A stretch of 64,000 bases of DNA, taken from positions 584,214 to 648,213 of the forward strand of contig NZ_JAAAFX010000004.1 in the NCBI RefSeq assembly GCF_019352895.1, read 5' to 3'. Position numbers and translations under genes: made by a program. This DNA is from Variovorax boronicumulans. Lineage in GTDB: Bacteria > Pseudomonadota > Gammaproteobacteria > Burkholderiales > Burkholderiaceae_C. Below are positions 1 through 64,000 of the stretch, in pieces. Numbering within the stretch: position 1 is the stretch's first letter; each line of letters begins with the position of its first letter. The notes beneath the pieces were generated by a model. That model made no database searches and had not been told where the DNA came from. It saw only the letters and a program-made list of their open reading frames with translations.

Positions 1-409
1 TGTGCACCGGGCGCGAGGGGTCGATGTCGAGCCCGTACTCGCCGGCCTTGGCCGTGATGCGGCGCGTGACCTCGGCCAGCGCCAGGCTCTTGTCGAGCCC
101 GAGCCACACGTTCTCGGCCACGGTGAGCGTGTCGAACAGGCTGAAGTGCTGGAACACCATGCTGATGCCCAGCGCGCGCGCCTCCTGCGGATTGCGCACG
201 TTCACGGCCTGGCCGTTGAACATCACGGTGCCTTCGTCGGGCTTGACGGAGCCGTAGATGATCTTCATCAGCGTCGACTTGCCGGCGCCGTTCTCGCCGA
301 GCACGGCGTGCGTCTCGCCCGGCTGGACCACCAGCGACACGTCGCTGTTGGCCACCACCGCCGGGTAGCGCTTGGTGATGTGGGAGAGCTGGAGTCGTGA
401 CGTGGTCAT
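1..409 (-). CDS. ABC transporter ATP-binding protein, N-terminal part (purine/nucleoside type)
   Basis: The gene runs off the left edge; about 136 N-terminal residues are present. The Walker A motif GENGAGKST lies near residue 40, and the Q-loop region (VFQHF) follows around residue 90. The sequence resembles ATPases of the duplicated, sugar/nucleoside-type importers that work with BmpA-like binding proteins, which would energise uptake at the inner membrane. It lies downstream of xdhAB and a LysR gene on the same strand, so a nucleoside or purine substrate is likely by context only. The start is the ATG read from 409; a gap of about 120 bp separates it from the LysR stop. The second ATPase half and the permeases would lie outside the window. 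Confidence 0.85.
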   Translation of the reverse strand, partial: MTTSRLQLSHITKRYPAVVANSDVSLVVQPGETHAVLGENGAGKSTLMKIIYGSVKPDEGTVMFNGQAVNVRNPQEARALGISMVFQHFSLFDTLTVAENVWLGLDKSLALAEVTRRITAKAGEYGLDIDPSRPVH

Positions 410-530
410 GCGTGTCTCGCTGGCATCGTGGTTGTCATAGGGGCCGAATCGGTCCGTGGATCCATCTTTGTTCTTCGGGTTCGGCATCGACGTGGAAGCA
501 GGAAGCAGGCCACGCGCGGTGCCCGGGGCG

Positions 531-1490
531 CTAGGGTTCCAGAACGGCGGCGGCGGCGGCGGGCGAACGCAGCGAGGCGGCCACCGACTTGATGCGCTCG
601 CGCAGCCAGCGCGCCGAACTCGACGCGTGCGTTCGCTCGTGCCACAGCTGGTAGTACATCAGCCGCGGGAAGCTCACCGGGCACTCGACGATGCGCACCG
701 GCAGCCGGGCCGCGAAACGCTCGCAGTACTGGCGTCCGGTGGTCAGCACCAGCAGGCTCGAGGCCACCATGTCGGGAATCAGGCCGAAGTGCGCGCAGCG
801 CGCCGTGATGTTGCGCTGCAGGTCCTGCGCGTCGAGCATCTGGTCGATGATGCCGCGCGCGCCCGGGTGCATTGGCGTGGGCGCGACGTGCTCGGCGGCC
901 AGCCAGGTCTCGGCGTCCCAGCCGCGGCGCAGCACCGGGTGGTCGGCGCTCACCAGCGAGACGATCTCGTCGCCGAACAGCCGCGCCATGTGCAGGTCCT
1001 CGGGTGGCTTGAGCCAGTTGCCGATCACCAGGTCGACGTCGCCCAGCGACAGGTGGCCGTGGTAGTTGGAGTCGGGCGACAGCGGATGGATCTCGATCTT
1101 GCACAGCGGCGCCTGCGCCTTCACCTGCGTGACGAACATCGGCAGGAACATCGGGTCGAGGTAGTCGCTGGCGGCCACCCGGAAGGTGTTGGTGGCGGTC
1201 TGCGGGTCGAAGCCGCGGGCGTCGCTGAACAGCACCTCGGCCGAGCGCAGGATGCTGGCGGCGGGCTCGATCATGCGCAGCGCGGCGTCGGTCGGCACCA
1301 TGCCCGAACCGGAGCGCACCAGCAGCGGGTCGCCCGAGAGTTCGCGCAGCCGCTTGAGCGCGGCCGACACGGCGGGCTGGTACATGCCCAGCCGGATGGC
1401 GGCGCGCGACACGCTGCGATCGGTCAGCACGGTGTGGAGGACCCGGATCAGGTGCAGGTCGATCTTGTCGAACAGCGTTTGGTCTCTCAT
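531..1490 (-). CDS. LysR family transcriptional regulator
   Basis: A 319-residue LysR-type regulator. The N-terminal winged helix-turn-helix (residues about 8-65, with VSRAAIRLGMYQPAVSAALK) is followed by a periplasmic-binding-protein-like effector domain. It ends in an Ala/Pro-rich tail. It is transcribed in the same direction as xdhA-xdhB and starts 46 bp after the xdhB stop, so it may be co-transcribed with xanthine dehydrogenase. Its position suggests control of xdh or the flanking ABC transporter. A CCATA-N7-TATGG inverted repeat upstream of xdhA is a possible binding site. The effector is unknown. Confidence 0.9.
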   Translation of the reverse strand: MRDQTLFDKIDLHLIRVLHTVLTDRSVSRAAIRLGMYQPAVSAALKRLRELSGDPLLVRSGSGMVPTDAALRMIEPAASILRSAEVLFSDARGFDPQTATNTFRVAASDYLDPMFLPMFVTQVKAQAPLCKIEIHPLSPDSNYHGHLSLGDVDLVIGNWLKPPEDLHMARLFGDEIVSLVSADHPVLRRGWDAETWLAAEHVAPTPMHPGARGIIDQMLDAQDLQRNITARCAHFGLIPDMVASSLLVLTTGRQYCERFAARLPVRIVECPVSFPRLMYYQLWHERTHASSSARWLRERIKSVAASLRSPAAAAAVLEP

Positions 1491-1536
1491 AACGATCTAC
1501 ACATTTTCACAATATGCGGACGGTTATACCGCTGCT

Positions 1537-3981
1537 TCACCCCGCGACCGCCTGCACCGCGGTGATCGCGCTCAAAATCGCCTCGCTGGTCGCCGGCGCG
1601 CGCAGCGGCGGGTCGATCTTGTGCTCGCCGGCGGCCGACACGGCGTCGCGGATCGCGAAGAACACCGAGAAGGGCAGCAGCAACGGCGGCTCGCCCACCG
1701 CCTTGCTGCGGTGGATCGAATCCTCGGCGTTCGGGCCGTCGAACAGCCGCACGTTGAACACCGGCGGGCAGTCGTTGGCGGTCGGGATCTTGTAGGTGCT
1801 GGGGGCGTGGGTCGTGAGCTTGCCGCTCTGCGGATGCCAGACCAGTTCCTCGGTCGTGAGCCAGCCCATGCCCTGGATGAACGCGCCCTCGACCTGGCCG
1901 ATGTCGATGGCCGGGTTCAGCGAGCGGCCCGCGTCCTGCAGGATGTCGGCGCGCAGCAGCTTCCATTCGCCGGTCAGCGTGTCCACCACGACTTCGCTCA
2001 CGGCCGCGCCGTAGGCGAAGTAATAGAAAGGCCGGCCCTTGAGCCGGTCGCGGTCCCAGCTCAGGCCCGGCGTGGCGTAGAAGCCGTCGGACCACAGCTG
2101 CACCCGGTCGAGGTAGGCCTCGCCCACCAGCGTGGCAAAGCTCAGCGTGCGGCCGGCGACCTCGACCTGGTCGTTGGCGAAGCGCACGTCGGCCGGCTCG
2201 CCGCCATGGCGCGCGGCGGCGCACACGGCCAGCCGCTCGCGGATCTGGCGCGCCGCGTCCTGCGCGGCCTTGCCGTTGAGGTCGGCGCCGGTCGAGGCCG
2301 CGGTGGCCGAGGTGTTGGCGACCTTGGTGGTGTCGGTGGCGGTCACGCGCACGCTCTCGAAGCCCACGCCCAGCTCGTGGGCCACGACCTGCGCCACCTT
2401 GGTGTTGAGCCCCTGCCCCATCTCGGTGCCGCCGTGGTTGACCAGGATCGAGCCGTCGCTGTAGACATGGACCAGCGCGCCGGCCTGGTTGAAGTGCTTG
2501 ACGTTGAACGAGATGCCGAACTTCAGCGGCGCCAGCGCCAGGCCGCGCTTGAGCACCGGGCTGCGCAGGTTGAAGTCGGCGATCGCCTCGCGCCGCGCGC
2601 GGTAGTCGCTGGTCTGTTCGAGCTTGGCCACCAGCTCGTGGATCACGTTGTCGGTCACGACCTGCTCGTAGGGCGTGACGTTGCGCTCGTCCTTGCCGTA
2701 GAAATTGATGCGCCGCACGTCGAGCGGATCGCGGCCCAGCGCCCGCGCCACGGTGTCGAGGATGTTCTCGACCGCGATCGCGCCCTGGGGCCCGCCGAAA
2801 CCGCGGAAGGCCGTGTTGCTCTGGGTGTTGGTGCGGCCCGAATAGCCGTGCATAGCCACCTCGGGCAGCCAGTAGGCGTTGTCGAAGTGGCACAGCGCGC
2901 GCGTCATCACCGGACCCGACAGGTCGGCCGAGTGGCCGGCGCGCGAGACCATCGAGATCTCCGCGCCCAGCAGCCGGCCCTCGTCGTCGTAGCCGACCTC
3001 GTAGTCGTACCAGAAGCAGTGGCGCCGACCGGTGACCATGAAGTCGTCGTCGCGGTCCAGCCGCAGCTTGACCGGGCGCTGCAGCCTGTGCGCCGCCACC
3101 GCCGCCACGCAGGCGAACAGGCCCGACTGCGACTCCTTGCCGCCGAAGCCGCCGCCCATGCGCCGGCATTCGACGTGCACCTCGTTGGCGTGCAGGTGCA
3201 GCGCGTGCGCCACCAGATGCTGCATCTCGCTCGGGTGCTGGGTCGAGCAGTGCACGTGCATGCCGCCGCCCTCCTTCGGGATCGCGTAGCTGATCTGGCC
3301 CTCGAGGTAGAACTGCTCCTGCCCGCCGACATCGAGCGTAGCCTTCAGGCGATGGGGCGCGGCCGCGATGGCGGCGCGCACCGCCGCCTGCTCGTCGCCA
3401 CCGGGCGCCGCGGTGCTGCGGCGCAGGTGCATCGGCGGCACCACGTACTGGCCGCGCGCGTGCGCGTCCTGCGGCGTGAGCACCGGCGGCGCGGTCTCGA
3501 CCGTGAGCACCTCCTTGGCACGCGCGGCCGCGCCGCGGGCCACGGCGCGGGTCTGCGCGATCACCGCGAACACCGGCTGGCCCAGGTAGCGGATGTCGCC
3601 GCTGCACAGGATCGGGTCGTCGTGCACGATCGAGCCGCAGTCGTTGCTGCCCGGGATGTCGGCCGCCGACAGCACCGCCACCACGCCGGGCATGGCGCGC
3701 AGCACATCGAGGTTCATGCCGGTCAGCCGGCCGTTGGCCACCGGCGACAGGCCCAGCGCGCAGTGCAGCGTGCCGCGCAGCTCGGGGATGTCGTCGATGT
3801 AGGTGGCCTCGCCGGCCACGTGCAGCTGGGCGGATTCGTGCGGGCGGCTGATGCCCACGCGCGCGCCGCCGTCCTGCGCCTTGGCCTCGGCGCCGCGGTC
3901 GATGCGCGCCAGGATGTTGGCCTGGTAGTCGGCAAAAGCCTCGGTGGGCTTGAGCAGCAGGGCTTCGATGGGCTTGTTCAT
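1537..3981 (-). CDS. xdhB: xanthine dehydrogenase, molybdopterin-binding large subunit
   Basis: An 814-residue molybdenum subunit that oxidises hypoxanthine to xanthine and xanthine to urate in the cytoplasm together with XdhA. Signature segments are present in order: the GGFGGKE loop with the Glu that contacts substrate, MTRALCHFDN with the Arg equivalent to the XDH substrate-binding Arg, RGFGGPQ, and near the end VGEPPLLLP with the catalytic Glu. These three residues together separate true xanthine dehydrogenases from aldehyde oxidases. The start codon overlaps the xdhA stop (ATGA), which shows translational coupling. The reading frame is open far upstream, but that extension is antisense-like read-through of xdhA in another frame. 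XdhC for cofactor insertion is encoded about 8 kb away. Confidence 0.97.
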   Translation of the reverse strand: MNKPIEALLLKPTEAFADYQANILARIDRGAEAKAQDGGARVGISRPHESAQLHVAGEATYIDDIPELRGTLHCALGLSPVANGRLTGMNLDVLRAMPGVVAVLSAADIPGSNDCGSIVHDDPILCSGDIRYLGQPVFAVIAQTRAVARGAAARAKEVLTVETAPPVLTPQDAHARGQYVVPPMHLRRSTAAPGGDEQAAVRAAIAAAPHRLKATLDVGGQEQFYLEGQISYAIPKEGGGMHVHCSTQHPSEMQHLVAHALHLHANEVHVECRRMGGGFGGKESQSGLFACVAAVAAHRLQRPVKLRLDRDDDFMVTGRRHCFWYDYEVGYDDEGRLLGAEISMVSRAGHSADLSGPVMTRALCHFDNAYWLPEVAMHGYSGRTNTQSNTAFRGFGGPQGAIAVENILDTVARALGRDPLDVRRINFYGKDERNVTPYEQVVTDNVIHELVAKLEQTSDYRARREAIADFNLRSPVLKRGLALAPLKFGISFNVKHFNQAGALVHVYSDGSILVNHGGTEMGQGLNTKVAQVVAHELGVGFESVRVTATDTTKVANTSATAASTGADLNGKAAQDAARQIRERLAVCAAARHGGEPADVRFANDQVEVAGRTLSFATLVGEAYLDRVQLWSDGFYATPGLSWDRDRLKGRPFYYFAYGAAVSEVVVDTLTGEWKLLRADILQDAGRSLNPAIDIGQVEGAFIQGMGWLTTEELVWHPQSGKLTTHAPSTYKIPTANDCPPVFNVRLFDGPNAEDSIHRSKAVGEPPLLLPFSVFFAIRDAVSAAGEHKIDPPLRAPATSEAILSAITAVQAVAG

Positions 3982-5573
3982 TGGGCGGACTCCTGCACGG
4001 CCAGCACGTCGTGCGGCATCACGCTCCACACGCTGGTGGCCGCCAGCGGCAGTGCATCGGTGGCGCGGGTTTCCAGCCACAGGCGCTGGATCAGGTTCTG
4101 CGCCACCTGCAGCCGGTAGGCGGCCGAGGCGCGCATGTCCGACAGCGGCTGGAAATCCTGCGCCAGCGCCTGCTGGGCTGCCTTGACGGCCTGCTGCGTC
4201 CAGGGCTGGCCGAGCAGCGCGGCCTCGGCGCCGGCCGCGCGCTTGACGATACCGGCCATGCCGCCGAACGCCAGCCGCACCTCCTTCACGGTGTCGCCGT
4301 CGAGCGTGAGCGCGAAGCCCGCGCACAGCGCCGAGATGTCGCAGTCGAAGCGCTTGCTGATCTTGTAGGCCCGCACCTGGCGCCGCAGCGCGGCCAGCGG
4401 CACCGACAGGCCCTGGACGAACTCGCCAGGTTCGAGCCGGTTCTTCATGTAGTCGAGGTAGAAATCGGTCAGCGGCAGGCGGCGCGTGCGCTCGCCGCGG
4501 CGCAGCTCGATCTGCGCGTCCAGCGCCATCAGCACCGGCGGCGAATCGCCGATGGGCGAGCCGTTGGCCACGTTGCCGCCCATGGTGCCCGCATGGCGGA
4601 TCGGCGGCGAGGCGAAGCGCAGCCAGACCTCGACCAGCGAGGGCGCGCGCTGCGCCAGCGCGCTCCAGGCGGCCTCGAGCGAGGCGCCGGCGCCGATGTA
4701 GAGCGCGTCGCCGCGTTCCTCGACCACCTTCAGCTCGGCCACGTCGCCCACGTAGACGATGTCGCCCAGGTCGCGGAACTGCTTGTTGACCCACAGGCCC
4801 ACGTCGGTCGAGCCCGCGAGCAGCCGCGCGGCAGGCTTGCTTTCGCGCAGCGCGGCCAGGGCTTCGAGCGTGGTCGGGGCGTGGAAGTGATCGAGGCGCT
4901 CGCCACGTGGGGCGGCGTAATGGAAGGTGGCGTCGCGCCGCAGGCCTTCGAGCGCCTGCACCACGGGCCGGGTGTCGAAAGGCACGGCCGGCAGGTCGAA
5001 CATGCGCTGGCCGGCATCGAGGATCGGCCGGTAGCCGGTGCAGCGACACAGGTTGCCCGACAGGTCGTCGGCCAGCTGCTGACGGCTCGGGCGGGTGCCG
5101 GTGGTCTGGTGGTGTTCGTAGGTCGACCACAGCGACATCACGAAGCCGGGGGTGCAGAAGCCGCACTGCGAGCCGTGGCAGTCGACCATCGCCTGCTGCA
5201 CCGGATGCAGGCGCTGCACCGGGTGCTTGTCGTGCCGCGCGGCGTCGTGGGTGCAGTCGGCACCGCCGCGCGTCTTCAGGTCCTCGACGGTGAACAGCGC
5301 CTTGCCGTGCAAGGTCGGCAGGAACTGGATGCAGGCGTTGACCGTTTCCAGCTTGAGTCCGCCCACGGTGCCGGGCGTGCCCTCGGGGGCCAGTTCGCCG
5401 ATGACCACGGTGCAGGCGCCGCAGTCGCCTTCGTTGCAGCCTTCCTTGGTGCCGGTGCAATGGGCGTCCTCGCGCAGCCAGTCGAGCACCGAGCGCGTGG
5501 GATGCACGCCGCCCACCTCGACGGTGCGGCCCTGGTGGAAAAAGCGGATCGGTGATGTCGTCGTGGGCGTCAT
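3978..5573 (-). CDS. xdhA: xanthine dehydrogenase, FeS/FAD small subunit
   Basis: A 531-residue electron-transfer subunit. The N-terminal plant-type 2Fe-2S ferredoxin domain has Cys39, 46, 51 and 54. The second 2Fe-2S domain follows, with CGFCTPGF and LCRCTGYRPI. Then come a FAD-binding domain (GSTDVGLWVNK; GTMGGNVANGSPIGD) and the C-terminal CO-dehydrogenase flavoprotein domain. It passes electrons from the Mo centre in XdhB to NAD. It is the first gene of the xdhAB operon and overlaps xdhB by 4 bp. Length and domain order match bacterial two-subunit XDH of the Rhodobacter type. Confidence 0.97.
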   Translation of the reverse strand: MTPTTTSPIRFFHQGRTVEVGGVHPTRSVLDWLREDAHCTGTKEGCNEGDCGACTVVIGELAPEGTPGTVGGLKLETVNACIQFLPTLHGKALFTVEDLKTRGGADCTHDAARHDKHPVQRLHPVQQAMVDCHGSQCGFCTPGFVMSLWSTYEHHQTTGTRPSRQQLADDLSGNLCRCTGYRPILDAGQRMFDLPAVPFDTRPVVQALEGLRRDATFHYAAPRGERLDHFHAPTTLEALAALRESKPAARLLAGSTDVGLWVNKQFRDLGDIVYVGDVAELKVVEERGDALYIGAGASLEAAWSALAQRAPSLVEVWLRFASPPIRHAGTMGGNVANGSPIGDSPPVLMALDAQIELRRGERTRRLPLTDFYLDYMKNRLEPGEFVQGLSVPLAALRRQVRAYKISKRFDCDISALCAGFALTLDGDTVKEVRLAFGGMAGIVKRAAGAEAALLGQPWTQQAVKAAQQALAQDFQPLSDMRASAAYRLQVAQNLIQRLWLETRATDALPLAATSVWSVMPHDVLAVQESAQ

Positions 5574-5684
5574 GTTCTGGTGCGGCTCGGGTCGGTCGGG
5601 CGGTGCGTTTCGCCCATTCCAGGCGGTGCATTCCGCCCATGCTGGAACTTAAGGCCCGCAGGCCTCTGTTTCATACGGACGTCA

Positions 5685-5701
5685 CCATAGTGGCTATATG
5701 G
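5685..5701. promoter_or_regulatory. candidate LysR-type operator upstream of xdhA
   Basis: An interrupted inverted repeat CCATA-N7-TATGG lies about 110 bp upstream of the xdhA start, inside the 190-bp gap between xdhA and the NRAMP-like gene. Spacing and size fit LysR-type sites, and a LysR gene follows xdhB. Assignment is inference only. Confidence 0.3.
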
Positions 5702-5764
5702 GCAAGCCGCTGTGCGGGGCGTCGATCCAGCCATTGTCATCCCGACAACGGGGCAGCGAAAGCC

Positions 5765-7027
5765 TCAGGCGAACAGATCGCGCGCCATCATCAGCACCGC
5801 GAAACCCATGAGCGCGGTGCCGCCCCAGCCCAGCCAGCGCGTGCGCCGGCTCGAGACGAAGACGCCCATCACGCGCTCCTTGGCCACCAGCATCATCATG
5901 GCCGCCATGATCGGCACCGCCACCACGCCGTTGACCACCGCGCTCCAGTACAGCGCCTTCATCGGGTCGATGGGCGTGAAGTCCAGCGCGGTGCCCACCA
6001 GCGTCGCGATGCCGATGATTCCGTAGAAGGGCTTGGCCTCGCGCCAGTGCAGCTCCAGCCCCTCTTCCCAGCCGAAGGCCTCGGCCACGGCGTAGGCCGC
6101 CGACGAGGCCAGCACCGGCACCGCCAGCAGGCCGGTGGCGATGATGCCGCCGGCGAACAGCCAGAAGGCGAAGTCGCCGGCCAGCGGGCGCAGCGCCTCG
6201 GCGGCCTGCGCGGCCGAGGTCACGTCGTGGATGCCCGCGGTGTAGAGCACCGAGGCGCCCACCACCATCACGAAGAAGGCGATGGTGTTGGAGAAGATCA
6301 TGCCGATCCAGGTGTCGAGCTTGACGCGCCGCAGGCCGCGCCAGATCTCGGCCTCGGTGCCGACATGGCTCACGCCACCGCCCTTCTGCCGCAGTTCCTC
6401 GACTTCCTGCGAGGCCTGCCAGAAGAACAGGTACGGCGAGATCGTGGTGCCCAGCAGCGCCACGATCATCATCCAGTAGTCGCTGCTCCACTGCAGCTGC
6501 GGCACCACCAGGTCGTGCAGCACCTTGGCCCAGGGCACCTTCACCGCGAACACCGTCGCCACATAGGCGAACAGCGTCAAGGTGAGCCACTTGAGGATGT
6601 GGGCCAGCCGCCGGTAGGGCACGAAGATCTGCAGCAGCACCGTGACCACGCCGAACAGCAGCGAATGGAAGTGCTGGCCGCCGCCGACCACCAGCTGCAG
6701 CGCCTCGCCCATGGCGCCGATGTCGGCCGCGATGTTGATGGTGTTGGCCAGCACCAGCAGCCCGATCAGTCCCAGCAGCAGCCAGCGCGGCATGTGGTCG
6801 CGCAGGTTGGCCGCCACGCCCTTGCCGGTGACCCGGCCGATGCGCGCCGAGACCATCTGGATCGCGATCATGAAGGGCAGCGAGAGGAACACCGTCCAGA
6901 GCAGGCCGGTGCCGAACTGCGCACCGGCCTGGGTGTAGGTGGCGATGCCCGAGGGATCGTCGTCCGCCGCACCGGTGACGACGCCGGGGCCCACGTGGCT
7001 GAGAAAGGACGGGATCCGGTTTTTCAT
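5765..7027 (-). CDS. NRAMP-family divalent cation transporter (atypical)
   Basis: A 420-residue inner-membrane protein of about 11 hydrophobic segments with the NRAMP fold. Segment 1 carries DDDPSGIATYT where classic manganese/iron NRAMPs have DPGN. Segment 6 carries TTISPYLFFWQ where the classic form is MPHNLYLHS. The Met that confers transition-metal selectivity is therefore absent, as reported for NRAMP-related proteins with altered ion preference. The substrate could be Mg2+ or another hard cation; this is inference. The gene lies alone between xdhA (same strand) and a divergent hydrolase, and no metalloregulator is next to it. Confidence 0.85.
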   Translation of the reverse strand: MKNRIPSFLSHVGPGVVTGAADDDPSGIATYTQAGAQFGTGLLWTVFLSLPFMIAIQMVSARIGRVTGKGVAANLRDHMPRWLLLGLIGLLVLANTINIAADIGAMGEALQLVVGGGQHFHSLLFGVVTVLLQIFVPYRRLAHILKWLTLTLFAYVATVFAVKVPWAKVLHDLVVPQLQWSSDYWMMIVALLGTTISPYLFFWQASQEVEELRQKGGGVSHVGTEAEIWRGLRRVKLDTWIGMIFSNTIAFFVMVVGASVLYTAGIHDVTSAAQAAEALRPLAGDFAFWLFAGGIIATGLLAVPVLASSAAYAVAEAFGWEEGLELHWREAKPFYGIIGIATLVGTALDFTPIDPMKALYWSAVVNGVVAVPIMAAMMMLVAKERVMGVFVSSRRTRWLGWGGTALMGFAVLMMARDLFA

Positions 7028-7126
7028 GGGTGCGAAGCTAGCATGGGAGGATGGGTCGAAACTGACGAAATCGCGGCCTCGCCCGATGCGGCGAAACTAG
7101 GGCCTGTCTTTCCCCTCGGAGTCTTC

Positions 7127-7960
7127 TTGTCATCCAAAGCCTCTCGCATCGCACTGTCCGCCTCGGCGGCCGCCCTCGGCAGCCTCGCGGCCTACTGGAC
7201 GCTCCTCGCCACGCGGCAAGGCCATATCCTGTTCAACGCCCGCAAGCTGCCGGTGGTGCACCTGTCCGAGCACTTCTCCACCTATTCGCACACCGTGCCG
7301 GGCGGCATGGTGCGCGGCTATGTCTACCACCCGCTCGGTGAAGAGGCGCTGCAGGACCTGTTCATCTACTTCGCAGGCCGCGGCGAGGACGTGCGGGCCA
7401 CGGCGCAGGCGCTGCACTGGCTGCCCGAGGGCTTCGGCCTCGCGGCCTTCAACTACCGCGGCGTGGCCGATTCGCAGGGCGACCCGTCGGAGATCGCATC
7501 GGTCGCGGACGCGATCCAGTTCGCCGGCCACCTGCGCCGCGCCTTCCCGCGCGCGCGGCTGCATGTGGTGGGCCGCAGCCTGGGCACGGGCGTGGCGATC
7601 CAGCTGGCGGCGCAGCGCGACTTCGCGAGCCTGCAGCTGGTGACGCCCTACGACTCGATGCTGGAGGTGGCGAAGAAGCGCTTCCCGCTGGTGCCGCTGG
7701 CGCTCTTGCTGCGGCATCGCTTCGACTCGCTGACACACAGCCAGGAGGTCGCGGCCAAGACCCAGGTGCTGCTGGCCGAGCACGACGTGGTGGTGCTGCC
7801 CGAGCGTTCGCAGAAGCTCATCGACGCCTGGCCCACGCCGGTCCACGTCCAGACGGTGGCGGACTCCGACCACCACAACATCATGGGCCTCGAGGCGACC
7901 TGGCTGAACCTGGTCGACTTCGCGCTGACGACCGTACTGCCCGAGACCAAGGCGGCCTGA
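7127..7960 (+). CDS. alpha/beta hydrolase, membrane-anchored
   Basis: A 277-residue alpha/beta-hydrolase. The N-terminus has a hydrophobic segment (about residues 8-25) that may act as a signal anchor. The nucleophile elbow GRSLGTG is in the middle, and the C-terminal DSDHHNI segment holds the likely catalytic His. It resembles the BEM46/YfhR-like family of unassigned esterases. The start chosen is a TTG at 7127 preceded by GGAG at a good distance. An in-frame ATG at 7043 would add 28 charged residues and is less attractive. It converges on the glycerate kinase gene with 6 bp between stop codons. Confidence 0.75.
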   Translation: MSSKASRIALSASAAALGSLAAYWTLLATRQGHILFNARKLPVVHLSEHFSTYSHTVPGGMVRGYVYHPLGEEALQDLFIYFAGRGEDVRATAQALHWLPEGFGLAAFNYRGVADSQGDPSEIASVADAIQFAGHLRRAFPRARLHVVGRSLGTGVAIQLAAQRDFASLQLVTPYDSMLEVAKKRFPLVPLALLLRHRFDSLTHSQEVAAKTQVLLAEHDVVVLPERSQKLIDAWPTPVHVQTVADSDHHNIMGLEATWLNLVDFALTTVLPETKAA

Positions 7961-7966
7961 GACGGC

Positions 7967-9301
7967 TCAGAGAATCAGCAGCGCCCGGAAGTCGTTGACG
8001 TTGGTGTGCGTCGGCCCGGTGACCAGCAGGTCGCCGATCGCGTCGAAGTAGCCGTAGGCGTCGTTGCGGTCCAGGTGGTCGGACAGCTTGCGGCCCGCGG
8101 CCGTCGCGCGTGCCAGCGTGTCGGGCGTGACGAAGGCGCCGGCGTTGTCCTCCACGCCGTCGATGCCGTCGGTGTCGGCGGCCAGTGCCCACACGTCCGG
8201 CTGGCCCATCAGCGCGCCGGCCAGCCCCATGCAGAACTCGCCGGCCCGGCCACCCCGGCCCTTGGCCTGGCCCGGCTGGCGCGGCCGGATCGTCACCGTG
8301 GTCTCGCCGCCCGAGAGGATCACGCAGGGCCGCGCGAAGGGCTCGCCGCGCAGCGCCACGGCGCGCGCCAGGGCCGCATGCACCTTGCCGACCTCGCGCG
8401 ATTCGCCTTCCATCTCGTCGCTGAGGATGTGCGTCGCCATGCCGGCGTCGCGCGCGGCCTTGGCGGCCGCTTCGAGCGACTGCTGCGGCGTGGCGATCAG
8501 ATGGGTCTCATGGCCGCGAAAGACGGCGTTGTCGGGCTTGGGCGTCTCGAGCTCGCCGCTCTGGAGCCGGGCGCGCACCGGCGCGGGCACCTCGATGGCG
8601 TAGCGGTCGAGGATGGCCAGCGCTTCGGCGCAGGTGGTGGCGTCGGGCACGGTGGGACCGCTGGCGATCACGGCCACGTCGTCGCCCGGCACGTCGCTGA
8701 TGGTCAGCGTCAGCACGCGCGCCGGCGCGCAGGCCGCGGCCAGCCGGCCGCCCTTGATGCGCGACAGGTGCTTGCGCACGCAGTTCATCTCGCCGATGCT
8801 GGCGCCGCTCTCCAGCAGCTGCTTGTTGATGCGCTGCTTGTCTTCCAGCGTCAGGCCTTCGGCCGGCAGCACCAGCAGCGAGGAGCCGCCGCCCGAGATC
8901 AGGCACAGCACCAGGTCGTCGGCCGTCAGGCCCTCGGTCAGCGCGAGGATGCGCTCGGCAGCCTGCATGCCGGCCGCGTCGGGCACGGGGTGGGCCGCCT
9001 CGACGATCTCGACGCGTTGCGGCACGCCCTCGGGGCGCGGCGGGATGTGGTCATAGCGCGTGACCACCAGCCCCGACAGCGGCGCCTCGGCCGGCCACAG
9101 CGCCTCGAGCGCCTGCACCATCGAGCCGGCCGCCTTGCCCGCGCCCAGCACCAGCGTGCGGCCCTTGGGCGGCGGTGGCAGGTGCGCGCCCAGCGTGTGC
9201 AGCGGCAGCGCACGCTCGACCGCTGCGCGGTAGAGATGTTCGAGGAAGGCGCGCGGCGCCGTGCGGGGATCGGGGGCGGTGACCGGGGTCGAGGCTGTCA
9301 T
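7967..9301 (-). CDS. ttuD: glycerate 2-kinase (MOFRL family)
   Basis: A 444-residue protein of the GckA/TtuD family, which phosphorylates D-glycerate to 2-phosphoglycerate with ATP; family members are also annotated as hydroxypyruvate reductase. Visible motifs are LVLGAGKAAGSM near residue 52, LISGGGSSLL, the LSRIKGGRLA segment, ILSGGETTVT, and the C-terminal MOFRL region with ALAADTDGIDG. It is the last step of the glyoxylate branch that follows purine breakdown and complements gcl-hyi-glxR at 34.3-38 kb. It is on the minus strand downstream of puuD (54 bp gap), so it may be co-transcribed with the urate hydroxylase. Confidence 0.9.
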   Translation of the reverse strand: MTASTPVTAPDPRTAPRAFLEHLYRAAVERALPLHTLGAHLPPPPKGRTLVLGAGKAAGSMVQALEALWPAEAPLSGLVVTRYDHIPPRPEGVPQRVEIVEAAHPVPDAAGMQAAERILALTEGLTADDLVLCLISGGGSSLLVLPAEGLTLEDKQRINKQLLESGASIGEMNCVRKHLSRIKGGRLAAACAPARVLTLTISDVPGDDVAVIASGPTVPDATTCAEALAILDRYAIEVPAPVRARLQSGELETPKPDNAVFRGHETHLIATPQQSLEAAAKAARDAGMATHILSDEMEGESREVGKVHAALARAVALRGEPFARPCVILSGGETTVTIRPRQPGQAKGRGGRAGEFCMGLAGALMGQPDVWALAADTDGIDGVEDNAGAFVTPDTLARATAAGRKLSDHLDRNDAYGYFDAIGDLLVTGPTHTNVNDFRALLIL

Positions 9302-9354
9302 GTGTGGCTTGTCTCCAATCCCCGAATTTTGCCGCACGCTCGCCCTGCCGGCCG

Positions 9355-10560
9355 CTAGTTGGTCTTTGCGCCGGCCTGGAACCAGCGGCCGATCAAGGCG
9401 CGCTCCGCATCGGTGATCTGCGTGGCGTTGTTCATCGGCATGATCTTCGTGACCACCACCTGCTGGTACACCGCCTGCGCGTGGGACTTGACCTGGTCGG
9501 GCGTGTCGAGCCGCACGTTCTTCATCTGCACGGCCGCGCCATGACACATGTAGCAGCGCTGCTCCAGCACCTTCTGCACGTCGCCGAAAGCCACCTTGGG
9601 CACTTCGGCACCGGCCACGGGCGCGGCCACCGGTTCGGGCTTCATCCAGACGATGGTCAGGCCCAGCACCGCGATGCCGAACAGCGCATAGGGCAGCGGA
9701 TGGCGCGCATTGCCCAGCTTGAAGCGGTGGCGCACCACGAAGAACTGGCGAATGGCCGCGCCACCCAGCATGATCAGCAGCAGCACCACCCAGTTGTACT
9801 TGTGGGTGTAGGTGAAGCTGTAGTGGTTGCTCAGCATCGCGAACAGCACCGGCAGCGTGAAGTAGGTGTTGTGCACGCTGCGCTGCTTGCCGCGCTGGCC
9901 GTGCACCGGATCGACCGGCCGGCCCTCGCGCAGCGCCTGCACGTTCTTGCGCTGGCCGGGAATGATCCAGAAGAACACGTTGCCGCTCATGGTCGTGGCC
10001 ATCATGGCGCCGACCAGCAGGAAGGCCGCGCGGCCGGCGAACCACTGGCAGGCCAGCCAGGTCGCGAACGCGATGAAGACCGCGATCAGCACGCCGACGA
10101 TGGTGTCGCCGTTCTTGCGCCGCCCGAAGATCTGGCAGATGCCGTCGTAGACGATCCAGAACACCACGAAGAAGGCCAGCGCCACCGAGATCGCGGCACC
10201 CGGCTCCCAGTCCATCTTGCTCTTGTCGATCAGGTAGGTGCTGGCGTTCCACAGATAGGACATCGTGAACAGCGCGAAGCCGGTGAGCCAGGTCGAGTAG
10301 CTCTCCCAGTAGGACCAGTGCAGGTGGTCGGGCACCTTCTTGGGCGCCAGCGTGTACTTCTGCATGTTGTAGAAGCCGCCGCCGTGCACCGCCCATTGCT
10401 CGCCGCCCACGCCCTTGTCGAGCGACTCGGCGTCCTGCGGTTTCTCGAGGCTGTTGTCCAGCATCACGAAATAGAAGGAGGCGCCGATCCAGGCGACGGC
10501 GGTGATGACGTGGACCCAGCGCAGCAGCAGGTTGGCCCAGTCGAGGTAGTAGCTTTCCAT
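9355..10560 (-). CDS. puuD: urate hydroxylase PuuD, membrane-bound with cytochrome c domain
   Basis: A 401-residue protein with about eight membrane segments followed by a C-terminal cytochrome c domain. The haem site is Cys336-x2-Cys339-His340, with a KIMPM segment able to supply the axial Met. This architecture defines PuuD, which oxidises urate to 5-hydroxyisourate and passes electrons to the respiratory chain, replacing soluble uricase. An in-frame extension upstream to 10707 exists but lacks PuuD features; the ATG at 10560 begins directly before the first membrane helix. It is divergent from the VOC gene, and a TGTATACA palindrome lies about 140 bp upstream. Confidence 0.93.
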   Translation of the reverse strand: MESYYLDWANLLLRWVHVITAVAWIGASFYFVMLDNSLEKPQDAESLDKGVGGEQWAVHGGGFYNMQKYTLAPKKVPDHLHWSYWESYSTWLTGFALFTMSYLWNASTYLIDKSKMDWEPGAAISVALAFFVVFWIVYDGICQIFGRRKNGDTIVGVLIAVFIAFATWLACQWFAGRAAFLLVGAMMATTMSGNVFFWIIPGQRKNVQALREGRPVDPVHGQRGKQRSVHNTYFTLPVLFAMLSNHYSFTYTHKYNWVVLLLIMLGGAAIRQFFVVRHRFKLGNARHPLPYALFGIAVLGLTIVWMKPEPVAAPVAGAEVPKVAFGDVQKVLEQRCYMCHGAAVQMKNVRLDTPDQVKSHAQAVYQQVVVTKIMPMNNATQITDAERALIGRWFQAGAKTN

Positions 10561-10694
10561 GCTCAACCTTGTCGGCGCGTGGGTGCGCCTTGTGAGGGTT
10601 TGAATCTGCTCACCACTGCGGGCGCTGTAAGCAGATGAATGGCCGCGAACGCAGGTCTGGCGACCTCGCTCCGCTGCGGCTTGTTGTGGACCAA

Positions 10695-10706
10695 AGTGTA
10701 TACACA
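10695..10706. promoter_or_regulatory. putative GntR operator, puuD/VOC intergenic region
   Basis: The palindrome GTGTATACAC (core TGTATACA at 10697-10704) sits between divergent puuD and the VOC gene. The same core with similar left flank (TGGACcAAAG) occurs between uraH and gntR at 16295, and the core recurs upstream of the NCS2 permease at 25291. Palindromic TGTATACA-like sequences are typical of FCD-class GntR regulators. Confidence 0.6.
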
Positions 10707-10792
10707 ATTCCCCCGTGTCGGGTGGTTTTTATGGGCAGGGATTTACCGCATCGCCCAGCACAATCCGGGCCACCTTCACGCATTGGAACGCC

Positions 10793-11146
10793 ATGGCAGC
10801 CACGGGCCGGGATCGGCAGATCGACAACATCGAGTTCAACGTCGCGGACATCGCGCGCAGCAAGGCCTTCTACGGCGCCGTGTTCGGCTGGGCCTTCACC
10901 GACTACGGCCCCACCTACACGGAATTCAGCGACGGCCGGCTGACCGGCGGCTTCACCACGGGCGAGCCGGTGCGGCCGGGAGGCCCGCTGGTGATCCTGT
11001 ATGCCGACGACCTGGCCGAAACGCAGCGGCGCATCGAAGCCGCGGGTGCGGCGATCTCGCGGCCGGTGTTCGCCTTCCCGGGCGGCCGGCGCTTCCACTT
11101 CACGGACCCCGACGGTTACGAGCTCGCGGTCTGGTCGGCGCCCTGA
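10793..11146 (+). CDS. VOC (glyoxalase/bleomycin-resistance fold) family protein
   Basis: A 117-residue single-domain VOC protein with the usual beta-alpha-beta-beta-beta repeat: IEFNVADIARSKAFYGAVFGW at the N-terminus and FTDPDGYELAVWS at the end. The start chosen is the ATG at 10793, preceded by GGAA at suitable distance; an upstream in-frame ATG at 10715 would put the TGTATACA operator into an odd 5' position and adds unrelated residues. It is divergent from puuD and shares the putative GntR operator, so a role linked to urate catabolism is possible. Substrate unknown. Confidence 0.85.
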   Translation: MAATGRDRQIDNIEFNVADIARSKAFYGAVFGWAFTDYGPTYTEFSDGRLTGGFTTGEPVRPGGPLVILYADDLAETQRRIEAAGAAISRPVFAFPGGRRFHFTDPDGYELAVWSAP

Positions 11147-11162
11147 ATCGGCCCGGCGGCGC

Positions 11163-11966
11163 TCACGGCGGCATCAGCAGCTGCGCCGCCACCGCCACCG
11201 CGATCACCTCGGGCTCCTTGCCCTCGATGCCCGGCACACCGATCGGGCAGGTGATGCGTGCCAGCTCCTCTGGCGTGAAGCCGCGCGCCTCGAGCCGGTG
11301 GCGAAAGGTCGCCCACTTGGTCCTGCTGCCGATCAGGCCCACGAAAGGCAGGTCGTCGCGCGCGCGCAGGCGCTGCAGGCAGGCGATCACCACGTCGAAA
11401 TCCTCGGCATGGCTGAAGCTCATGATCAGCACGCGCGAGCCCGGCGCCAAGCCGGCCACCGCGCCCTGCACCGGCTCGGAATGCTCGGTCTCGATCTGCA
11501 CCGGCAGCGCGGGCGCGAACACGCCTTCACGGCTGTCGATCCAGCGCACCGAGAACGGCAGCGTGGCGAGCAGGCGGGCCAAGGCGGCCCCCACGTGCCC
11601 GCCGCCGAACAGCGCGACCGGCTTGAAGTGCGCGCTGAGTTCGCGGGTCAGCGCCGGCACGTCACGCGCGATGACCCGCTGGAAGGCCAGGAACACCACG
11701 CCGCCGCAGCACTGCCCGAGGCTGGGGCCCAGCGGGTAGCGGCGCACGGCCTCGATCGGGTCCCCGCCGGCCAGCCAGGCCCGCGCTTCCTGCACCGCCT
11801 GGAATTCGAGCTGGCCACCGCCGATGGTGCCGGTCAGGTCGTCCTGCCAGACCGCCATCCAGGTGCCGGCCTCGCGCGGCACCGAGCCCTGCGTCGACGC
11901 GACGCGCACCAGCACCGCGGCCTCGCGGCCGAGGCGCTGCAGCAGTTCGTCGAGGGCCGGGATCAT
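11163..11966 (-). CDS. xdhC: xanthine dehydrogenase accessory protein XdhC
   Basis: A 267-residue molybdenum-cofactor chaperone that inserts sulfurated Moco into XdhB. It has the N-terminal XdhC domain (GSVPREAGTWM, TIGGGQLEFQAV, GQCCGGVVFL with two Cys) and a C-terminal Rossmann domain (ALFGGGHVGAALA; FVGLIGSRTKW). The ATG at 11966 has GGAGG 11 bases upstream; the upstream ATG at 12002 lacks such a site. It is separated from xdhAB by about 5.6 kb of other genes. The VOC gene ends 16 bp away on the opposite strand. Confidence 0.92.
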   Translation of the reverse strand: MIPALDELLQRLGREAAVLVRVASTQGSVPREAGTWMAVWQDDLTGTIGGGQLEFQAVQEARAWLAGGDPIEAVRRYPLGPSLGQCCGGVVFLAFQRVIARDVPALTRELSAHFKPVALFGGGHVGAALARLLATLPFSVRWIDSREGVFAPALPVQIETEHSEPVQGAVAGLAPGSRVLIMSFSHAEDFDVVIACLQRLRARDDLPFVGLIGSRTKWATFRHRLEARGFTPEELARITCPIGVPGIEGKEPEVIAVAVAAQLLMPP

Positions 11967-12034
11967 CGCGGGATTGTCCTCCCGGATCACACGCCGATGC
12001 ATCGGCCTGGCGTATGCACGGTATAACGTCGGCG

Positions 12035-12550
12035 ATGATTTTCCGCCTCACCCCGCGCCATGTCGCGCTCGCCGCCGCCCTGTCCGCCACGCTATGGCTC
12101 GCCGGTTGCGGCACCGCCCCCACCGCCACCACGCCCGGCCAGGTGCCCGGCCAGCTCAGCAACGCCACCTCGGCGCCACCGGGCCCGGTCCAGCAGCCGG
12201 CGCCCCGCGCGTCGGTCGCGGCCAACCCGCGCGAGTACCGGCGCGATGCCGCGCGCCACATCTACGACGCCAACAAGGACCGCATCTACGGCGGCCAGCT
12301 GCCGGCCGTGCTCTATGCCGTGGGCACGCTGCAGGTGAACCTGGACGCCGGCGGCAAGGTGCTGTCGATGCACTGGATGCGTGCACCGCAGCATGCGCCG
12401 GAAGTGATCGCCGAGATCGAACGCACCGTGCTCGCCGCCGCGCCCTTCCCGGCGGCGCAGCGCCTGGGTCCGGTGACCTGGACCGACACCTGGCTGTGGG
12501 ACAAGGGCGGCCGCTTCCAGCTCGACACCCTCACCGAGGGTCAGCTGTAG
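12035..12550 (+). CDS. TonB-like C-terminal domain lipoprotein
   Basis: A 171-residue putative lipoprotein. The signal peptide (residues 1-24) ends in the lipobox LAGC. A Pro/Ala-rich linker precedes a domain (about residues 65-165) that resembles energy-transducer TonB C-terminal or TonB-family outer proteins: VLYAVGTLQVNLDAGGKVLS, then a helix and a final strand. It probably sits in the periplasm, attached to a membrane. The start at 12035 gives a clean signal peptide; an ATG at 12014 is the alternative. Its 3' end overlaps the convergent LysR gene by 20 bp. Function unknown. Confidence 0.75.
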   Translation: MIFRLTPRHVALAAALSATLWLAGCGTAPTATTPGQVPGQLSNATSAPPGPVQQPAPRASVAANPREYRRDAARHIYDANKDRIYGGQLPAVLYAVGTLQVNLDAGGKVLSMHWMRAPQHAPEVIAEIERTVLAAAPFPAAQRLGPVTWTDTWLWDKGGRFQLDTLTEGQL

Positions 12551-13454
12551 CCTCGCACGGGGACGGCGCCCCGCTGCAGACCCGCTCCCACAGCTGCCCG
12601 ACGACCGCCCGCGCCTGCGTCCGGGCGCGGTAGGCCACGATGCTCACCTCGACGTCCCAGGCGCCCTCGCCCACCGGCACGAGGTCGGCCAGCCGCCCCG
12701 CGACGAAGGAGCTGTCGGGCAGCCAGGCGACGCCCAGGCCCTGCGACGCCAGGTCGCCCAGCACGTCGGTCATCTCGGCCTCGAAGGCCCGGTAGCCGAC
12801 GAGCGCCTGCGACGACTGCTCGATGGCCGAATCGACCACACGCGCAAAGTAGCCGCTGGCCGAGTACATGAGCAGCGGCACCGGCCGGGCTGACGTGCCG
12901 GGCAGCGCGAGCCCGCCCGAGGCGGCCAGCGCGCGCGACGCGTACGGGCGCACCTGCTCCACGCCCAGTTCGTGCCGCTCGAAGCGCGCCATGTCGAGCT
13001 GGATCGGATGCGCCGCCTGGTGGAAGCCGATCAGGATGTCGGCCGAGCCCGCGTTGAAGGCCGACACCGTGTCGTGCACATTGCCCACCTCCAGGCTGCA
13101 GGTGATCGCGCCTTCGCCCGACCATTGCCGCCACCATCCCGGCAGCCGCGTGCTGGCCAGCGCATAGGTCGAGGCGATGCGCACATGGTTGCGCGAGGGC
13201 GCATCGCCGATCGCAGCCTTGGCGTCGGCGATCTGGTTCAACAGGCCGGTCGCGACCTTGCGGAAATGATCGCCTGCGGGCGTGAGCCGCGTCGGGAACG
13301 CGGCGCGGTCGATGAGCTTGGCGCCCAGCCATTGCTCCAGCGCCTGGATGCGGCGGCTGAACGCGGCCTGCGACACGTTGCGCATCTCTGCCGCGCGGGT
13401 GAAGTTCTGCACTTCGGCCAGCGTCACGAAGTCCTGAAACCAACGGGTGTCCAT
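12531..13454 (-). CDS. LysR family regulator, HypT-like
   Basis: A 307-residue LysR regulator. The N-terminal HTH (FTRAAEMRNVSQAAFSRRIQALE) and the overall pattern resemble HypT/YjiE, the hypochlorite-responsive regulator. Here its divergent neighbour is a PLP aminotransferase/decarboxylase gene rather than a stress gene, so local control of that gene is the simpler reading. The start is the ATG at 13454, immediately ahead of the HTH; the frame is open further upstream without homology. The 169-bp divergent gap has several TTGC/GCAA half sites but no single clear operator. Confidence 0.88.
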   Translation of the reverse strand: MDTRWFQDFVTLAEVQNFTRAAEMRNVSQAAFSRRIQALEQWLGAKLIDRAAFPTRLTPAGDHFRKVATGLLNQIADAKAAIGDAPSRNHVRIASTYALASTRLPGWWRQWSGEGAITCSLEVGNVHDTVSAFNAGSADILIGFHQAAHPIQLDMARFERHELGVEQVRPYASRALAASGGLALPGTSARPVPLLMYSASGYFARVVDSAIEQSSQALVGYRAFEAEMTDVLGDLASQGLGVAWLPDSSFVAGRLADLVPVGEGAWDVEVSIVAYRARTQARAVVGQLWERVCSGAPSPCEATADPR

Positions 13455-13623
13455 CGCCTGATTTGCTCCTTTGCTGCGGGCTTTTGCAAGTCGCATGCCG
13501 ATTCGATTTGCGCATCGGCCATGCGTGACGCGCATTGCGGCCGGATGCAAACTCAACATTGGACCGCAGGCCGCCCGCTCGCGACCATCACGAATCCCCT
13601 CTTCACAACCCAAAGGATTCATC

Positions 13624-14997
13624 ATGAGCGAGCAACTTCGCGCGGCGGCCAAGGAATACATGGTCCGCTACGGCGGCGACACCTTTCCCAACCTGTTCCG
13701 CAGCGCCCGTGGCGCCATCGTGATCGACGACACCGGCCGCGAGATCCTCGACTTCACCTCGGGCCAGATGTGCGCCACCATCGGCCACAACCACCCGGCC
13801 ATCGTGCGCGCGGTGCACGAGGCCGGCGAGAAGGCCTTCCACATGTTCAGCGGCATGATCCCCGAAGTGGTGGCCGAGCTCGCACAGAAGATGGCCACCG
13901 ACTGGATGCCCGCGCCGCTGACCAAGTCGATCTTCGTCAACACCGGTTCCGAGAGCAACGAGGTGGCGCTGCGCATGGCGAAGATGTACACCGGCGGCTT
14001 CGAGATCCTGGCCGTGGGCGGCTCCTGGCACGGCGTCACGGGCGGCACCAGCGCCGTGTCCTTCGCGAGCGACCGCAAGGGCTACGGCGTGCACGTGCCC
14101 GGCGTGTTCCTCATGCCCGAGCCCAACGCCTACCGGCCCTATATCCAGGGCATGTCGGCCGAGGAGTCGGCGCTGACCTGCCTTGAGCTCGGCCTCAAGA
14201 TGTACGACATGGCCTCGACCGGCCGCCGCGCGGCCATCATCATCGAGCCCATCATCAGCGCCGGCGGCGTGCTGGTGCCGCCCAGGTCGTACATGCAGGC
14301 CCTGCGCAAGGCGGCGGACGATCGCGGCATGCTGCTGATCTTCGACGAGGCGCAGACCGCCTTCGGCCGCATCGGCCACCGCACCGCCTCGGACTTCTAC
14401 GGCGTGGTGCCGGACATCATGTCGGTCAGCAAGACCATGGGCGGCGGCCTGCCGCTGGCCGCGACCGTGACCAGCCCGAAGATCGAGCAGGACGTGTTCG
14501 AGAAGGGCTTCACCTTCTACACCAGCCACGTCTCCGATCCGCTGCCCGCCACCGTGGGCCTGGCCGTGCTCGAGACCATCCGCAGCGAGGGCCTGATCGA
14601 ACGCGCCCGCAGCACCGGCGCCTACCTGCGCGGCCAGCTGCTCGACATGCAGCAGCGCTACGAGGCCATCGGCGACGTGCGCGGCGAGGGCCTGCTGCTG
14701 GGCGTGGAACTGGTGCAGGACCGCGACTCGCGCCTGCCCTACCACGAGCTCGGCGCGCGCACCACGAAGAAGTGCTTCGAGCTGGGCCTGAGCATGAACA
14801 TCCGCCGCCGGCCCGAGCGCGGCTCGGTCTGGCGCATCGCGCCGCCGCTCACCGTGCGCCACGAGGAGATCGACCGTGCTATCGCCATCCTCGACCGCGC
14901 GCTGCGCGAGAGCCTGGACGAGATCGCGCGGCCCGCGCCCGTGGCCCGCGCGGACGCGAAGGTGGCCGGCAAGGCCGTCGCGGCGGCGAACCACTGA
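13624..14997 (+). CDS. class III PLP enzyme, 2,2-dialkylglycine decarboxylase-like
   Basis: A 457-residue fold-type I PLP enzyme. Many segments match dialkylglycine decarboxylase: FTSGQMCATIGHNHP, SESNEVALRMAKMYTGGFEI, SWHGVTGG, IFDEAQTAFGR with the PLP-binding Asp, SVSKTMGGGLPLAA with the Schiff-base Lys, and FYTSHVSDPLPA. The known enzyme decarboxylates 2-aminoisobutyrate and transaminates to pyruvate; a related aminotransferase activity is equally possible. It ends in an extra Ala-rich tail of about 25 residues. An amino-acid-type binding protein gene follows after 14 bp, so the two form an operon and the binding protein probably delivers the substrate. Confidence 0.85.
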   Translation: MSEQLRAAAKEYMVRYGGDTFPNLFRSARGAIVIDDTGREILDFTSGQMCATIGHNHPAIVRAVHEAGEKAFHMFSGMIPEVVAELAQKMATDWMPAPLTKSIFVNTGSESNEVALRMAKMYTGGFEILAVGGSWHGVTGGTSAVSFASDRKGYGVHVPGVFLMPEPNAYRPYIQGMSAEESALTCLELGLKMYDMASTGRRAAIIIEPIISAGGVLVPPRSYMQALRKAADDRGMLLIFDEAQTAFGRIGHRTASDFYGVVPDIMSVSKTMGGGLPLAATVTSPKIEQDVFEKGFTFYTSHVSDPLPATVGLAVLETIRSEGLIERARSTGAYLRGQLLDMQQRYEAIGDVRGEGLLLGVELVQDRDSRLPYHELGARTTKKCFELGLSMNIRRRPERGSVWRIAPPLTVRHEEIDRAIAILDRALRESLDEIARPAPVARADAKVAGKAVAAANH

Positions 14998-15011
14998 ACG
15001 GCGGCGTCACC

Positions 15012-15890
15012 ATGACCCGACCTCTTCTCCTCGGCGTCGCGCTGGCCCTTGCATGCATGGGCGCCAGCGCGCAGGACAGCGGCACGCTCGCCAAGGCCCG
15101 GGCCGCGGGCAGCGTCACGATGGGCGTGCGCGACGCCTCGCCGCCGCTTTCGTACTCGCTGGGTACCGGCTACGCGGGCTACCACGTCGAGCTGTGCGAG
15201 CAGATGCTGTCGAAGCTGCTGCCCGGCGTCGCCATCCGGCAGATGGCCGTGACCTCGCAGAACCGGCTGCCGCTGCTGCAGAACGGCACCGTCGACATCG
15301 AGTGCGGTTCGACCACCAACAACACGGCCCGCCAGCAGCAGGCCGCCTTCGCCCACACGACCTACATCACCGAAGCGCGCTTCGCGGTGCGGGCCGCGAG
15401 CGGCATCGCTTCGGTCGAGCAGCTCAAGGGCAAGACCGTGGTGACGACCACCGGCACCACGCTGGTCCAGCGGCTGCGCCGACTCGAACAGGAGCGGCAC
15501 ATCACGGTGGTGCTGGCCAAGGACCATGCGGAGAGCTTCCTGCTGCTGGAGAGCGGGCGCGCCGACGCCTTCGCGATGGACGACAACACGCTGGCCGGCA
15601 ACATCGCCAACGCGCGCAACCCCGCGGACTTCAGGATCGTGGGCAAGCCGCTGGGCATCGAGCCGATCGCGATCATGCTGCGCAAGGACGATCCGGCCTT
15701 CAAGAGCGCGGTCGACGGCTACCTGGCTGCGGCCATGGCCTCGGGCGCGCTGGAGAAGCTCTACGCCAAGTGGTTCATGGCGCCGATCCCGCCCAAGAAC
15801 GCGGTCATCAACATCCCGCTGAGCGACTCGCTCAAGGCCGCGTTCCTGGCGCCCAACGACCGGCCGGCCGAGGCCTACGAGGAGAAGTAG
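15012..15890 (+). CDS. amino-acid ABC transporter substrate-binding protein
   Basis: A 292-residue periplasmic binding protein of the glutamate/aspartate (GltI) family. The signal peptide covers about residues 1-20 (cleavage after GASA). The SBP_bac_3 domain includes PPLSYSLGTGYAGYHVELCEQ, NRLPLLQNGTVDIECGSTTN, and DAFAMDDNTLAGN. No ATPase or permease gene is adjacent, so it must use components encoded elsewhere. It lies 14 bp after the dialkylglycine-decarboxylase-like gene and converges on uraH. Confidence 0.9.
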   Translation: MTRPLLLGVALALACMGASAQDSGTLAKARAAGSVTMGVRDASPPLSYSLGTGYAGYHVELCEQMLSKLLPGVAIRQMAVTSQNRLPLLQNGTVDIECGSTTNNTARQQQAAFAHTTYITEARFAVRAASGIASVEQLKGKTVVTTTGTTLVQRLRRLEQERHITVVLAKDHAESFLLLESGRADAFAMDDNTLAGNIANARNPADFRIVGKPLGIEPIAIMLRKDDPAFKSAVDGYLAAAMASGALEKLYAKWFMAPIPPKNAVINIPLSDSLKAAFLAPNDRPAEAYEEK

Positions 15891-15896
15891 CGCCGC

Positions 15897-16247
15897 TCAG
15901 GACCCGCGGTAGGTGGAATAGCTCCACGGGCTGACCAGCAAGGGCACGTGGTAGTGCTGGTCGGTGTGGGCCACGCCGAAGTCCAACGAGACCTTGTCCA
16001 GGAAATTGGGCTCGGGCAGCTTCACGCCGCGCGCCTTGAAATACGCTGCCACGTCGAAGGTCAGGCGGTAGGTGCCCGTGCGCAGGCTGTCGTTGTCGTA
16101 GAGCGGCCCGTCGCTGCGGCCGTCGGCGTTCAGGGTGAAGCGCTTGACCAGCGTGGCCTGTTCGCCTTGCGTGGTGTACAGCGCCACCGCCATGCCGGCG
16201 GCGGGCCCGCCGTGCATCGTGTCCAGTACGTGAGTGCTCAGGCCCAT
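15897..16247 (-). CDS. uraH: 5-hydroxyisourate hydrolase
   Basis: A 116-residue transthyretin-like protein that opens the ring of 5-hydroxyisourate to give OHCU, the step after PuuD. The N-terminal GLSTHVLDTMHGGPA segment with catalytic His, LNADGRSDGPL, and the C-terminal YSTYRGS signature mark the hydrolase rather than transthyretin. The ATG at 16247 is preceded by GGAG. It is divergent from the gntR gene, and the TGTATACA palindrome lies about 50 bp upstream of its start. Confidence 0.95.
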   Translation of the reverse strand: MGLSTHVLDTMHGGPAAGMAVALYTTQGEQATLVKRFTLNADGRSDGPLYDNDSLRTGTYRLTFDVAAYFKARGVKLPEPNFLDKVSLDFGVAHTDQHYHVPLLVSPWSYSTYRGS

Positions 16248-16292
16248 GGCTCGCTCCTTCGGTCCGGCGGTGCCGGTAGTTTGGTGGACAAA

Positions 16293-16304
16293 AGTGTATA
16301 CAGT
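16293..16304. promoter_or_regulatory. putative GntR operator between uraH and gntR
   Basis: Core TGTATACA at 16295-16302, preceded by AAAAG. It lies 30 bp upstream of the gntR ATG and about 48 bp upstream of uraH, where it could control both directions. The flank TGGACaAAAGTGTATACA is nearly the same as at 10688-10704. Confidence 0.65.
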
Positions 16305-16331
16305 TGTGGGATTCGGGTCTATCATGAATGC

Positions 16332-16997
16332 ATGGAGCCCTCCACCACCGGCGCGATCGTCGACGCACTGACCAAGGCGATTGTCGAGCACCGCCTGCAG
16401 CCCGGCAGCAAGCTCGCCGAGCAGAAACTGGCCGATCATTTCGGGGTCTCGCGCACGCTGGTGCGCCAGGCCCTGTTCCAGCTGTCGCAGAACCGGCTGA
16501 TCCGGCTCGAGCCCGCGCGGGGTGCCTTCGTGGCCGCCCCCACGGTCGACGAGGCGCGGCAGGTCTTCGCGGTGCGCCGCATGCTCGAAGCCGAGATGAC
16601 GCGTGCCTTCGTGCGCGAGAGCACGCCGGCCCGGATCAAGGCGCTGCGCGATCACGTGTCCCAGGAGAAAGACGCCGTGTCCGGCGGCAGCGCCCGGCGC
16701 CGCAACGAACTGCTGGGCGACTTCCACGTGCGCATGGCCGAGCTCATGGGCAACGAGGTGCTGGCGCAGATGCTGGGCGAACTGGTCTCGCGCTGCGCGC
16801 TGATCACGCTGATGTACCAGAGCAGCACTGCGGCCGAGCACTCGCACGACGAGCATGCCGACATCGTGAAGGCGCTGGCCGCCCGCGACGAGGAACGCGC
16901 GGTGCGCCTCATGACCGAACACCTGGAACACGTCGAAGCCGAACTCACCTTCGACCGCAAAGTCCCCACCAACGACATCTCCCTGGCCCTTTCATGA
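16332..16997 (+). CDS. GntR/FCD regulator, probable purine-catabolism regulator
   Basis: A 221-residue regulator with an N-terminal GntR winged helix (LAEQKLADHFGVSRTLVRQAL, about residues 28-50) and a C-terminal all-helical FCD ligand domain. It is divergent from uraH and followed on the same strand by puuE, uraD-allC and the M20 gene. The TGTATACA palindrome in its own promoter also occurs near puuD and the purine permease, so it probably regulates the set, with an intermediate such as urate or allantoin as ligand. It is clearly paralogous to the GntR protein at 29168-29872, in both domains. Confidence 0.9.
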   Translation: MEPSTTGAIVDALTKAIVEHRLQPGSKLAEQKLADHFGVSRTLVRQALFQLSQNRLIRLEPARGAFVAAPTVDEARQVFAVRRMLEAEMTRAFVRESTPARIKALRDHVSQEKDAVSGGSARRRNELLGDFHVRMAELMGNEVLAQMLGELVSRCALITLMYQSSTAAEHSHDEHADIVKALAARDEERAVRLMTEHLEHVEAELTFDRKVPTNDISLALS

Positions 16998-17049
16998 CGC
17001 TCCCACTCGTTCTCCGCGCACGTCGCGTCGCTTTGCCCCCCCCCTTGCG

Positions 17050-17160
17050 AGGGGCAACCCGTCTGTTCGTGGGCTGCGGCGGAACCGGCTTTGCCGGGCC
17101 GCAACGCAGCGCCCCCGGTCGGGGGTGGGGGCCCGACACGCAGTGCGGGCAACCTGGGGG
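17050..17160. repeat. GC-rich intergenic hairpin repeat before puuE
   Basis: The 169-bp gntR-puuE gap carries several GC-rich hairpins: CCCCTTGCGAGGGG, CCGGC-TTT-GCCGG at 17085-17097, and GCCCCCGGTCGGGGGTGGGGGC. Such clusters are typical dispersed intergenic elements in Comamonadaceae. It has no coding signal and could affect mRNA stability within the operon. Confidence 0.45.
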
Positions 17161-17166
17161 CGAGCA

Positions 17167-18108
17167 ATGACCTACGACTCCACCCTGCCCTACCCGCGCG
17201 ACCTGGTCGGCTACGGCCGCAACCCGCCGCATGCGCGCTGGCCCGGCGGCGCCCGCATCGCGGTGCAGTTCGTCCTCAACTACGAGGAAGGCGGCGAGAA
17301 CGCCACGCTGCACGGCGACGCGGGCTCCGAACAGTTCCTGTCCGAGATGTTCAATCCGGCCAGCTACCCGGACCGCCACATCAGCATGGAAGGCATCTAC
17401 GAGTACGGCTCGCGGGCTGGCGTCTGGCGCATCCTGCGCGAGTTCGAGAAGCGCGGCCTGCCGCTGACGGTGTTCGGCGTGGGCATGGCACTGCAGCGCT
17501 ACCCCGAACTCACGGCCGCCTTCCAGGAACTGGGTCACGAGATCGCCTGCCACGGCTGGCGCTGGATCCACTACCAGAACCTCGACGAAGCCACCGAGCG
17601 CGAACACATGCGCCTGGGCATGGAAGCCATCGAGCAGCTCACCGGCGAACGCGCGCTGGGCTGGTACACCGGCCGCGACAGCCCGCGCACGCGCCGGCTG
17701 GTGGCCGACTACGGCGGCTTCGAATACGACAGCGACTACTACGGCGACGACCTGCCCTTCTGGATGAAGGTGCAGAAGACCGACGGCAGCACGGTGCCGC
17801 AGCTCATCGTGCCCTACACGCTGGACGTCAACGACATGCGCTTCGCGCTGCCGCAGGGCTACTCGCACGCCGACCCCTTCTTCCAGTACATGAAGGACAC
17901 CTTCGACGCGCTCTATGCCGAAGGCGACCCGAACGGCGACGACAGTCCGAAGATGATGAGCATCGGCATGCATTGCCGGCTGCTCGGCCGGCCGGGCCGC
18001 ATCACCGCGCTGCAGCGCTTCCTCGACCACATCGCGCAGCACGACAAGGTCTGGGTCTGCCGCCGCGTCGACATCGCGCGCCACTGGAAGCAGGTCCACC
18101 CGGTATGA
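17167..18108 (+). CDS. puuE: allantoinase PuuE (polysaccharide-deacetylase fold)
   Basis: A 313-residue metal-independent-type allantoinase that hydrolyses allantoin to allantoate. The family signature runs from YPRDLVGYGRNPPHARWPGGARIAVQ through the NYEEGGE segment, MEGIYEYGSRAGVWR, and HEIACHGWRWIHYQ. The NodB-like core is present with GWYTGRDSPRTR. The ATG at 17167 follows a repeat-rich spacer; an upstream in-frame GTG at 17125 lies in the repeat and is rejected. Next gene in the operon is the uraD-allC fusion, after a second repeat-bearing spacer. Confidence 0.94.
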   Translation: MTYDSTLPYPRDLVGYGRNPPHARWPGGARIAVQFVLNYEEGGENATLHGDAGSEQFLSEMFNPASYPDRHISMEGIYEYGSRAGVWRILREFEKRGLPLTVFGVGMALQRYPELTAAFQELGHEIACHGWRWIHYQNLDEATEREHMRLGMEAIEQLTGERALGWYTGRDSPRTRRLVADYGGFEYDSDYYGDDLPFWMKVQKTDGSTVPQLIVPYTLDVNDMRFALPQGYSHADPFFQYMKDTFDALYAEGDPNGDDSPKMMSIGMHCRLLGRPGRITALQRFLDHIAQHDKVWVCRRVDIARHWKQVHPV

Positions 18109-18140
18109 CGCTGGCCACGGTCGGTCGCAACGGTCTCCAC

Positions 18141-18245
18141 CCCTTCCCCCGCCGGGGGAAGACCGGGATGGGGGCAGGCACCCGGGCTGCCGTTGCACCC
18201 AGCGCCGCGTGCCCCCACCCCTGCCCTCCCCCCACAGGGGAGGGA
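18141..18245. repeat. dispersed intergenic repeat, copy A (puuE/uraD-allC spacer)
   Basis: Two GC-rich hairpins, TTCCCCCGCCGGGGGAA and CTCCCCCCACAGGGGAG, are separated by about 65 bp and joined by a GTGCCCCCACCCCTGCCC block. The same arrangement recurs at 54247-54340. It lies between two genes of one operon. Confidence 0.65.
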
Positions 18246-18262
18246 ACCAGACAAGGAACGAT

Positions 18263-20050
18263 ATGAGCCAGACGAATCTGACCGTTGCCCAACTCAACGC
18301 CGCTGCGCCGGCCGAGGCCGTCGCGCTGCTCGACGGCGTCTACGAGCACTCGCCCTGGATCGCCGAGCGCGCGCTCGCCGCGCGGCCTTTCCGTTCGCTC
18401 GCGCATCTCAAGCATGCGCTGGCGCAGGTCGTGAACACCGCCTCGGCCGACGAACAGATCGGCCTGATCGCGGCCCACCCCGAACTCGCGGGCAAGGCCA
18501 TGGTCAGCCAGACGCTGACGGCCGAATCGACCAACGAGCAGCGCAAGGCCGGCCTGACCGACTGCACGCCCGAGGAGTTCGCGACCATCCAGCAGCTCAA
18601 CGCCGACTACAACGCGAAGTTCGGCTTCCCCTTCATCCTGGCGGTGCGCGGCCCGCGCGGCGCGGGGCTGCCCAAGCGCGAGATCATCGAGACCTTCGCG
18701 CGCCGGCTGCACCACCATCCGGCCTTCGAGCGCGGCGAGGCGCTGCGCAACATCCACCGGATCGCCGAGATCCGGCTCGACGACAAGTTCGCCGTCGACC
18801 TCACGCTGGGCAACGACGTCTGGGACTGGCAGGAACAGCTGTCGGTGCACACCGATCCCGGCTACGCCGAGAAGGGCCAGCTCACCGTCACCTACCTGAC
18901 CGACGCGCACCGCGCCTGCGCCGCCCAGATCTCGGCCTTGATGCTCGCCACGGGTTTCGACTCGGTGCACATCGACGCGGTCGGCAATGTGGTGGGGCGC
19001 TATGAAGGCGCCACGCCCGACGCCAAGACGCTGCTCACCGGCTCGCACTACGACACCGTGCGCAACGGCGGCAAGTACGACGGCCGGCTGGGCATCTTCG
19101 TGCCCATCGCCTGCGTGCGCGAACTCAAGCGCCAGAGCCGGCGCCTGCCCTTCGCCTTCGAGGTGGTGGGCTTCGCCGAGGAGGAAGGCCAGCGCTACAA
19201 GGCGACCTTCCTGGGCTCGGGCGCGCTCATCGGCCACTTCGACGCGCGCTGGCTCGTGCAGAAGGACGCCGACGGCATCACCATGCGCGAGGCCATGCAG
19301 CACGCAGGCCTCAAGGAAGAGGACATCCCGAAGATCCAGCGCGATCCGGCGCGCTACCTGGGCTTCGTTGAGGTGCACATCGAGCAGGGCCCGGTGCTGA
19401 CCGAGCTCGACCTGCCGCTGGGCATCGTGACTTCGATCAACGGCAGCGTGCGCTACGTGGGCGAAGTCATCGGCATGGCCAGCCACGCCGGCACCACACC
19501 TATGGACCGCCGCCGCGACGCCGCCGCCGCGGTGGCCGAGCTGATCCTCTACACCGAACGGCGCGCCGCGCAGGATGGCGACTCGGTCGGCACCGTGGGC
19601 ATGCTCGAAGTGCCCAGCGGTTCGATCAACGTGGTGCCGGGCCGCTGCAAGTTCAGCCTGGACCTGCGCGCCCCCCACAACACGCAGCGCGACGCGCTGG
19701 CCACCGACGTGGTGGCCGAGCTCCAGGCCATCTGCGAGCGCCGCGGCGTGCGCTTCGAGCTCGAGGAAACCATGCGCGCCGCCGCCGCGCCCAGCGCGCC
19801 CGCCTGGCAGCAGCGCTGGGAGACAGCGGTCGATGCCCTGGGCATCCCGCTGTTCCGCATGCCCAGCGGCGCCGGCCACGATGCGATGAAGCTGCACGAG
19901 GTCATGCCCCAGGCCATGCTCTTCGTGCGCGGCATCAACTCGGGCATCAGCCACAACCCGCTCGAATCGAGCACCAACGACGACATCCAGCTGGCTGTCC
20001 AGGCCTTCCAGCTCCTGCTCGAAGGCCTGGCTGCTGACCCCGCCCCCTGA
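18263..20050 (+). CDS. OHCU decarboxylase - allantoate amidohydrolase fusion
   Basis: A 595-residue bifunctional protein. Residues 1 to about 175 are OHCU decarboxylase (UraD), with AAHPELAGK, STNEQRKAGL and LNADYNAKFGFPFI; it makes S-allantoin. From about residue 183 the protein is an M20 allantoate amidohydrolase (AllC/HyuC type), with metal ligands in TGSHYDT, GGKYDGRLG, FAEEEGQRY, EVHIEQGP and SHNPLE; it releases ammonia and CO2 from allantoate. The two steps are not consecutive: allantoinase (PuuE, upstream) acts between them. The ATG at 18263 follows AAGGAACG. Such fusions are annotated in related bacteria. Confidence 0.93.
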   Translation: MSQTNLTVAQLNAAAPAEAVALLDGVYEHSPWIAERALAARPFRSLAHLKHALAQVVNTASADEQIGLIAAHPELAGKAMVSQTLTAESTNEQRKAGLTDCTPEEFATIQQLNADYNAKFGFPFILAVRGPRGAGLPKREIIETFARRLHHHPAFERGEALRNIHRIAEIRLDDKFAVDLTLGNDVWDWQEQLSVHTDPGYAEKGQLTVTYLTDAHRACAAQISALMLATGFDSVHIDAVGNVVGRYEGATPDAKTLLTGSHYDTVRNGGKYDGRLGIFVPIACVRELKRQSRRLPFAFEVVGFAEEEGQRYKATFLGSGALIGHFDARWLVQKDADGITMREAMQHAGLKEEDIPKIQRDPARYLGFVEVHIEQGPVLTELDLPLGIVTSINGSVRYVGEVIGMASHAGTTPMDRRRDAAAAVAELILYTERRAAQDGDSVGTVGMLEVPSGSINVVPGRCKFSLDLRAPHNTQRDALATDVVAELQAICERRGVRFELEETMRAAAAPSAPAWQQRWETAVDALGIPLFRMPSGAGHDAMKLHEVMPQAMLFVRGINSGISHNPLESSTNDDIQLAVQAFQLLLEGLAADPAP

Positions 20051-20067
20051 TTCGGAGAAGACACGAC

Positions 20068-21294
20068 ATGACCGACTACGCCAAGCTCGACGCCTGGATC
20101 GACGCCCACTTCGACGAGGAAGTGAAGTTCCTGCAGCAACTGGTGCAGGTACCCACCGACACGCCGCCCGGCAACAACGCGCCGCACGCCGAGCGCACGG
20201 CCGAGCTGCTGAAGGACTTCGGCTTCGAGGCCGAGAAGCACGCCGTGCCCGCGCAGGAAGTGCAGGACTACGGGCTCGAATCGATCACCAACCTGATCGT
20301 GCGCCGCCCCTACGGCAGCGGCGGCCGCACCGTGGCGCTCAATGCGCACGGCGACGTCGTGCCCCCGGGCGACGGCTGGACGCACGACCCCTACGGCGGC
20401 GAGATCGTCGACGGCAGCCTCTACGGCCGCGCCACCGCGGTCAGCAAGAGCGACTTCGCCAGCTTCACCTTCGCGCTGCGCGCGCTCGAGGCCGTGGCCA
20501 GGCCGACGAAGGGCGCGGTCGAGCTGCACTTCACCTACGACGAGGAATTCGGCGGCATCCTCGGCCCGGGCTGGCTGCTCGAGAAGGGCCTGACGAAGCC
20601 CGACCTGATGATCGCGGCCGGCTTCAGCTACGAAGTGGTCACGGCCCACAACGGCTGCCTGCAGATGGAAGTCACGGTGCACGGCAAGATGGCCCACGCG
20701 GCCATCCCCACCACCGGCGTCGACGCGCTGCAGGGCGCGGTCAAGATCCTCAACGCGCTCTATGCGCAGAACATGCTCTACCAGCAGGTCACGTCGAAGG
20801 TCGAGGGCATCACGCACCCCTACCTCAACGTGGGCCGCATCGAAGGCGGCACCAACACCAACGTGGTGCCCGGCAAGGTGGTGTTCAAGCTCGACCGCCG
20901 CATGATCCCCGAGGAGAACCCGGTCGAGGTCGAGGCCGCCATCCGCCAGGTGATCGCCGATGCGGCCGCCGAGAGCGCGGGCATCACGGTCGAGATCAAG
21001 CGCCTGCTGCTGGCCAACTCGATGAAGCCGCTGGCCGGCAACAAGCCGCTGGTCGACGCGATCCAGAAGCACGGCCAGGACGTGTTCGGCGAACCCATCA
21101 AGGCCATGGGCACGCCGCTCTACACCGACGTGCGCCTGTACGGCGAAGCCGGCATCCCGGGCGTGATCTACGGCGCCGGCCCGCGCACCGTGCTCGAGTC
21201 GCATGCCAAGCGCAGCGACGAGCGCGTGGTGCTCGAAGACCTGCGCCGCGCGACCAAGGTCATCGCGCGCACGCTGGCCGACCTGCTGGCCTGA
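20068..21294 (+). CDS. M20-family protein with altered metal site, purine-operon associated
   Basis: A 408-residue protein of the ArgE/DapE/carboxypeptidase G2 family. Conserved parts are LNAHGDVVPPG (His94, Asp96), TYDEEFGG (Glu159, Glu160) and the late His379 in SHAKRSDE. At the segment that normally reads GxxxADxK, this protein has RATAVSKSD: the metal-bridging Asp is Val125. The GEP segment carrying another ligand reads GFS. It lies 17 bp after uraD-allC, so it belongs to the ureide operon. A role on ureidoglycine or ureidoglycolate would fill the gap in this pathway, but nothing in the sequence proves it. Confidence 0.85.
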   Translation: MTDYAKLDAWIDAHFDEEVKFLQQLVQVPTDTPPGNNAPHAERTAELLKDFGFEAEKHAVPAQEVQDYGLESITNLIVRRPYGSGGRTVALNAHGDVVPPGDGWTHDPYGGEIVDGSLYGRATAVSKSDFASFTFALRALEAVARPTKGAVELHFTYDEEFGGILGPGWLLEKGLTKPDLMIAAGFSYEVVTAHNGCLQMEVTVHGKMAHAAIPTTGVDALQGAVKILNALYAQNMLYQQVTSKVEGITHPYLNVGRIEGGTNTNVVPGKVVFKLDRRMIPEENPVEVEAAIRQVIADAAAESAGITVEIKRLLLANSMKPLAGNKPLVDAIQKHGQDVFGEPIKAMGTPLYTDVRLYGEAGIPGVIYGAGPRTVLESHAKRSDERVVLEDLRRATKVIARTLADLLA

Positions 21295-21352
21295 GGGCAT
21301 GCGGGAGCGTTGAAGACCGCCCGGGTCGACGACGACTGCACCGGACCTCGCT

Positions 21353-22324
21353 TCATCGCCGCCGGGGCTTCCTGCGCCCCTTGGCTTCCGCCGCCGCCAG
21401 TTCCCGCGCGTCCAGCACGTAAGCGGACGACTGGGCCAGCCGCTCCACGCTCAGGTCGACGAAGGCGCGCACGCGCGAGGGCAGCGCCGTGCGGCTGCCG
21501 TAGTAGACGTGGACGCTCAGGTGGTCGGCGGCGTGCGCCGTGAGCAGCGGCACCAGCCGTCCCGCGCGAATCAGCGGCGCCGCCGACAGGCCCGACAACA
21601 ATCCGATCACGTGGCCCGCGAGCACCGCCTCGGTCTCGAACTGGGCATCGTTCGTCGACAGCGCGGGCGGCAGGTCGTGGGAGATCACTTCGCCGCCCAC
21701 CTTGAGCAGCCAGGGGAGCACGCGACCGGTGCCGGGTTGCCGGAACACGCTGCAGCGGTGCGAGGCCAGTTGCTCGATCGAATCCGGCGCGCCGTGCGCC
21801 GCGATGTAGGCCGGCGCCGCGCACACGATCAACTGCATCGCGAACAGACGGCGGGCGGCCAGGCCGTCTTCGGGTGGCGAGCCGATGCGAAAGCCGACAT
21901 CGGCGCGATCCTGCACCCAGTTGCCGATGCGGTCGTCGAGCTTCACGTCGGGCTGGACATCGGGATGGCGGCGACAGAACTCGTCGACCAGCGGCCACAG
22001 CACGGGCAGGAAGGAGTACTTCGGCGCGACGATGCGCAGCGGGCCGGCGATCTCGTCCTTCGCGGTGCGCGCACGGTCGAGCGCGCGCTCCAGTGCCGCC
22101 AGCGCGGGCTGCGTGGCTTCGAGCAACTGCTGTCCTTCGGACGTGAGCGCGATGCTGCGCGTCGTGCGATGCAGCAGGCGCACGCCCAGCCGCGCTTCCA
22201 GCGCCGCGAGCGCCTGGCTCGCGGCCTGCGGGCTGACGCCCTGGACGGCCGCGGCCCGCCGGATGCTGCCGAGCTCGACGGCCTTGGCCAAGGTCTCGAT
22301 GGCGCGAAAGTCGCTGATGGGCAC
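21353..22324 (-). CDS. LysR family transcriptional regulator
   Basis: A 323-residue LysR regulator of the CrgA-like group. The HTH covers about residues 4-60 ([24 protein letters not shown]), followed by the effector-binding domain and a basic tail ending RRKPRRR. The chosen start is a GTG at 22324 with GGGGAG upstream; an ATG at 22360 is the alternative. It is divergent from an SDR gene, and a CCAGT-N7-ACTGG repeat lies between them. It probably controls that SDR gene. Confidence 0.9.
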
Positions 22325-22360
22325 GTGCTGCTCCCCGGAAGTGTGGGTCGCCAGTATCAA

Positions 22361-22377
22361 CCAGTACTTGCCACTGG
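22361..22377. promoter_or_regulatory. candidate LysR operator, LysR/SDR divergent region
   Basis: Inverted repeat CCAGT-N7-ACTGG in the 131-bp region between the divergent LysR and SDR genes, with an extra CCAGTA half site directly to the left (22351). Size and location fit a LysR-type site. Confidence 0.45.
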
Positions 22378-22455
22378 ATCAAGACCCAGCCTTCTAGTGG
22401 ATTGACACCGGGCCACCTAGATTGGAGGCCCACATCACCACCACAGGAGAATCTC

Positions 22456-23202
22456 ATGCGCAGCAACATCGATGGCAAGGTCATCGTCATCACCGGCGCC
22501 AGCAGCGGCCTGGGCGAAGCGGCCGCGCGCCTCTTGAGCGCACGGGGCGCACGCCTCGTGCTCGGCGCGCGGCGCACCGATCGCCTGCAGCAACTGGCCG
22601 ACGAACTCGATCCCTCGGGGCAGCGCGCGATCGCCGTCGCCACCGACGTCACCGTACGCGAACAGGTCGCGCATCTGGTGGACACCGCCGTGCAGACCTT
22701 CGGGCGCATCGACGTGATGGTCAACAACGCGGGCCTCATGCCGCTCGCGCCGATCGAGCGGCTCGCGGTCGGCGACTGGGACCGCATGATCGACGTGAAC
22801 CTCAAGGGCGTGCTCTACGGCATCGCGGCGGCCCTGCCGCACATGCAGCGCCAGATGTCCGGCCAGTTCGTCAACGTGTCGTCGGTGGCCGGCCACAAGG
22901 TCATGCTGAACGGCGCCGTCTACAGCGCGACCAAGCATGCGGTGCGGGCGCTGTCCGAAGGCCTGCGGCAGGAGACCAAGGCCTGGAACATCCGCACCAC
23001 CATCGTGTCGCCGGGTGCGGTGGACACCGAGTTGCAGGGCAGCGTCACGGAGCCGGACATCGCACGCGGCATGCGCGACTTCTACCAGGCCGTGGCCATC
23101 CCGGCCGACGCCTTCGCGCGCGCCGTGGCCTTCGCCATCGAGCAGCCCGAGGACATGGATGTGAACGAGATCCTGTTCCGGCCGACCCGCCAGGTGCCCT
23201 GA
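22456..23202 (+). CDS. short-chain dehydrogenase/reductase
   Basis: A 248-residue classical SDR. The cofactor motif TGASSGLG is at about residues 13-20, the structural NNAG near 90, and the catalytic Ser-Tyr-Lys is seen as SSVAG and YSATK. An Arg-Arg pair after strand 2 (GARRTDRL) suggests NADP preference. AGGAGA precedes the ATG at 22456. It is divergent from a LysR gene that is probably its regulator. Substrate unknown. Confidence 0.9.
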
Positions 23203-23385
23203 CAGGTCCAAAGACAGAGGCGCATTCCGCCAGCTCGCGCACCATTTTTTCGCCGGGCGCTGCGAGTGCGATCCGGCGCTGAGGTCTGCGACAGAATTCT
23301 GCCGAGGTGAGCGCAGGCCGGCGGTATCGGAGATGCAAGCCCATCGCGCCGGATCCAGATACTTCTCAGCCGGAAAGTGGGTGTT

Positions 23386-23904
23386 GTGATCTCAGTTCGA
23401 CCCGCAGGACCGAACGAATGGCGAACCTATCGCGATGTGCGCCTGCGCGCGCTGCTTGATTCGCCCGACGCTTTCGGCAGCACCTATGCAGCCGAAGCCG
23501 ACCGAACGGACGCCATGTGGGCCGGCCGGATTTCAGCAGCCACGTCCTCCGGTCAGGACCGCGTGCTTCTCGCGCGCCATCGCGAGGAGGTGTGCGGTCT
23601 CGTGTGGTGCAAGTTGTCGACCGACGCGCCGACGGTGGCGAATCTGTTCCAGATGTGGGTCGACCCGGCATCTCGCGGAATGGGGGCAGGCCGTGCCTTG
23701 CTTGAAGAGGCCATCGCTTGGGCGGAGGGCCTGGGCGCGCGTCGCGTCTGCCTGGGTGTCACTGTGGCAGAGACGCCAGCGATGCACTTGTATCTGGCAT
23801 GTGGCTTCCGCCCCAGCGGGAGAACGGAGCCTCTGCGTGAAGACTCGCGCCTCGCGGTGCAGCCGATGAGCCTGGCTGTGGGGTCCGACCGGATCAAGGC
23901 CTGA
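23386..23904 (+). CDS. GNAT family N-acetyltransferase
   Basis: A 172-residue GNAT enzyme. The acetyl-CoA-binding motif A is seen as MWVDPASRGMGAGRALLEEAI at about residues 90-110, followed by VAETPAMHLYLACGFRPSGR typical of the C-terminal part. It would transfer acetyl from acetyl-CoA to an amine; substrate unknown. Both candidate starts are GTG (23377 and 23386); the second has GGAAAG at better spacing. Codon use here is slightly less GC-biased than around it. Confidence 0.8.
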   Translation: MISVRPAGPNEWRTYRDVRLRALLDSPDAFGSTYAAEADRTDAMWAGRISAATSSGQDRVLLARHREEVCGLVWCKLSTDAPTVANLFQMWVDPASRGMGAGRALLEEAIAWAEGLGARRVCLGVTVAETPAMHLYLACGFRPSGRTEPLREDSRLAVQPMSLAVGSDRIKA

Positions 23905-23917
23905 GTGATGCAGCGAA

Positions 23918-23981
23918 CGCTTCGGCACCGGCCCGAAGCGCCGCGACGCAACAGGCACACCTGGGCGAATGCAGGTGTGCC
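23918..23981. terminator. two hairpins between convergent genes, possible terminator
   Basis: Stem CGCTTCGG/CCGAAGCG at 23918-23940 is followed by a perfect 10-bp stem GGCACACCTG/CAGGTGTGCC at 23954-23981. They lie between the convergent GNAT and racemase genes. No T-run follows, so intrinsic termination is uncertain. Confidence 0.35.
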
Positions 23982-24048
23982 CGGCAGGCCACAGTGCTTC
24001 ATGACGGATGTCCTGCAGCCAGGCGGCCTGGATCAGCGCTTGCCGTCT

Positions 24049-24762
24049 TCAAGTGGCATGGACGCGGCCCACAGCGCGATCCAGCGCCGCACGCGCCAGC
24101 AAGCGGGTCGAATCCAGTGTCGGCAGCACCGAGTTCGCGTCGTCGATGATCAGCGGGATCTCGGTGCAGCCCAGGACCACGGCATCGCAGCCCTGCCGGG
24201 TCTTGAAGTGTTCGATGGCGGCGCGAAACACCGCCACCGATTCGGGCCGGATCACGCCGTTGACCAGCTCGTCCATGATGATGCGGTTCATCTCGTCGCG
24301 GGCCGCATCGGGCGGACGCTCCGACTGAATGCCCCGCGCAGTCAGTTGCTGTTGATACACATCGCTTTGAACCAGCCAGCGCGTGCCGGTGACACCGACG
24401 CGCCGGAAGCCCCTTCGCTGCGCCTCGGCCGCGACCACGTCGGCAATGTGCAGCCAAGGGAGCGGCGAGCGCGCTGCGACACGCGAGAACGCGGCGTGGA
24501 TGGTGTTGTCGGGGCAGATCAGGAAATGGGCGCCCGCACGCGCCAGCTTTTCGGCCGATGCCAACATCAGGGCCGCCACGCCATCGAGGTCATGGCGATC
24601 GAGGCATTCGACGTACTCGGCCAGTGATGGCGTGTGCATGGAGACTTCCGGATGCGCGTGCGGGCCCAGTCGCAGGGCGCCCTCGGCGCAGATCGTGCGA
24701 TAGCACAGCGCCGCGCCCTCGGCCGAGCAGCCAACGATGCCGATGTGGGCGACAGGTCTCAT
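24049..24762 (-). CDS. aspartate/glutamate racemase family protein
   Basis: A 237-residue protein of the Asp/Glu/hydantoin racemase superfamily. Both catalytic Cys are present: LICPDNT near residue 78 and VLGCTEIPLI near 196. The N-terminal IGIVGCSAEGAALCYRTI matches the aspartate racemase subgroup. The ATG at 24762 has AAGGAA upstream. It stands alone: a convergent GNAT gene follows, and a 590-bp gene-free stretch precedes it. D-aspartate or another acidic D-amino acid is the likely substrate. Confidence 0.88.
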   Translation of the reverse strand: MRPVAHIGIVGCSAEGAALCYRTICAEGALRLGPHAHPEVSMHTPSLAEYVECLDRHDLDGVAALMLASAEKLARAGAHFLICPDNTIHAAFSRVAARSPLPWLHIADVVAAEAQRRGFRRVGVTGTRWLVQSDVYQQQLTARGIQSERPPDAARDEMNRIIMDELVNGVIRPESVAVFRAAIEHFKTRQGCDAVVLGCTEIPLIIDDANSVLPTLDSTRLLARAALDRAVGRVHAT

Positions 24763-25352
24763 GCGGTTCCTTCCATGGCGCGTGCCGAGCGCCAACGAAT
24801 GTGCGCACCCGCCGGCAATCGGGTGGGTCGTCGATGCGAAGGATCATCGGCTTTGTGCGCCATGCTGCACACGCGGCGAGCTGCGGTCAACCTTTCGAGG
24901 CTCTTCAAAAACCGTTCATCGCCCGCTCGACAGGCACAGCCAGCACGAACGCTTTCTCCGTGCCACAAGGGCCAGGCCGACCACCGTGCTTTGCCTGTCT
25001 TGCAGCGCGCCATCCCGTGGCGGCCAGCGTCGCGACACCGCCGATGAAGGGGTGAATCCGCCTTCGACACCCGCCCTCGAGACGCGGCTTCTCGCACCTT
25101 ATCGGCCCGCGCGGTCGACCTGGTGGTCTCCGCGGCTGCTGTCACGGACGGGACTTTCATGGCTTGTCGCAGACTTCGACGGCAGCGAACACGCCCCCCT
25201 GCGCGAGGCCCGTTTCGCTCGGGACTTCTACGTTCGCACGCCTCTCGATCGCTCGCCAGACCCCATCGAAACCACTATTGCGCACATCTTTGTATACAGT
25301 TAATGTGGACTGACCATCGACCGATCTGTCGTTTTCAGCAGGAGTTTTCGCC
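24763..25352. other. 590-bp gene-free stretch upstream of the purine permease
   Basis: No open frame in it shows protein-like composition or a recognisable family. Base composition is less GC-rich near its right end, where the putative GntR operator (25291-25298) and the permease promoter and leader lie. The left end should hold the racemase promoter. Confidence 0.5.
25289..25300. promoter_or_regulatory. putative GntR operator upstream of NCS2 permease
   Basis: TGTATACA at 25291-25298, 55 bp ahead of the permease ATG. It is the third copy of the palindrome found at puuD/VOC and uraH/gntR. A TGTGGAC segment follows at 25304, echoing the TGTGGAC flank of the puuD site on the other side. Confidence 0.6.
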
Positions 25353-26849
25353 ATGAGCACTCACTCGTCCGCACCGCCCGCCACGGTCCATCCCGTGGAC
25401 CAGCGGCTTCCCCTCGGCAAGGTTTCGGCCCTCGGGCTGCAGCATGTGCTGGTGATGTATGCCGGGGCCGTCGCGGTGCCGCTGATCGTGGGCCGCGCGC
25501 TCAAGCTCACGCCCGACGAGGTCGCGCTGCTGATCTCGGCCGACCTGTTCTGCTGCGGCATCGCCACGCTGATCCAGTCGCTGGGCGCCACGCAATGGTT
25601 CGGCATCAAGCTGCCGGTGATGATGGGCGTGACCTTCGCCTCGGTCGCGCCGATGGTCGCCATCGCCAATGCCAACCCCGGCACCGCGGGGGCGCAGCTG
25701 CTGTTCGGCTCGATCATCGGGGCCGGCGTCATCTCGATCCTGATCGCGCCCATGGTCAGCCGCATGCTGCGCTTCTTCCCGCCGGTGGTCACCGGCACCA
25801 TCATCGCGGTGATCGGCATCAGCCTGATGCGCGTGGGCATCAACTGGATCTTCGGCAACCCCTTCGGCCCGACCGCGCCCGCGGTGGTCGACCCGGTCTA
25901 TGCCAAGTGGCTGGCCGAGGTCACCTCGCCCGGCAGCTCGATCCCGCCGGTGCCCAAGGGCTTCGCGATCATGCCCACCATGCCTAACCCCAAGTACGCC
26001 GACCTCACCGGCCTGGGCGTGGCCGCGCTGGTGCTGGTGTCGATCCTGCTGATCGTGAAATACGCCAAGGGCTTCGTCGCCAACATCTCGGTGCTGCTGG
26101 GCATCGTGATCGGCGCGGTGGTGGCCTCGGTAATGGGCATCATGACCTACGAGAAGGTCGGCAAGGCGCCCTGGTTCGACGTCGTGCTGCCCTTCCACTT
26201 CGGCATGCCGGCGTTCGACCCGGTGCTGATCCTCACCATGACGCTGATCATGATCGTGGTGATGATCGAGTCCACCGGCATGTTCCTGGCGCTGGGCGAG
26301 ATGACCGACCGCAAGGTCGACCAGAAGGCGCTTGCCAAGGGCCTGCGCACCGATGGCCTGGGCACGCTGATCGGCGGCATCTTCAACACCTTCCCCTACA
26401 CCAGCTTCTCGCAGAACGTGGGCCTGGTGGCGGTCACCGGCATCAAGAGTCGCTATGTCTGCGCGGCCGGCGGCGTGATCCTGGTGGTGCTGGGCCTGCT
26501 GCCCAAGATGGCGGCGCTGATCGAGTCGCTGCCCACCGTGGTGCTGGGCGGCGCGGGCCTGGTGATGTTCGGCATGGTGGCCGCCACCGGCATCCGCATC
26601 CTCTCGGGCGTGGACTTCAAGACCAACCGCCACAACCCGATGATCGTCGCGGTGTCGATCGGCGTCGGCATGATTCCGCTGATCGCGCCCAACTTCAAGC
26701 AGTGGATGCCGCACGGCCTGCACTCGCTGATCGAGTCGGGCATTTTGCTGGCGTCGATCACGGCGGTGCTGCTGAACCTGTTCCTCAACGGCGCCAAGCA
26801 CGACGAGCAGGCGATCATCACCGCGGCCAAGCAGGCCGAAGCCCACTGA
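25353..26849 (+). CDS. NCS2 family nucleobase:cation symporter (xanthine/urate type)
   Basis: A 498-residue inner-membrane permease with about 12-14 helices. The NAT/NCS2 signature occurs as QNVGLVAVTGIKSR near residue 355, and the QH motif of helix 1 is GLQHVLVMYAGA. Substrate-contact segments in helix 8 and around ESTGMFLALGE favour purines (xanthine, urate) over uracil. The ATG at 25353 follows AGGAG. The TGTATACA site upstream ties it to the purine-catabolic genes. Confidence 0.92.
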   Translation: MSTHSSAPPATVHPVDQRLPLGKVSALGLQHVLVMYAGAVAVPLIVGRALKLTPDEVALLISADLFCCGIATLIQSLGATQWFGIKLPVMMGVTFASVAPMVAIANANPGTAGAQLLFGSIIGAGVISILIAPMVSRMLRFFPPVVTGTIIAVIGISLMRVGINWIFGNPFGPTAPAVVDPVYAKWLAEVTSPGSSIPPVPKGFAIMPTMPNPKYADLTGLGVAALVLVSILLIVKYAKGFVANISVLLGIVIGAVVASVMGIMTYEKVGKAPWFDVVLPFHFGMPAFDPVLILTMTLIMIVVMIESTGMFLALGEMTDRKVDQKALAKGLRTDGLGTLIGGIFNTFPYTSFSQNVGLVAVTGIKSRYVCAAGGVILVVLGLLPKMAALIESLPTVVLGGAGLVMFGMVAATGIRILSGVDFKTNRHNPMIVAVSIGVGMIPLIAPNFKQWMPHGLHSLIESGILLASITAVLLNLFLNGAKHDEQAIITAAKQAEAH

Positions 26850-26856
26850 GCGTGCG

Positions 26857-27714
26857 TCAGATCATCGCCAGCGGCGTCTTGCGCCGCGGCGGTGGCCGCA
26901 GCCGGTCCAGCTCGGCCAGGGTCGCCGCATCCAGCACCAGGTCGACGGCGGCCAGGTTCTCCTTCAGGTGCGCACTGCGCGCCGCCTTCGGGATCGCGAC
27001 CACGCCGGGCCGGGCGATCACCGCGGCCAGCGCGAGCTGCGCGGCCGTCACGCCCAGCCGGGTCGCGAGCCGGCCCAGCGCCGCATCCCCGGCCAGCGCG
27101 CCCTGGTCGATCGGGCTGTAGGCCATCAGCGGCATGCCGCGCTCGCGCAGCCAGGGCAGCAGCGCGAACTCGGAACCGCGCTCACCCATCGACAGGTAGA
27201 CCTGGTTGACCGCGCAGCCGGGGCCGCCGCCGATGGCCTGCGTCAGTTCCTCCATGTCGTCGGTGTCGAAGTTGCTCACGCCCCAGTGGCCGATGCGGCC
27301 GTCGGCCACCAGCGCCTGCATCGCCTCCACGGTTTCGCGCAAAGGATGGTTGCCGCGCCAGTGCAGCAGGTAGAGGTCGATCGCGTCGAGCCCAAGCCGC
27401 TGCAGGCTGCGTTCGCAGGCGTCGCGCGTGTCCTCGCGGCTGGCGTTGTGCGGGTAGACCTTGCTCACGATGAACAGCTCCTCGCGCCGCACGTCGCCGG
27501 CACGCAGGGCCTCGGCCACCGCCTGGCCCACCACGGTTTCGGCGCCGCCCTCGCCGTACATCTCGGCCGTGTCGATGAGCCGGTAGCCCAGCACGATGGC
27601 CTCGCGCAGCGCCGCGACCTCAGCCGCGCGGCGCGCTTCGGCCTCGCCCATCTGCCAGGTGCCGAGACCGAGAACCGGCATCGCGCCACCGGTGGGAAGG
27701 GGAAGTTTTCGCAT
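26857..27714 (-). CDS. aldo/keto reductase
   Basis: A 285-residue TIM-barrel NAD(P)H reductase. The catalytic tetrad is visible: Asp in IDTAEMYG, the Tyr of the same segment, Lys in IVSKVYPHN and His in LYLLHWRG. The C-terminal VAIPKAARSAHLKEN segment is the NADPH-phosphate region. It resembles bacterial YeaE/2,5-diketogluconate-reductase-type enzymes. It converges on the permease gene with 7 bp between stops. Substrate unknown. Confidence 0.92.
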   Translation of the reverse strand: MRKLPLPTGGAMPVLGLGTWQMGEAEARRAAEVAALREAIVLGYRLIDTAEMYGEGGAETVVGQAVAEALRAGDVRREELFIVSKVYPHNASREDTRDACERSLQRLGLDAIDLYLLHWRGNHPLRETVEAMQALVADGRIGHWGVSNFDTDDMEELTQAIGGGPGCAVNQVYLSMGERGSEFALLPWLRERGMPLMAYSPIDQGALAGDAALGRLATRLGVTAAQLALAAVIARPGVVAIPKAARSAHLKENLAAVDLVLDAATLAELDRLRPPPRRKTPLAMI

Positions 27715-27791
27715 GGCGCCGATGGTACGAGCGCCCCGGAATCCGCCCCGGGATAACCCTCTGTGGCGCCCCGGGCATCTTGCCTACATTT

Positions 27792-27826
27792 CTTGTATGC
27801 AAGATAGAGCGGTCCTTGCATGCAAA
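27792..27826. promoter_or_regulatory. tandem GntR-type palindromes upstream of DctA-like gene
   Basis: CTTGTATGCAAG at 27792-27803 and CTTGCATGCAAA at 27815-27826 are spaced 23 bp centre to centre, about two helical turns. They precede the symporter-gntR operon by 23 bp. The TGTATgCA core is one base from the TGTATACA palindrome of the purine genes. Probable autoregulatory operators for the GntR protein at 29168. Confidence 0.65.
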
Positions 27827-27848
27827 CCCAAAGACAACAGGAGACTCC

Positions 27849-29162
27849 ATGCCTCGCTTCGCCAAATCGCTTTTCGGTCAGGTGGTCATCGCGCTGGTGC
27901 TGGGCGTGCTCGCGGGGCTGTTCGCCCCCGAGTACGCCGTCAAGCTCAAGCCGCTGGGGGACGGCTTCATCAAGCTGATCAAGATGATCATCCCTGTGCT
28001 GGTGTTCTGCGTGGTGGTGCACGGCATCGCCGGCGCCGGCGACCTGCGCCGCGTGGGCCGGGTGGGCATCAAGTCGCTGATCTACTTCGAGGTGCTGACC
28101 ACCATCGCACTGGCCATGGGCCTGGTGCTGGCCTTCGTGTTCGAGCCGGGCGTGGGCATGAACGTCGATCCGTCCAAGCTCGACCCGGCCGCCATGAGCG
28201 CCTATGCCTCCAATGCCGACAAGCTCACCAGCGGCGGCACGGTCGACTTCCTGATGAAGCTGATCCCGACCACGGTGGTCAACGCCTTCGCCACCGGCGA
28301 CGTGCTGCAGGTGCTGCTGTTCGCGGTGCTGTTCGGCTGCGCGCTCACGCTGCTGGGCGAGCGCGGCAAGCCGGTGGCGGTGGTGGTGGACGCGCTCTCG
28401 CTGGTGCTGTTCAAGATCATGGGCATCCTCATCAAGCTGGCGCCGCTGGGCGTGCTGGGTGCGATCGCCTTCACCGTCGGCCAGTACGGCATCGGCTCGC
28501 TCAAGCAGCTGGGCATGCTGGTGGCGCTGTTCTACGGCGCGGTGCTGGTCTTCGTGTTCGTGGTGCTGGGCCTGGTGATGCGCTTCTCGGGCTTCAGCCT
28601 CTGGAAGCTGCTGCGCTACCTGCGCGAGGAACTGGCGGTGGTGTTCGCCACCACCTCCTCGGACAGCGTGCTGCCGCAGATCATGGCCAAGCTGCGCCGC
28701 ATGGGCATCCGCGATTCGACGGTGGGCCTGGTGATTCCCACGGGCTACTCGTTCAACCTCGACGCCTTCTCGATCTACATCACGCTGGCTGCGGTGTTCA
28801 TCGCCCAGGCCACCAACACGCCGATCTCGATGGCCGACCTGATGACCATCCTGGCGATCGCACTGGTCACGTCGAAGGGCGCGCACGGCGTGCCGGGCTC
28901 GGCCATCGTGGTGCTGGCCGCCACGCTGCATGCCATTCCGGCGATCCCCGCGATCGGGCTGGTGCTGGTGCTGTCGGTCGACTGGTTCATGGGCATCGCC
29001 CGCGCGCTGGGCAACCTGATCGGCAACTGCGTGGCCACGGTCGCCATCGCCGCCTGGGAAGGCGACATCGACCGCGAGCGCGCGCATGCGGTGCTCGACG
29101 GCACCTATGCGCCCGACGACGAGCCGCTGGCCGAAGCCGCCCCGCTGTCCGCGGGCCACTGA
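27849..29162 (+). CDS. dicarboxylate/amino acid:cation symporter (DctA-like)
   Basis: A 437-residue SLC1/DAACS-family symporter. The Ser-rich hairpin reads FATTSSDSVLPQIM near residue 277. The next hallmark reads GYSFNLDAFSIY, where DctA has GYSFNLDGTS. The last helix keeps Asp...Arg...Asn (DWFMGIARALGNLIGN), so the Arg that binds an acidic group is present. The altered pocket suggests an acidic substrate other than plain C4-dicarboxylate. It forms an operon with a GntR/FCD regulator that starts 6 bp later. Confidence 0.9.
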   Translation: MPRFAKSLFGQVVIALVLGVLAGLFAPEYAVKLKPLGDGFIKLIKMIIPVLVFCVVVHGIAGAGDLRRVGRVGIKSLIYFEVLTTIALAMGLVLAFVFEPGVGMNVDPSKLDPAAMSAYASNADKLTSGGTVDFLMKLIPTTVVNAFATGDVLQVLLFAVLFGCALTLLGERGKPVAVVVDALSLVLFKIMGILIKLAPLGVLGAIAFTVGQYGIGSLKQLGMLVALFYGAVLVFVFVVLGLVMRFSGFSLWKLLRYLREELAVVFATTSSDSVLPQIMAKLRRMGIRDSTVGLVIPTGYSFNLDAFSIYITLAAVFIAQATNTPISMADLMTILAIALVTSKGAHGVPGSAIVVLAATLHAIPAIPAIGLVLVLSVDWFMGIARALGNLIGNCVATVAIAAWEGDIDRERAHAVLDGTYAPDDEPLAEAAPLSAGH

Positions 29163-29167
29163 GCGCC

Positions 29168-29872
29168 ATGGCGACCGACGTCAGCCCCACCGCCATCGCC
29201 GCGCGCGTGGTCGAGGCCATCCTGGCGCAGAAGCTGGCGCCGGGCGAACGGCTGGGCGAGCAGACGCTGGCCGAGACCTTCGACGTGAGCCGCACCATGG
29301 TGCGCGAGGCGCTGATGCAGCTGCAGGCGCGCGGCTTCGTCGAGGTGCAGCCGCGCCGCGGCTGGTACGTGGTGGAGCCCTCGGCCGAGGAGGCGCAGGA
29401 CGCCTTCGCCGCGCGCCGCATCGTCGAGTCGGGCATCCTGGCCGAGAGCAAGGGCCGGCCGCTGCAGAAGGTGATCCGCAAGCTGCGCGAGCACATCGGC
29501 CAGGAGCAGCGCGCCATCGACGGCGCCGATGCCGCCACCCGCGCCTTCCTGCTGGCCGACTTCCATGTGTGCCTGGCCGAGCAGATGGGCCACCGGCTGC
29601 TGGTCGACGTGCTGCGCGACCTCACGGCCCGCACCACGCTGGCCGCCACGCTCTACCAGTCGAAGCACGATGCGGGGCAGTCGTGCGCCGAGCACGGCGC
29701 GATCGTCGCCGCGCTCGAGGCGGGCGACAACGCCGCGGCGCGCACGCTGATGATCACGCACATCGGCAACGTCGAACGCGCGCTCGAGGTCGCGCCGGCG
29801 CCCGGGCTCGATGCGCCGGGCCGCCTGCGGGCCGCGCTGTCGCCCGTCGAGCTGCCGCGCAGCAAACGCTGA
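29168..29872 (+). CDS. GntR/FCD family regulator
   Basis: A 234-residue regulator with the GntR winged helix at about residues 8-75 (LAETFDVSRTMVREALMQLQ) and a C-terminal FCD domain. It follows the DctA-like gene by 6 bp and probably controls that operon through the tandem palindromes at 27792-27826. Segments such as LLADFHVCLAEQMG and ATLYQSKHDAG match the purine-locus GntR protein (16332-16997) closely, so the two are paralogues with related operators. Confidence 0.9.
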   Translation: MATDVSPTAIAARVVEAILAQKLAPGERLGEQTLAETFDVSRTMVREALMQLQARGFVEVQPRRGWYVVEPSAEEAQDAFAARRIVESGILAESKGRPLQKVIRKLREHIGQEQRAIDGADAATRAFLLADFHVCLAEQMGHRLLVDVLRDLTARTTLAATLYQSKHDAGQSCAEHGAIVAALEAGDNAAARTLMITHIGNVERALEVAPAPGLDAPGRLRAALSPVELPRSKR

Positions 29873-30033
29873 AGCCGTGACTTATTACCGCCGGCTGCTA
29901 TCGAATGCGTAGCTAGAGGCCCAGCGCTGGCCGCCGCCCGGCGCCGGTTCCTGGACCGGCCCCGTGGGGGCTCATGAGGGCATGCCCGCCGACACGACGG
30001 CGGCAGCGGGCTCGGATAAAGTCCTCCTCACCT

Positions 30034-31152
30034 ATGAATTCACCCCAACTTCAGCGCGGCGTGTTCCTCGCCCTGCTCGCCGCCGTCACCGCCGCCTTCG
30101 TCTGGGTGCTGCATCCCTTCTTCGGCGCGGTGCTCTGGGGCGTGGCACTGGCCATCCTGTTCACGCCGCTGTTCAAGTGGCTGCTGCGGAAGATGCCCGG
30201 CAAACGCAACGTGGCGGCGCTGTCGACCCTGGCCATCTGCCTGTTCATCGTGATCCTGCCACTGGCCATGGTGGGCGTGTCGCTGGTGCAGGAGATCGCA
30301 CTGGTCACGCAGAACATCCGTTCGGGCGAGATCAACTTCGCCACCTACTTCCAGCAGATCCTCGATGCGCTGCCGCAGTGGATGCTCAACCTCGTGCAGC
30401 GCTTCAACCTCGGCAACATGGAAGCCTGGCAGGCCCGCATCTCGGCCGGCGCCGCGCAGGGCAGCCAGCTGGTCGCCAGCCAGGCCCTGACCATCGGGCA
30501 GAACACCTTCGATTTCGTGGTGAGCTTCTTCGTGATGCTCTACCTGCTGTTCTTCCTGGTGCGCGACGGCGCCGAGCTCTCCAAGAAGATGCGCGACGCG
30601 CTGCCGCTCGCCAAGCCGCACACGCACTACCTGCTCAACAAGTTCACCACCGTGATCCGGGCCACCATCAAGGGCAACGTGGCGGTGGCGGTGGCGCAGG
30701 GCACGCTGGGCGGCCTGACCTTCTGGTTCCTGGGCGTGCAGGGCGCGCTGCTGTGGGCCGTGCTGATGGCCTTCCTGTCGCTGCTGCCCGCGGTGGGCGC
30801 GGCGCTGATCTGGGGGCCGGTGGCGATCTACTACCTCGCGACCGGCCAATGGTGGCAGGGTGGGGTGCTGATCTTCGTGGGCGTGTTCGTGATCGGCCTG
30901 GTCGACAACATCCTGCGCCCGCTGCTGGTGGGCAAGGACACGCAGATGCCCGACTACATCGTGCTGATGTCGACCATCGGCGGCATGGCGCTGTTCGGCA
31001 TCAACGGCTTCGTGGTCGGCCCGGTGATCGCGGCGCTGTTCATGGCGGCCTGGAGCCTGTTCGCGGACTCGGGCCATGTGGGTCCGGGGCACACCCCCCT
31101 CGAAGGTGCAGACGACCTGGACGCCGTCGAGCACACGAAGAAGAACCGGTAG
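30034..31152 (+). CDS. AI-2E family transporter
   Basis: A 372-residue membrane protein of the AI-2E/PerM/TqsA family with about eight helices. Two hydrophobic N-terminal segments, a soluble region around residues 95-155, and the family-typical FVVSFFVMLYLLFFLVRDG, FLSLLPAVGAALIWGP and GLVDNILRPLLVG segments are visible. Members export small molecules or ions; autoinducer-2 export is proven for few. It stands alone on the plus strand. The ATG at 30034 was chosen over an upstream in-frame start because the membrane domain begins there. Confidence 0.88.
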   Translation: MNSPQLQRGVFLALLAAVTAAFVWVLHPFFGAVLWGVALAILFTPLFKWLLRKMPGKRNVAALSTLAICLFIVILPLAMVGVSLVQEIALVTQNIRSGEINFATYFQQILDALPQWMLNLVQRFNLGNMEAWQARISAGAAQGSQLVASQALTIGQNTFDFVVSFFVMLYLLFFLVRDGAELSKKMRDALPLAKPHTHYLLNKFTTVIRATIKGNVAVAVAQGTLGGLTFWFLGVQGALLWAVLMAFLSLLPAVGAALIWGPVAIYYLATGQWWQGGVLIFVGVFVIGLVDNILRPLLVGKDTQMPDYIVLMSTIGGMALFGINGFVVGPVIAALFMAAWSLFADSGHVGPGHTPLEGADDLDAVEHTKKNR

Positions 31153-31304
31153 AGGGCTGAACGGCGATCGGCCGGCCGTTCCGCGCCCCTGCGGCGCCCC
31201 AACCAAGCGTTTCGCGCACGCATTTCCGCATTCCGTCGCATGGCGCTGGGCACCGCAAGGCGCCTGCGAGATCGTCGAGCCTCCAACTTCCGACGAGGCC
31301 CGCC

Positions 31305-31742
31305 ATGCATCTTCCCGCCCTCCTGTCCCGCCCGGCCGTGCGCGCCCTGTGCACCGCCGTGGTCCTCGCGCCGGCAGGCGCCTTCGCCGCCGACCTGAGC
31401 CTGAGCGTCGCCGACGGCCCGGGCGCCGAGTCCACGCTCTACGTCGCGCTGTACAGCGACGCCGCCAGCTATGCCGCCGGCAAGGCCGCGGCCTCGCAGA
31501 CCGCCCCGATGCGCGATGGCAAGGCCCGGCTCCTGTTCGCGGGGCTGGCACCCGGCCGCTATGCATTGAGGGTGTTCGCCGACGAGAACGGCAACGGCAA
31601 GCTCGACACCAACCTCATGGGCATGCCGACCGAGCGCTACGGCTTCTCGAACGACGCCAAGGGCAACCGCGCCGCGCCGGACTTCGAGGCCGCGGCGATC
31701 GCCGTCGACGCCGATCTGCAGACCGTCATCCACCTGCGCTGA
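31305..31742 (+). CDS. DUF2141 domain protein, exported
   Basis: A 145-residue protein with a signal peptide (about residues 1-28, cleavage after AFA). The rest is one DUF2141 beta-sandwich domain, with LYVALYSDAASYA, LAPGRYALRVFADENGNGKLDTNLMG and the final PDFEAAAIAVD segment. It is periplasmic or outer-surface; function unknown. The carotenoid oxygenase gene begins 9 bp after its stop, so the two are co-transcribed. Confidence 0.85.
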   Translation: MHLPALLSRPAVRALCTAVVLAPAGAFAADLSLSVADGPGAESTLYVALYSDAASYAAGKAAASQTAPMRDGKARLLFAGLAPGRYALRVFADENGNGKLDTNLMGMPTERYGFSNDAKGNRAAPDFEAAAIAVDADLQTVIHLR

Positions 31743-31751
31743 GGGGCCACC

Positions 31752-33275
31752 ATGGAACGACGCGAACTCCTGCGCCTGCTGGCCTCGGCCGGCGCCCTGC
31801 CCTTGCTGGCACCCCTGGCCCCCTCGGCCGCCTTGGCCACGTTGGCACACGCCGCCGGCACCGACGACTGGCAAGCCCAGTTCGAGGCCGCCAGCGCGCC
31901 CTGGAAGATCGGCTTCGCCACGCCGGCGGGCGACCTGCCGCTGGCCCGCGCCACGGTGCGCGGGCGCTTTCCCGATGCCGTGGCCGGCACGCTGTTTCGC
32001 ATCGGCCCGGCCGGCCACGACCTGGGCGGCGAGCGCTACCACCACTGGTTCGACGGCGACGGCATGGTGCACCGCTTCGTGATCGACGGCGCCGATGTGC
32101 GGCACCAGGGCCGCTATGTCGCCACGCCCAAGCGCATGGCCGAGGTGAAAGCCGGGCGGCACCTCGTCGAAGCCTTCGGCACCCTCCCCGCGGGCGCCGA
32201 GCCGCCCACCTCGGCCGACAGCATCAACGTGGCCAACATCAGCGTGCTGCCGCTGCAGGGCGAGCTGCTGGCGCTCTGGGAAGGCGGCTCGGCCACGCGC
32301 ATCGATGCACACACGCTCGAGACCCTGGGCGTGAAGACCTGGCGCGCCGACCTCGCGGGCATGCCCTTCTCGGCGCATCCCAAGGTGGACCCGGACGGCG
32401 CGGTGTGGAACTTCGGCGTCGGCGCCAGCCAGGGCCTGCTGGCGCTCTACGAGATCGCGCCCGAGGGCACGCTGCGCCGCGCGGCGGTGGTGCCGGTGGC
32501 CGACATGCCGATGGTCCACGACTTCGCGGTGACCGAGCGGCACCTGGTGTTCCTGATGCCGCCGCTGGTCTACGACGGCAAGCGCAAGGAAGCCGGCGCG
32601 AGCTTTCTCGATGCCTACGTCTGGCGGCCCGAACTCGGCATGCGCGCGCTGGTGATCGACAAGAAGGACTGGGCGCGGCGCTACACGCTCGAACTGCCGG
32701 CGGGCTTTCTCTTTCACGTGGGCAATGCCTGGGAAGAAGAAACGCCGCGCGGCACCTTGATCCACGTCGACTATGTGCGTTCGGACAACGCCGATTCGGT
32801 GTTCACCACCAACCGCGAAGTGATGCGCGCGCGCCGCGTGCGGGGCGCCGACCCGCACCTTGCCGTGGCCACGCTGAACCTCGGCACCGGCCGGGCCACG
32901 CAGGCCGCCGTGGCGCAGGAGGCCGAGTTCCCGCGCATCGATCCGCGCCGCGTCGGCCTGCGTCACCGCCAGGTGGTGCACGCCACGCAGATCCGGCCCG
33001 ACCTGCCCGGCTTCGGCGCGGTCGCGCGCACCGATGTCGAGACCGGCCGCAGCCAGCGCTTCAGCTACGGCACGCAGGCCATCGTGGAAGAACACGTCTT
33101 CGTGCCGGACGGTGCGAAGCCCGGCTGGGTGCTGGGCACGGTGCTCGACTTCGGCCGGCAGAAGACCGTGCTGTCGTGCTTCGCCGCCGACCACCTCGGG
33201 GCGGGGCCGGTGGCGCAGGCCACGCTGCCGTACGCGCTGCCCTTGGGACTGCATGGCGCCTTCGTGCCGGCCTGA
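31752..33275 (+). CDS. carotenoid oxygenase family protein with Tat-like signal
   Basis: A 507-residue member of the carotenoid/stilbene cleavage oxygenase family, a seven-bladed propeller with a four-His iron site. Candidate ligands are His in FSAHPKVDP, MVHDFAVTE, FLFHVGNAW and LGLHGAF, in the expected order. The N-terminus RRELLRLLASAG plus a hydrophobic stretch looks like a twin-arginine signal, so the enzyme is probably exported. No carotenoid biosynthesis genes are near, so the substrate may be an external apocarotenoid or a stilbene/lignin-type olefin. It follows the DUF2141 gene by 9 bp. Confidence 0.88.
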   Translation: MERRELLRLLASAGALPLLAPLAPSAALATLAHAAGTDDWQAQFEAASAPWKIGFATPAGDLPLARATVRGRFPDAVAGTLFRIGPAGHDLGGERYHHWFDGDGMVHRFVIDGADVRHQGRYVATPKRMAEVKAGRHLVEAFGTLPAGAEPPTSADSINVANISVLPLQGELLALWEGGSATRIDAHTLETLGVKTWRADLAGMPFSAHPKVDPDGAVWNFGVGASQGLLALYEIAPEGTLRRAAVVPVADMPMVHDFAVTERHLVFLMPPLVYDGKRKEAGASFLDAYVWRPELGMRALVIDKKDWARRYTLELPAGFLFHVGNAWEEETPRGTLIHVDYVRSDNADSVFTTNREVMRARRVRGADPHLAVATLNLGTGRATQAAVAQEAEFPRIDPRRVGLRHRQVVHATQIRPDLPGFGAVARTDVETGRSQRFSYGTQAIVEEHVFVPDGAKPGWVLGTVLDFGRQKTVLSCFAADHLGAGPVAQATLPYALPLGLHGAFVPA

Positions 33276-33285
33276 CACGGCCTCC

Positions 33286-34188
33286 TCAGCGCTCCCACCA
33301 GCCCTCGTCGAAATGCCCCTGCAGGAAGGCCACGAAGCCCGACACCTTGCCCGGCACCAGCTTGGGCGAGGGAAAGACCGCATGGATCTCCTGCTCGGGC
33401 AGGCTGTGGTCGGCCAGCACCGCCTGCACCTTGCCGGACGCCAGCGACTCGCTCGCCACGTAGCGCGGCATCAGCGCGATGCCCAGCCCGTCGCGCGCGG
33501 CCGCCAGCACGGCCGACAGGTTGTTCGAGCGGAAGCGCCCCGACACCGGCACCGTGACCGCGTCGCCCCGGGGCGTGTGCATGCGCCAGAACTCGTCGCC
33601 CACCACGCTGCTGTAGACCAGCGCCACATGCGCGCCCAGGTCCTGCGCGCGCCTGGGCGTGCCGTGCTTCTTCAGGTAGGCCGGTGACGCCACCATGACC
33701 CACGGGTTGACGCCCAGGTAGCGCGCGCCCAGCGAGGAATCGGCCAGCTTGCCCATGCGGACCGCGACGTCGATGCCCTGCGCGATCAGGTCGACATAGC
33801 GGTCCTCGAAGCTCAGGTCGAGCTGCAGCTGCGGATGGCGTCGCATGTAGGCCAGCGCCAGCGGCACCACCACGCGGCGGCCGAAGGCCACCGAGGTGCC
33901 GATGCGCAGCAGCCCCTGCGCCTGGTTCTGCCGCAGCTGCACGATGCTGTCGGCCTCCTGCGCGTCGCGCACGATGCTCTTGCATTTCTCGTAGTACAGC
34001 GCACCGGGCTCGGTCAGGCTCACCCCGCGCGTGTTGCGGTTGAGCAGCCGCACCTTGAGCCGCGCCTCGGTGGCCGCGACCTGCTTGGTCACGGTGGGCT
34101 GGGTGGTGTTGAACTCGCGCGCGGCTTTGGAGAAGCTTCCGGTCTCCACCACGCGCACGAACATCTCCATGGCTAAGAGGCGGTCCAT
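33286..34188 (-). CDS. LysR family regulator of the gcl operon
   Basis: A 300-residue LysR regulator of the CrgA-like group, with the HTH segment [20 protein letters not shown] near the N-terminus and an effector-binding domain. It is divergent from gcl-hyi-glxR, and a TATTCC-N5-GGAATA palindrome lies just upstream of its start. The ATG at 34188 has AGGA at proper spacing; ATG 34197 and GTG 34206 are alternatives. The likely role is control of the glyoxylate-to-glycerate genes, comparable with TtuA-type regulators. Confidence 0.9.
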
Positions 34189-34207
34189 GGCCCGCATCCT
34201 AGCCACT

Positions 34208-34224
34208 TATTCCACCACGGAATA
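34208..34224. promoter_or_regulatory. operator palindrome between LysR and gcl
   Basis: A perfect inverted repeat TATTCC-ACCAC-GGAATA, 17 bp, 20 bp upstream of the LysR start and about 75 bp upstream of gcl. Its position and the T-N11-A pattern fit a LysR-type operator. Confidence 0.6.
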
Positions 34225-34299
34225 GCTTTTATGGTCCCCGGCCCTCTTCTTCGAACGCGCCCCGCTTCCTACAGTGGGCCCACCTCAAGGAGAGTTCCC

Positions 34300-36093
<1,794 letters not shown>

Positions 36094-36138
36094 GAGAGAT
36101 GCGGACTTCCAGGACACGGACTTCCGGACGCAGAGGAC

Positions 36139-36220
36139 GCGAAGGTTTCGCAAAGGACGCAAAAGGAAAAGCCCCAAATATTTCTTCGATGTTCTTTCGC
36201 ATCTTTCGCGAAACCTTCGC
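36139..36220. repeat. inverted-repeat element in the gcl-hyi spacer
   Basis: A perfect 13-bp inverted repeat GCGAAGGTTTCGC / GCGAAACCTTCGC (36139-36151, 36208-36220) is embedded in a longer imperfect palindrome of GAGGACGCGAAGG-like units and encloses an A/T-rich loop. It looks like a dispersed intergenic element and would form a large hairpin in the operon mRNA. Confidence 0.6.
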
Positions 36221-36268
36221 GCCCTTCGCGCAGGGCCTTCCGATCCCGAATTCCAGAGACACCGCACC

Positions 36269-37054
36269 ATGCCCAGATTCGCCGCCAACCTCACGATGCT
36301 CTTTACCGAGCTGCCCTTCATGCAACGCTTCGAGGCCGCCGCCAGGGCCGGCTTCGAAGGCGTGGAGTACCTCTTCCCCTACGCCTTCGACAAGAAGGAA
36401 CTGGCCGCGGCCCTGCGCGCCAATGGCCTGCAGCAGGTGCTGCACAACCTGCCGGCCGGCGACTGGGACCAGGGCGAGCGCGGCATCGCCTGCCACCCCG
36501 ACCGCACGGGCGAATTCGCCGAAGGCATCGGCATGGCGATCGACCACGCGACCGCGCTCGGCTGCCCGCAGGTGAATTGCCTGGTCGGCAAGCTGCCCGC
36601 GGGTGTCGATGCGAAGCTCGCGCACCAGACGGTGGTCTACAACCTGCACCGCGCGGCGCGCGAACTCGAAGCCGCCGGCATCCGGCTGCTGATCGAGCCG
36701 GTCAACAGCTTCGACATCCCCGGCTTCTTCCTCACACGCACCGACCAGGCGCTGGCGCTGATCGACGAAGTCGGCTCGGCCAACCTGCGGCTGCAGTACG
36801 ACATCTACCACGCGCAGCGCATGGAGGGCGAGCTGGGCCAGACGCTGACGAAGCACCTGGCGCGCATCGGCCACATCCAGCTGGCCGACAACCCGGGCCG
36901 CGGCGAGCCGGGCACGGGAGAAATCCACTACCCCTGGCTGTTGCGGCACATCGATGCGCTGGGCTACGACGGCTGGATCGGCTGCGAGTACAAGCCGCGC
37001 GGCACGACGGTCGACGGCCTCGGCTGGCGCGAAGCACTCACTTCAAGGCAATAG
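36269..37054 (+). CDS. hyi: hydroxypyruvate isomerase
   Basis: A 261-residue TIM-barrel isomerase that interconverts hydroxypyruvate and tartronate semialdehyde. It matches Hyi from its start (PRFAANLTMLFTELPFMQRF) through FEGVEYLFPY, LLIEPVNSFDIPGFF with a metal-ligand Glu, LQYDIYHAQRMEGEL, and IGCEYKPR with the second catalytic Glu. It follows gcl after a 175-bp spacer that holds a hairpin repeat. The ATG at 36269 has no strong ribosome site. Confidence 0.93.
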   Translation: MPRFAANLTMLFTELPFMQRFEAAARAGFEGVEYLFPYAFDKKELAAALRANGLQQVLHNLPAGDWDQGERGIACHPDRTGEFAEGIGMAIDHATALGCPQVNCLVGKLPAGVDAKLAHQTVVYNLHRAARELEAAGIRLLIEPVNSFDIPGFFLTRTDQALALIDEVGSANLRLQYDIYHAQRMEGELGQTLTKHLARIGHIQLADNPGRGEPGTGEIHYPWLLRHIDALGYDGWIGCEYKPRGTTVDGLGWREALTSRQ

Positions 37055-37066
37055 GACGACAAAGAC

Positions 37067-37969
37067 ATGGCATCCCCCCAGAAGATCGGCTTCATCGGCC
37101 TCGGCATCATGGGCGCGCCCATGGCGGCCCACCTGCTCGACGCGGGCCACGCGCTGTTCGTCCACACGCGCAGCGGCGCGCCCGAGCCCTTCGCCTCGCA
37201 GGCCCGGGTCTGCGCCTCGGCCACCGAGGTCGCGCGCCAGGCCAACATCGTCTTCCTCATGGTGCCGGACACGCCCGACGTGCAGAAGGTGCTGTTCGCC
37301 GAGGACGGCGTGGCCGCCGGACTCTCGGCCGGCAAGCTGGTGGTCGACTGCAGCTCGATCGACCCGATCGCCACCCGCGCGTTCGCGCAACGGATCGCGG
37401 CGCTGGGCTGCGGCTACGTCGATGCGCCGGTCTCGGGCGGCGAGGTCGGCGCGCGCGCGGCCAGCCTGACCATCATGTGCGGCGGCACCGAGGCCGACTT
37501 CGGGCGCGCCCGGCCGCTGCTCGAGGCGATGGGCAAGAACATCACGCACGTGGGCGACGTGGGCGCGGGCCAGGTCACCAAGGTGGCGAACCAGATCATC
37601 GTGGCGCTCAACATCGCGGCCGTGGCCGAGGCGCTGGTGTTCGCGTCCAAGGCCGGCGCCGATCCGGCCAAGGTGCGGCAGGCGCTGATGGGCGGCTTCG
37701 CGTCATCGCGCGTGCTCGAGGTGCACGGCGAACGCATGATCAAGCGCACCTTTTCGCCGGGCTTCCGCATCGCGCTGCACCAGAAGGACCTGCAGCTCGC
37801 GCTGCAGGGCGCGCGCAGCCTGGGGATGGCGCTGCCGCAGACCGCCGCGGCCGCGCAACTGATGAACACCTGCGCCGCGCTGGGCCATGCGCAGTCCGAC
37901 CATTCGGCGCTGGTCAAGGCGCTGGAAGCCATGGCGCAACATCCGGTGACGCGCGATCCCGCGCAATAA
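37067..37969 (+). CDS. glxR: tartronate semialdehyde reductase
   Basis: A 300-residue beta-hydroxyacid dehydrogenase that reduces tartronate semialdehyde (2-hydroxy-3-oxopropionate) to D-glycerate. Motifs: GFIGLGIMGAPMA for NAD(P) at the N-terminus, DAPVSGGEVGA for substrate binding, and GQVTKVANQ with the catalytic Lys. It lies 12 bp after hyi as the last gene of the operon. A strong intrinsic terminator follows at 38005-38046. Confidence 0.94.
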   Translation: MASPQKIGFIGLGIMGAPMAAHLLDAGHALFVHTRSGAPEPFASQARVCASATEVARQANIVFLMVPDTPDVQKVLFAEDGVAAGLSAGKLVVDCSSIDPIATRAFAQRIAALGCGYVDAPVSGGEVGARAASLTIMCGGTEADFGRARPLLEAMGKNITHVGDVGAGQVTKVANQIIVALNIAAVAEALVFASKAGADPAKVRQALMGGFASSRVLEVHGERMIKRTFSPGFRIALHQKDLQLALQGARSLGMALPQTAAAAQLMNTCAALGHAQSDHSALVKALEAMAQHPVTRDPAQ

Positions 37970-38004
37970 CCCGGCACGGTCCTCAGCCGTGTTTCCACCC
38001 TACA

Positions 38005-38046
38005 GGAGAGGTGCCGCTTTGCGGTAGCCTCTCCTTGTGTTTTTTG
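38005..38046 (+). terminator. intrinsic terminator after glxR
   Basis: Stem AGGAGAGG (38005-38012) pairs with CCTCTCCT (38029-38036), with an inner CCGC/GCGG stem, followed by TTGTG and six T. It lies 36 bp after the glxR stop and 30 bp before maeB, so it separates the operon from malic enzyme. Confidence 0.85.
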
Positions 38047-38075
38047 ACTGACAACGACGATCACGGAGAGCCCCC

Positions 38076-40376
38076 ATGGCCCACACACTGTCACCCGCCG
38101 AAGAAGCCCTGCGCGAAGCAGCGCGCGAATACCACCGCAGCCCCGTGCGCGGCAAGATTTCCGTCACGCCCACCAAGCCGCTGCTCAACCAGCGCGACCT
38201 GTCGCTGGCCTACTCGCCCGGCGTGGCCTATCCCTGCCTCGACATCGAGGCCGACCCCAGCCTGGCGGCCGAGTACACCTCGCGCGGCAACCTGGTGGGG
38301 GTGGTCACCAACGGCACCGCGGTGCTAGGCCTGGGCAACATCGGCCCGCTGGCCGCCAAGCCGGTGATGGAGGGCAAGGGCTGCCTGTTCAAGAAATTCG
38401 CCGGCATCGACGTGTTCGACATCGAGCTGGCCGAGACCGACCCCGACAAGCTGGTCGAGATCATCGCGGCGCTCGAGCCCACGCTGGGCGGCATCAACCT
38501 CGAGGACATCAAGGCGCCCGAGTGCTTCTACATCGAGCAGAAGCTGCGCGAGCGCATGAACATTCCGGTGTTCCACGACGACCAGCACGGCACGGCCATC
38601 ATCTCGGCCGCCGCGCTGCTCAACGGCCTGGAGCTGGTCGACAAGAAGATCGAGGACGTGAAGATCGCCGTGTCGGGCGCGGGCGCCGCGGCGCTGGCCT
38701 GCCTGGACGTGATGGTCGGCCTGGGCGCGCGCAAGGCCAACATCCACGTGGTCGACTCCAAGGGCCTGATCTACGTCGGCCGCGCGGGCGGCTTCGACGA
38801 ATCGAAGGCGCGCTTCGCGCAGACCGACAGCGGCGCACGCACGCTGGCCGACGTCATGAAGGACGCCGACGTGTTCCTCGGCTGCTCGGCACCGGGCGTG
38901 GTCACGCAGGACATGGTCAAGGGCATGGGCACGCAGCCCATCATCCTGGCGCTGGCCAACCCCGAGCCCGAGATCCGGCCCGAGCTGGCCAAGGAAGTGC
39001 GGCCCGACTGCATCATCGCCACCGGCCGTTCGGACTACCCGAACCAGGTCAACAACGTGCTGTGCTTCCCCTACATCTTCCGCGGTGCGCTCGATTGCGG
39101 CGCCACCAAGATCACGGAAGAGATGAAGCTGGCCTGCGTGCGCGAGATCGCCGAGCTGACCAAGGCCGACATCAGCGAAGAAGTGGCCACCGCCTACGCG
39201 GGCCAGGAACTGGTCTTCGGCCCCGACTACCTGATCCCCAAGCCCTTCGACTCGCGCCTGATCCTGCGCATCGCGCCGGCCGTGGCCAAGGCCGCCGCCG
39301 CCTCGGGCGTGGCGACCCGCCCGATCGAGGACATGGAAGCCTACCGCCAGCACCTGACGCGCTTCGTCTACCAGACCGGCATGTTCATGCGCCCGGTGTT
39401 CGGCGCCGCCAAGCTCGCGACCAAGAAGCGCGTGGCTTATGCCGAGGGCGAGGACGACCGCGTGCTGCGCGCCGCCCAGCTGGCGGTGGACGAAGACCTG
39501 GCCAAGCCGATCCTGATCGGTCGCCCGTCGGTGATCGAGGCCCGCATCAAGAAGGCCGGCCTGCACCTGCGCCTGGGCGTCGATGCCGAGGTGGTCGACC
39601 CCGAGAACGATCCGCGCTTCCGCACCTACTGGGAGGCCTACCACCAGCTCATGGGCCGCCAGGGCATCACGCCCGAAGCCTCGAAGAGCATGGTGCGCCG
39701 CTCCAACACCAGCATCGCCGCGCTGATGGTGCACCTGGGCGATGCCGATGCCATGCTGTGCGGCCTGGTGGGCCGTTTCGACAGCCACCTCAAGATCCTG
39801 CAGCAGCTGCTGGGCACCAAGCGCGGCGCGCCGGGCTTCGCCACGCTCAATGCGCTGACGCTGGAGAAGTACACGCTGTTCATCGCCGACACCAGCGTGC
39901 ACGAAGACCCGACGGCCGAGCAGCTGGCCCACATCGCGCTGATGGCGGCCGAGGAAGTGCGCCGCTTCGGCCTGCCGCCCAAGGTGGCCTTCCTGTCGCA
40001 CTCGAACTTCGGCACCTCGGAGCGCGCCTCGGCGCGCAAGATGCGCATCGCGCGCGACCTGTTCGCCAAGATGGCGCCCGACATCGAATGCGACGGCGAG
40101 ATGCACGGCGATGCGGCGCTGTCGGAAGACATCCGCCGCACCGCGCTGCCCACCAGCACGCTGACCGGCGAGGCCAACCTGCTGATCTGCCCCAACCTCG
40201 ACGCGGCGAACATCCTGTTCAACGTGCTCAAGATGACCGGCGGCAACGGCATCACGGTCGGCCCGATCCTGCTGGGCGCCGCGGCCACGGTGCACATCCT
40301 CACGCCCTCGGCCACGGTGCGCCGCGTGCTCAACATGACGGCACTGGCGGTGGCGCAGGCCTCGATCCAGAAGTAA
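38076..40376 (+). CDS. maeB: NADP-dependent malic enzyme (MaeB type, with phosphotransacetylase-like domain)
   Basis: A 766-residue two-part protein. Residues 1 to about 430 are malic enzyme: [41 protein letters not shown], a [17 protein letters not shown] fold, and [12 protein letters not shown]-like segments. The remainder, from about 440, is the phosphate acetyltransferase-like regulatory domain, with [17 protein letters not shown] and [16 protein letters not shown]. It oxidatively decarboxylates malate to pyruvate with NADPH formation; the C-terminal part binds acetyl-CoA as an effector in the family. Own transcription unit between two terminator or promoter regions. Confidence 0.95.
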
Positions 40377-40665
40377 GGCACCGCGGGGACGGCGGGCGCG
40401 CGGCCCGCCATCCCCGCCACGCCGTGCATCACGCGCTCGATAGAATGGCCGCCGGTTTCATTCCGCCACCCGGCATCCGCGCATAGCCAGGCCGCCAGGC
40501 CCGCCAGCCCCTCGCTGCCTCACAGGCAGTGCACGGGGTTCCGCCATTTCGGATCCGTGGCCTCCCGGTGCGTCCTGTGCTTGCCCTCCCCTTCGCTGCT
40601 GCCTGCCTTCGCGCGGCCCCGTGCCGCTCCGGGCGATGGCGCGCGCCTGTCCCGTGGGGACGGCG

Positions 40666-41265
40666 ATGAGTCACGACGAGGAGTCCGGCCCGTTCGGCCA
40701 CTTCTACAGGCGCTGGCGGGCACCGCTCGGGCGCATGCTGGCGCGCTACTTCAAGACACCGGCCGACATCGAGGACGCGACGCAGGAAGTCTTCGTGCGG
40801 ATGCTGGTCGCGGACAAGCGCCTGCCCGCCGACGAGGAACGCCCCTACCTGCACCAGGTGGTGCGCAGCGTGGCGGCCTTCGCGCAGCGCAAGGCACCGC
40901 AGCAGGCCGGCGTGCATGTCGTGTCGGTCGAGGACTGCCGCGAGGAGGTCGATGCGCTGCCGGTCGAAGGCCGCGGCGACACCGCGCTGGAGGCCGAGCA
41001 GCGCCAGCAACTCACGCGGCTGCGCGATGCCCTGCACGAACTGCCCGAGCGGCAACGCCAGGCCTTCGTGCTGCACCGGGTGCAGGAGCTGACGCTGGAG
41101 CAGACCGCGCAGCGGATGGGCATCACGGTGCGCATGGTGTCGCGGCACTTGAGCCGGGCCTTGGCCTATTGCGAACTCCGCGTACGCTACGCCGATCGCG
41201 CCCAGATGCAGGCCTTCGCGGCCGCGCAGGAAGCCGGACCGGACGCGGCCGAGCCCCCACGATGA
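40666..41265 (+). CDS. ECF sigma factor, FecI-like
   Basis: A 199-residue sigma-70 family factor. Region 2 is FYRRWRAPLGRMLARYFK followed by DIEDATQEVFVRM; region 4 is LPERQRQAFVLHR and TLEQTAQRMGITVRMVSRHLSRAL. It is the first gene of a FecI-FecR-receptor unit for iron-chelate signalling and should transcribe the downstream TonB-dependent receptor. Its stop overlaps the fecR start (ATGA). The ATG at 40666 follows GGGGA. The 289-bp region upstream holds no gene and presumably its promoter. Confidence 0.9.
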   Translation: MSHDEESGPFGHFYRRWRAPLGRMLARYFKTPADIEDATQEVFVRMLVADKRLPADEERPYLHQVVRSVAAFAQRKAPQQAGVHVVSVEDCREEVDALPVEGRGDTALEAEQRQQLTRLRDALHELPERQRQAFVLHRVQELTLEQTAQRMGITVRMVSRHLSRALAYCELRVRYADRAQMQAFAAAQEAGPDAAEPPR

Positions 41266-42290
41266 TGCAAGCACTTCCACCAGACCCCTCGCCCCAGGCC
41301 CTGGCCCGGCTGCACGAGATGGCGGCCGACTGGTTCGTGCGCCGCCAGCAGACCGGCTGGACCGGCGCCGACGAGCGCGCGCTGAACGACTGGCTGGAGC
41401 AGAGCCCGCTGCACCGCGAGATCCTCGACGGCATGGCGCGCCGCTGGCAGCAGGCGCCGCAACTCAAGGCGCTGTTTCCGGAAACCTTCGGCACGACCGC
41501 ACCCGCGGCTGCCGCGCCCGTCGAGCGCCCCCTGCCGACAGCGCCGCGGCGGCGCTTTCTCCCGGCGCTGGCCTCGGGGCTCCTGGCCCTGGTCCTCGTC
41601 GCCGCGCTGGGCGGCTGGTACCGATGGGAGCACACCGCCAGCTACACGCTGCAGGCCCGCACCGCGCCCGGCGAGACCCGCGAACTGCAGTTGCCCGACG
41701 GCTCGCGGGTGGCGCTCAACATCGACAGCCGCCTTTCGGTGCGCTACTACCCGCGCCGGCGCGAACTCGTGCTGGAACAGGGCGAGGCCTTCTTCAAGGT
41801 CGCGGCCGACAGCGACCGCCCCTTCACCGTGGACGCCGGCTCCAGCCAGGTGCGGGTGGTGGGCACGGCCTTCAACGTGCGCGCGGGGCCGCCCCGGCTG
41901 GTCGTGAAGGTGCTGGAAGGGGTGGTGCAGCTGCGGGCCGACCGCGACCGGCCCGACGCCGAGGTCCTGCGGCTCGCCGCCGGCGCCGGCATGGCCATCG
42001 ACACGGCCACCGGCCAGCGCCACGGCGTGCCGGCCGAGGCCGACACCGTGGGCGACTGGCGCACCGGCCAGGTCCGCTTCAGCGGCGCCCCGCTGGCGGA
42101 GGTGGCGCAGGAGCTGGCGCGCTACATCGGCGCGCCGGTGCTGCTGGAAGACCCTGCGCTCGGCCAGCTGCGCGTCTCGGGCCTGCTCGCCACGCACGCG
42201 CCCGAGCGTTTCCTGCGGGCCCTGCCGAGCCTGATCCCGGTGCGCGTGCAGCCGCGCGAGGGCGGCGGCTGGCTGCTGCGCAAGGGCTGA
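41262..42290 (+). CDS. FecR-family anti-sigma / sigma regulator
   Basis: A 342-residue inner-membrane regulator. The N-terminal cytoplasmic part (DUF4880, ADWFVRRQQTGWTGADERALNDWL) binds the sigma factor. One membrane segment lies near residues 103-122. The periplasmic FecR domain follows (ETRELQLPDGSRVALNIDSRLSV, GEAFFKVA, VRVVGTAFNVR), and the C-terminal STN-like part ends LLRKG. Translationally coupled to the sigma gene by a 4-bp overlap. Confidence 0.92.
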   Translation: MMQALPPDPSPQALARLHEMAADWFVRRQQTGWTGADERALNDWLEQSPLHREILDGMARRWQQAPQLKALFPETFGTTAPAAAAPVERPLPTAPRRRFLPALASGLLALVLVAALGGWYRWEHTASYTLQARTAPGETRELQLPDGSRVALNIDSRLSVRYYPRRRELVLEQGEAFFKVAADSDRPFTVDAGSSQVRVVGTAFNVRAGPPRLVVKVLEGVVQLRADRDRPDAEVLRLAAGAGMAIDTATGQRHGVPAEADTVGDWRTGQVRFSGAPLAEVAQELARYIGAPVLLEDPALGQLRVSGLLATHAPERFLRALPSLIPVRVQPREGGGWLLRKG

Positions 42291-42556
42291 GGCACGCACG
42301 CACGAAAGACACATTTTGTTTCAAAATTCGCCGACGACGCAGGTTCCAGGTTTGCGCCCGATCCGGCTTCTCTAGAGGCAGGGGCGCGGAATTCCTCGCG
42401 CCCGCACGGCTGCCAGCCACGGACCCTTGAAGGCACCCGCCTTCGCCACCCAGCCACGGCCACAACCCCGGCGCGTTTTCGCGTGCGGGTCGGCGGAACA
42501 CCGCCCGGCCAAGCACGCGCGCGCCCATCGAACAACGGCACAGCACTGGAGTGGCA

Positions 42557-44998
42557 ATGCAAGCGGAAAGCGCACGACGCAATGAGGGCGGGATGGAACA
42601 CACGGCGGCAGGACAGCGGCGGCCCGCGGTGACGACGAGAGGCCACGCGATGCGGCCACGGCTGATGGCCTGGATGGTGGCCGGCGCGCTGGCCGGCATG
42701 GCGGCCCCCGTGGCGGTGCAAGCGCAGCCGGCCGTGGCGCCGGCCGAGCGCATCGCCTTCGATCTGCCCGCGCAGCCCCTGCTGAACGCCTTGCGCGCCT
42801 TCGGCCGGCAGACGCAGTACCAGGTGCTCTACGACGGCGCGTTGATCGCCGGGCGCCAGGCACCCGCGCTCAACGGCCGCTTCACGCCGCGCGAGGCCAT
42901 CGAGCGGCTGATCGCGGGCGCGGGCCTGAGCGCGCACAGCGCCGAGCAAGGCAGCTTCACGCTGCGCAAGGTGGTGGCACCGGAACTGCGCGAAGGCAGC
43001 GCCGCCACGCTGTCGACCGTCACCGTGACCTCCCTCGGCGAGCGCCTGAACGGCAGCTACGCGGGCACCGACCGCAGCGCCGGCACCAAGCTGGGCACGC
43101 CGCTGATCGAGACCCCGCGCTCGATCTCCATCGTGAGCCAGGAGCAGTTGCAGACCCAGGCGCCCAAGTCCCTCTCGCAAGCCCTGTCGTACACCGCCGG
43201 CGTCTCGACCGAGGTGACGGGGGCCGACGTGCGCATGGCCGGCGCCACCATCCGCGGCTTCAGCGACGGCAGCTCCTACTACAAGGACGGGCTGCGGCAG
43301 TTCGCCGCCGGCTCCTACGGCTCCTGGAACGACGACATCGACGAGCTCGAGAGCATCGAGGTGATCAAGGGGCCGGCGTCGATCCTGTTCGGGCAGGGAC
43401 GCCCGGGCGGCGTGATCAACGTGGTGTCCAAGCGCCCGGAGGCCGGCCACGTCAACAGCGTGGGCGTCTCCTACGGCAGCTACCATCGCCGCGAGCTCAG
43501 CGCCGACCTCGGCGGTGCGATCGGCAACGACGGCGACCTGCTGTACCGCCTGAACCTCAAGGGCCGCGACGGCGACGACCGCACCATCGGCTCGCGCGAC
43601 GACCGCGTGTCCATCGCGCCTTCGCTGCGCTGGAACCTCTCCGCGCGCACCCAGCTGACGCTCGCAGCCCAGTACTCCAACGAGCGCGGCACACCCAAGT
43701 CGTGGTGGCCGAGCCTGTTCACCTATCCGCAGATCAAGGACCTGCCGGCGCGCCTGACGGCCGGCGAGCCGGCCTTCGATCGCTTCAACCGCGACACGCG
43801 CGCCATCGGCTACGCGTTCTCGCACGAGACCGACAACGGCTGGAAGCTCACGCAGAACCTGCGCTACTCCACCATCGACATCGACTATCGCCACATCTAC
43901 GCCATGGACGTGCTGGCCGACGGGCGCAACATCTCGCGGGCCAGCCTGGCGCAGCGCACCGAGGGCAAGACGCTGGCCTTCGACACCCGCATCCAGAAGG
44001 ACCTGCGCTGGGGCGAACTGCAGCACACCTTCTCGCTGGGCGTGGACCATGTGCGCTACAAGGAACGCGGCGGCCTGGGCTTCGGCTGGGACGTGCCGAA
44101 CCTCGACATGTACGCGCCGGTCTACGGGCAATACATCGCGCCGCCCGAGCTCTCCGAGAGCAATGCCGACCTGCGGCAGACCGGCCTCTACACGCTCAAC
44201 CAGCTGAAGTGGAACCGCTGGATCGGCAACCTGAGCCTGCGGCACGACCGGGTCCGCACCGAGCAGACCAGCACCACGCAGCCGCAGATGCGCGACCAGG
44301 CCACCACCGGCAGCGCCGGACTGCTCTACCTGTTCGACAGCGGCTGGGCGCCCTACCTCAGCTACGCGACCTCCTTCGACCCGGTCACCGGCCTGCAGTA
44401 CGACGGCAGCACCTTCAAGCCCCGGCGCGGCAAGCAGTACGAAGTCGGCCTGAAGTACCAGCCGGCGGGCAGCACGACGCTGCTCACGGCCTCGGTCTTC
44501 GACCTGACCCAGACCAACGTCTCGACCCAGGACCCGGACCATCCGCGCTTCAACGTCCAGACCGGCGAAGTGCGTTCCACCGGCCTCGAGCTCGAAGGCC
44601 GCTTCCCGCTGACGCGCGAACTGAGCACGCTCACCAGCTACACCTACCTGGACCCGCGCACCACCCGGAGCACGCGCCCCGCGGAGATCGGCCGCCAGAC
44701 CTTCCAGACCTGGCGCCACACCGCCAGCGTCTGGCTGGACTACCGGCCGCGCAGCGTGCCGGGCCTGATGGTCGCGGGCGGCCTGCGCTACAAGGGCCGC
44801 TCGCCCTACAACCTCTCGTCCACCGGCCTCGTGAACGTCAACGACGAGGTCACGGTGGCCGACCTGGCCATCGCCTACGAGACGGCCAGGTACCGGATCG
44901 CGCTGAACATCAACAACGTGTTCGACAAGAAGTACTTCGCGGGCACCTTCCGCGCCGCGGACCGGGAAGCCACGGTCAGCGTCAAGTACTACTGGTAG
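42557..44998 (+). CDS. TonB-dependent siderophore receptor with STN signalling domain
   Basis: An 813-residue outer-membrane receptor of the FpvA/FoxA/FhuE class. A signal sequence ends near VQAQPA; an STN domain (about residues 63-135, FDLPAQPLLNALRAFGRQT) passes the signal to the FecR protein. The plug domain (ETPRSISIVSQEQL to GVINVVSKRP) is followed by the 22-strand barrel ending VSVKYYW. The ATG at 42557 has GGAG upstream; the ATG at 42650 (GAGAGG upstream) would give a classic short signal peptide and may be the true start. No siderophore biosynthesis genes are near, so it probably takes up a foreign siderophore. Confidence 0.92.
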   Translation: MQAESARRNEGGMEHTAAGQRRPAVTTRGHAMRPRLMAWMVAGALAGMAAPVAVQAQPAVAPAERIAFDLPAQPLLNALRAFGRQTQYQVLYDGALIAGRQAPALNGRFTPREAIERLIAGAGLSAHSAEQGSFTLRKVVAPELREGSAATLSTVTVTSLGERLNGSYAGTDRSAGTKLGTPLIETPRSISIVSQEQLQTQAPKSLSQALSYTAGVSTEVTGADVRMAGATIRGFSDGSSYYKDGLRQFAAGSYGSWNDDIDELESIEVIKGPASILFGQGRPGGVINVVSKRPEAGHVNSVGVSYGSYHRRELSADLGGAIGNDGDLLYRLNLKGRDGDDRTIGSRDDRVSIAPSLRWNLSARTQLTLAAQYSNERGTPKSWWPSLFTYPQIKDLPARLTAGEPAFDRFNRDTRAIGYAFSHETDNGWKLTQNLRYSTIDIDYRHIYAMDVLADGRNISRASLAQRTEGKTLAFDTRIQKDLRWGELQHTFSLGVDHVRYKERGGLGFGWDVPNLDMYAPVYGQYIAPPELSESNADLRQTGLYTLNQLKWNRWIGNLSLRHDRVRTEQTSTTQPQMRDQATTGSAGLLYLFDSGWAPYLSYATSFDPVTGLQYDGSTFKPRRGKQYEVGLKYQPAGSTTLLTASVFDLTQTNVSTQDPDHPRFNVQTGEVRSTGLELEGRFPLTRELSTLTSYTYLDPRTTRSTRPAEIGRQTFQTWRHTASVWLDYRPRSVPGLMVAGGLRYKGRSPYNLSSTGLVNVNDEVTVADLAIAYETARYRIALNINNVFDKKYFAGTFRAADREATVSVKYYW

Positions 44999-45010
44999 AG
45001 GCCAGGGCGC

Positions 45011-46075
45011 TCAGGCCAGCGCGTCTTCCGTCGGCGCGAAGGCCTCGCCCAGCGACTGCTCCAGCGGCCGGTAGAGCTCGGGCATGAACATCGTGCGCGA
45101 GAGCAGCAGCCGCGCGCGCGGCGCCACCAGCACGCGCAGCGTCGCGCCCTCGCGCACATGGGCCGACACCACCGGCTGGCCGTCGCCGGAGAAGGTCATG
45201 ACCAGATCGGGGAAGCGCGCGATGCGCCGGCCCTGCTGTTCGAGCAGCATGTACTCGTTGATGAAGCGCAGCGTGGTGCGCGCCGCGTCGTCGAGTTCGA
45301 CGATGCCCACGTCCAGGCCTTCCTGCTGTTCGCAGCGGTAGCTGCGCACCGTGCCTTCGGCCACGATGCGGCCGTCGAGCGCATGGGCCACGGCGTCCAC
45401 GCCGCCGTCGAGAAAAGTCTGGCCCAGCGCGATCGCATGGCTGATGGCGCCCGGCGCGCCGTGCTGCGTCGCGTAGCCCACCGTGACCGGGTTGCGCGCC
45501 ACGGCCACCAGGCCGCCGGCTTCCACCGAGGCGCGGCGCACCACGGCCGAGGTCTGCTCGAGCCGGCCGGCCACCACGCCTTCGACATAGCGTCCCGGCT
45601 CGCCGCCCGCATAGGCCTGCACCGAGCGGTAATCCGGTTCGGTGTGCAGGCCCAGCGCGCCCATCACGCTCGACGGATGGGCGCGGCCGTTGCAGGCCAG
45701 GTCGATCACCGGCAGGCCGGTCATGGCGGCATGGAACCAGCCGTTGACCGTGGTCTCGGCGCCGTTCTCGTTGGCATGCAGGCCAACCAGCTTCTGGCCC
45801 GCGGGCAGCTCGCGCTGCAGCAGCTCGAGCGTGCGCAGCAGGTGCGCGGGCTGCACATGCGGATCGGGCGCGGCCGGCGCGCCGACCAACGCCATGGTGG
45901 CGGTCAGCGCGCCCGGGTCGAATTCGTCGACGCTCCAGAGCTGCGGGGTGCCGACCTGCAGCGCCAGCCCGGCGGCGCGCTCGCCCGAGGCGATCAGCCC
46001 GCCGCCGCCGCCGCCCAGGATGGCGCCGCCCCAGATGGCTGCGCGGACGTCGTCGGGTGTGAGGTTGCGTTTCAT
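45011..46075 (-). CDS. DUF917 family protein
   Basis: A 354-residue DUF917 protein, a family named after S-methylthiohydantoin desulfurase-like proteins and often found with hydantoinases. The N-terminal Gly-rich AIWGGAILGGGGGG loop, GLHANENGAETTVNGW and LPVIDLACNGRAHPSS are typical. The biochemical role of most members is unknown. It lies 56 bp downstream of the OPT transporter gene on the same strand, with the IclR regulator divergent beyond, which suggests metabolism of the transported compound. Confidence 0.8.
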   Translation of the reverse strand: MKRNLTPDDVRAAIWGGAILGGGGGGLIASGERAAGLALQVGTPQLWSVDEFDPGALTATMALVGAPAAPDPHVQPAHLLRTLELLQRELPAGQKLVGLHANENGAETTVNGWFHAAMTGLPVIDLACNGRAHPSSVMGALGLHTEPDYRSVQAYAGGEPGRYVEGVVAGRLEQTSAVVRRASVEAGGLVAVARNPVTVGYATQHGAPGAISHAIALGQTFLDGGVDAVAHALDGRIVAEGTVRSYRCEQQEGLDVGIVELDDAARTTLRFINEYMLLEQQGRRIARFPDLVMTFSGDGQPVVSAHVREGATLRVLVAPRARLLLSRTMFMPELYRPLEQSLGEAFAPTEDALA

Positions 46076-46130
46076 GGATGTATGGGTCCTGTGAGTGAAG
46101 AAGAAGAAGAAGAAGAGAAAACAGGGCGGG

Positions 46131-47771
46131 CTACTTGCGCAGGCTCTTCACCGCGCCCGAGAAGAAGCTGTAGAGCGCATCCCCGGCGATCACGCCGCCC
46201 GCGAAGACCTCGAGCTTTTCGCGCGCCGAGGCGCCGACCACGCGGTGCACGACCAGCCGGCAGCCGATGCCGGCCGCGACCATCCAGCCGGCCATGGGGC
46301 TCGCGATCAACAGGCCGGTGGCGAACAGCACGCCCAGCTGCTGGCGCGCGCCGCCCAGGATCTGCAGGACGGCGCCGGGCACGGCCCACAGCGCGAGGTT
46401 GCGTGCGGTGTCCAGCGAGATGCCGGCCTTGATGGCCGCCACATAGGCCGCGTTGATGGGCGCGGTCTGGTGGTTGGCGAAGAACATGCGGTAGGTGCAG
46501 GCCACCACCACGATGGCCACGCCGAAGCCCACCATGCCCGCGATCATCTGTTCGCGCCGGCCGTCCAGTTCGAAGGCCGTGTCCGACGTCTCGCCGCGCA
46601 GGATGTGGCCGGCCTTGAGGTCGTAGCCCATGTCGGCGAAGGCCGGGCCGGTGGCGGCCGAGAAGCCGGCCAGCACCACCAGCGCCTCGGGCGGGAAGCC
46701 GATCAGGATGCCGATCAGCAGCGAGATCAGCGCCACCGCGAAGGCCGGGAACCAGCCCGAGTGCATGGCCGCGATGCCCACGATCAGTTCGTGCACGAAG
46801 GCCGCGAAGGTGCCGTAGACCACGAAGCACACCAGCATGGCGGGCGACATGCCGGTGTACACGCCCGTGCCCACGGCCAGCAGCACCATGATCGCGAGGT
46901 AGCCGACGCTGCCAAGACGCAGCGAGCGGCCGAGTGCCGTGGCGCCGCGCGCTTCCTGTGCGGCGACCGCGGCCGGGGCGCCCGCCGTGCGCTCGCGCTT
47001 GTGCAGCACCACCCGCGCCACCTGCACCAGCGCCACGATGCCGGCACCGATCATCATCCCGTGCGGCACGTAGAGCGCGCCGATGTCCAGCCCGAACAGC
47101 GGCGCCGAATAGCCGCGCACCAGCAGGCCGATGCCGAAGGCGGTCATCGCGCCCAGCCCGCCGATCAGCGCCACGCCGAAGGCCGACATCGGCAGCTTGA
47201 ACACCGCGCCCGCCACGCCGGTGGCCAGCCCGCCCAGCAGCAGCCAGGCCTGCTTGCCGCCGCCGTCGCCGGCCTTGATCGCCTCGGCCGCAGCGATGCC
47301 CAGCGGCCAGGGGTTCTTCGCGGGGAAGGCCGGCGTGTCGAACATGCGGTAGAGCAGCCAGGCGTCGAGCAGCATCGCCAGGCTCACGCCGACGAGCATG
47401 GGCACCACCATGTCGGGCAGGCCGAACAGGAAGGGGATGCCGATCGGCAGGAACAGGCTGTTGGCCGCGCCGAAGGTGGCCGAGGAGATGCTGGTCTGCG
47501 CCAGGTTCTGCGCATGCACCGAACGGAAGCCGCGGAACATGGCCAGCGGCACGCGCGCCAGCGTCATGGCCGCGAGCGCACCGATCAGCGAGGTGCTGGG
47601 CGTGATGCCCAGGCTGGCCAGCATCTGGATGCCGACGATGGCGCCGAACACGCTCAGCACCACCGTGAGGACCAGGTTGGCGGGCGCCAGCGCCTTCGGA
47701 TGCAGCTCGGTGGGCGCAGGGCCTGCGTTGTCGGCCTGGAGCGGTCCGGCCGCCCTCGCTTCATGGGTCAT
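46131..47771 (-). CDS. OPT/YSL-family transporter
   Basis: A 546-residue inner-membrane protein with about 14 hydrophobic segments of the oligopeptide transporter superfamily (PLAMFRGFRSVHAQNLAQTS, FPAKNPWPLGIAAAEAI, ATGPAFADMGYDLKAGHILRG). The family moves small peptides, metal chelates or other amides. The start at 47771 follows AAGGAAG; upstream in-frame starts run into the operator. With DUF917 downstream and the IclR gene divergent, it forms a compact uptake-and-use unit. Substrate unknown; a hydantoin-, peptide- or ureide-like amide is possible. Confidence 0.85.
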   Translation of the reverse strand: MTHEARAAGPLQADNAGPAPTELHPKALAPANLVLTVVLSVFGAIVGIQMLASLGITPSTSLIGALAAMTLARVPLAMFRGFRSVHAQNLAQTSISSATFGAANSLFLPIGIPFLFGLPDMVVPMLVGVSLAMLLDAWLLYRMFDTPAFPAKNPWPLGIAAAEAIKAGDGGGKQAWLLLGGLATGVAGAVFKLPMSAFGVALIGGLGAMTAFGIGLLVRGYSAPLFGLDIGALYVPHGMMIGAGIVALVQVARVVLHKRERTAGAPAAVAAQEARGATALGRSLRLGSVGYLAIMVLLAVGTGVYTGMSPAMLVCFVVYGTFAAFVHELIVGIAAMHSGWFPAFAVALISLLIGILIGFPPEALVVLAGFSAATGPAFADMGYDLKAGHILRGETSDTAFELDGRREQMIAGMVGFGVAIVVVACTYRMFFANHQTAPINAAYVAAIKAGISLDTARNLALWAVPGAVLQILGGARQQLGVLFATGLLIASPMAGWMVAAGIGCRLVVHRVVGASAREKLEVFAGGVIAGDALYSFFSGAVKSLRK

Positions 47772-47785
47772 GGTTCTTCCTTGTA

Positions 47786-47822
47786 GTTCCATTTTATGGA
47801 ACCATATCCAATAAAATTGAAC
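47786..47822. promoter_or_regulatory. IclR-type operator between OPT transporter and iclR-like gene
   Basis: Perfect inverted repeat GTTCCAT-TTT-ATGGAAC at 47786-47802, with a degenerate second copy at 47806-47822 (ATCCAATAAAATTGAAC), 20 bp on. It lies in the region between the divergent transporter and IclR-family genes. Palindromes of this size are typical IclR sites. Confidence 0.7.
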
Positions 47823-47927
47823 CAATGATAGAACCGCACCTTGCGCTGTCAAGGCCGGTTCACCCTGATCGGCCAAACGGCGCAGGGGTGGAACCTATGA
47901 TTCCCCCCTCGCCAACTCCCTTGAACT

Positions 47928-48701
47928 ATGAGCACTCTCGCCAACGCCATGGACGTCCTGAAGCTGATCGCGCGGCTGCGTCGCGACATCACGGTGACCG
48001 ACGTGGTGAACGAGCTGGGCCTGCCCAAGAGCTCGGCCTCGCGCACGCTGAGCATGATGGCCGGCTACGGTTTTCTCGACCGCGACGCCGCCACGCGCGC
48101 CTACCGCCCGGGCGGCGTGATCATGGAAGCCTCCTACCACTTCCGCGCCTCGCACAACGCCGCCTCGCTGGTCGAGGAGGCGCTCGACGCGCTGGTGCGC
48201 GAGACCGGCTTCACCGGCTACGTCAACGTGCTCGAGGGCATCGACACGCTGGTGATCCAGATGCGCATCGGCGCCGGTGCGCTGCAGATCTACACGCCGC
48301 CGGGCAGCCGCGCGCCGGCCTACTCCAGCGCCATGGGCCGCGCGCTGCTGGCCCGCGCCAGCGACGCGGAGGTGACGGCGCTGTTCGAGCCCCGGCTCGA
48401 CCGCGCCCAGGGCGATGCGCCCAAGACGCGCAAGGAGCTGCTGGCGCGGCTGGCGGTGATCCGCGCCAGCGGCTGGGCGCTGTCGCGCGGCGAGGCCGTG
48501 CCCAACGTGGCGGGCATCTCCTCCTCGGTGTTCGACTCGGCCACGCGCCAGAGCTATGCCTTCGGCATCGCGCTGCCGGCCGACACGCTGACGGACGCGT
48601 TGGTCGAACGCTTCGGCGGCATCGTGCGCGATGCGGCGGCCAGCGTGGGCAAGCGGGTCGGCGACCCGTATTGGCTCGGCTTTGGTGCAGCCGAAGCCTG
48701 A
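47928..48701 (+). CDS. IclR family transcriptional regulator
   Basis: A 257-residue IclR regulator. The N-terminal winged helix (about residues 5-65: LIARLRRDITVTDVVNELGLPKSSASRTLSMM) is followed by the GAF-like ligand domain with YSSAMGRALLA and FGIALPADTLTDAL. It is divergent from the OPT transporter and DUF917 genes; the palindrome at 47786-47802 is its likely binding site. An ABC-transporter operon follows on the same strand after 140 bp and could also be a target. Confidence 0.92.
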   Translation: MSTLANAMDVLKLIARLRRDITVTDVVNELGLPKSSASRTLSMMAGYGFLDRDAATRAYRPGGVIMEASYHFRASHNAASLVEEALDALVRETGFTGYVNVLEGIDTLVIQMRIGAGALQIYTPPGSRAPAYSSAMGRALLARASDAEVTALFEPRLDRAQGDAPKTRKELLARLAVIRASGWALSRGEAVPNVAGISSSVFDSATRQSYAFGIALPADTLTDALVERFGGIVRDAAASVGKRVGDPYWLGFGAAEA

Positions 48702-48841
48702 TCTCCACGCCCGTGCTTTGAAGGGGTGCGCGACGCACCATCCTGTGATCTCTTGAAAGGCCTGCACCAATCGCGTGCGGGCACCGTTTTTGCTTTGGAT
48801 GTGGGGAACACCTCTGCATTCATCTTTCAAGGATCGCCCGC

Positions 48842-49873
48842 ATGAACAAGCGCCAACTGCTCCAGTCCTTCCTTGCCGCCTCGGCGCTCAGCTTCGGTCT
48901 CTCGCCAGTCTTCGCCCAGGGCACGACACCGATCAAGTTCCAGCTGGACTGGCGCTTCGAAGGACCGGCCGCGCTGTTCCTGCACCCGGCCGCCAAGGGC
49001 TACTTCAAGAACGCCGGGCTCGACGTGACCATCGACGCGGGCAACGGCTCGGGCGGCACGGTCACGCGCGTGGCCTCGGGCGCCTACGAGATGGGCTTCG
49101 CCGACCTCGCGGCGCTGATGGAATTCCACGCCAACAACCCCGACAGCCCCAACAAGCCGGTCGCGGTGATGATGGTCTACAACAACACGCCGGCCTCGGT
49201 CATGGCGCTCAAGAAGAGCGGCATCACCAAGCCCGCGGACCTGGCCGGCAAGAAGCTGGGCGCGCCGGTGTTCGACGCGGGCCGCCGCGCCTTCCCGATC
49301 TTCGCCAAGGCCAACAACGTGGGCGCGGTCAACTGGACCGCGATGGACCCGAGCCTGCGCGAGACCATGCTGGTGCGCGGCGACATCGACGCCATCACCG
49401 GCTTCACCTTCACCTCGCTGCTCAACCTCGAGGCGCGCGGCGCCAAGGCGGCCGACGTGGTGATCCTGCCCTACCCCGACTACGGCGTGAAGCTCTACGG
49501 CAACGTGATCATCGCGTCGCCCAAGCTGATCAAGGAGAACCCGGCGGCGGTGAAGGCCTTCCTCTCGGCCTTCGCCAAGGGCGCCAAGGAAGTCATCGCC
49601 AACCCGGCCGTGGCGATCGAATCGGTCAAGGCACGCGACGGCATCATCGACAGCAAGCTCGAGACGCGCCGCCTGCAGCTGGCCATCGACACCGTGATCA
49701 ACAGCCCCGATGCGCGGGCCGAAGGCTTCGGCGCGGTCAACGCCGGCCGCATGGCGCTGATGGCCTCGCAGGTGTCGGACGCCTTCAACACCAAGACACG
49801 CGTGAGCCCCGATGCGGTGTGGACCGCGGCGCTGCTGCCGCCCGCGGCCGAACTCAACATCCTCAAGAAGTGA
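48842..49873 (+). CDS. ABC transporter substrate-binding protein (NMT1/THI5, SsuA/NrtA type)
   Basis: A 343-residue periplasmic protein with a signal peptide (cleavage after VFAQ at about residue 25). The binding domain begins IKFQLDWRFEGPAALFLHPAAKGYF, typical of NMT1/THI5-like proteins that bind pyrimidine precursors, sulfonates, nitrate or other small aromatics. It is the first gene of a binding protein-ATPase-permease-deaminase operon; its stop overlaps the ATPase start by one base (TGATG). Confidence 0.92.
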   Translation: MNKRQLLQSFLAASALSFGLSPVFAQGTTPIKFQLDWRFEGPAALFLHPAAKGYFKNAGLDVTIDAGNGSGGTVTRVASGAYEMGFADLAALMEFHANNPDSPNKPVAVMMVYNNTPASVMALKKSGITKPADLAGKKLGAPVFDAGRRAFPIFAKANNVGAVNWTAMDPSLRETMLVRGDIDAITGFTFTSLLNLEARGAKAADVVILPYPDYGVKLYGNVIIASPKLIKENPAAVKAFLSAFAKGAKEVIANPAVAIESVKARDGIIDSKLETRRLQLAIDTVINSPDARAEGFGAVNAGRMALMASQVSDAFNTKTRVSPDAVWTAALLPPAAELNILKK

Positions 49874-50730
49874 TGGCCGACGCACCCGGCACCGGCGCCC
49901 CCTTCGTCGACTTCCAGGACGTCTGGCTCGCCTACAACGAAGAACTGCTGCGCGAGAACCACTTCGCGGTCGAGGCCATCGACCTGAAGGTCAAGCGCGG
50001 CGAGTTCATCGCCATCGTCGGCCCTTCGGGCTGCGGCAAGTCCACCTTCATGAAGCTCACGACCGGGCTCAAGATGCCTTCGATGGGCAAGATCCGCATC
50101 GACGGCCAGCCCGTGACCGGCCCGCTCAAGATCTCGGGCATGGCCTTCCAGGCGCCCTCGCTGCTGCCCTGGCGCACCACGGTCGACAACGTGCTGCTGC
50201 CGCTGGAGATCGTCGAGCCCTACCGCTCGAGCTTCAAGGCCAAACGCAAGGAGTACGTCGAGCGCGCGCGCAAGCTGCTGCAGAAAGTGGGCCTTGCGGG
50301 CTATGAAGACAAGTTCCCTTGGCAGCTCTCGGGCGGCATGCAGCAGCGCGCGAGCATCTGCCGCGCGCTGATCCACGAGCCCAAGATGCTGCTGCTCGAC
50401 GAGCCCTTCGGCGCGCTCGACGCCTTCACGCGCGAAGAGCTGTGGTGCATCCTGCGCGACCTCTGGACCGAGCAGCAGTTCAACGTGATCCTGGTCACGC
50501 ACGACCTGCGCGAGAGCGTGTTCCTGGCCGACACGGTCTACGTGATGAGCAAGAGCCCGGGCCGCTTCGTGGTCAAGCGCGAGATCGAGCTGCCGCGCCC
50601 GCGCGAGCTCGAGCTCACCTACACCAAGGAATTCACCGACATCGTGCTCGAGCTGCGCAGCCACATCGGCGCCATCCGCAACACCGGCATCTCAGCCGCC
50701 CAGACCGCCGCCGCAGGAGCCGCCGCATGA
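49873..50730 (+). CDS. ABC transporter ATP-binding protein (SsuB/NrtD type)
   Basis: A 285-residue ATPase. Walker A is GPSGCGKST near residue 55, the signature LSGGMQQRAS, Walker B MLLLDEPFGALD and H-loop VTHD follow. A long insert before the signature (YRSSFKAKRKEYVERARK) is visible. It powers uptake of the substrate bound by the protein encoded upstream; the permease start overlaps its stop by 4 bp. Confidence 0.94.
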   Translation: MADAPGTGAPFVDFQDVWLAYNEELLRENHFAVEAIDLKVKRGEFIAIVGPSGCGKSTFMKLTTGLKMPSMGKIRIDGQPVTGPLKISGMAFQAPSLLPWRTTVDNVLLPLEIVEPYRSSFKAKRKEYVERARKLLQKVGLAGYEDKFPWQLSGGMQQRASICRALIHEPKMLLLDEPFGALDAFTREELWCILRDLWTEQQFNVILVTHDLRESVFLADTVYVMSKSPGRFVVKREIELPRPRELELTYTKEFTDIVLELRSHIGAIRNTGISAAQTAAAGAAA

Positions 50731-51500
50731 AGAAGAACAGCAAGCAGATCGAACGCTGGTCGCCCTGGATCCTGCTGGTCGCGGTGCTCGTGCTGTGGCA
50801 GATCGTCTGCTCGGGCTTCGAGGTGTCGGACTTCATCTTCCCGAGCCCGATCCGCATCTGGAACCAGTTCTGGGAGTTCAAGGAAATCATCGCGGGCCAT
50901 GCCTGGCGCACCTTCTGGGTCACGATGGCGGGCTTCGGCCTGGCGATCGTGGTGGGCGTGCTGCTGGGCTTCGTGGTCGGCAGCTCGCGCCTCGCGTATG
51001 CGGCGATGTACCCGCTGATGACGGCCTTCAACGCGCTGCCCAAGGCGGCCTTCGTGCCGATCCTGGTGGTGTGGTTCGGCATCGGCGTCGGGCCGGCCAT
51101 CCTCACGGCCTTCCTGATCAGCTTCTTCCCGATCATGGTGAACATCGCGACCGGCCTGGCCACGCTCGAGCCGGAGCTGGAGGACGTGCTGCGCGTGCTG
51201 GGTGCCAAGCGCTGGGACGTGCTGATGAAGATCGGCCTGCCGCGCTCCATGCCCTACTTCTTCGCCTCGCTCAAGGTCGCGATCACGCTGGCCTTCGTCG
51301 GCACCACGGTCAGCGAGATGACCGCCGCCAACGAGGGCATCGGCTACCTGCTGATCTCCGCGGGCTCGGCCATGCAGATGGGCCTGGCCTTCGCGGGCCT
51401 GATGGTGGTGGGCGCGATGGCGATGGCCATGTACGAACTGTTCAGCGTGGTCGAGAAGCACACCACGGGCTGGGCGCATCGCGGATCACAAGACCAATAA
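50727..51500 (+). CDS. ABC transporter permease (SsuC/TauC type)
   Basis: A 257-residue inner-membrane permease with about six helices. The cytoplasmic EAA loop is seen at EPELEDVLRVLGAKRWDVLMKIGLPRSMPY, the contact with the ATPase. It completes the importer encoded from 48842. A nucleoside deaminase gene follows 7 bp downstream, linking the transported compound to deamination of a ring amine. Confidence 0.94.
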   Translation: MKKNSKQIERWSPWILLVAVLVLWQIVCSGFEVSDFIFPSPIRIWNQFWEFKEIIAGHAWRTFWVTMAGFGLAIVVGVLLGFVVGSSRLAYAAMYPLMTAFNALPKAAFVPILVVWFGIGVGPAILTAFLISFFPIMVNIATGLATLEPELEDVLRVLGAKRWDVLMKIGLPRSMPYFFASLKVAITLAFVGTTVSEMTAANEGIGYLLISAGSAMQMGLAFAGLMVVGAMAMAMYELFSVVEKHTTGWAHRGSQDQ

Positions 51501-51507
51501 TGGGCGG

Positions 51508-51993
51508 ATGACACCTGAACAGATCACCAAGGCGCTGCGCCGCGCCGACACCGTGGCCCGGCGCGCGATGGCCATGGGCCGCCACCCCTTCGGCGCGGTG
51601 CTGGTCGCGCCCGACGGCGAGACGGTGCTGGCCGAGCAGGGCAACATCGACACGGTGCAGCATGCCGAGGCCACGCTGGCGCGCACCGCGGCACTCAACT
51701 GGCCGGCCGACTACCTGTGGCAGTGCACGCTGGTCACGACCTTCGAGCCCTGCGCCATGTGCGCGGGCACGGCCTACTGGGCCAACATCGGCCGCGTCGT
51801 CTATGGCGCCGAGGAATCGGCGCTGCTCGCGCTGACCGGCGACCATCCCGAGAACCCGACGCTGTCGCTGCCCTGCCGCGAGGTCTTCGCACGCGGCCAG
51901 AAACGCATCGAGGTGATCGGACCGGTGGCCGAAGTGGCCGACGAGATGACCGCCACGCACCGCGGCTTCTGGGCGCGCGACGGCGCCGGCTGA
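51508..51993 (+). CDS. nucleoside/nucleobase deaminase (CDA fold), transporter-linked
   Basis: A 161-residue zinc deaminase. HAE (in VQHAEATLA) and PCAMC give the zinc ligands and catalytic Glu. The overall pattern (HPFGAVLVAPDG, YWANIGRVVYG) is like guanine/cytosine deaminases and tRNA-adenosine deaminase relatives. It follows the ABC permease by 7 bp, so it acts on the imported compound or a product. A second deaminase of the same type lies at 55539-56060. Substrate likely a nucleobase or an aminated N-heterocycle. Confidence 0.88.
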   Translation: MTPEQITKALRRADTVARRAMAMGRHPFGAVLVAPDGETVLAEQGNIDTVQHAEATLARTAALNWPADYLWQCTLVTTFEPCAMCAGTAYWANIGRVVYGAEESALLALTGDHPENPTLSLPCREVFARGQKRIEVIGPVAEVADEMTATHRGFWARDGAG

Positions 51994-52051
51994 GCGGACG
52001 CGGTCGCCAAGTGGTTACAGTGGCGCGGGCCTTTCCTTGCCCTCTGCCTCC

Positions 52052-52597
52052 ATGACCCAAATCCAAGCCCGCCGCCAACTCATCGTCATCCTTCTCCTGT
52101 GCGTCGCCCTGGGCGGCGCCGCGCTGCGGCACCTGAGCGCCCCCGGCACCACCGCGCGCGACATCGGCACGCTGCTGATGCTGCTGTGGATTCCAGTGAT
52201 CGGCAACGTGATCGCCTGGCTGATCGGCCGCGTCAGGCGCAAGCCCGCGGCCGAGGCGCCGGTCGCCCCCTTCGCCGAGGCCGCGCCCTTCCGGGCGCAA
52301 GTGCAGGTCGAGCTCACGCTGCGCCCGCCCTCGGTGCCGGCCGAGGACATCGTCATCGCCGAAGGCGAGCATCACTGCGCCTTCGTGCTCGGCAACGAGG
52401 GCTTCTCGGGCAAATGGCAGGTGCCTGAGGGCGGTTCGTTCCGGCGCGGCACGGCGCAGGTGCTGCCGGTCGAGTTCCTCACGCCGGCGCTCGCGCTGCC
52501 GAAGTTCCAGCCCGGCACGGTGTTCCGCATGCTGGTGGGCGACTCCTTCGTCGGCGACGGGCGGGTGCTGCAAGTACTCGACGCGTCAGCGGCTTAG
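52052..52597 (+). CDS. hypothetical membrane protein, two N-terminal helices
   Basis: A 181-residue protein not assigned to a family. Two hydrophobic segments (about residues 8-24 and 37-58) are followed by a soluble domain rich in Pro/Ala and then beta-like stretches (VQVELTLRPPSVPAEDIVI). It is probably anchored in the inner membrane. The ATG at 52052 lacks a clear ribosome site; a TTG at 52037 is in frame. Its end overlaps the convergent OsmC gene by 4 bp. Confidence 0.7.
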   Translation: MTQIQARRQLIVILLLCVALGGAALRHLSAPGTTARDIGTLLMLLWIPVIGNVIAWLIGRVRRKPAAEAPVAPFAEAAPFRAQVQVELTLRPPSVPAEDIVIAEGEHHCAFVLGNEGFSGKWQVPEGGSFRRGTAQVLPVEFLTPALALPKFQPGTVFRMLVGDSFVGDGRVLQVLDASAA

Positions 52598-52992
52598 GCC
52601 CAGCCGGTTTCGATCTCGGTCTTCACGTCGACCATGAGCCGGTGCACCGGGCACTTGGCGGCCACGCGCAGCAGCTCGGCACGCTGCGCCTCGTCGAGCG
52701 CACCGGTCACGTGCAGCGAGGCCTTGAGCCGGTAGACGCCCTGGCGCTCCTGGCTGTCGTCGCGCTCGATCCTGACCTCGATGTCTTCGACCGGCATGTT
52801 CTTGCGCTGCGCGTAGAGCAGCACCGTGAGCGCCTTGCACGAGGCCAGCGCGGCGTCGTAGAGGTCGTGCGGGGACGGGCCCGCATCGGCCCCGCCGCCC
52901 ACGGGCGAGGCATCGACCGCGAAGGCGTGGTTGCGCACATGCACGGTGTGGCGCGTGCCGGAGGTGCCGTCGCGGCGGACTGAAATGCTCAT
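52594..52992 (-). CDS. OsmC family peroxidase/thiol protein
   Basis: A 132-residue OsmC/YhfA-type protein. The first reactive Cys is in AALASCKALTV near residue 54, the second in VAAKCPVHRLM near residue 113. The family reduces organic hydroperoxides using paired Cys. The ATG at 52992 has AGGAG upstream. It lies 49 bp downstream of the Rieske oxygenase stop on the same strand, so it may be co-transcribed. Confidence 0.88.
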   Translation of the reverse strand: MSISVRRDGTSGTRHTVHVRNHAFAVDASPVGGGADAGPSPHDLYDAALASCKALTVLLYAQRKNMPVEDIEVRIERDDSQERQGVYRLKASLHVTGALDEAQRAELLRVAAKCPVHRLMVDVKTEIETGWA

Positions 52993-53041
52993 GGGGGCTC
53001 CTGGGATGTGAGCGGCCATGGTAGCGCCGCCCCCCGCGCCC

Positions 53042-54118
53042 TCAGGCAGCCTGCATCAGCGGGATGGTGCGCGCGCCACGGTGCACCTCGCTCTCGCCGT
53101 GCCGGGCCAGCAGCTGCATCAGATGGCGCCGGATCATGATGCCGGGCTTGTCGGACTCCATCGAGTACTCGACGCCACGGCGGCGCGTGTCGACCATCGC
53201 ATCGGGGTCGGTCGATTCGAGGATGTCCTTGTCCTCGCGCGTGATCTCCTCGTCGAAGTCGATCAGCATCTGCGCCGGGCAGTCGGCCTCGGTGTCGTTG
53301 CGGTAGAGCCATTGGCACAGCTGCATGCGGCCGTCGTCGATGGGCGTGAAGCAGTTGATGATGATGTGGCGGATGCCCGAGGGGTACTCGATGTCGAGCC
53401 GGCGCGAGAAGGGCAGGAAGTAGGCGTTGCGCATGTGGCGCTGCGTCACCGGATCGCTCACGCCGCTGATCGCATGGAAGCGCGCCGGGTTGGCCGCGGC
53501 GATCACGGTCTCGGCATAGAAGCCGTTCTCGCGCTCGACGAAGTCGTAGGTGCTGGGCTTGGGCTTGTCGGGCACGCCGAAGGTGGCGCGATGCACGAAG
53601 CTGAAGTGCGAGTTGTCGAAGGAGTTCTCCAGCGCGCGCATCGGGCTGGTCTGCCATTCCTCGTGGAACTGGAAGATGGTGCGGTAGGCCGGGTCGTCGA
53701 ACTCCGGCACGGCGGGGATGTCGGCGATCGGGTCCTCCAGCGCGACCCAGGCGTAGCCATAGCGCGCGGTGCAGCGGTAGGCGGTGGTCCGGTACTCGGC
53801 CGAGATCTTGCGGTCGGCCTCGTACTGCGGAATGCGGATCACCTGGCCGCTGCGGTCGTAGGTCCAGCCGTGGTAGCCGCACTGGATCGCGCCCGATGCG
53901 CAGGCCTGGCCCTGCGCATCGACGCACCAGCCCTTCGAGAGCTTCGCGGTGCGGTGGCAGCAACGGTCGCGCAGCGCGGCCGGCTGGCCGTCGGCGTCGA
54001 TGAACAGCACGATGTCCTCGCCCAGCAGCCGGAACGGCTTGGGGCCCTGCGCCAGGTCGGTGAGCGGCATGACCGCATGCCAGAACTTGCGGAAGACGGG
54101 TTGTCGGGTGACGAGCAT
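53042..54118 (-). CDS. Rieske-type ring-hydroxylating oxygenase subunit
   Basis: A 358-residue oxygenase component. The Rieske cluster ligands are Cys53-x-His55 and Cys80-x2-His83, with 24 residues between the pairs, longer than the usual 15-17 and holding two extra Cys (65, 73). The catalytic iron site is NSFDNSHFSFVH with His171 and His176. No reductase or ferredoxin gene is beside it. Size and pattern fit single-subunit O- or N-demethylases and heterocycle monooxygenases. It is divergent from a binding-protein plus deaminase pair, which suggests attack on a substituted N-heterocycle; substrate is not shown by sequence. Confidence 0.88.
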   Translation of the reverse strand: MLVTRQPVFRKFWHAVMPLTDLAQGPKPFRLLGEDIVLFIDADGQPAALRDRCCHRTAKLSKGWCVDAQGQACASGAIQCGYHGWTYDRSGQVIRIPQYEADRKISAEYRTTAYRCTARYGYAWVALEDPIADIPAVPEFDDPAYRTIFQFHEEWQTSPMRALENSFDNSHFSFVHRATFGVPDKPKPSTYDFVERENGFYAETVIAAANPARFHAISGVSDPVTQRHMRNAYFLPFSRRLDIEYPSGIRHIIINCFTPIDDGRMQLCQWLYRNDTEADCPAQMLIDFDEEITREDKDILESTDPDAMVDTRRRGVEYSMESDKPGIMIRRHLMQLLARHGESEVHRGARTIPLMQAA

Positions 54119-54181
54119 GAGCGGACTCCTTCGGTTGCGTGGGAACAAACATGAAAGAGCAATTTCCCGCCGACCGTGCCG

Positions 54182-54417
54182 GCTGAACGCTTCTACTCTG
54201 AGCCGATGCACAAGCAAGTTGCGCACCAGAGGCTGTTTCTCTTGCGCCTTCCCCGCCGGGGGAAAGTCGAGAAGGGGACTGCGGCGTGCCCATCGAAGGC
54301 TGCGTGCCCCCACCCCTGCCCTCCCCCGGACGGGGAGGGAGCAAGACCGGGAGGCGAGAGAAACGCCCGCCTGGCATGCCTCGTGCTTGAAAGAACGCAA
54401 GAGTAGAAGCGTTCAGC
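54182..54417. repeat. inverted-repeat-bounded intergenic element containing repeat copy B
   Basis: A perfect 18-bp inverted repeat, GCTGAACGCTTCTACTCT at 54182-54199 and its complement at 54400-54417, bounds a 236-bp segment. Inside is copy B of the dispersed repeat (54247-54340; compare 18141-18245) and further partly matching arms. It fills most of the 395-bp region between the Rieske gene and the second binding-protein gene. It has no coding signal; it could fold as a long hairpin RNA or be a small non-autonomous mobile element. Confidence 0.65.
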
Positions 54418-54513
54418 AGCGCACCGCACCTCCCCCGTGCGCCGCCCGGAAATTGCTCTTGAATCGCCTGCTGCATGCGCAGCGGGTTTCCTTCAAGACG
54501 CCGGAGCTTTCTC

Positions 54514-55542
54514 ATGCAACGCCGCAGCTTTCTCGCCACGTCCACCGCCATCGCCGCCAGCCTGTCGGCGCCGTTCATCCTCGCGCAGAGTGCCAGGCTC
54601 ACGCCGCTCAAGTTCACGCTGGACTTCCGCATCAACGGCCAGACCGCGCCCTTCTTCCTGGCCCACAGCCGCGGCTACTACGAGGACGAGGGCCTGGACG
54701 TGAGCATCGACACGGGCGCGGGCTCGGTGGCGTCGATCACGCGCATCGCGAGCGGCGTCTACCAACTGGGCCTGGGCGACATCAGCTCGCTGATCGAGTT
54801 CAACGCACAGAACACGGGCACGCCGATGGTGCAGGCCGTCTACCAGTACTACAACCGCGCACCCTTCGTGATCATCGGCCGCAAGGACCGCGGCGTGACC
54901 GGCGACTTCGCCAGCCTGCAGGGCAAGAAGGTGGCGGCCGCGGCCGTCGAATCGACCCGCCGCGCCTGGCCGATGGTGGCGCGCAGGAAGGGCATGAAGC
55001 CCGATGCCTTCCAGTGGCAGACCACCGACTTCAGCGCGCGCGACAACGTGATGGTGCGCGGCGACGTCGATGCCGCCACCTACTTCCACGACTCGGCGGT
55101 GTCGCTGTTCGCGCGCATGAAGCGCGACGAGCTGTCGGTGCTCCGGTATTCCGACGCCGGCGTCGATCTCTACGGCAACGCCATCCTCGCGAGCAGCCGC
55201 CTGATCGCCGAGAAGCCGGCGGTGGTCGCGGCCTTCCTGCGCGCCACCCACCGCGCGGTCATGGAGACGCTGGCCGCGCCCGCGCCGTCGATCGCGGCGA
55301 TGCGCCAGCGCGAACCGATCCTCGACGAGAAGGTCGAGCTCGAGCGCTGGGCCATCACCGCGCAGTACGTGGCCGCGCCCGACACCCGCGCGCACGGCGT
55401 GGGCGACATCCGCAAGCTGCTGCTCGAGCAGCAGGTCGACCAGGTGGCCGAGGTCTTCGGCCTCAAGACCCACCCCTCGGCCGACGCGATCTTCAACGGC
55501 TCGATGCTGCCTGCGCGCAGCGAACGCATGGTCAAGGCATGA
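54514..55542 (+). CDS. ABC transporter substrate-binding protein (NMT1/THI5 type) with Tat-like signal
   Basis: A 342-residue exported binding protein. The N-terminus QRRSFLATSTA plus a hydrophobic stretch is a twin-arginine-type signal, suggesting export after folding. The binding domain begins LKFTLDFRINGQTAPFFLAHSRGYY. It is related to the protein at 48842 but has no ATPase or permease of its own, so it may share those at 49873-51500. The deaminase gene starts inside its stop codon (ATGA), so the two are coupled. Confidence 0.9.
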   Translation: MQRRSFLATSTAIAASLSAPFILAQSARLTPLKFTLDFRINGQTAPFFLAHSRGYYEDEGLDVSIDTGAGSVASITRIASGVYQLGLGDISSLIEFNAQNTGTPMVQAVYQYYNRAPFVIIGRKDRGVTGDFASLQGKKVAAAAVESTRRAWPMVARRKGMKPDAFQWQTTDFSARDNVMVRGDVDAATYFHDSAVSLFARMKRDELSVLRYSDAGVDLYGNAILASSRLIAEKPAVVAAFLRATHRAVMETLAAPAPSIAAMRQREPILDEKVELERWAITAQYVAAPDTRAHGVGDIRKLLLEQQVDQVAEVFGLKTHPSADAIFNGSMLPARSERMVKA

Positions 55543-56060
55543 AATTCACCTCCCCCACCGCCCTTCCCCTCGAAACCGCGCTCGACGAGCGCGACGGCCG
55601 CTACCTGCGCAAGGCGATCCTGTGGTCGCACGCCTCGGGCCGCCGCGGCAACCGGCCCTTCGGCGCGATCATCGTGTCGGCCGAGGGCGAGGTGCTGGCC
55701 GAGGGCTACAACAACACCTTCGAGACCGGCGACTGCACCGGCCACGCCGAAGTCAGCGCGATCCGCGCGCTCGCGGCGAAGCGCCCCGACCGCGCCCTGC
55801 TGGCCGAGGCCACGCTGTATTCCTCGGCCGAGCCCTGCGTGATGTGTGCGGGCGCGATCTTCTGGGCCAACATCGGCCGCGTGGTGTTCGGCATCGACGC
55901 CGAGCGCCTGCGCGCCTTCCGCGGCGAGCGCCAGGACCAGCGCGACGCCGAGCTCTCGTGCCGCGACGTGTTCGCGGCCTCGCCGCATCCGATCGCGTGC
56001 ATCGGGCCGGCGCTGATCGACGAGGCGAGCGCGGCGCACGAAGGCGCCTGGAAGACCTGA
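55539..56060 (+). CDS. nucleoside/nucleobase deaminase (CDA fold), second copy
   Basis: A 173-residue zinc deaminase with HAEVSAIRAL and AEPCVMCAGAIFWANIGRVVFG. It resembles the deaminase at 51508-51993 (shared WANIGRVV and CRxVFA segments) but keeps a longer N-terminus. Coupled by a 4-bp overlap to the binding protein upstream. It probably deaminates a nucleobase-like ring such as guanine, cytosine or a modified base. A repeat element begins 3 bp after its stop. Confidence 0.88.
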   Translation: MKFTSPTALPLETALDERDGRYLRKAILWSHASGRRGNRPFGAIIVSAEGEVLAEGYNNTFETGDCTGHAEVSAIRALAAKRPDRALLAEATLYSSAEPCVMCAGAIFWANIGRVVFGIDAERLRAFRGERQDQRDAELSCRDVFAASPHPIACIGPALIDEASAAHEGAWKT

Positions 56061-56063
56061 GGC

Positions 56064-56337
56064 TCTAGGGCCTGTTCGCACTATTTTCGGGGATCGCGTT
56101 GGTTGAGCCAGGGGCTGGATGCAAGGCGCACGCGCGCAGCAAGGCTTGCGCCTTGCAAGCGCGGGCAACGCCGCAGACGGCCCCTGGCTCAACCAACCCT
56201 TCGGGAAGGCCTGCCATGACCGGCCACTCGGCGTTGCGCTCCTTCCGCGTGCGGCAGCACGCGCAGCGTCACGCGCCTTGATTGGCCCGCCATGGCAGGC
56301 CTTCGCGACCCCGGAAATAGTGTGAACAGGCCCTAGA
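56064..56337. mobile_element. MITE-like element with 29-bp terminal inverted repeats
   Basis: The ends are near-perfect inverted repeats of 29 bp: left 56064-56092 begins TCTAGGGCCTGTTC, right 56309-56337 is its complement with two mismatches. The interior has nested inverted repeats (GGTTGAGCCAGGGGC against GCCCCTGGCTCAACC). No transposase is encoded; the short frames in it look non-coding. It fills the gap between the deaminase and ureD; its right end is 8 bases from the ureD ATG. No clear target duplication was found. Confidence 0.7.
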
Positions 56338-56345
56338 CTCCCTCC

Positions 56346-57176
56346 ATGCCCTGGCACGCCCGACTCGCGCTCGACTACAGCGCCGAAAACCAACGCAGCG
56401 TCGCACGCTTTCGCCACGACGGACCGCTGCGCATCCTGCAAAGCCTCTACCCCGAGGGGGATGCGGTCTGCCACAACGTGCTGGTGCATCCGCCGGGCGG
56501 GCTGGTGGGCGGCGACACGCTGGACATCACCATCACCGGCGCCCCCGGCAGCCACGGGCTGGTGACCACCCCCGGCGCCACGCGCTTCTACCGCTCCGAG
56601 GGCGAGGCGGCGATCCAGCACACGCAGATCAAGCTCGAAGCCGGCGCGCGGCTCGAGTGGCTGCCGCTCGAGGCGCTGTGCTACAGCGGCTGCCGGGCCG
56701 AGAACCGGTTGCGCATGGAGCTCGCGCCCGGCGCCGAACTGCTGGGCTGGGACGTGAGCGCGCTGGGCCTGCCCGGTGCCGACCGGCCCTTCGAGCGCGG
56801 CAGCCTGCTGCAGCACATCGAGGTGCCTGGCGTGTGGCTCGAACGCGGCCGCATCGACGCCACCGACCTGCGCCTGCTGCAAAGCCCGATCGGGCTGGCC
56901 GGCCACCGCTGCATCGCCTCGCTGTTCTTCGTGTCCGGCACGCCGATCCCGCGCGCACGGCGCGAGGCGCTGCTCGACATCGCGCGCGCGCTGGCCGACG
57001 CCCACCCGCTGGCCGCCACCGCCGGCGCGACCGGCCCGCATGCCGAGGTGCTGGTGCTGCGCGTGCTCGCCCCGGTGGTCGAGCCCGCGATGCAGCTGCT
57101 GCGTCAGGTCTGGCAGGCCTGGCGCACGGCGCTGTGGCAGATGCCGGCCGGCGCGCCGCGCATCTGGGCGATGTAG
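56346..57176 (+). CDS. ureD: urease accessory protein UreD
   Basis: A 276-residue urease maturation protein that binds the apo-urease and with UreF/UreG assembles the nickel centre. Conserved parts: VLVHPPGGLVGGD, TTPGATRFYRSEG, LEWLPLEALCYSG, LLGWDVSALGLPG, and the C-terminal PRIWAM. It is intact. The usual neighbours ureA/B/C/E/F/G are not present on either side: a convergent diguanylate cyclase gene ends 3 bp after its stop. The start codon lies just past the MITE-like element and has no Shine-Dalgarno sequence. Urea from ureide breakdown gives it a role in this organism. Confidence 0.92.
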   Translation: MPWHARLALDYSAENQRSVARFRHDGPLRILQSLYPEGDAVCHNVLVHPPGGLVGGDTLDITITGAPGSHGLVTTPGATRFYRSEGEAAIQHTQIKLEAGARLEWLPLEALCYSGCRAENRLRMELAPGAELLGWDVSALGLPGADRPFERGSLLQHIEVPGVWLERGRIDATDLRLLQSPIGLAGHRCIASLFFVSGTPIPRARREALLDIARALADAHPLAATAGATGPHAEVLVLRVLAPVVEPAMQLLRQVWQAWRTALWQMPAGAPRIWAM

Positions 57177-57179
57177 GGC

Positions 57180-58355
57180 TCAGGCCACCTCGACGCGATC
57201 GCGGCCCGCGGCCTTGGCGCGGTAGAGCGCCGCATCGGCGCGCGCCAGCATCGCGTCCAGCGTGTCGGCCGCACCCCGGAAGGAGGCCATGCCGATGCTC
57301 ACGGTGAGCCGCTCGATGCCGGCGTCCGCAAGGCGCGAGCCGGCGTCGAAGGGCCGGGCCAGGTCTGCGCGCACCCGCTCGGCCACGGCATGGGCCGCAT
57401 CCGGCGTCAGGCCCGGCAACACCGCGAGAAACTCCTCGCCGCCATAGCGGCCCAGGTGCGCCGAGGCGGGCAGCGGCCCCTGCAGCCGCTGCGCCAGTTC
57501 GCGCAGCACCTCGTCGCCGGTCTGGTGGCCGAAGGCGTCGTTGATGCGCTTGAAGTGGTCGGCGTCCAGCATCAGCAGCGCCATCGGCGTCTCGCCGCGC
57601 TGGCTGCGCGCAAAGGCTTTCTGCGACTGCGCGAACAGCGCACGCCGGTTCAGCACGCCGGTCAGCGGGTCGTGGGTGGCCATGAACTCGAACTCCACAC
57701 GCACCCGGTCGGTGGCCATCAACACGCCGGCGATGCTCATCAGCAGCGCGGTGAAGGAATACATCACGATGTAGACCACCTGCAGCCAGGTGGCTTCGAG
57801 CAGGTTGGTGCCGGCCTCGCCCAGCAGCACCGTCACGAAGCGCAGTGCCGCCACCGTGGCCTGCAGCACCAGCAGGCCGGTCATGACGCGCAGGCCGAGG
57901 TGCGTCAACGGATGCCGCAGGTAGAGGCTCGCATGCGCGGTGAAGAGCGCGGCGATGGCGACCGTGAACACCGCCAGGCGCACCGTGTAGCTCGGCTGGA
58001 ATTGCGAGTACCAGAACAGCACCGCACCCAGCACCGGCGTGACGATGCTCCAGCCGCGCGTGTTGCGCGCGTGGCCCAGGAACAGCTGGCTGCCGGCGTA
58101 GTAGGTGATGCAACCCTGGAACAGCACCATGTTGGCCAGCGGGATCGTGAGCACGTCGGGCAGCACGCCGCGCATCGCGAACAGCACCGTGCTGCCAAAG
58201 CAAATCAGCGGCGCCAGCGTCCATTCGCGCAGCCCGCGGATGCTCGACGGGTAGCTGCGGCGCATGGAGAACATCACCAGCGACATGAGCAAGCCCATCA
58301 CGCCGGCGAGGACGATGACGGAACGAGGGTCCAGGGCGGAGGACAGGGTCGGCAT
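57180..58355 (-). CDS. diguanylate cyclase, membrane GGDEF protein
   Basis: A 391-residue protein with about six N-terminal membrane segments (residues about 8-205) acting as the sensor part, and a C-terminal GGDEF domain from about residue 220 (THDPLTGVLNRRALF, LDADHFKRINDAFGHQTGD, YGGEEFLAVLPG). The active-site motif is GGEEF, consistent with c-di-GMP synthesis. The ATG at 58355 starts directly before the membrane domain. It is divergent from an MFS gene and convergent with ureD. Confidence 0.92.
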   Translation of the reverse strand: MPTLSSALDPRSVIVLAGVMGLLMSLVMFSMRRSYPSSIRGLREWTLAPLICFGSTVLFAMRGVLPDVLTIPLANMVLFQGCITYYAGSQLFLGHARNTRGWSIVTPVLGAVLFWYSQFQPSYTVRLAVFTVAIAALFTAHASLYLRHPLTHLGLRVMTGLLVLQATVAALRFVTVLLGEAGTNLLEATWLQVVYIVMYSFTALLMSIAGVLMATDRVRVEFEFMATHDPLTGVLNRRALFAQSQKAFARSQRGETPMALLMLDADHFKRINDAFGHQTGDEVLRELAQRLQGPLPASAHLGRYGGEEFLAVLPGLTPDAAHAVAERVRADLARPFDAGSRLADAGIERLTVSIGMASFRGAADTLDAMLARADAALYRAKAAGRDRVEVA

Positions 58356-58468
58356 GGCGGCTGTGGCGAGGCGAGGTTGCCAAGCGTAACCGACAGGCCG
58401 CCGCCGCATTCGGGGCCTTGGCCGACAGCGCCCGCCGGGGCCTGCTGCCTACAGTGCAAGCCTGCCGC

Positions 58469-59929
58469 ATGACGACATCGACCACCACCGACATCCCCGC
58501 CCGCCTCGACCGCCTGCCCTGGTCGCGCTGGCACTGGCGCGTGGTGATCGCACTCGGTGTGGCCTGGGTGCTCGACGGGCTCGAGGTCACCTTGGTCGGT
58601 TCGCTGGGCGGCGTGCTCGAGCGCAACGACACGCTGGGGCTCACGGCCGCGCAGATCGGCGGTGCGGGCTCGCTCTACATCGGCGGCGCGGTGGTCGGGG
58701 CGCTGGTCTTCGGCCGGCTGGCTGACCGCTGGGGCCGCAAGAAGCTGTTCCTGATCACGCTGGCCGTCTACACGGTCGCCAGCTTCGCCACCGCGTTTTC
58801 GCCCGGCTTCGGCCTCTTCGCGCTGTGCCGCTTCTTCACCGGCGTGGGCATCGGCGGCGAGTACGCGGCCATCAACTCGGCCATCGACGAACTGATCCCG
58901 GCGCGCGTGCGCGGCCGGGTCAACCTGGCGATCAACGGCAGCTTCTGGGTCGGGGCCGCGCTGGGCGCGGGCCTGAGCCTGGTGCTGCTCGACCCGCGCG
59001 TGCTGGGGCCCGTGTGGGGCTGGCGCGCGGGCTTCGGCCTGGGCGCGCTGCTCGCGCTCGCGATCCTGCTGGTGCGCCGCCACGTGCCCGAGAGCCCGCG
59101 CTGGCTGATCGCGCACGGCCGCGCCGACGAGGCCGAGGCCGTGGTCGCACGCATCGAGGCCGAGGTGGCGGCCCGGCACGGGCCGCTGGCGCCCGTGACA
59201 CAGCGCCTGGTCTTCACGCGCCAGGCCGCGCCCTCGCTGCGCCAGGTGGCCGAGGTGCTGCTGCACCGCTACCGCAAGCGCAGCGTGGTGGCGCTCTCGC
59301 TGATGGTCTCGCAGGCCTTCTTCTACAACGCGATCTTCTTCACCTACGCGCTGGTGCTCACGCGCTTCCACGGCGTGCCCGACAACCGCGTGGCGCTCTA
59401 CATCTTTCCCTTCGCGCTCGGCAACGTGCTGGGGCCGCTGCTGCTGGGCCCGCTGTTCGACCGTGTGGGGCGCCGACGCATGATCGCCTTGACCTATGTG
59501 CTGTCGGGCATCGGCCTGGCGCTGACCGGCGCCGCCTTCATGGCCGGTTGGTTGAATGCGCTGACGCAGGCGCTGTGCTGGTCGGCGGTGTTCTTCCTGG
59601 CCTCGGCCGCGGCCAGCTCGGCCTACCTCACGGTCAGCGAGGTGTTCCCGCTCGAGATGCGCGCGCTGGCGATCTCGCTGTTCTATGCGGTGGGCACCGG
59701 GGCCGGCGGCTTCGCGGCGCCGCTGCTGTTCGGCCTGCTGATCGACACCGGCAGCCGGGGCGCGGTGGCCGTCGGCTATGCGATCGGCGCGGCGCTGGTG
59801 ATCGCCGCCGGCCTGATCGCGCTGCGCTGGGGCGTGGACGCCGAGCGCCGTTCGCTCGAGGACATCGCACCGCCCATGGGCTCGGATGTCAGCCCGGCCG
59901 GCGACGTCGGCGTCGCAGCCAGACGCTGA
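58469..59929 (+). CDS. MFS transporter (sugar/aromatic acid type)
   Basis: A 486-residue major facilitator with 12 membrane segments. The loop 2-3 motif GRLADRWGRKK and the equivalent in the second half, GPLFDRVGRRR, are present. An acidic residue in helix 1 (WVLDGLEVT) resembles the aromatic-acid:H+ symporters and related sugar porters. Its 3' end overlaps the convergent cytochrome c gene by about 40 bp. Substrate unknown. Confidence 0.9.
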   Translation: MTTSTTTDIPARLDRLPWSRWHWRVVIALGVAWVLDGLEVTLVGSLGGVLERNDTLGLTAAQIGGAGSLYIGGAVVGALVFGRLADRWGRKKLFLITLAVYTVASFATAFSPGFGLFALCRFFTGVGIGGEYAAINSAIDELIPARVRGRVNLAINGSFWVGAALGAGLSLVLLDPRVLGPVWGWRAGFGLGALLALAILLVRRHVPESPRWLIAHGRADEAEAVVARIEAEVAARHGPLAPVTQRLVFTRQAAPSLRQVAEVLLHRYRKRSVVALSLMVSQAFFYNAIFFTYALVLTRFHGVPDNRVALYIFPFALGNVLGPLLLGPLFDRVGRRRMIALTYVLSGIGLALTGAAFMAGWLNALTQALCWSAVFFLASAAASSAYLTVSEVFPLEMRALAISLFYAVGTGAGGFAAPLLFGLLIDTGSRGAVAVGYAIGAALVIAAGLIALRWGVDAERRSLEDIAPPMGSDVSPAGDVGVAARR

Positions 59930-61325
59930 GCAGCACGATCACCAGCACCAATCCCGCGATCATCGCCGGCAGCATGAAGGGCTGCGCCTGCGCCAGCAGC
60001 GGCTTCGCGCCGCCCGCCCGTGCCACGGCCACGTCGCGCTCGCTCACGGTGGCGGCGCTGTTGCCGTAGCGCACGAGCACGTGGTTGGCGATGGCGGCGA
60101 TCTGCCCATCGGTCAGCGGATCGACGTACGACAGCGCATCGAAGCGCGGCATCAGCACGTGATCGTCACCCACCTTGCGGTCCACGCCGTAGAGGATCGC
60201 CGCCACCAGGTTGGCCGAATTCGCCAGCCCGGTCGCGGTGTTGTGGAACAGCGAGGGATAGGCCTGGTTGCGGCTGCCCGCGCCGCTGGCCTGGTGGCAG
60301 CTCGCGCAGTAGCCGTTGTAGAGCTGCTCGCCGGTGGTGAGCCGCTGCGGGTTGTTGAAGGGCGCGGTACCGCGCTTCGTGGCCTCGCTGCTCCAGGCCG
60401 CGCCCCAGGCATGCGCGGGCTTCGCGCCCTCGGCATCGCCCTTGTCGCGGATCGGCACCGTGCCCTTGAGGTACACGGCGATGGCCTTCAGGTCGGCCTC
60501 GGGCAGGTGCTGCAGGCTGTTCTCCACCGCCTCGGCCATGCCGCCCGCGGCCTGGGCCTTGCCTTCGACGCGGCCGGTGCGCAGGTACTGCACCAGCTCG
60601 GCCTCGCTCCAGGCGCCGATGCCGCTGACCGGGTCGGAGCTGATGTTGGGCGCGAGCCAGGGCCCGACCATGCCGCCGGCCAGCGCCTGGCCGCCCTGCT
60701 CGGCCATCAGCGCATTGCGCGGCGTGTGGCAGGCGCTGCAGTGGCCCAGCGCACCGGCCAGGTAGGCGCCGCGGTTCCATTCGGCGCTCTTGGAGGCGTC
60801 GGGCTCGAAGCGGCGGTCGTCGAGGAACAGCAGGTTCCACACGGCCATCGAGAAGCGCAGGTTGAAGGGAAAGGGCAACGCGGTCTGCGCGGCCTCGGTG
60901 TCGACCGGCGCCACACCGTGCATGAAGTAGGCGTAGAGCGCCGAGGTGTCGGCGTCGCTGAGCTGCGTGTACGAGGTGTAGGGCATGGCCGGGTAGAGCC
61001 GCGCGCCGTCGCGGCGCACGCCCTGGCGCAGCGCGCGCGCGAACTCGGCCTCGCTGTAGGCGCCGATGCCGGCCGTCTTCGACGGCGTGATGTTGGTCGC
61101 GTAGATGGCGCCCAGCGGCGACTCGATCGAGTAGCCACCCGCGAAAGGCTTGCCCTTGCCCGCGGGCAGGGTGTGGCAGGCCATGCAGTCGGCCGCGATG
61201 GCGAGCTGGCGGCCCTTGTCGATCAGCTCGGCGGGTGGTGCCTGCTGCGCCATCGCGGCGTGCGCCAGCAGCATCGCCAAACCCAGCGACGAGGCGGTGC
61301 GGCGGATCAGTGAATGCAACGTCAT
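59889..61325 (-). CDS. tri-haem cytochrome c subunit of membrane-bound dehydrogenase
   Basis: A 478-residue exported cytochrome with a signal peptide (cleavage after AMAQ near residue 27), three haem sites CMACH, CSACH and CASCH, and a C-terminal membrane anchor before the basic RRRRRR tail. It matches the cytochrome subunit of gluconate 2-dehydrogenase / FAD-dependent alcohol and sugar dehydrogenases, passing electrons to ubiquinone in the inner membrane. It is the last gene of the gamma-alpha-cytochrome operon, starting 3 bp after the alpha stop. Confidence 0.93.
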   Translation of the reverse strand: MTLHSLIRRTASSLGLAMLLAHAAMAQQAPPAELIDKGRQLAIAADCMACHTLPAGKGKPFAGGYSIESPLGAIYATNITPSKTAGIGAYSEAEFARALRQGVRRDGARLYPAMPYTSYTQLSDADTSALYAYFMHGVAPVDTEAAQTALPFPFNLRFSMAVWNLLFLDDRRFEPDASKSAEWNRGAYLAGALGHCSACHTPRNALMAEQGGQALAGGMVGPWLAPNISSDPVSGIGAWSEAELVQYLRTGRVEGKAQAAGGMAEAVENSLQHLPEADLKAIAVYLKGTVPIRDKGDAEGAKPAHAWGAAWSSEATKRGTAPFNNPQRLTTGEQLYNGYCASCHQASGAGSRNQAYPSLFHNTATGLANSANLVAAILYGVDRKVGDDHVLMPRFDALSYVDPLTDGQIAAIANHVLVRYGNSAATVSERDVAVARAGGAKPLLAQAQPFMLPAMIAGLVLVIVLLSVWLRRRRRRPG

Positions 61326-61328
61326 GGC

Positions 61329-62981
61329 TCAGCCCTTCGCCAGTGCGCGGCCGATCGCATCGGCGGCCTTCAGGCCCAGCGCCGCCATGGTCAGCGTGCT
61401 GTTGACCACGCTGGCCGAGGGGATCGGGCCGCCGCCGGGCAGCCAGAGGTTGTCGTGGTCGTGCGTGCGGCAGTCGCCGTCGACCACCGAATCCTTCCTG
61501 TCGGCGCCCATGATGGTGCCGCCCATGATGTGGTTGTTGGCGTTGAGCGAGGTCGTGATGTTGAATTCGGTCGCGCCGAAGAGCTGGCCGATGTGCTCCA
61601 GCTGCTTGTGCGCGGCGGCCGCGCCCTTGCGCACGTAGTCGCCCACGTCGTAGTGGATCTCCGGGCAGGCCAGGCCCAGCGGGTCGTGGCGGGTCGCGCT
61701 CAGCGTGAGCCGGTTGTTCGGGTCCGGCAGCGGCTCCAGGCTGATCGACAGGTCGACGCCGAAGGCCGCGCGGCGGCGGATCTCTTCATCGAGCGCCTGG
61801 CCCACCAGGCCGAGCTTGAGCGCCTGCTGCGTGGCCGGGCCGACGCGCGTGATGTTGTTGAGGATCATCTTGTTGGATGAATACTCGCTGCGGAAGGCGC
61901 CGTCGCGCGGGCCCACCAGGCAACTGCTCTGGGCCGGGCCGCGGCCGATCCACAGCGGCTCGTTGGCCAGGAAGGTGCAGTGGAAGCCCGAGTGGTCCAT
62001 CATGTTGCGGCCCACCTGGTCGGAGCTGTTGGCGATGCCCGTGGGGTTGCGCTCGTTGGCCGCGAGCAGCAGCAGGCGCGGCGTCTCCAGGCTGTTGCAG
62101 GCGATCACGAACTGGCGCCCGGTGGCCTTGTGCGACTTCCTGTCCTTGTCGTACCAGTGGATCGCGGTGATGCGGTTGTTGGCATCGGTGTCGATCTTGT
62201 AGGCCACGGCTTCGGGCAGCAGCGTGGTGCCCTTGGCCTCGGCCGTCTGCACATGGTGGATGCCGTTGTACATCGCGCCGATCGGGCAGATCGGCTGGCA
62301 GTTGTTGTTGCCGCAGCAGGTCGGCCGGCCGTTCCAGGGCCGCGTGCTGCGGCCCTGCGGGATCGGCACCGAGCGGTAGCCGTGCGCATTCACCACCTCG
62401 GCGAAGCGCTTGTCGCCGTAGCTCCACGGCACCATGTCCATCGGGTAGGGCTTGCTGCGCTCCGATGGCGACTGCTGCGCGGGATCGTTGGGGCCGGCCA
62501 CGCCCATCTCTTCCTCGGCGCGGCAGTAGTAGGGCTCGAGCTCGTCGTAGCCGATGGGCCAGTCGCGGCCCACGCCGTAGGTCGACTTCATGCGCAGGTC
62601 GACCGGCAGGTGGCGCCAGCTCGAGGCGGCCCAGTGCCAGGTCGTGCCGCCCACCACGCGCAGGTAGCCCTGCTGGAAGCCCTGGCCATCGGGGCCCGAC
62701 AGGCCGACGTAGTTGTTGGCGGGGAAGTACAGCGGCGCGGGCGCGAGCGGCGACTGCGGGAACAGGCCCTGGAAGTCCGAACCCACGCGGTTGCCGAAGG
62801 GCATGTTGCGCCAGTTCTCGACCGCCTGGGCGCGCTGGATGCGCGGGCCGGCTTCGAGCATCAGCACCGAGTGGCCGGCGCCCGCGAGCTGGTCGGCGAT
62901 CATCGCACCGACCACGCCGGAGCCGACCACGACCACGTCGGCGGTGGCATCGCCGTCGGCTGTGAAGACTGCTTTTTTCAT
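61329..62981 (-). CDS. GMC-type FAD dehydrogenase catalytic subunit
   Basis: A 550-residue flavoprotein. The N-terminal FAD motif is VVVGSGVVGAMIADQLAG; the C-terminal GMC-like part includes NNHIMGGTIMG and SVVNSTLTMAALGLKAAD. A Cys cluster CCGNNNCQPICP around residue 222 resembles the 3Fe-4S site of FAD-dependent glucose dehydrogenase. It would oxidise a sugar, sugar acid or polyol at the periplasmic face. It lacks its own signal and would travel with the gamma subunit by the Tat route. Confidence 0.92.
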   Translation of the reverse strand: MKKAVFTADGDATADVVVVGSGVVGAMIADQLAGAGHSVLMLEAGPRIQRAQAVENWRNMPFGNRVGSDFQGLFPQSPLAPAPLYFPANNYVGLSGPDGQGFQQGYLRVVGGTTWHWAASSWRHLPVDLRMKSTYGVGRDWPIGYDELEPYYCRAEEEMGVAGPNDPAQQSPSERSKPYPMDMVPWSYGDKRFAEVVNAHGYRSVPIPQGRSTRPWNGRPTCCGNNNCQPICPIGAMYNGIHHVQTAEAKGTTLLPEAVAYKIDTDANNRITAIHWYDKDRKSHKATGRQFVIACNSLETPRLLLLAANERNPTGIANSSDQVGRNMMDHSGFHCTFLANEPLWIGRGPAQSSCLVGPRDGAFRSEYSSNKMILNNITRVGPATQQALKLGLVGQALDEEIRRRAAFGVDLSISLEPLPDPNNRLTLSATRHDPLGLACPEIHYDVGDYVRKGAAAAHKQLEHIGQLFGATEFNITTSLNANNHIMGGTIMGADRKDSVVDGDCRTHDHDNLWLPGGGPIPSASVVNSTLTMAALGLKAADAIGRALAKG

Positions 62982-63051
62982 CGTGATTTCTTCTTTGTGT
63001 TGTTCTGGGGGAGGCGCGCAGCGCGCGCGGGGTGCGCGCGGGGTGCGGCGG

Positions 63052-63687
63052 CTACTGGCTGCGCATCACCGGCGGCGGTGGCGCCTTCGGCTTGGCCTGC
63101 GCGGCCTGCTGCGGCGTCGGCACGCCGACCTCGGGCGGCGCCGCGGTCCACCACAGCGGCCCTTCGTTGCAGTAGGTCGGCACCGAGAGGCCGTCGGCCA
63201 CGGGTCGGTACATCAGCGCCTGCTCGTAGGCCACGACGGTGGTGACGGGGCCCGCGGTCACGGTGCCCGTGTACCAGGCCGACACCACGGCCAGTGCCGC
63301 ATCGCGCAGGCCCGCGCCCGAGGCCGCGGCCAGCAGTGCGTCGGGCGCCATGCCGGGCTGGACCAGGCCGGCCAGGGTCTCGGCCTGCGCGGCGAAGGCG
63401 CCATCGCCCTGCACCATCGCCGCGCGGATGCGGCCCGCGGTCACCGCGTCGATGTCCGCGTGGCCGGTGATGGCCTGGGAGAAGGCGAAGAAGCGGCCGA
63501 CGGCCGCGGCATCGACCGCCGTCCCGGTGGCACCTGCCGCCGCAGTGGCCGCGGGCTGCGCCACGCCGCTGGCGGACCAGCCCAGCAGGCTCGTCGATGC
63601 GACGGCCGCCGCGGCCAGCACGGCCTCGCGGCGTGTCAGTTGAAGGGGACGCGTGGTGTCCGCGGGCTTGGAGGTGTCGTGGGGCAT
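63052..63687 (-). CDS. dehydrogenase small (gamma) subunit, Tat-exported
   Basis: A 211-residue small subunit of the sorbitol/gluconate/glucose dehydrogenase family. A Tat signal, TRREAVLAAAAVASTSLLG, lies at residues about 18-36. The rest is the four-helix small-subunit domain (RFFAFSQAITGHADID, SAWYTGTV, YEQALMYRPVADG, PTYCNEGPLWW). It carries the catalytic subunit through the Tat pathway. The ATG at 63687 is preceded by GAGGAG. First gene of the operon. Confidence 0.92.
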   Translation of the reverse strand: MPHDTSKPADTTRPLQLTRREAVLAAAAVASTSLLGWSASGVAQPAATAAAGATGTAVDAAAVGRFFAFSQAITGHADIDAVTAGRIRAAMVQGDGAFAAQAETLAGLVQPGMAPDALLAAASGAGLRDAALAVVSAWYTGTVTAGPVTTVVAYEQALMYRPVADGLSVPTYCNEGPLWWTAAPPEVGVPTPQQAAQAKPKAPPPPVMRSQ

Positions 63688-63712
63688 GGGCTTCTCCTCT
63701 GTGGCCTCTCGC

Positions 63713-63740
63713 AAAAAAGAAAAGGCGCGCGAAACGCGCC
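63713..63740 (-). terminator. intrinsic terminator after the MFS gene
   Basis: Read on the minus strand, stem GGCGCG/CGCGCC with a TTTCG loop (63724-63740) is followed by TTTTCTTTTTT. It lies between the partial MFS gene and the gamma-subunit start and should end transcription of the former. Confidence 0.8.
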
Positions 63741-63748
63741 TGCGGCAT

Positions 63749-64000
63749 TCAGCCGGATGAGCGCGCGAGCGGTCGACGCACTTCGTCGCCCGCATCACCC
63801 GCCAGCCGGCGCACATCGAACAGCGGCAGCACCGCCAGCACGCCGATCGTGACGAAGGCAATCCGGAATTCATTGAGCGCCAGGGCCGAGCCGGGGGCGC
63901 CCTCGCCGCCCAGCAGCCAGGCACCCAGGCGCAGCGCCAGCGCACCGATCGCGATGCCCATGCCCAGCGCCATCTGCTGCAAGGTGTTGAACAAGGTGTT
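63749..64000 (-). CDS. MFS transporter, C-terminal part (DHA2/EmrB-like)
   Basis: Only the last 83 codons are in the window; the gene continues beyond the right edge. NTLFNTLQQMALGMGIAIGALAL is typical of the C-terminal half of 14-helix drug:H+ antiporters of the EmrB/QacA type. A final membrane segment (IAFVTIGVLAVLPLF) and a charged tail follow. A terminator lies just after the stop. Confidence 0.75.
   Translation of the reverse strand, partial: NTLFNTLQQMALGMGIAIGALALRLGAWLLGGEGAPGSALALNEFRIAFVTIGVLAVLPLFDVRRLAGDAGDEVRRPLARSSG

Follow-up and report, generated by a model that had tools for sequence, protein, structure and literature searches.

An M20-fold protein encoded after allantoate amidohydrolase has lost metal ligands of its superfamily and may act on ureidoglycolate or ureidoglycine

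Purine-degrading Comamonadaceae and their relatives carry the allantoate amidohydrolase AllC but, where tested, no known enzyme for the later steps. Which protein, then, acts after AllC in these bacteria? A ureide cluster of Variovorax boronicumulans bears on this question. The window, by which we mean the whole stretch of 64,000 nucleotides analyzed (contig NZ_JAAAFX010000004.1, positions 584,214 to 648,213), contains the following genes:

15897..16250, minus strand: uraH, hydroxyisourate hydrolase (TIGR02962, 128.8 bits, cut-off 87.45; the ATG is the second codon of the frame tested)
16332..16997, plus strand: GntR-type regulator (PF00392, PF07729)
17125..18108, plus strand: puuE, allantoinase (TIGR03212, 495.9 bits, cut-off 424.6; given from the first possible start, the true one perhaps lying some codons in)
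18263..20050, plus strand: uraD-allC fusion, OHCU decarboxylase and allantoate amidohydrolase, 17 bp upstream of the next gene (PF09349, 1e-46; PF01546, 6.7e-18)
20068..21294, plus strand: M20-fold protein of the VSKSD clade, 408 aa, the central finding (PF01546, 2.3e-24; PF07687, 9.9e-20)
34303..36093, plus strand: glyoxylate carboligase (Gcl), user of the expected end product (TIGR01504, 1139.1 bits, cut-off 711.2)

The host genome (99.93% complete) has no match to the ureidoglycolate lyase AllA (PF04115) or to ureidoglycine aminohydrolase (UGHY; TIGR03214). The initial annotation had described the enzymes for ureidoglycine and ureidoglycolate as missing, and for these two families this holds genome-wide. 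We infer that the 408-aa protein is not a peptidase and that it supplies the step for which the host genome has no known enzyme. A pathway role beside the allantoate step is well supported; the reaction proposed below is the one that sequence and context suggest. The gene context of purine-ureide enzymes was reportedly treated in a 2014 paper in Biochemistry, and a literature search that had most subscription journals outside its scope found no paper on the 408-aa protein.

Several minor features of the cluster may be recorded here. The uraD-allC product scores 1027 bits against PRK13799, below the cut-off of 1087. That model is still titled "unknown domain/N-carbamoyl-L-amino acid hydrolase fusion protein", and the two genes are fused in relatives too. 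The top NCBIfam match of the GntR protein is a phosphonate-type regulator, far below its cut-off. A xanthine/uracil-type permease is also encoded farther out in the window.

The gene after allC encodes a protein with the M20 fold

An M20-family reading frame 17 bp past uraD-allC had been annotated, correctly on both counts: the stop codon of the fusion ends at 20050, and the frame at 20068-21294 (plus strand) encodes an M20-fold protein of 408 amino acids. At E 0.001 the protein matches two Pfam families, Peptidase_M20 and M20_dimer (86.9 and 70.9 bits, cut-offs 24.6 and 21), both of them M20, and PF04115 (AllA) is not among its matches. TIGR03214 is likewise absent from the NCBIfam matches listed for it (the best 25 of 60), all of which are M20-type. 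Its score against TIGR01910 (ArgE/DapE), 224.7 bits, lies 7 bits above the cut-off of 217.6; of four other clade members examined, one (L161, 227) also exceeds this cut-off, and the other three match no model at E 1e-60. Against TIGR03526, the model for YgeY, which according to a passage of PMC4016543 is an M20 protein encoded in an E. coli cluster linked to purines, it scores 81.2 bits against a cut-off of 321.5. The host genome encodes the protein once; of seven matches there, the next best is 27% identical.

An AlphaFold2 model of the protein has the M20 fold (mean pLDDT 82.0, pTM 0.81). This is one model from a shallow alignment of 52 sequences 81-95% identical to the query, and residues 191-193 and 376-378, the latter adjoining the active site, have a pLDDT below 50. 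The best solved structural match is 3pfo_A (Z 36.8, rmsd 3.5, 395 aligned), and other close matches are 5k8m_C (Z 35.6, rmsd 3.0, 358 aligned) and 7uoi (Z 34.9). The 5k8m structure is that of 5-nitroanthranilate aminohydrolase (5k8m-5k8p), which shares the M20 fold at ~22% identity and catalyzes another reaction. It is also found by phmmer (2.5e-10 over 85-406), its comparison with the 408-aa protein covering sequence and fold.

Three of the five metal ligands are replaced

In ArgE/DapE enzymes, an Arg and an Asn of the dimerization domain bind the substrate carboxylate, and a His acting in trans polarizes the carbonyl. Through these enzymes we assign the five ligand positions of the two-metal site, which we take to be 94, 125, 160, 184 and 381; by the same analogy, Glu159 is presumably the general base (the catalytic Glu) and His210 the trans-acting His. 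These positions were compared across 159 rows of relatives and 10 canonical M20 proteins, the latter comprising own-genome paralogues and the closest relatives from outside the clade. An eleventh M20 protein of a distant subfamily (L085), which has Cys at column 125, was left out of the canonical count. The 159 rows (151 in an earlier count) include short loci of genomes taken again with their flanks; dropping duplicates left 131 rows, in which some genomes may still be double, with V in 130 and T in 1 at column 125 and K in 109 and H in 22 at column 381. The codons concerned are:

20440..20442, plus strand: Val125, the bridging-Asp position (V in 158 and T in 1 of 159 relatives; D in 10/10 canonical)
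20452..20454, plus strand: Asp129, a clade-specific acid one helix turn on (D in 159/159; canonical G 6, S 2, F 1, N 1)
20617..20619, plus strand: Ala184, the second-metal Glu (GEP) position (A in 152, P in 6 and S in 1 of 159; Glu in 8/10 canonical)
21208..21210, plus strand: Lys381, the C-terminal ligand His position (K in 131 and H in 28 of 159; H in 10/10 canonical)

The protein thus keeps two of the five ligands (His94 and Glu160). It resembles the M20 ArgE/DapE deacylases (PF01546, TIGR01910; 7uoi, 3pfo) in fold, dimerization domain, His94/Asp96, Glu159/Glu160, His210 and the D384-E385 end motif but has Val125, Ala184 and Lys381 where those enzymes have the bridging Asp, the second-metal Glu and the C-terminal His. 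AllC shares its operon, its pathway and a Peptidase_M20 match with the 408-aa protein and differs in belonging to the hydantoinase/carbamoylase branch (TIGR01879) and in having ligands that, judged by eye, are apparently intact.

Most of what the initial annotation said of this site stands. The motif RATAVSKSD (residues 121-129) does carry Val125 for the bridging Asp, the Asp being present there in all 10 canonical M20 proteins compared, and phmmer alignments to 7uoi and 3pfo also put Val125 opposite it. His94, Asp96, Glu159 and Glu160 are present as described, in all 159 relatives as well. The stated change of GEP to GFS was read in the wrong register, since the Glu aligns with Ala184, but the ligand loss itself holds, and no relative has an acid at column 184. 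His379, said to remain, must be given up as a kept ligand: of the 159 relatives, 93 have H at column 379, 58 have N, 4 have G and 4 have R, so that His is absent from 66 of them, and the canonical His is at column 381, where the window protein has Lys. As counter-evidence, HMMER with a close-relative profile paired His379 with the 3pfo His across a two-residue gap; when the queries were L162 and L163, two deeper members, however, column 381 was paired with the canonical His, and the distance to the conserved D-E pair likewise agrees with column 381. The 28 relatives that retain His381 constitute a deeper branch; members from Azospirillum and Aminobacter are examples of the His381 type. The suggested changed metal site is therefore upheld, with a loss larger than had been stated.

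As judged from these alignments, the bridging Asp and the second-metal Glu are replaced clade-wide, and the C-terminal His is replaced also in the branch of the window protein. On sequence grounds the 408-aa protein is a member of the M20 superfamily by descent, yet it lacks the ligand set of an M20 metallopeptidase; it appears to be misnamed, and it is widely kept. Its database name would make it an ordinary deacylase or peptidase of the ArgE/DapE type that sits at this locus by chance, which is scarcely credible. The narrow excess over the TIGR01910 cut-off and the title "ArgE/DapE family deacylase" in many of the plasmid records listed speak for this reading, but three of five ligands are replaced, and the purine neighbors described below are near constant.

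The residues invariant in 159/159 relatives are His94, Asp96, Lys127, Glu159, Glu160, His210, Asn265, Arg278, Tyr352, Asp354 and Arg356. Asp129, Glu152, Asp219, Tyr352, Ser126 and Asn195 are clade-specific and invariant or nearly so. Asp129 is part of helix 126-144 in the AlphaFold2 model and is possibly a replacement ligand. The invariance of Glu159, Glu160, His94, Asp96, Lys127, His210, Asn265 and Arg278 favors an enzyme over the non-catalytic binding partner that had been offered as an alternative.

The relatives form a single clade

At least 590 related stretches were found, of which the best 80 were kept, all at least 81% identical. Even samples of 300 genomes from the order and 299 from the phylum gave matches at E 1e-60 in 41 and 15 genomes, respectively, with identity down to 51-52%. 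Plasmid records of Azospirillum, Roseomonas, Aminobacter, Caballeronia and Burkholderia hold members 52-58% identical and one of Tistrella a member 42% identical, the next match being at 29%; beyond the clade, identity to the closest relatives is 28-33%.

A tree was built from 72 rows (part of the 80 named loci, most other loci, all 8 plasmid loci and 8 outgroup proteins). All 64 clade rows fall on a single branch with support of 100/99, the outgroup branches being long, and rows with Lys381 and His381 split at one fork (85/86 and 96/67). Because M20 proteins outside the clade have His381, the tree gives moderate support to the change from His to Lys being a later step. For six pairs, dN/dS is 0.12-0.26, which indicates that the gene is maintained by purifying selection. 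The initial proposal that RATAVSKSD might define a clade beside purine genes was half right: there is one clade, but it is wider than the purine cluster. With kynurenine, hydantoinase-like, FAD oxidoreductase and transporter neighbors among its members, the clade overall has more than one role; the branch of the window protein is dedicated mainly to the ureide pathway.

AllC is the usual upstream neighbor

In 80/80 named loci AllC lies directly upstream on the same strand, with a gap of at most 146 bp between the aligned parts, which makes the pathway gap directly testable. Among 35 more diverse loci, AllC is found within 2.6 kb in 29 (24 upstream on the same strand, 1 downstream on the same strand and 4 on the opposite strand) and not near in L127, L132, L136, L141, L147 and L149. 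In L127, a short contig, puuE adjoins the gene. Of 38 plasmid records, 8 were opened; AllC is nearby in 3 of these loci and not in L160 and L162-L165. The class-III aminotransferase and family-3 solute-binding protein encoded between xdhC and uraH in the window (13621-15890, plus strand) were considered as pathway partners and rejected: they are near the gene in 0/80 named loci (at least 45% identity) and so look like a local insertion.

Among the loci without AllC is L141, in genome G267. A gene for allantoicase (TIGR02961, 434 bits) occupies the position of AllC there, with its end 3 bp upstream of the start codon. The product of allantoicase is given as ureidoglycolate in a passage of PMC3793230, so this arrangement points to ureidoglycolate as the substrate. 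AllA is encoded ~8 kb from the gene in the same genome; a second ureidoglycolate lyase would be redundant there, which argues against simple replacement of AllA.

G267 also bears on whether the protein is a non-catalytic partner or regulator of AllC. The closeness of AllC and the lost metal ligands would fit such a role, but the gene follows an unrelated allantoicase here and elsewhere has no AllC nearby, and Glu159, His210, Asn265 and Arg278 never vary; we regard this explanation as very improbable.

The order in Aminobacter sp. SR38 is racemase, puuE, allC, the gene, two substrate-binding genes with an ANTAR regulator, a urea transporter and urease genes, a set that fits the release of urea. 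It can be weighed against an amidohydrolase that would release ammonia from ureidoglycolate or ureidoglycine and whose metal site would have been rebuilt, for example by Asp129 in the role of Asp125. Plant ureidoglycolate amidohydrolase (UAH) is related to M20, and AllC is M20-related by its Pfam match; Asp129 is present in every relative and in none of the 10 canonical M20 proteins, and the deeper branch retains His94, Glu160 and His381. That UAH releases ammonia in plants is stated in part of PMC3793230. Against this, Lys381 is found in 131/159 relatives including the window protein, none has an acid at column 184, and adjoining urea transporter and urease genes would be odd if ammonia were the sole release. 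The initial annotation had suggested a new amidohydrolase; given the ligand losses and the Aminobacter cluster with its urease genes, we lean to urea release and consider the amidohydrolase improbable.

The gene and allantoicase may mark alternative modules

Among the 300 genomes of the order, UraD was found in 74, allantoicase in 26, a strong AllA match (E 1e-20) in 37 and UGHY (E 1e-30) in 3. UraD is present in 38 of 41 carriers of the gene compared with 36 of 259 other genomes (Fisher 5e-24). Within the 74 UraD genomes, 2 have both the gene and allantoicase, 36 the gene only, 23 allantoicase only and 13 neither (p 6e-8); for the gene and AllA, the corresponding numbers are 10, 28, 23 and 13 (p 0.002). 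Because genomes of one clade are not independent, these p values overstate the contrasts. Allantoicase co-occurs with AllA in 24 of 25 UraD genomes, and the contrast with AllA may therefore merely reflect that AllA goes with allantoicase. The simplest reading is that two modules serve as alternatives, one pairing allantoicase with AllA and the other pairing AllC with the VSKSD-clade protein.

We rejected the replacement of AllA as a clean proof of function, since AllA is bound up with allantoicase and 11/41 carriers (10 of the 38 with UraD) have a strong AllA match. By coordinates, AllA is near the gene only in G267; in the other carriers it is more than 600 kb away or on other, partly short contigs. 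The 13 UraD genomes with neither the gene nor allantoicase (G005, G012, G060, G062, G144, G147, G180, G207, G210, G211, G240, G242 and G272) imply that a third solution exists; only G207 among them has a strong AllA match. Urease was also discarded as a weak discriminator: by hand count, strong matches occur in 35/41 carriers and 22/36 controls (p 0.02), a contrast that says little because most controls also make urea.

The near absence of UGHY raises the possibility that the protein is a ureidoglycine aminohydrolase with one metal, which would replace the NH2 of (S)-ureidoglycine by OH to give (S)-ureidoglycolate in place of the cupin UGHY, another protein handling ureidoglycolate. UGHY has no match in the host, in 297 of the 300 genomes or in any of the 41 carriers, and the product of AllC is ureidoglycine according to a passage of PMC4016543. 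In addition, the closest solved folds include 5-nitroanthranilate aminohydrolase, whose name refers to such a swap and which shows that the M20 fold is used for amino-group replacement; this keeps the explanation alive. A common fold is, however, no proof of function; allantoicase in the G267 operon would not yield ureidoglycine, and the ureidoglycolate step would be left unfilled in a genome with no AllA match. We consider the aminohydrolase rather unlikely.

A urea-releasing reaction is proposed for the step after AllC

We tentatively favor an active enzyme that works directly after AllC and most likely yields glyoxylate and urea by cleavage of ureidoglycolate (or ureidoglycine), with no water activated by two metals. 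The loss of three ligands makes it unlikely that a metal-bound water attacks the urea group. Only a base and an acid would be needed for a carbinolamine (ureidoglycolate) or an aminal (ureidoglycine) to expel urea. Ureidoglycine is described as thermally unstable in part of PMC4016543, which says that its decay at 60 C gives glyoxylate, ammonia and urea; given this instability, a lyase alone could suffice after AllC.

In the proposed mechanism, Arg278 and Asn265 would bind ureidoglycolate (or ureidoglycine) by its carboxylate, small carboxylates of the ureidoglycolate kind being a plausible fit to the Arg/Asn site, and His210 of the partner subunit would orient the ureido group. The base could then be Glu159 and the acid Lys127, His94 or Lys381, and urea would be expelled to leave glyoxylate, which Gcl would use. 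One metal might bind His94/Glu160, with His381 added in the deeper branch.

The proposed reaction is the same as that of AllA (EC 4.3.2.3), ureidoglycolate to urea and glyoxylate. AllA, by the account in a passage of PMC3793230, catalyzes this reaction as a nickel-dependent enzyme of the cupin fold, and its sequence is unrelated to the 408-aa protein. UGHY acts at a neighboring step of the pathway and differs in being a cupin model. A bolder version of the urea-releasing reading, possible though doubtful, is a metal-free urea-lyase of M20 fold that shed its two-metal center stepwise and, without kinship to the nickel enzyme AllA, came to serve the AllC branch in Proteobacteria as its ureidoglycolate/ureidoglycine lyase and to fill the steps missing from a common purine pathway. 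Asp to Val and Glu to Ala would have come first and His to Lys afterwards, the lysine assuming the charge of the metal. If the protein is metal-independent, it would offer a rare instance in which the loss of both metals from a hydrolase fold can be traced, base and substrate-binding residues being kept, with the deeper His381 branch as a preserved intermediate. The reaction decides whether purine nitrogen is released as urea or ammonia in these soil- and plant-associated bacteria, and hundreds of "ArgE/DapE family deacylase" annotations would change.

Some clade members lie beside other genes

In L132 (Burkholderiaceae, His381), kynureninase and tryptophan 2,3-dioxygenase adjoin the clade member by Pfam match, and L164, of Burkholderiaceae as well, looks alike by eye, which suggests a second substrate in tryptophan breakdown for these two members. 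A Variovorax paradoxus plasmid (L163:1916-10248) carries a His381 member of 53% identity near a dihydropyrimidinase/hydantoinase (TIGR02033, 525.6 bits), together with a RidA-like protein and a large FAD/2Fe-2S oxidoreductase. On a Burkholderia aenigmatica plasmid (L160:6496-11020), a racemase, an amidohydrolase and a carbon-nitrogen hydrolase surround the clade member; perhaps other enzymes here take the places of AllC and allantoinase in a module resembling that for ureides. In L165, the clade member is found beside FAD oxidoreductases and a transporter.
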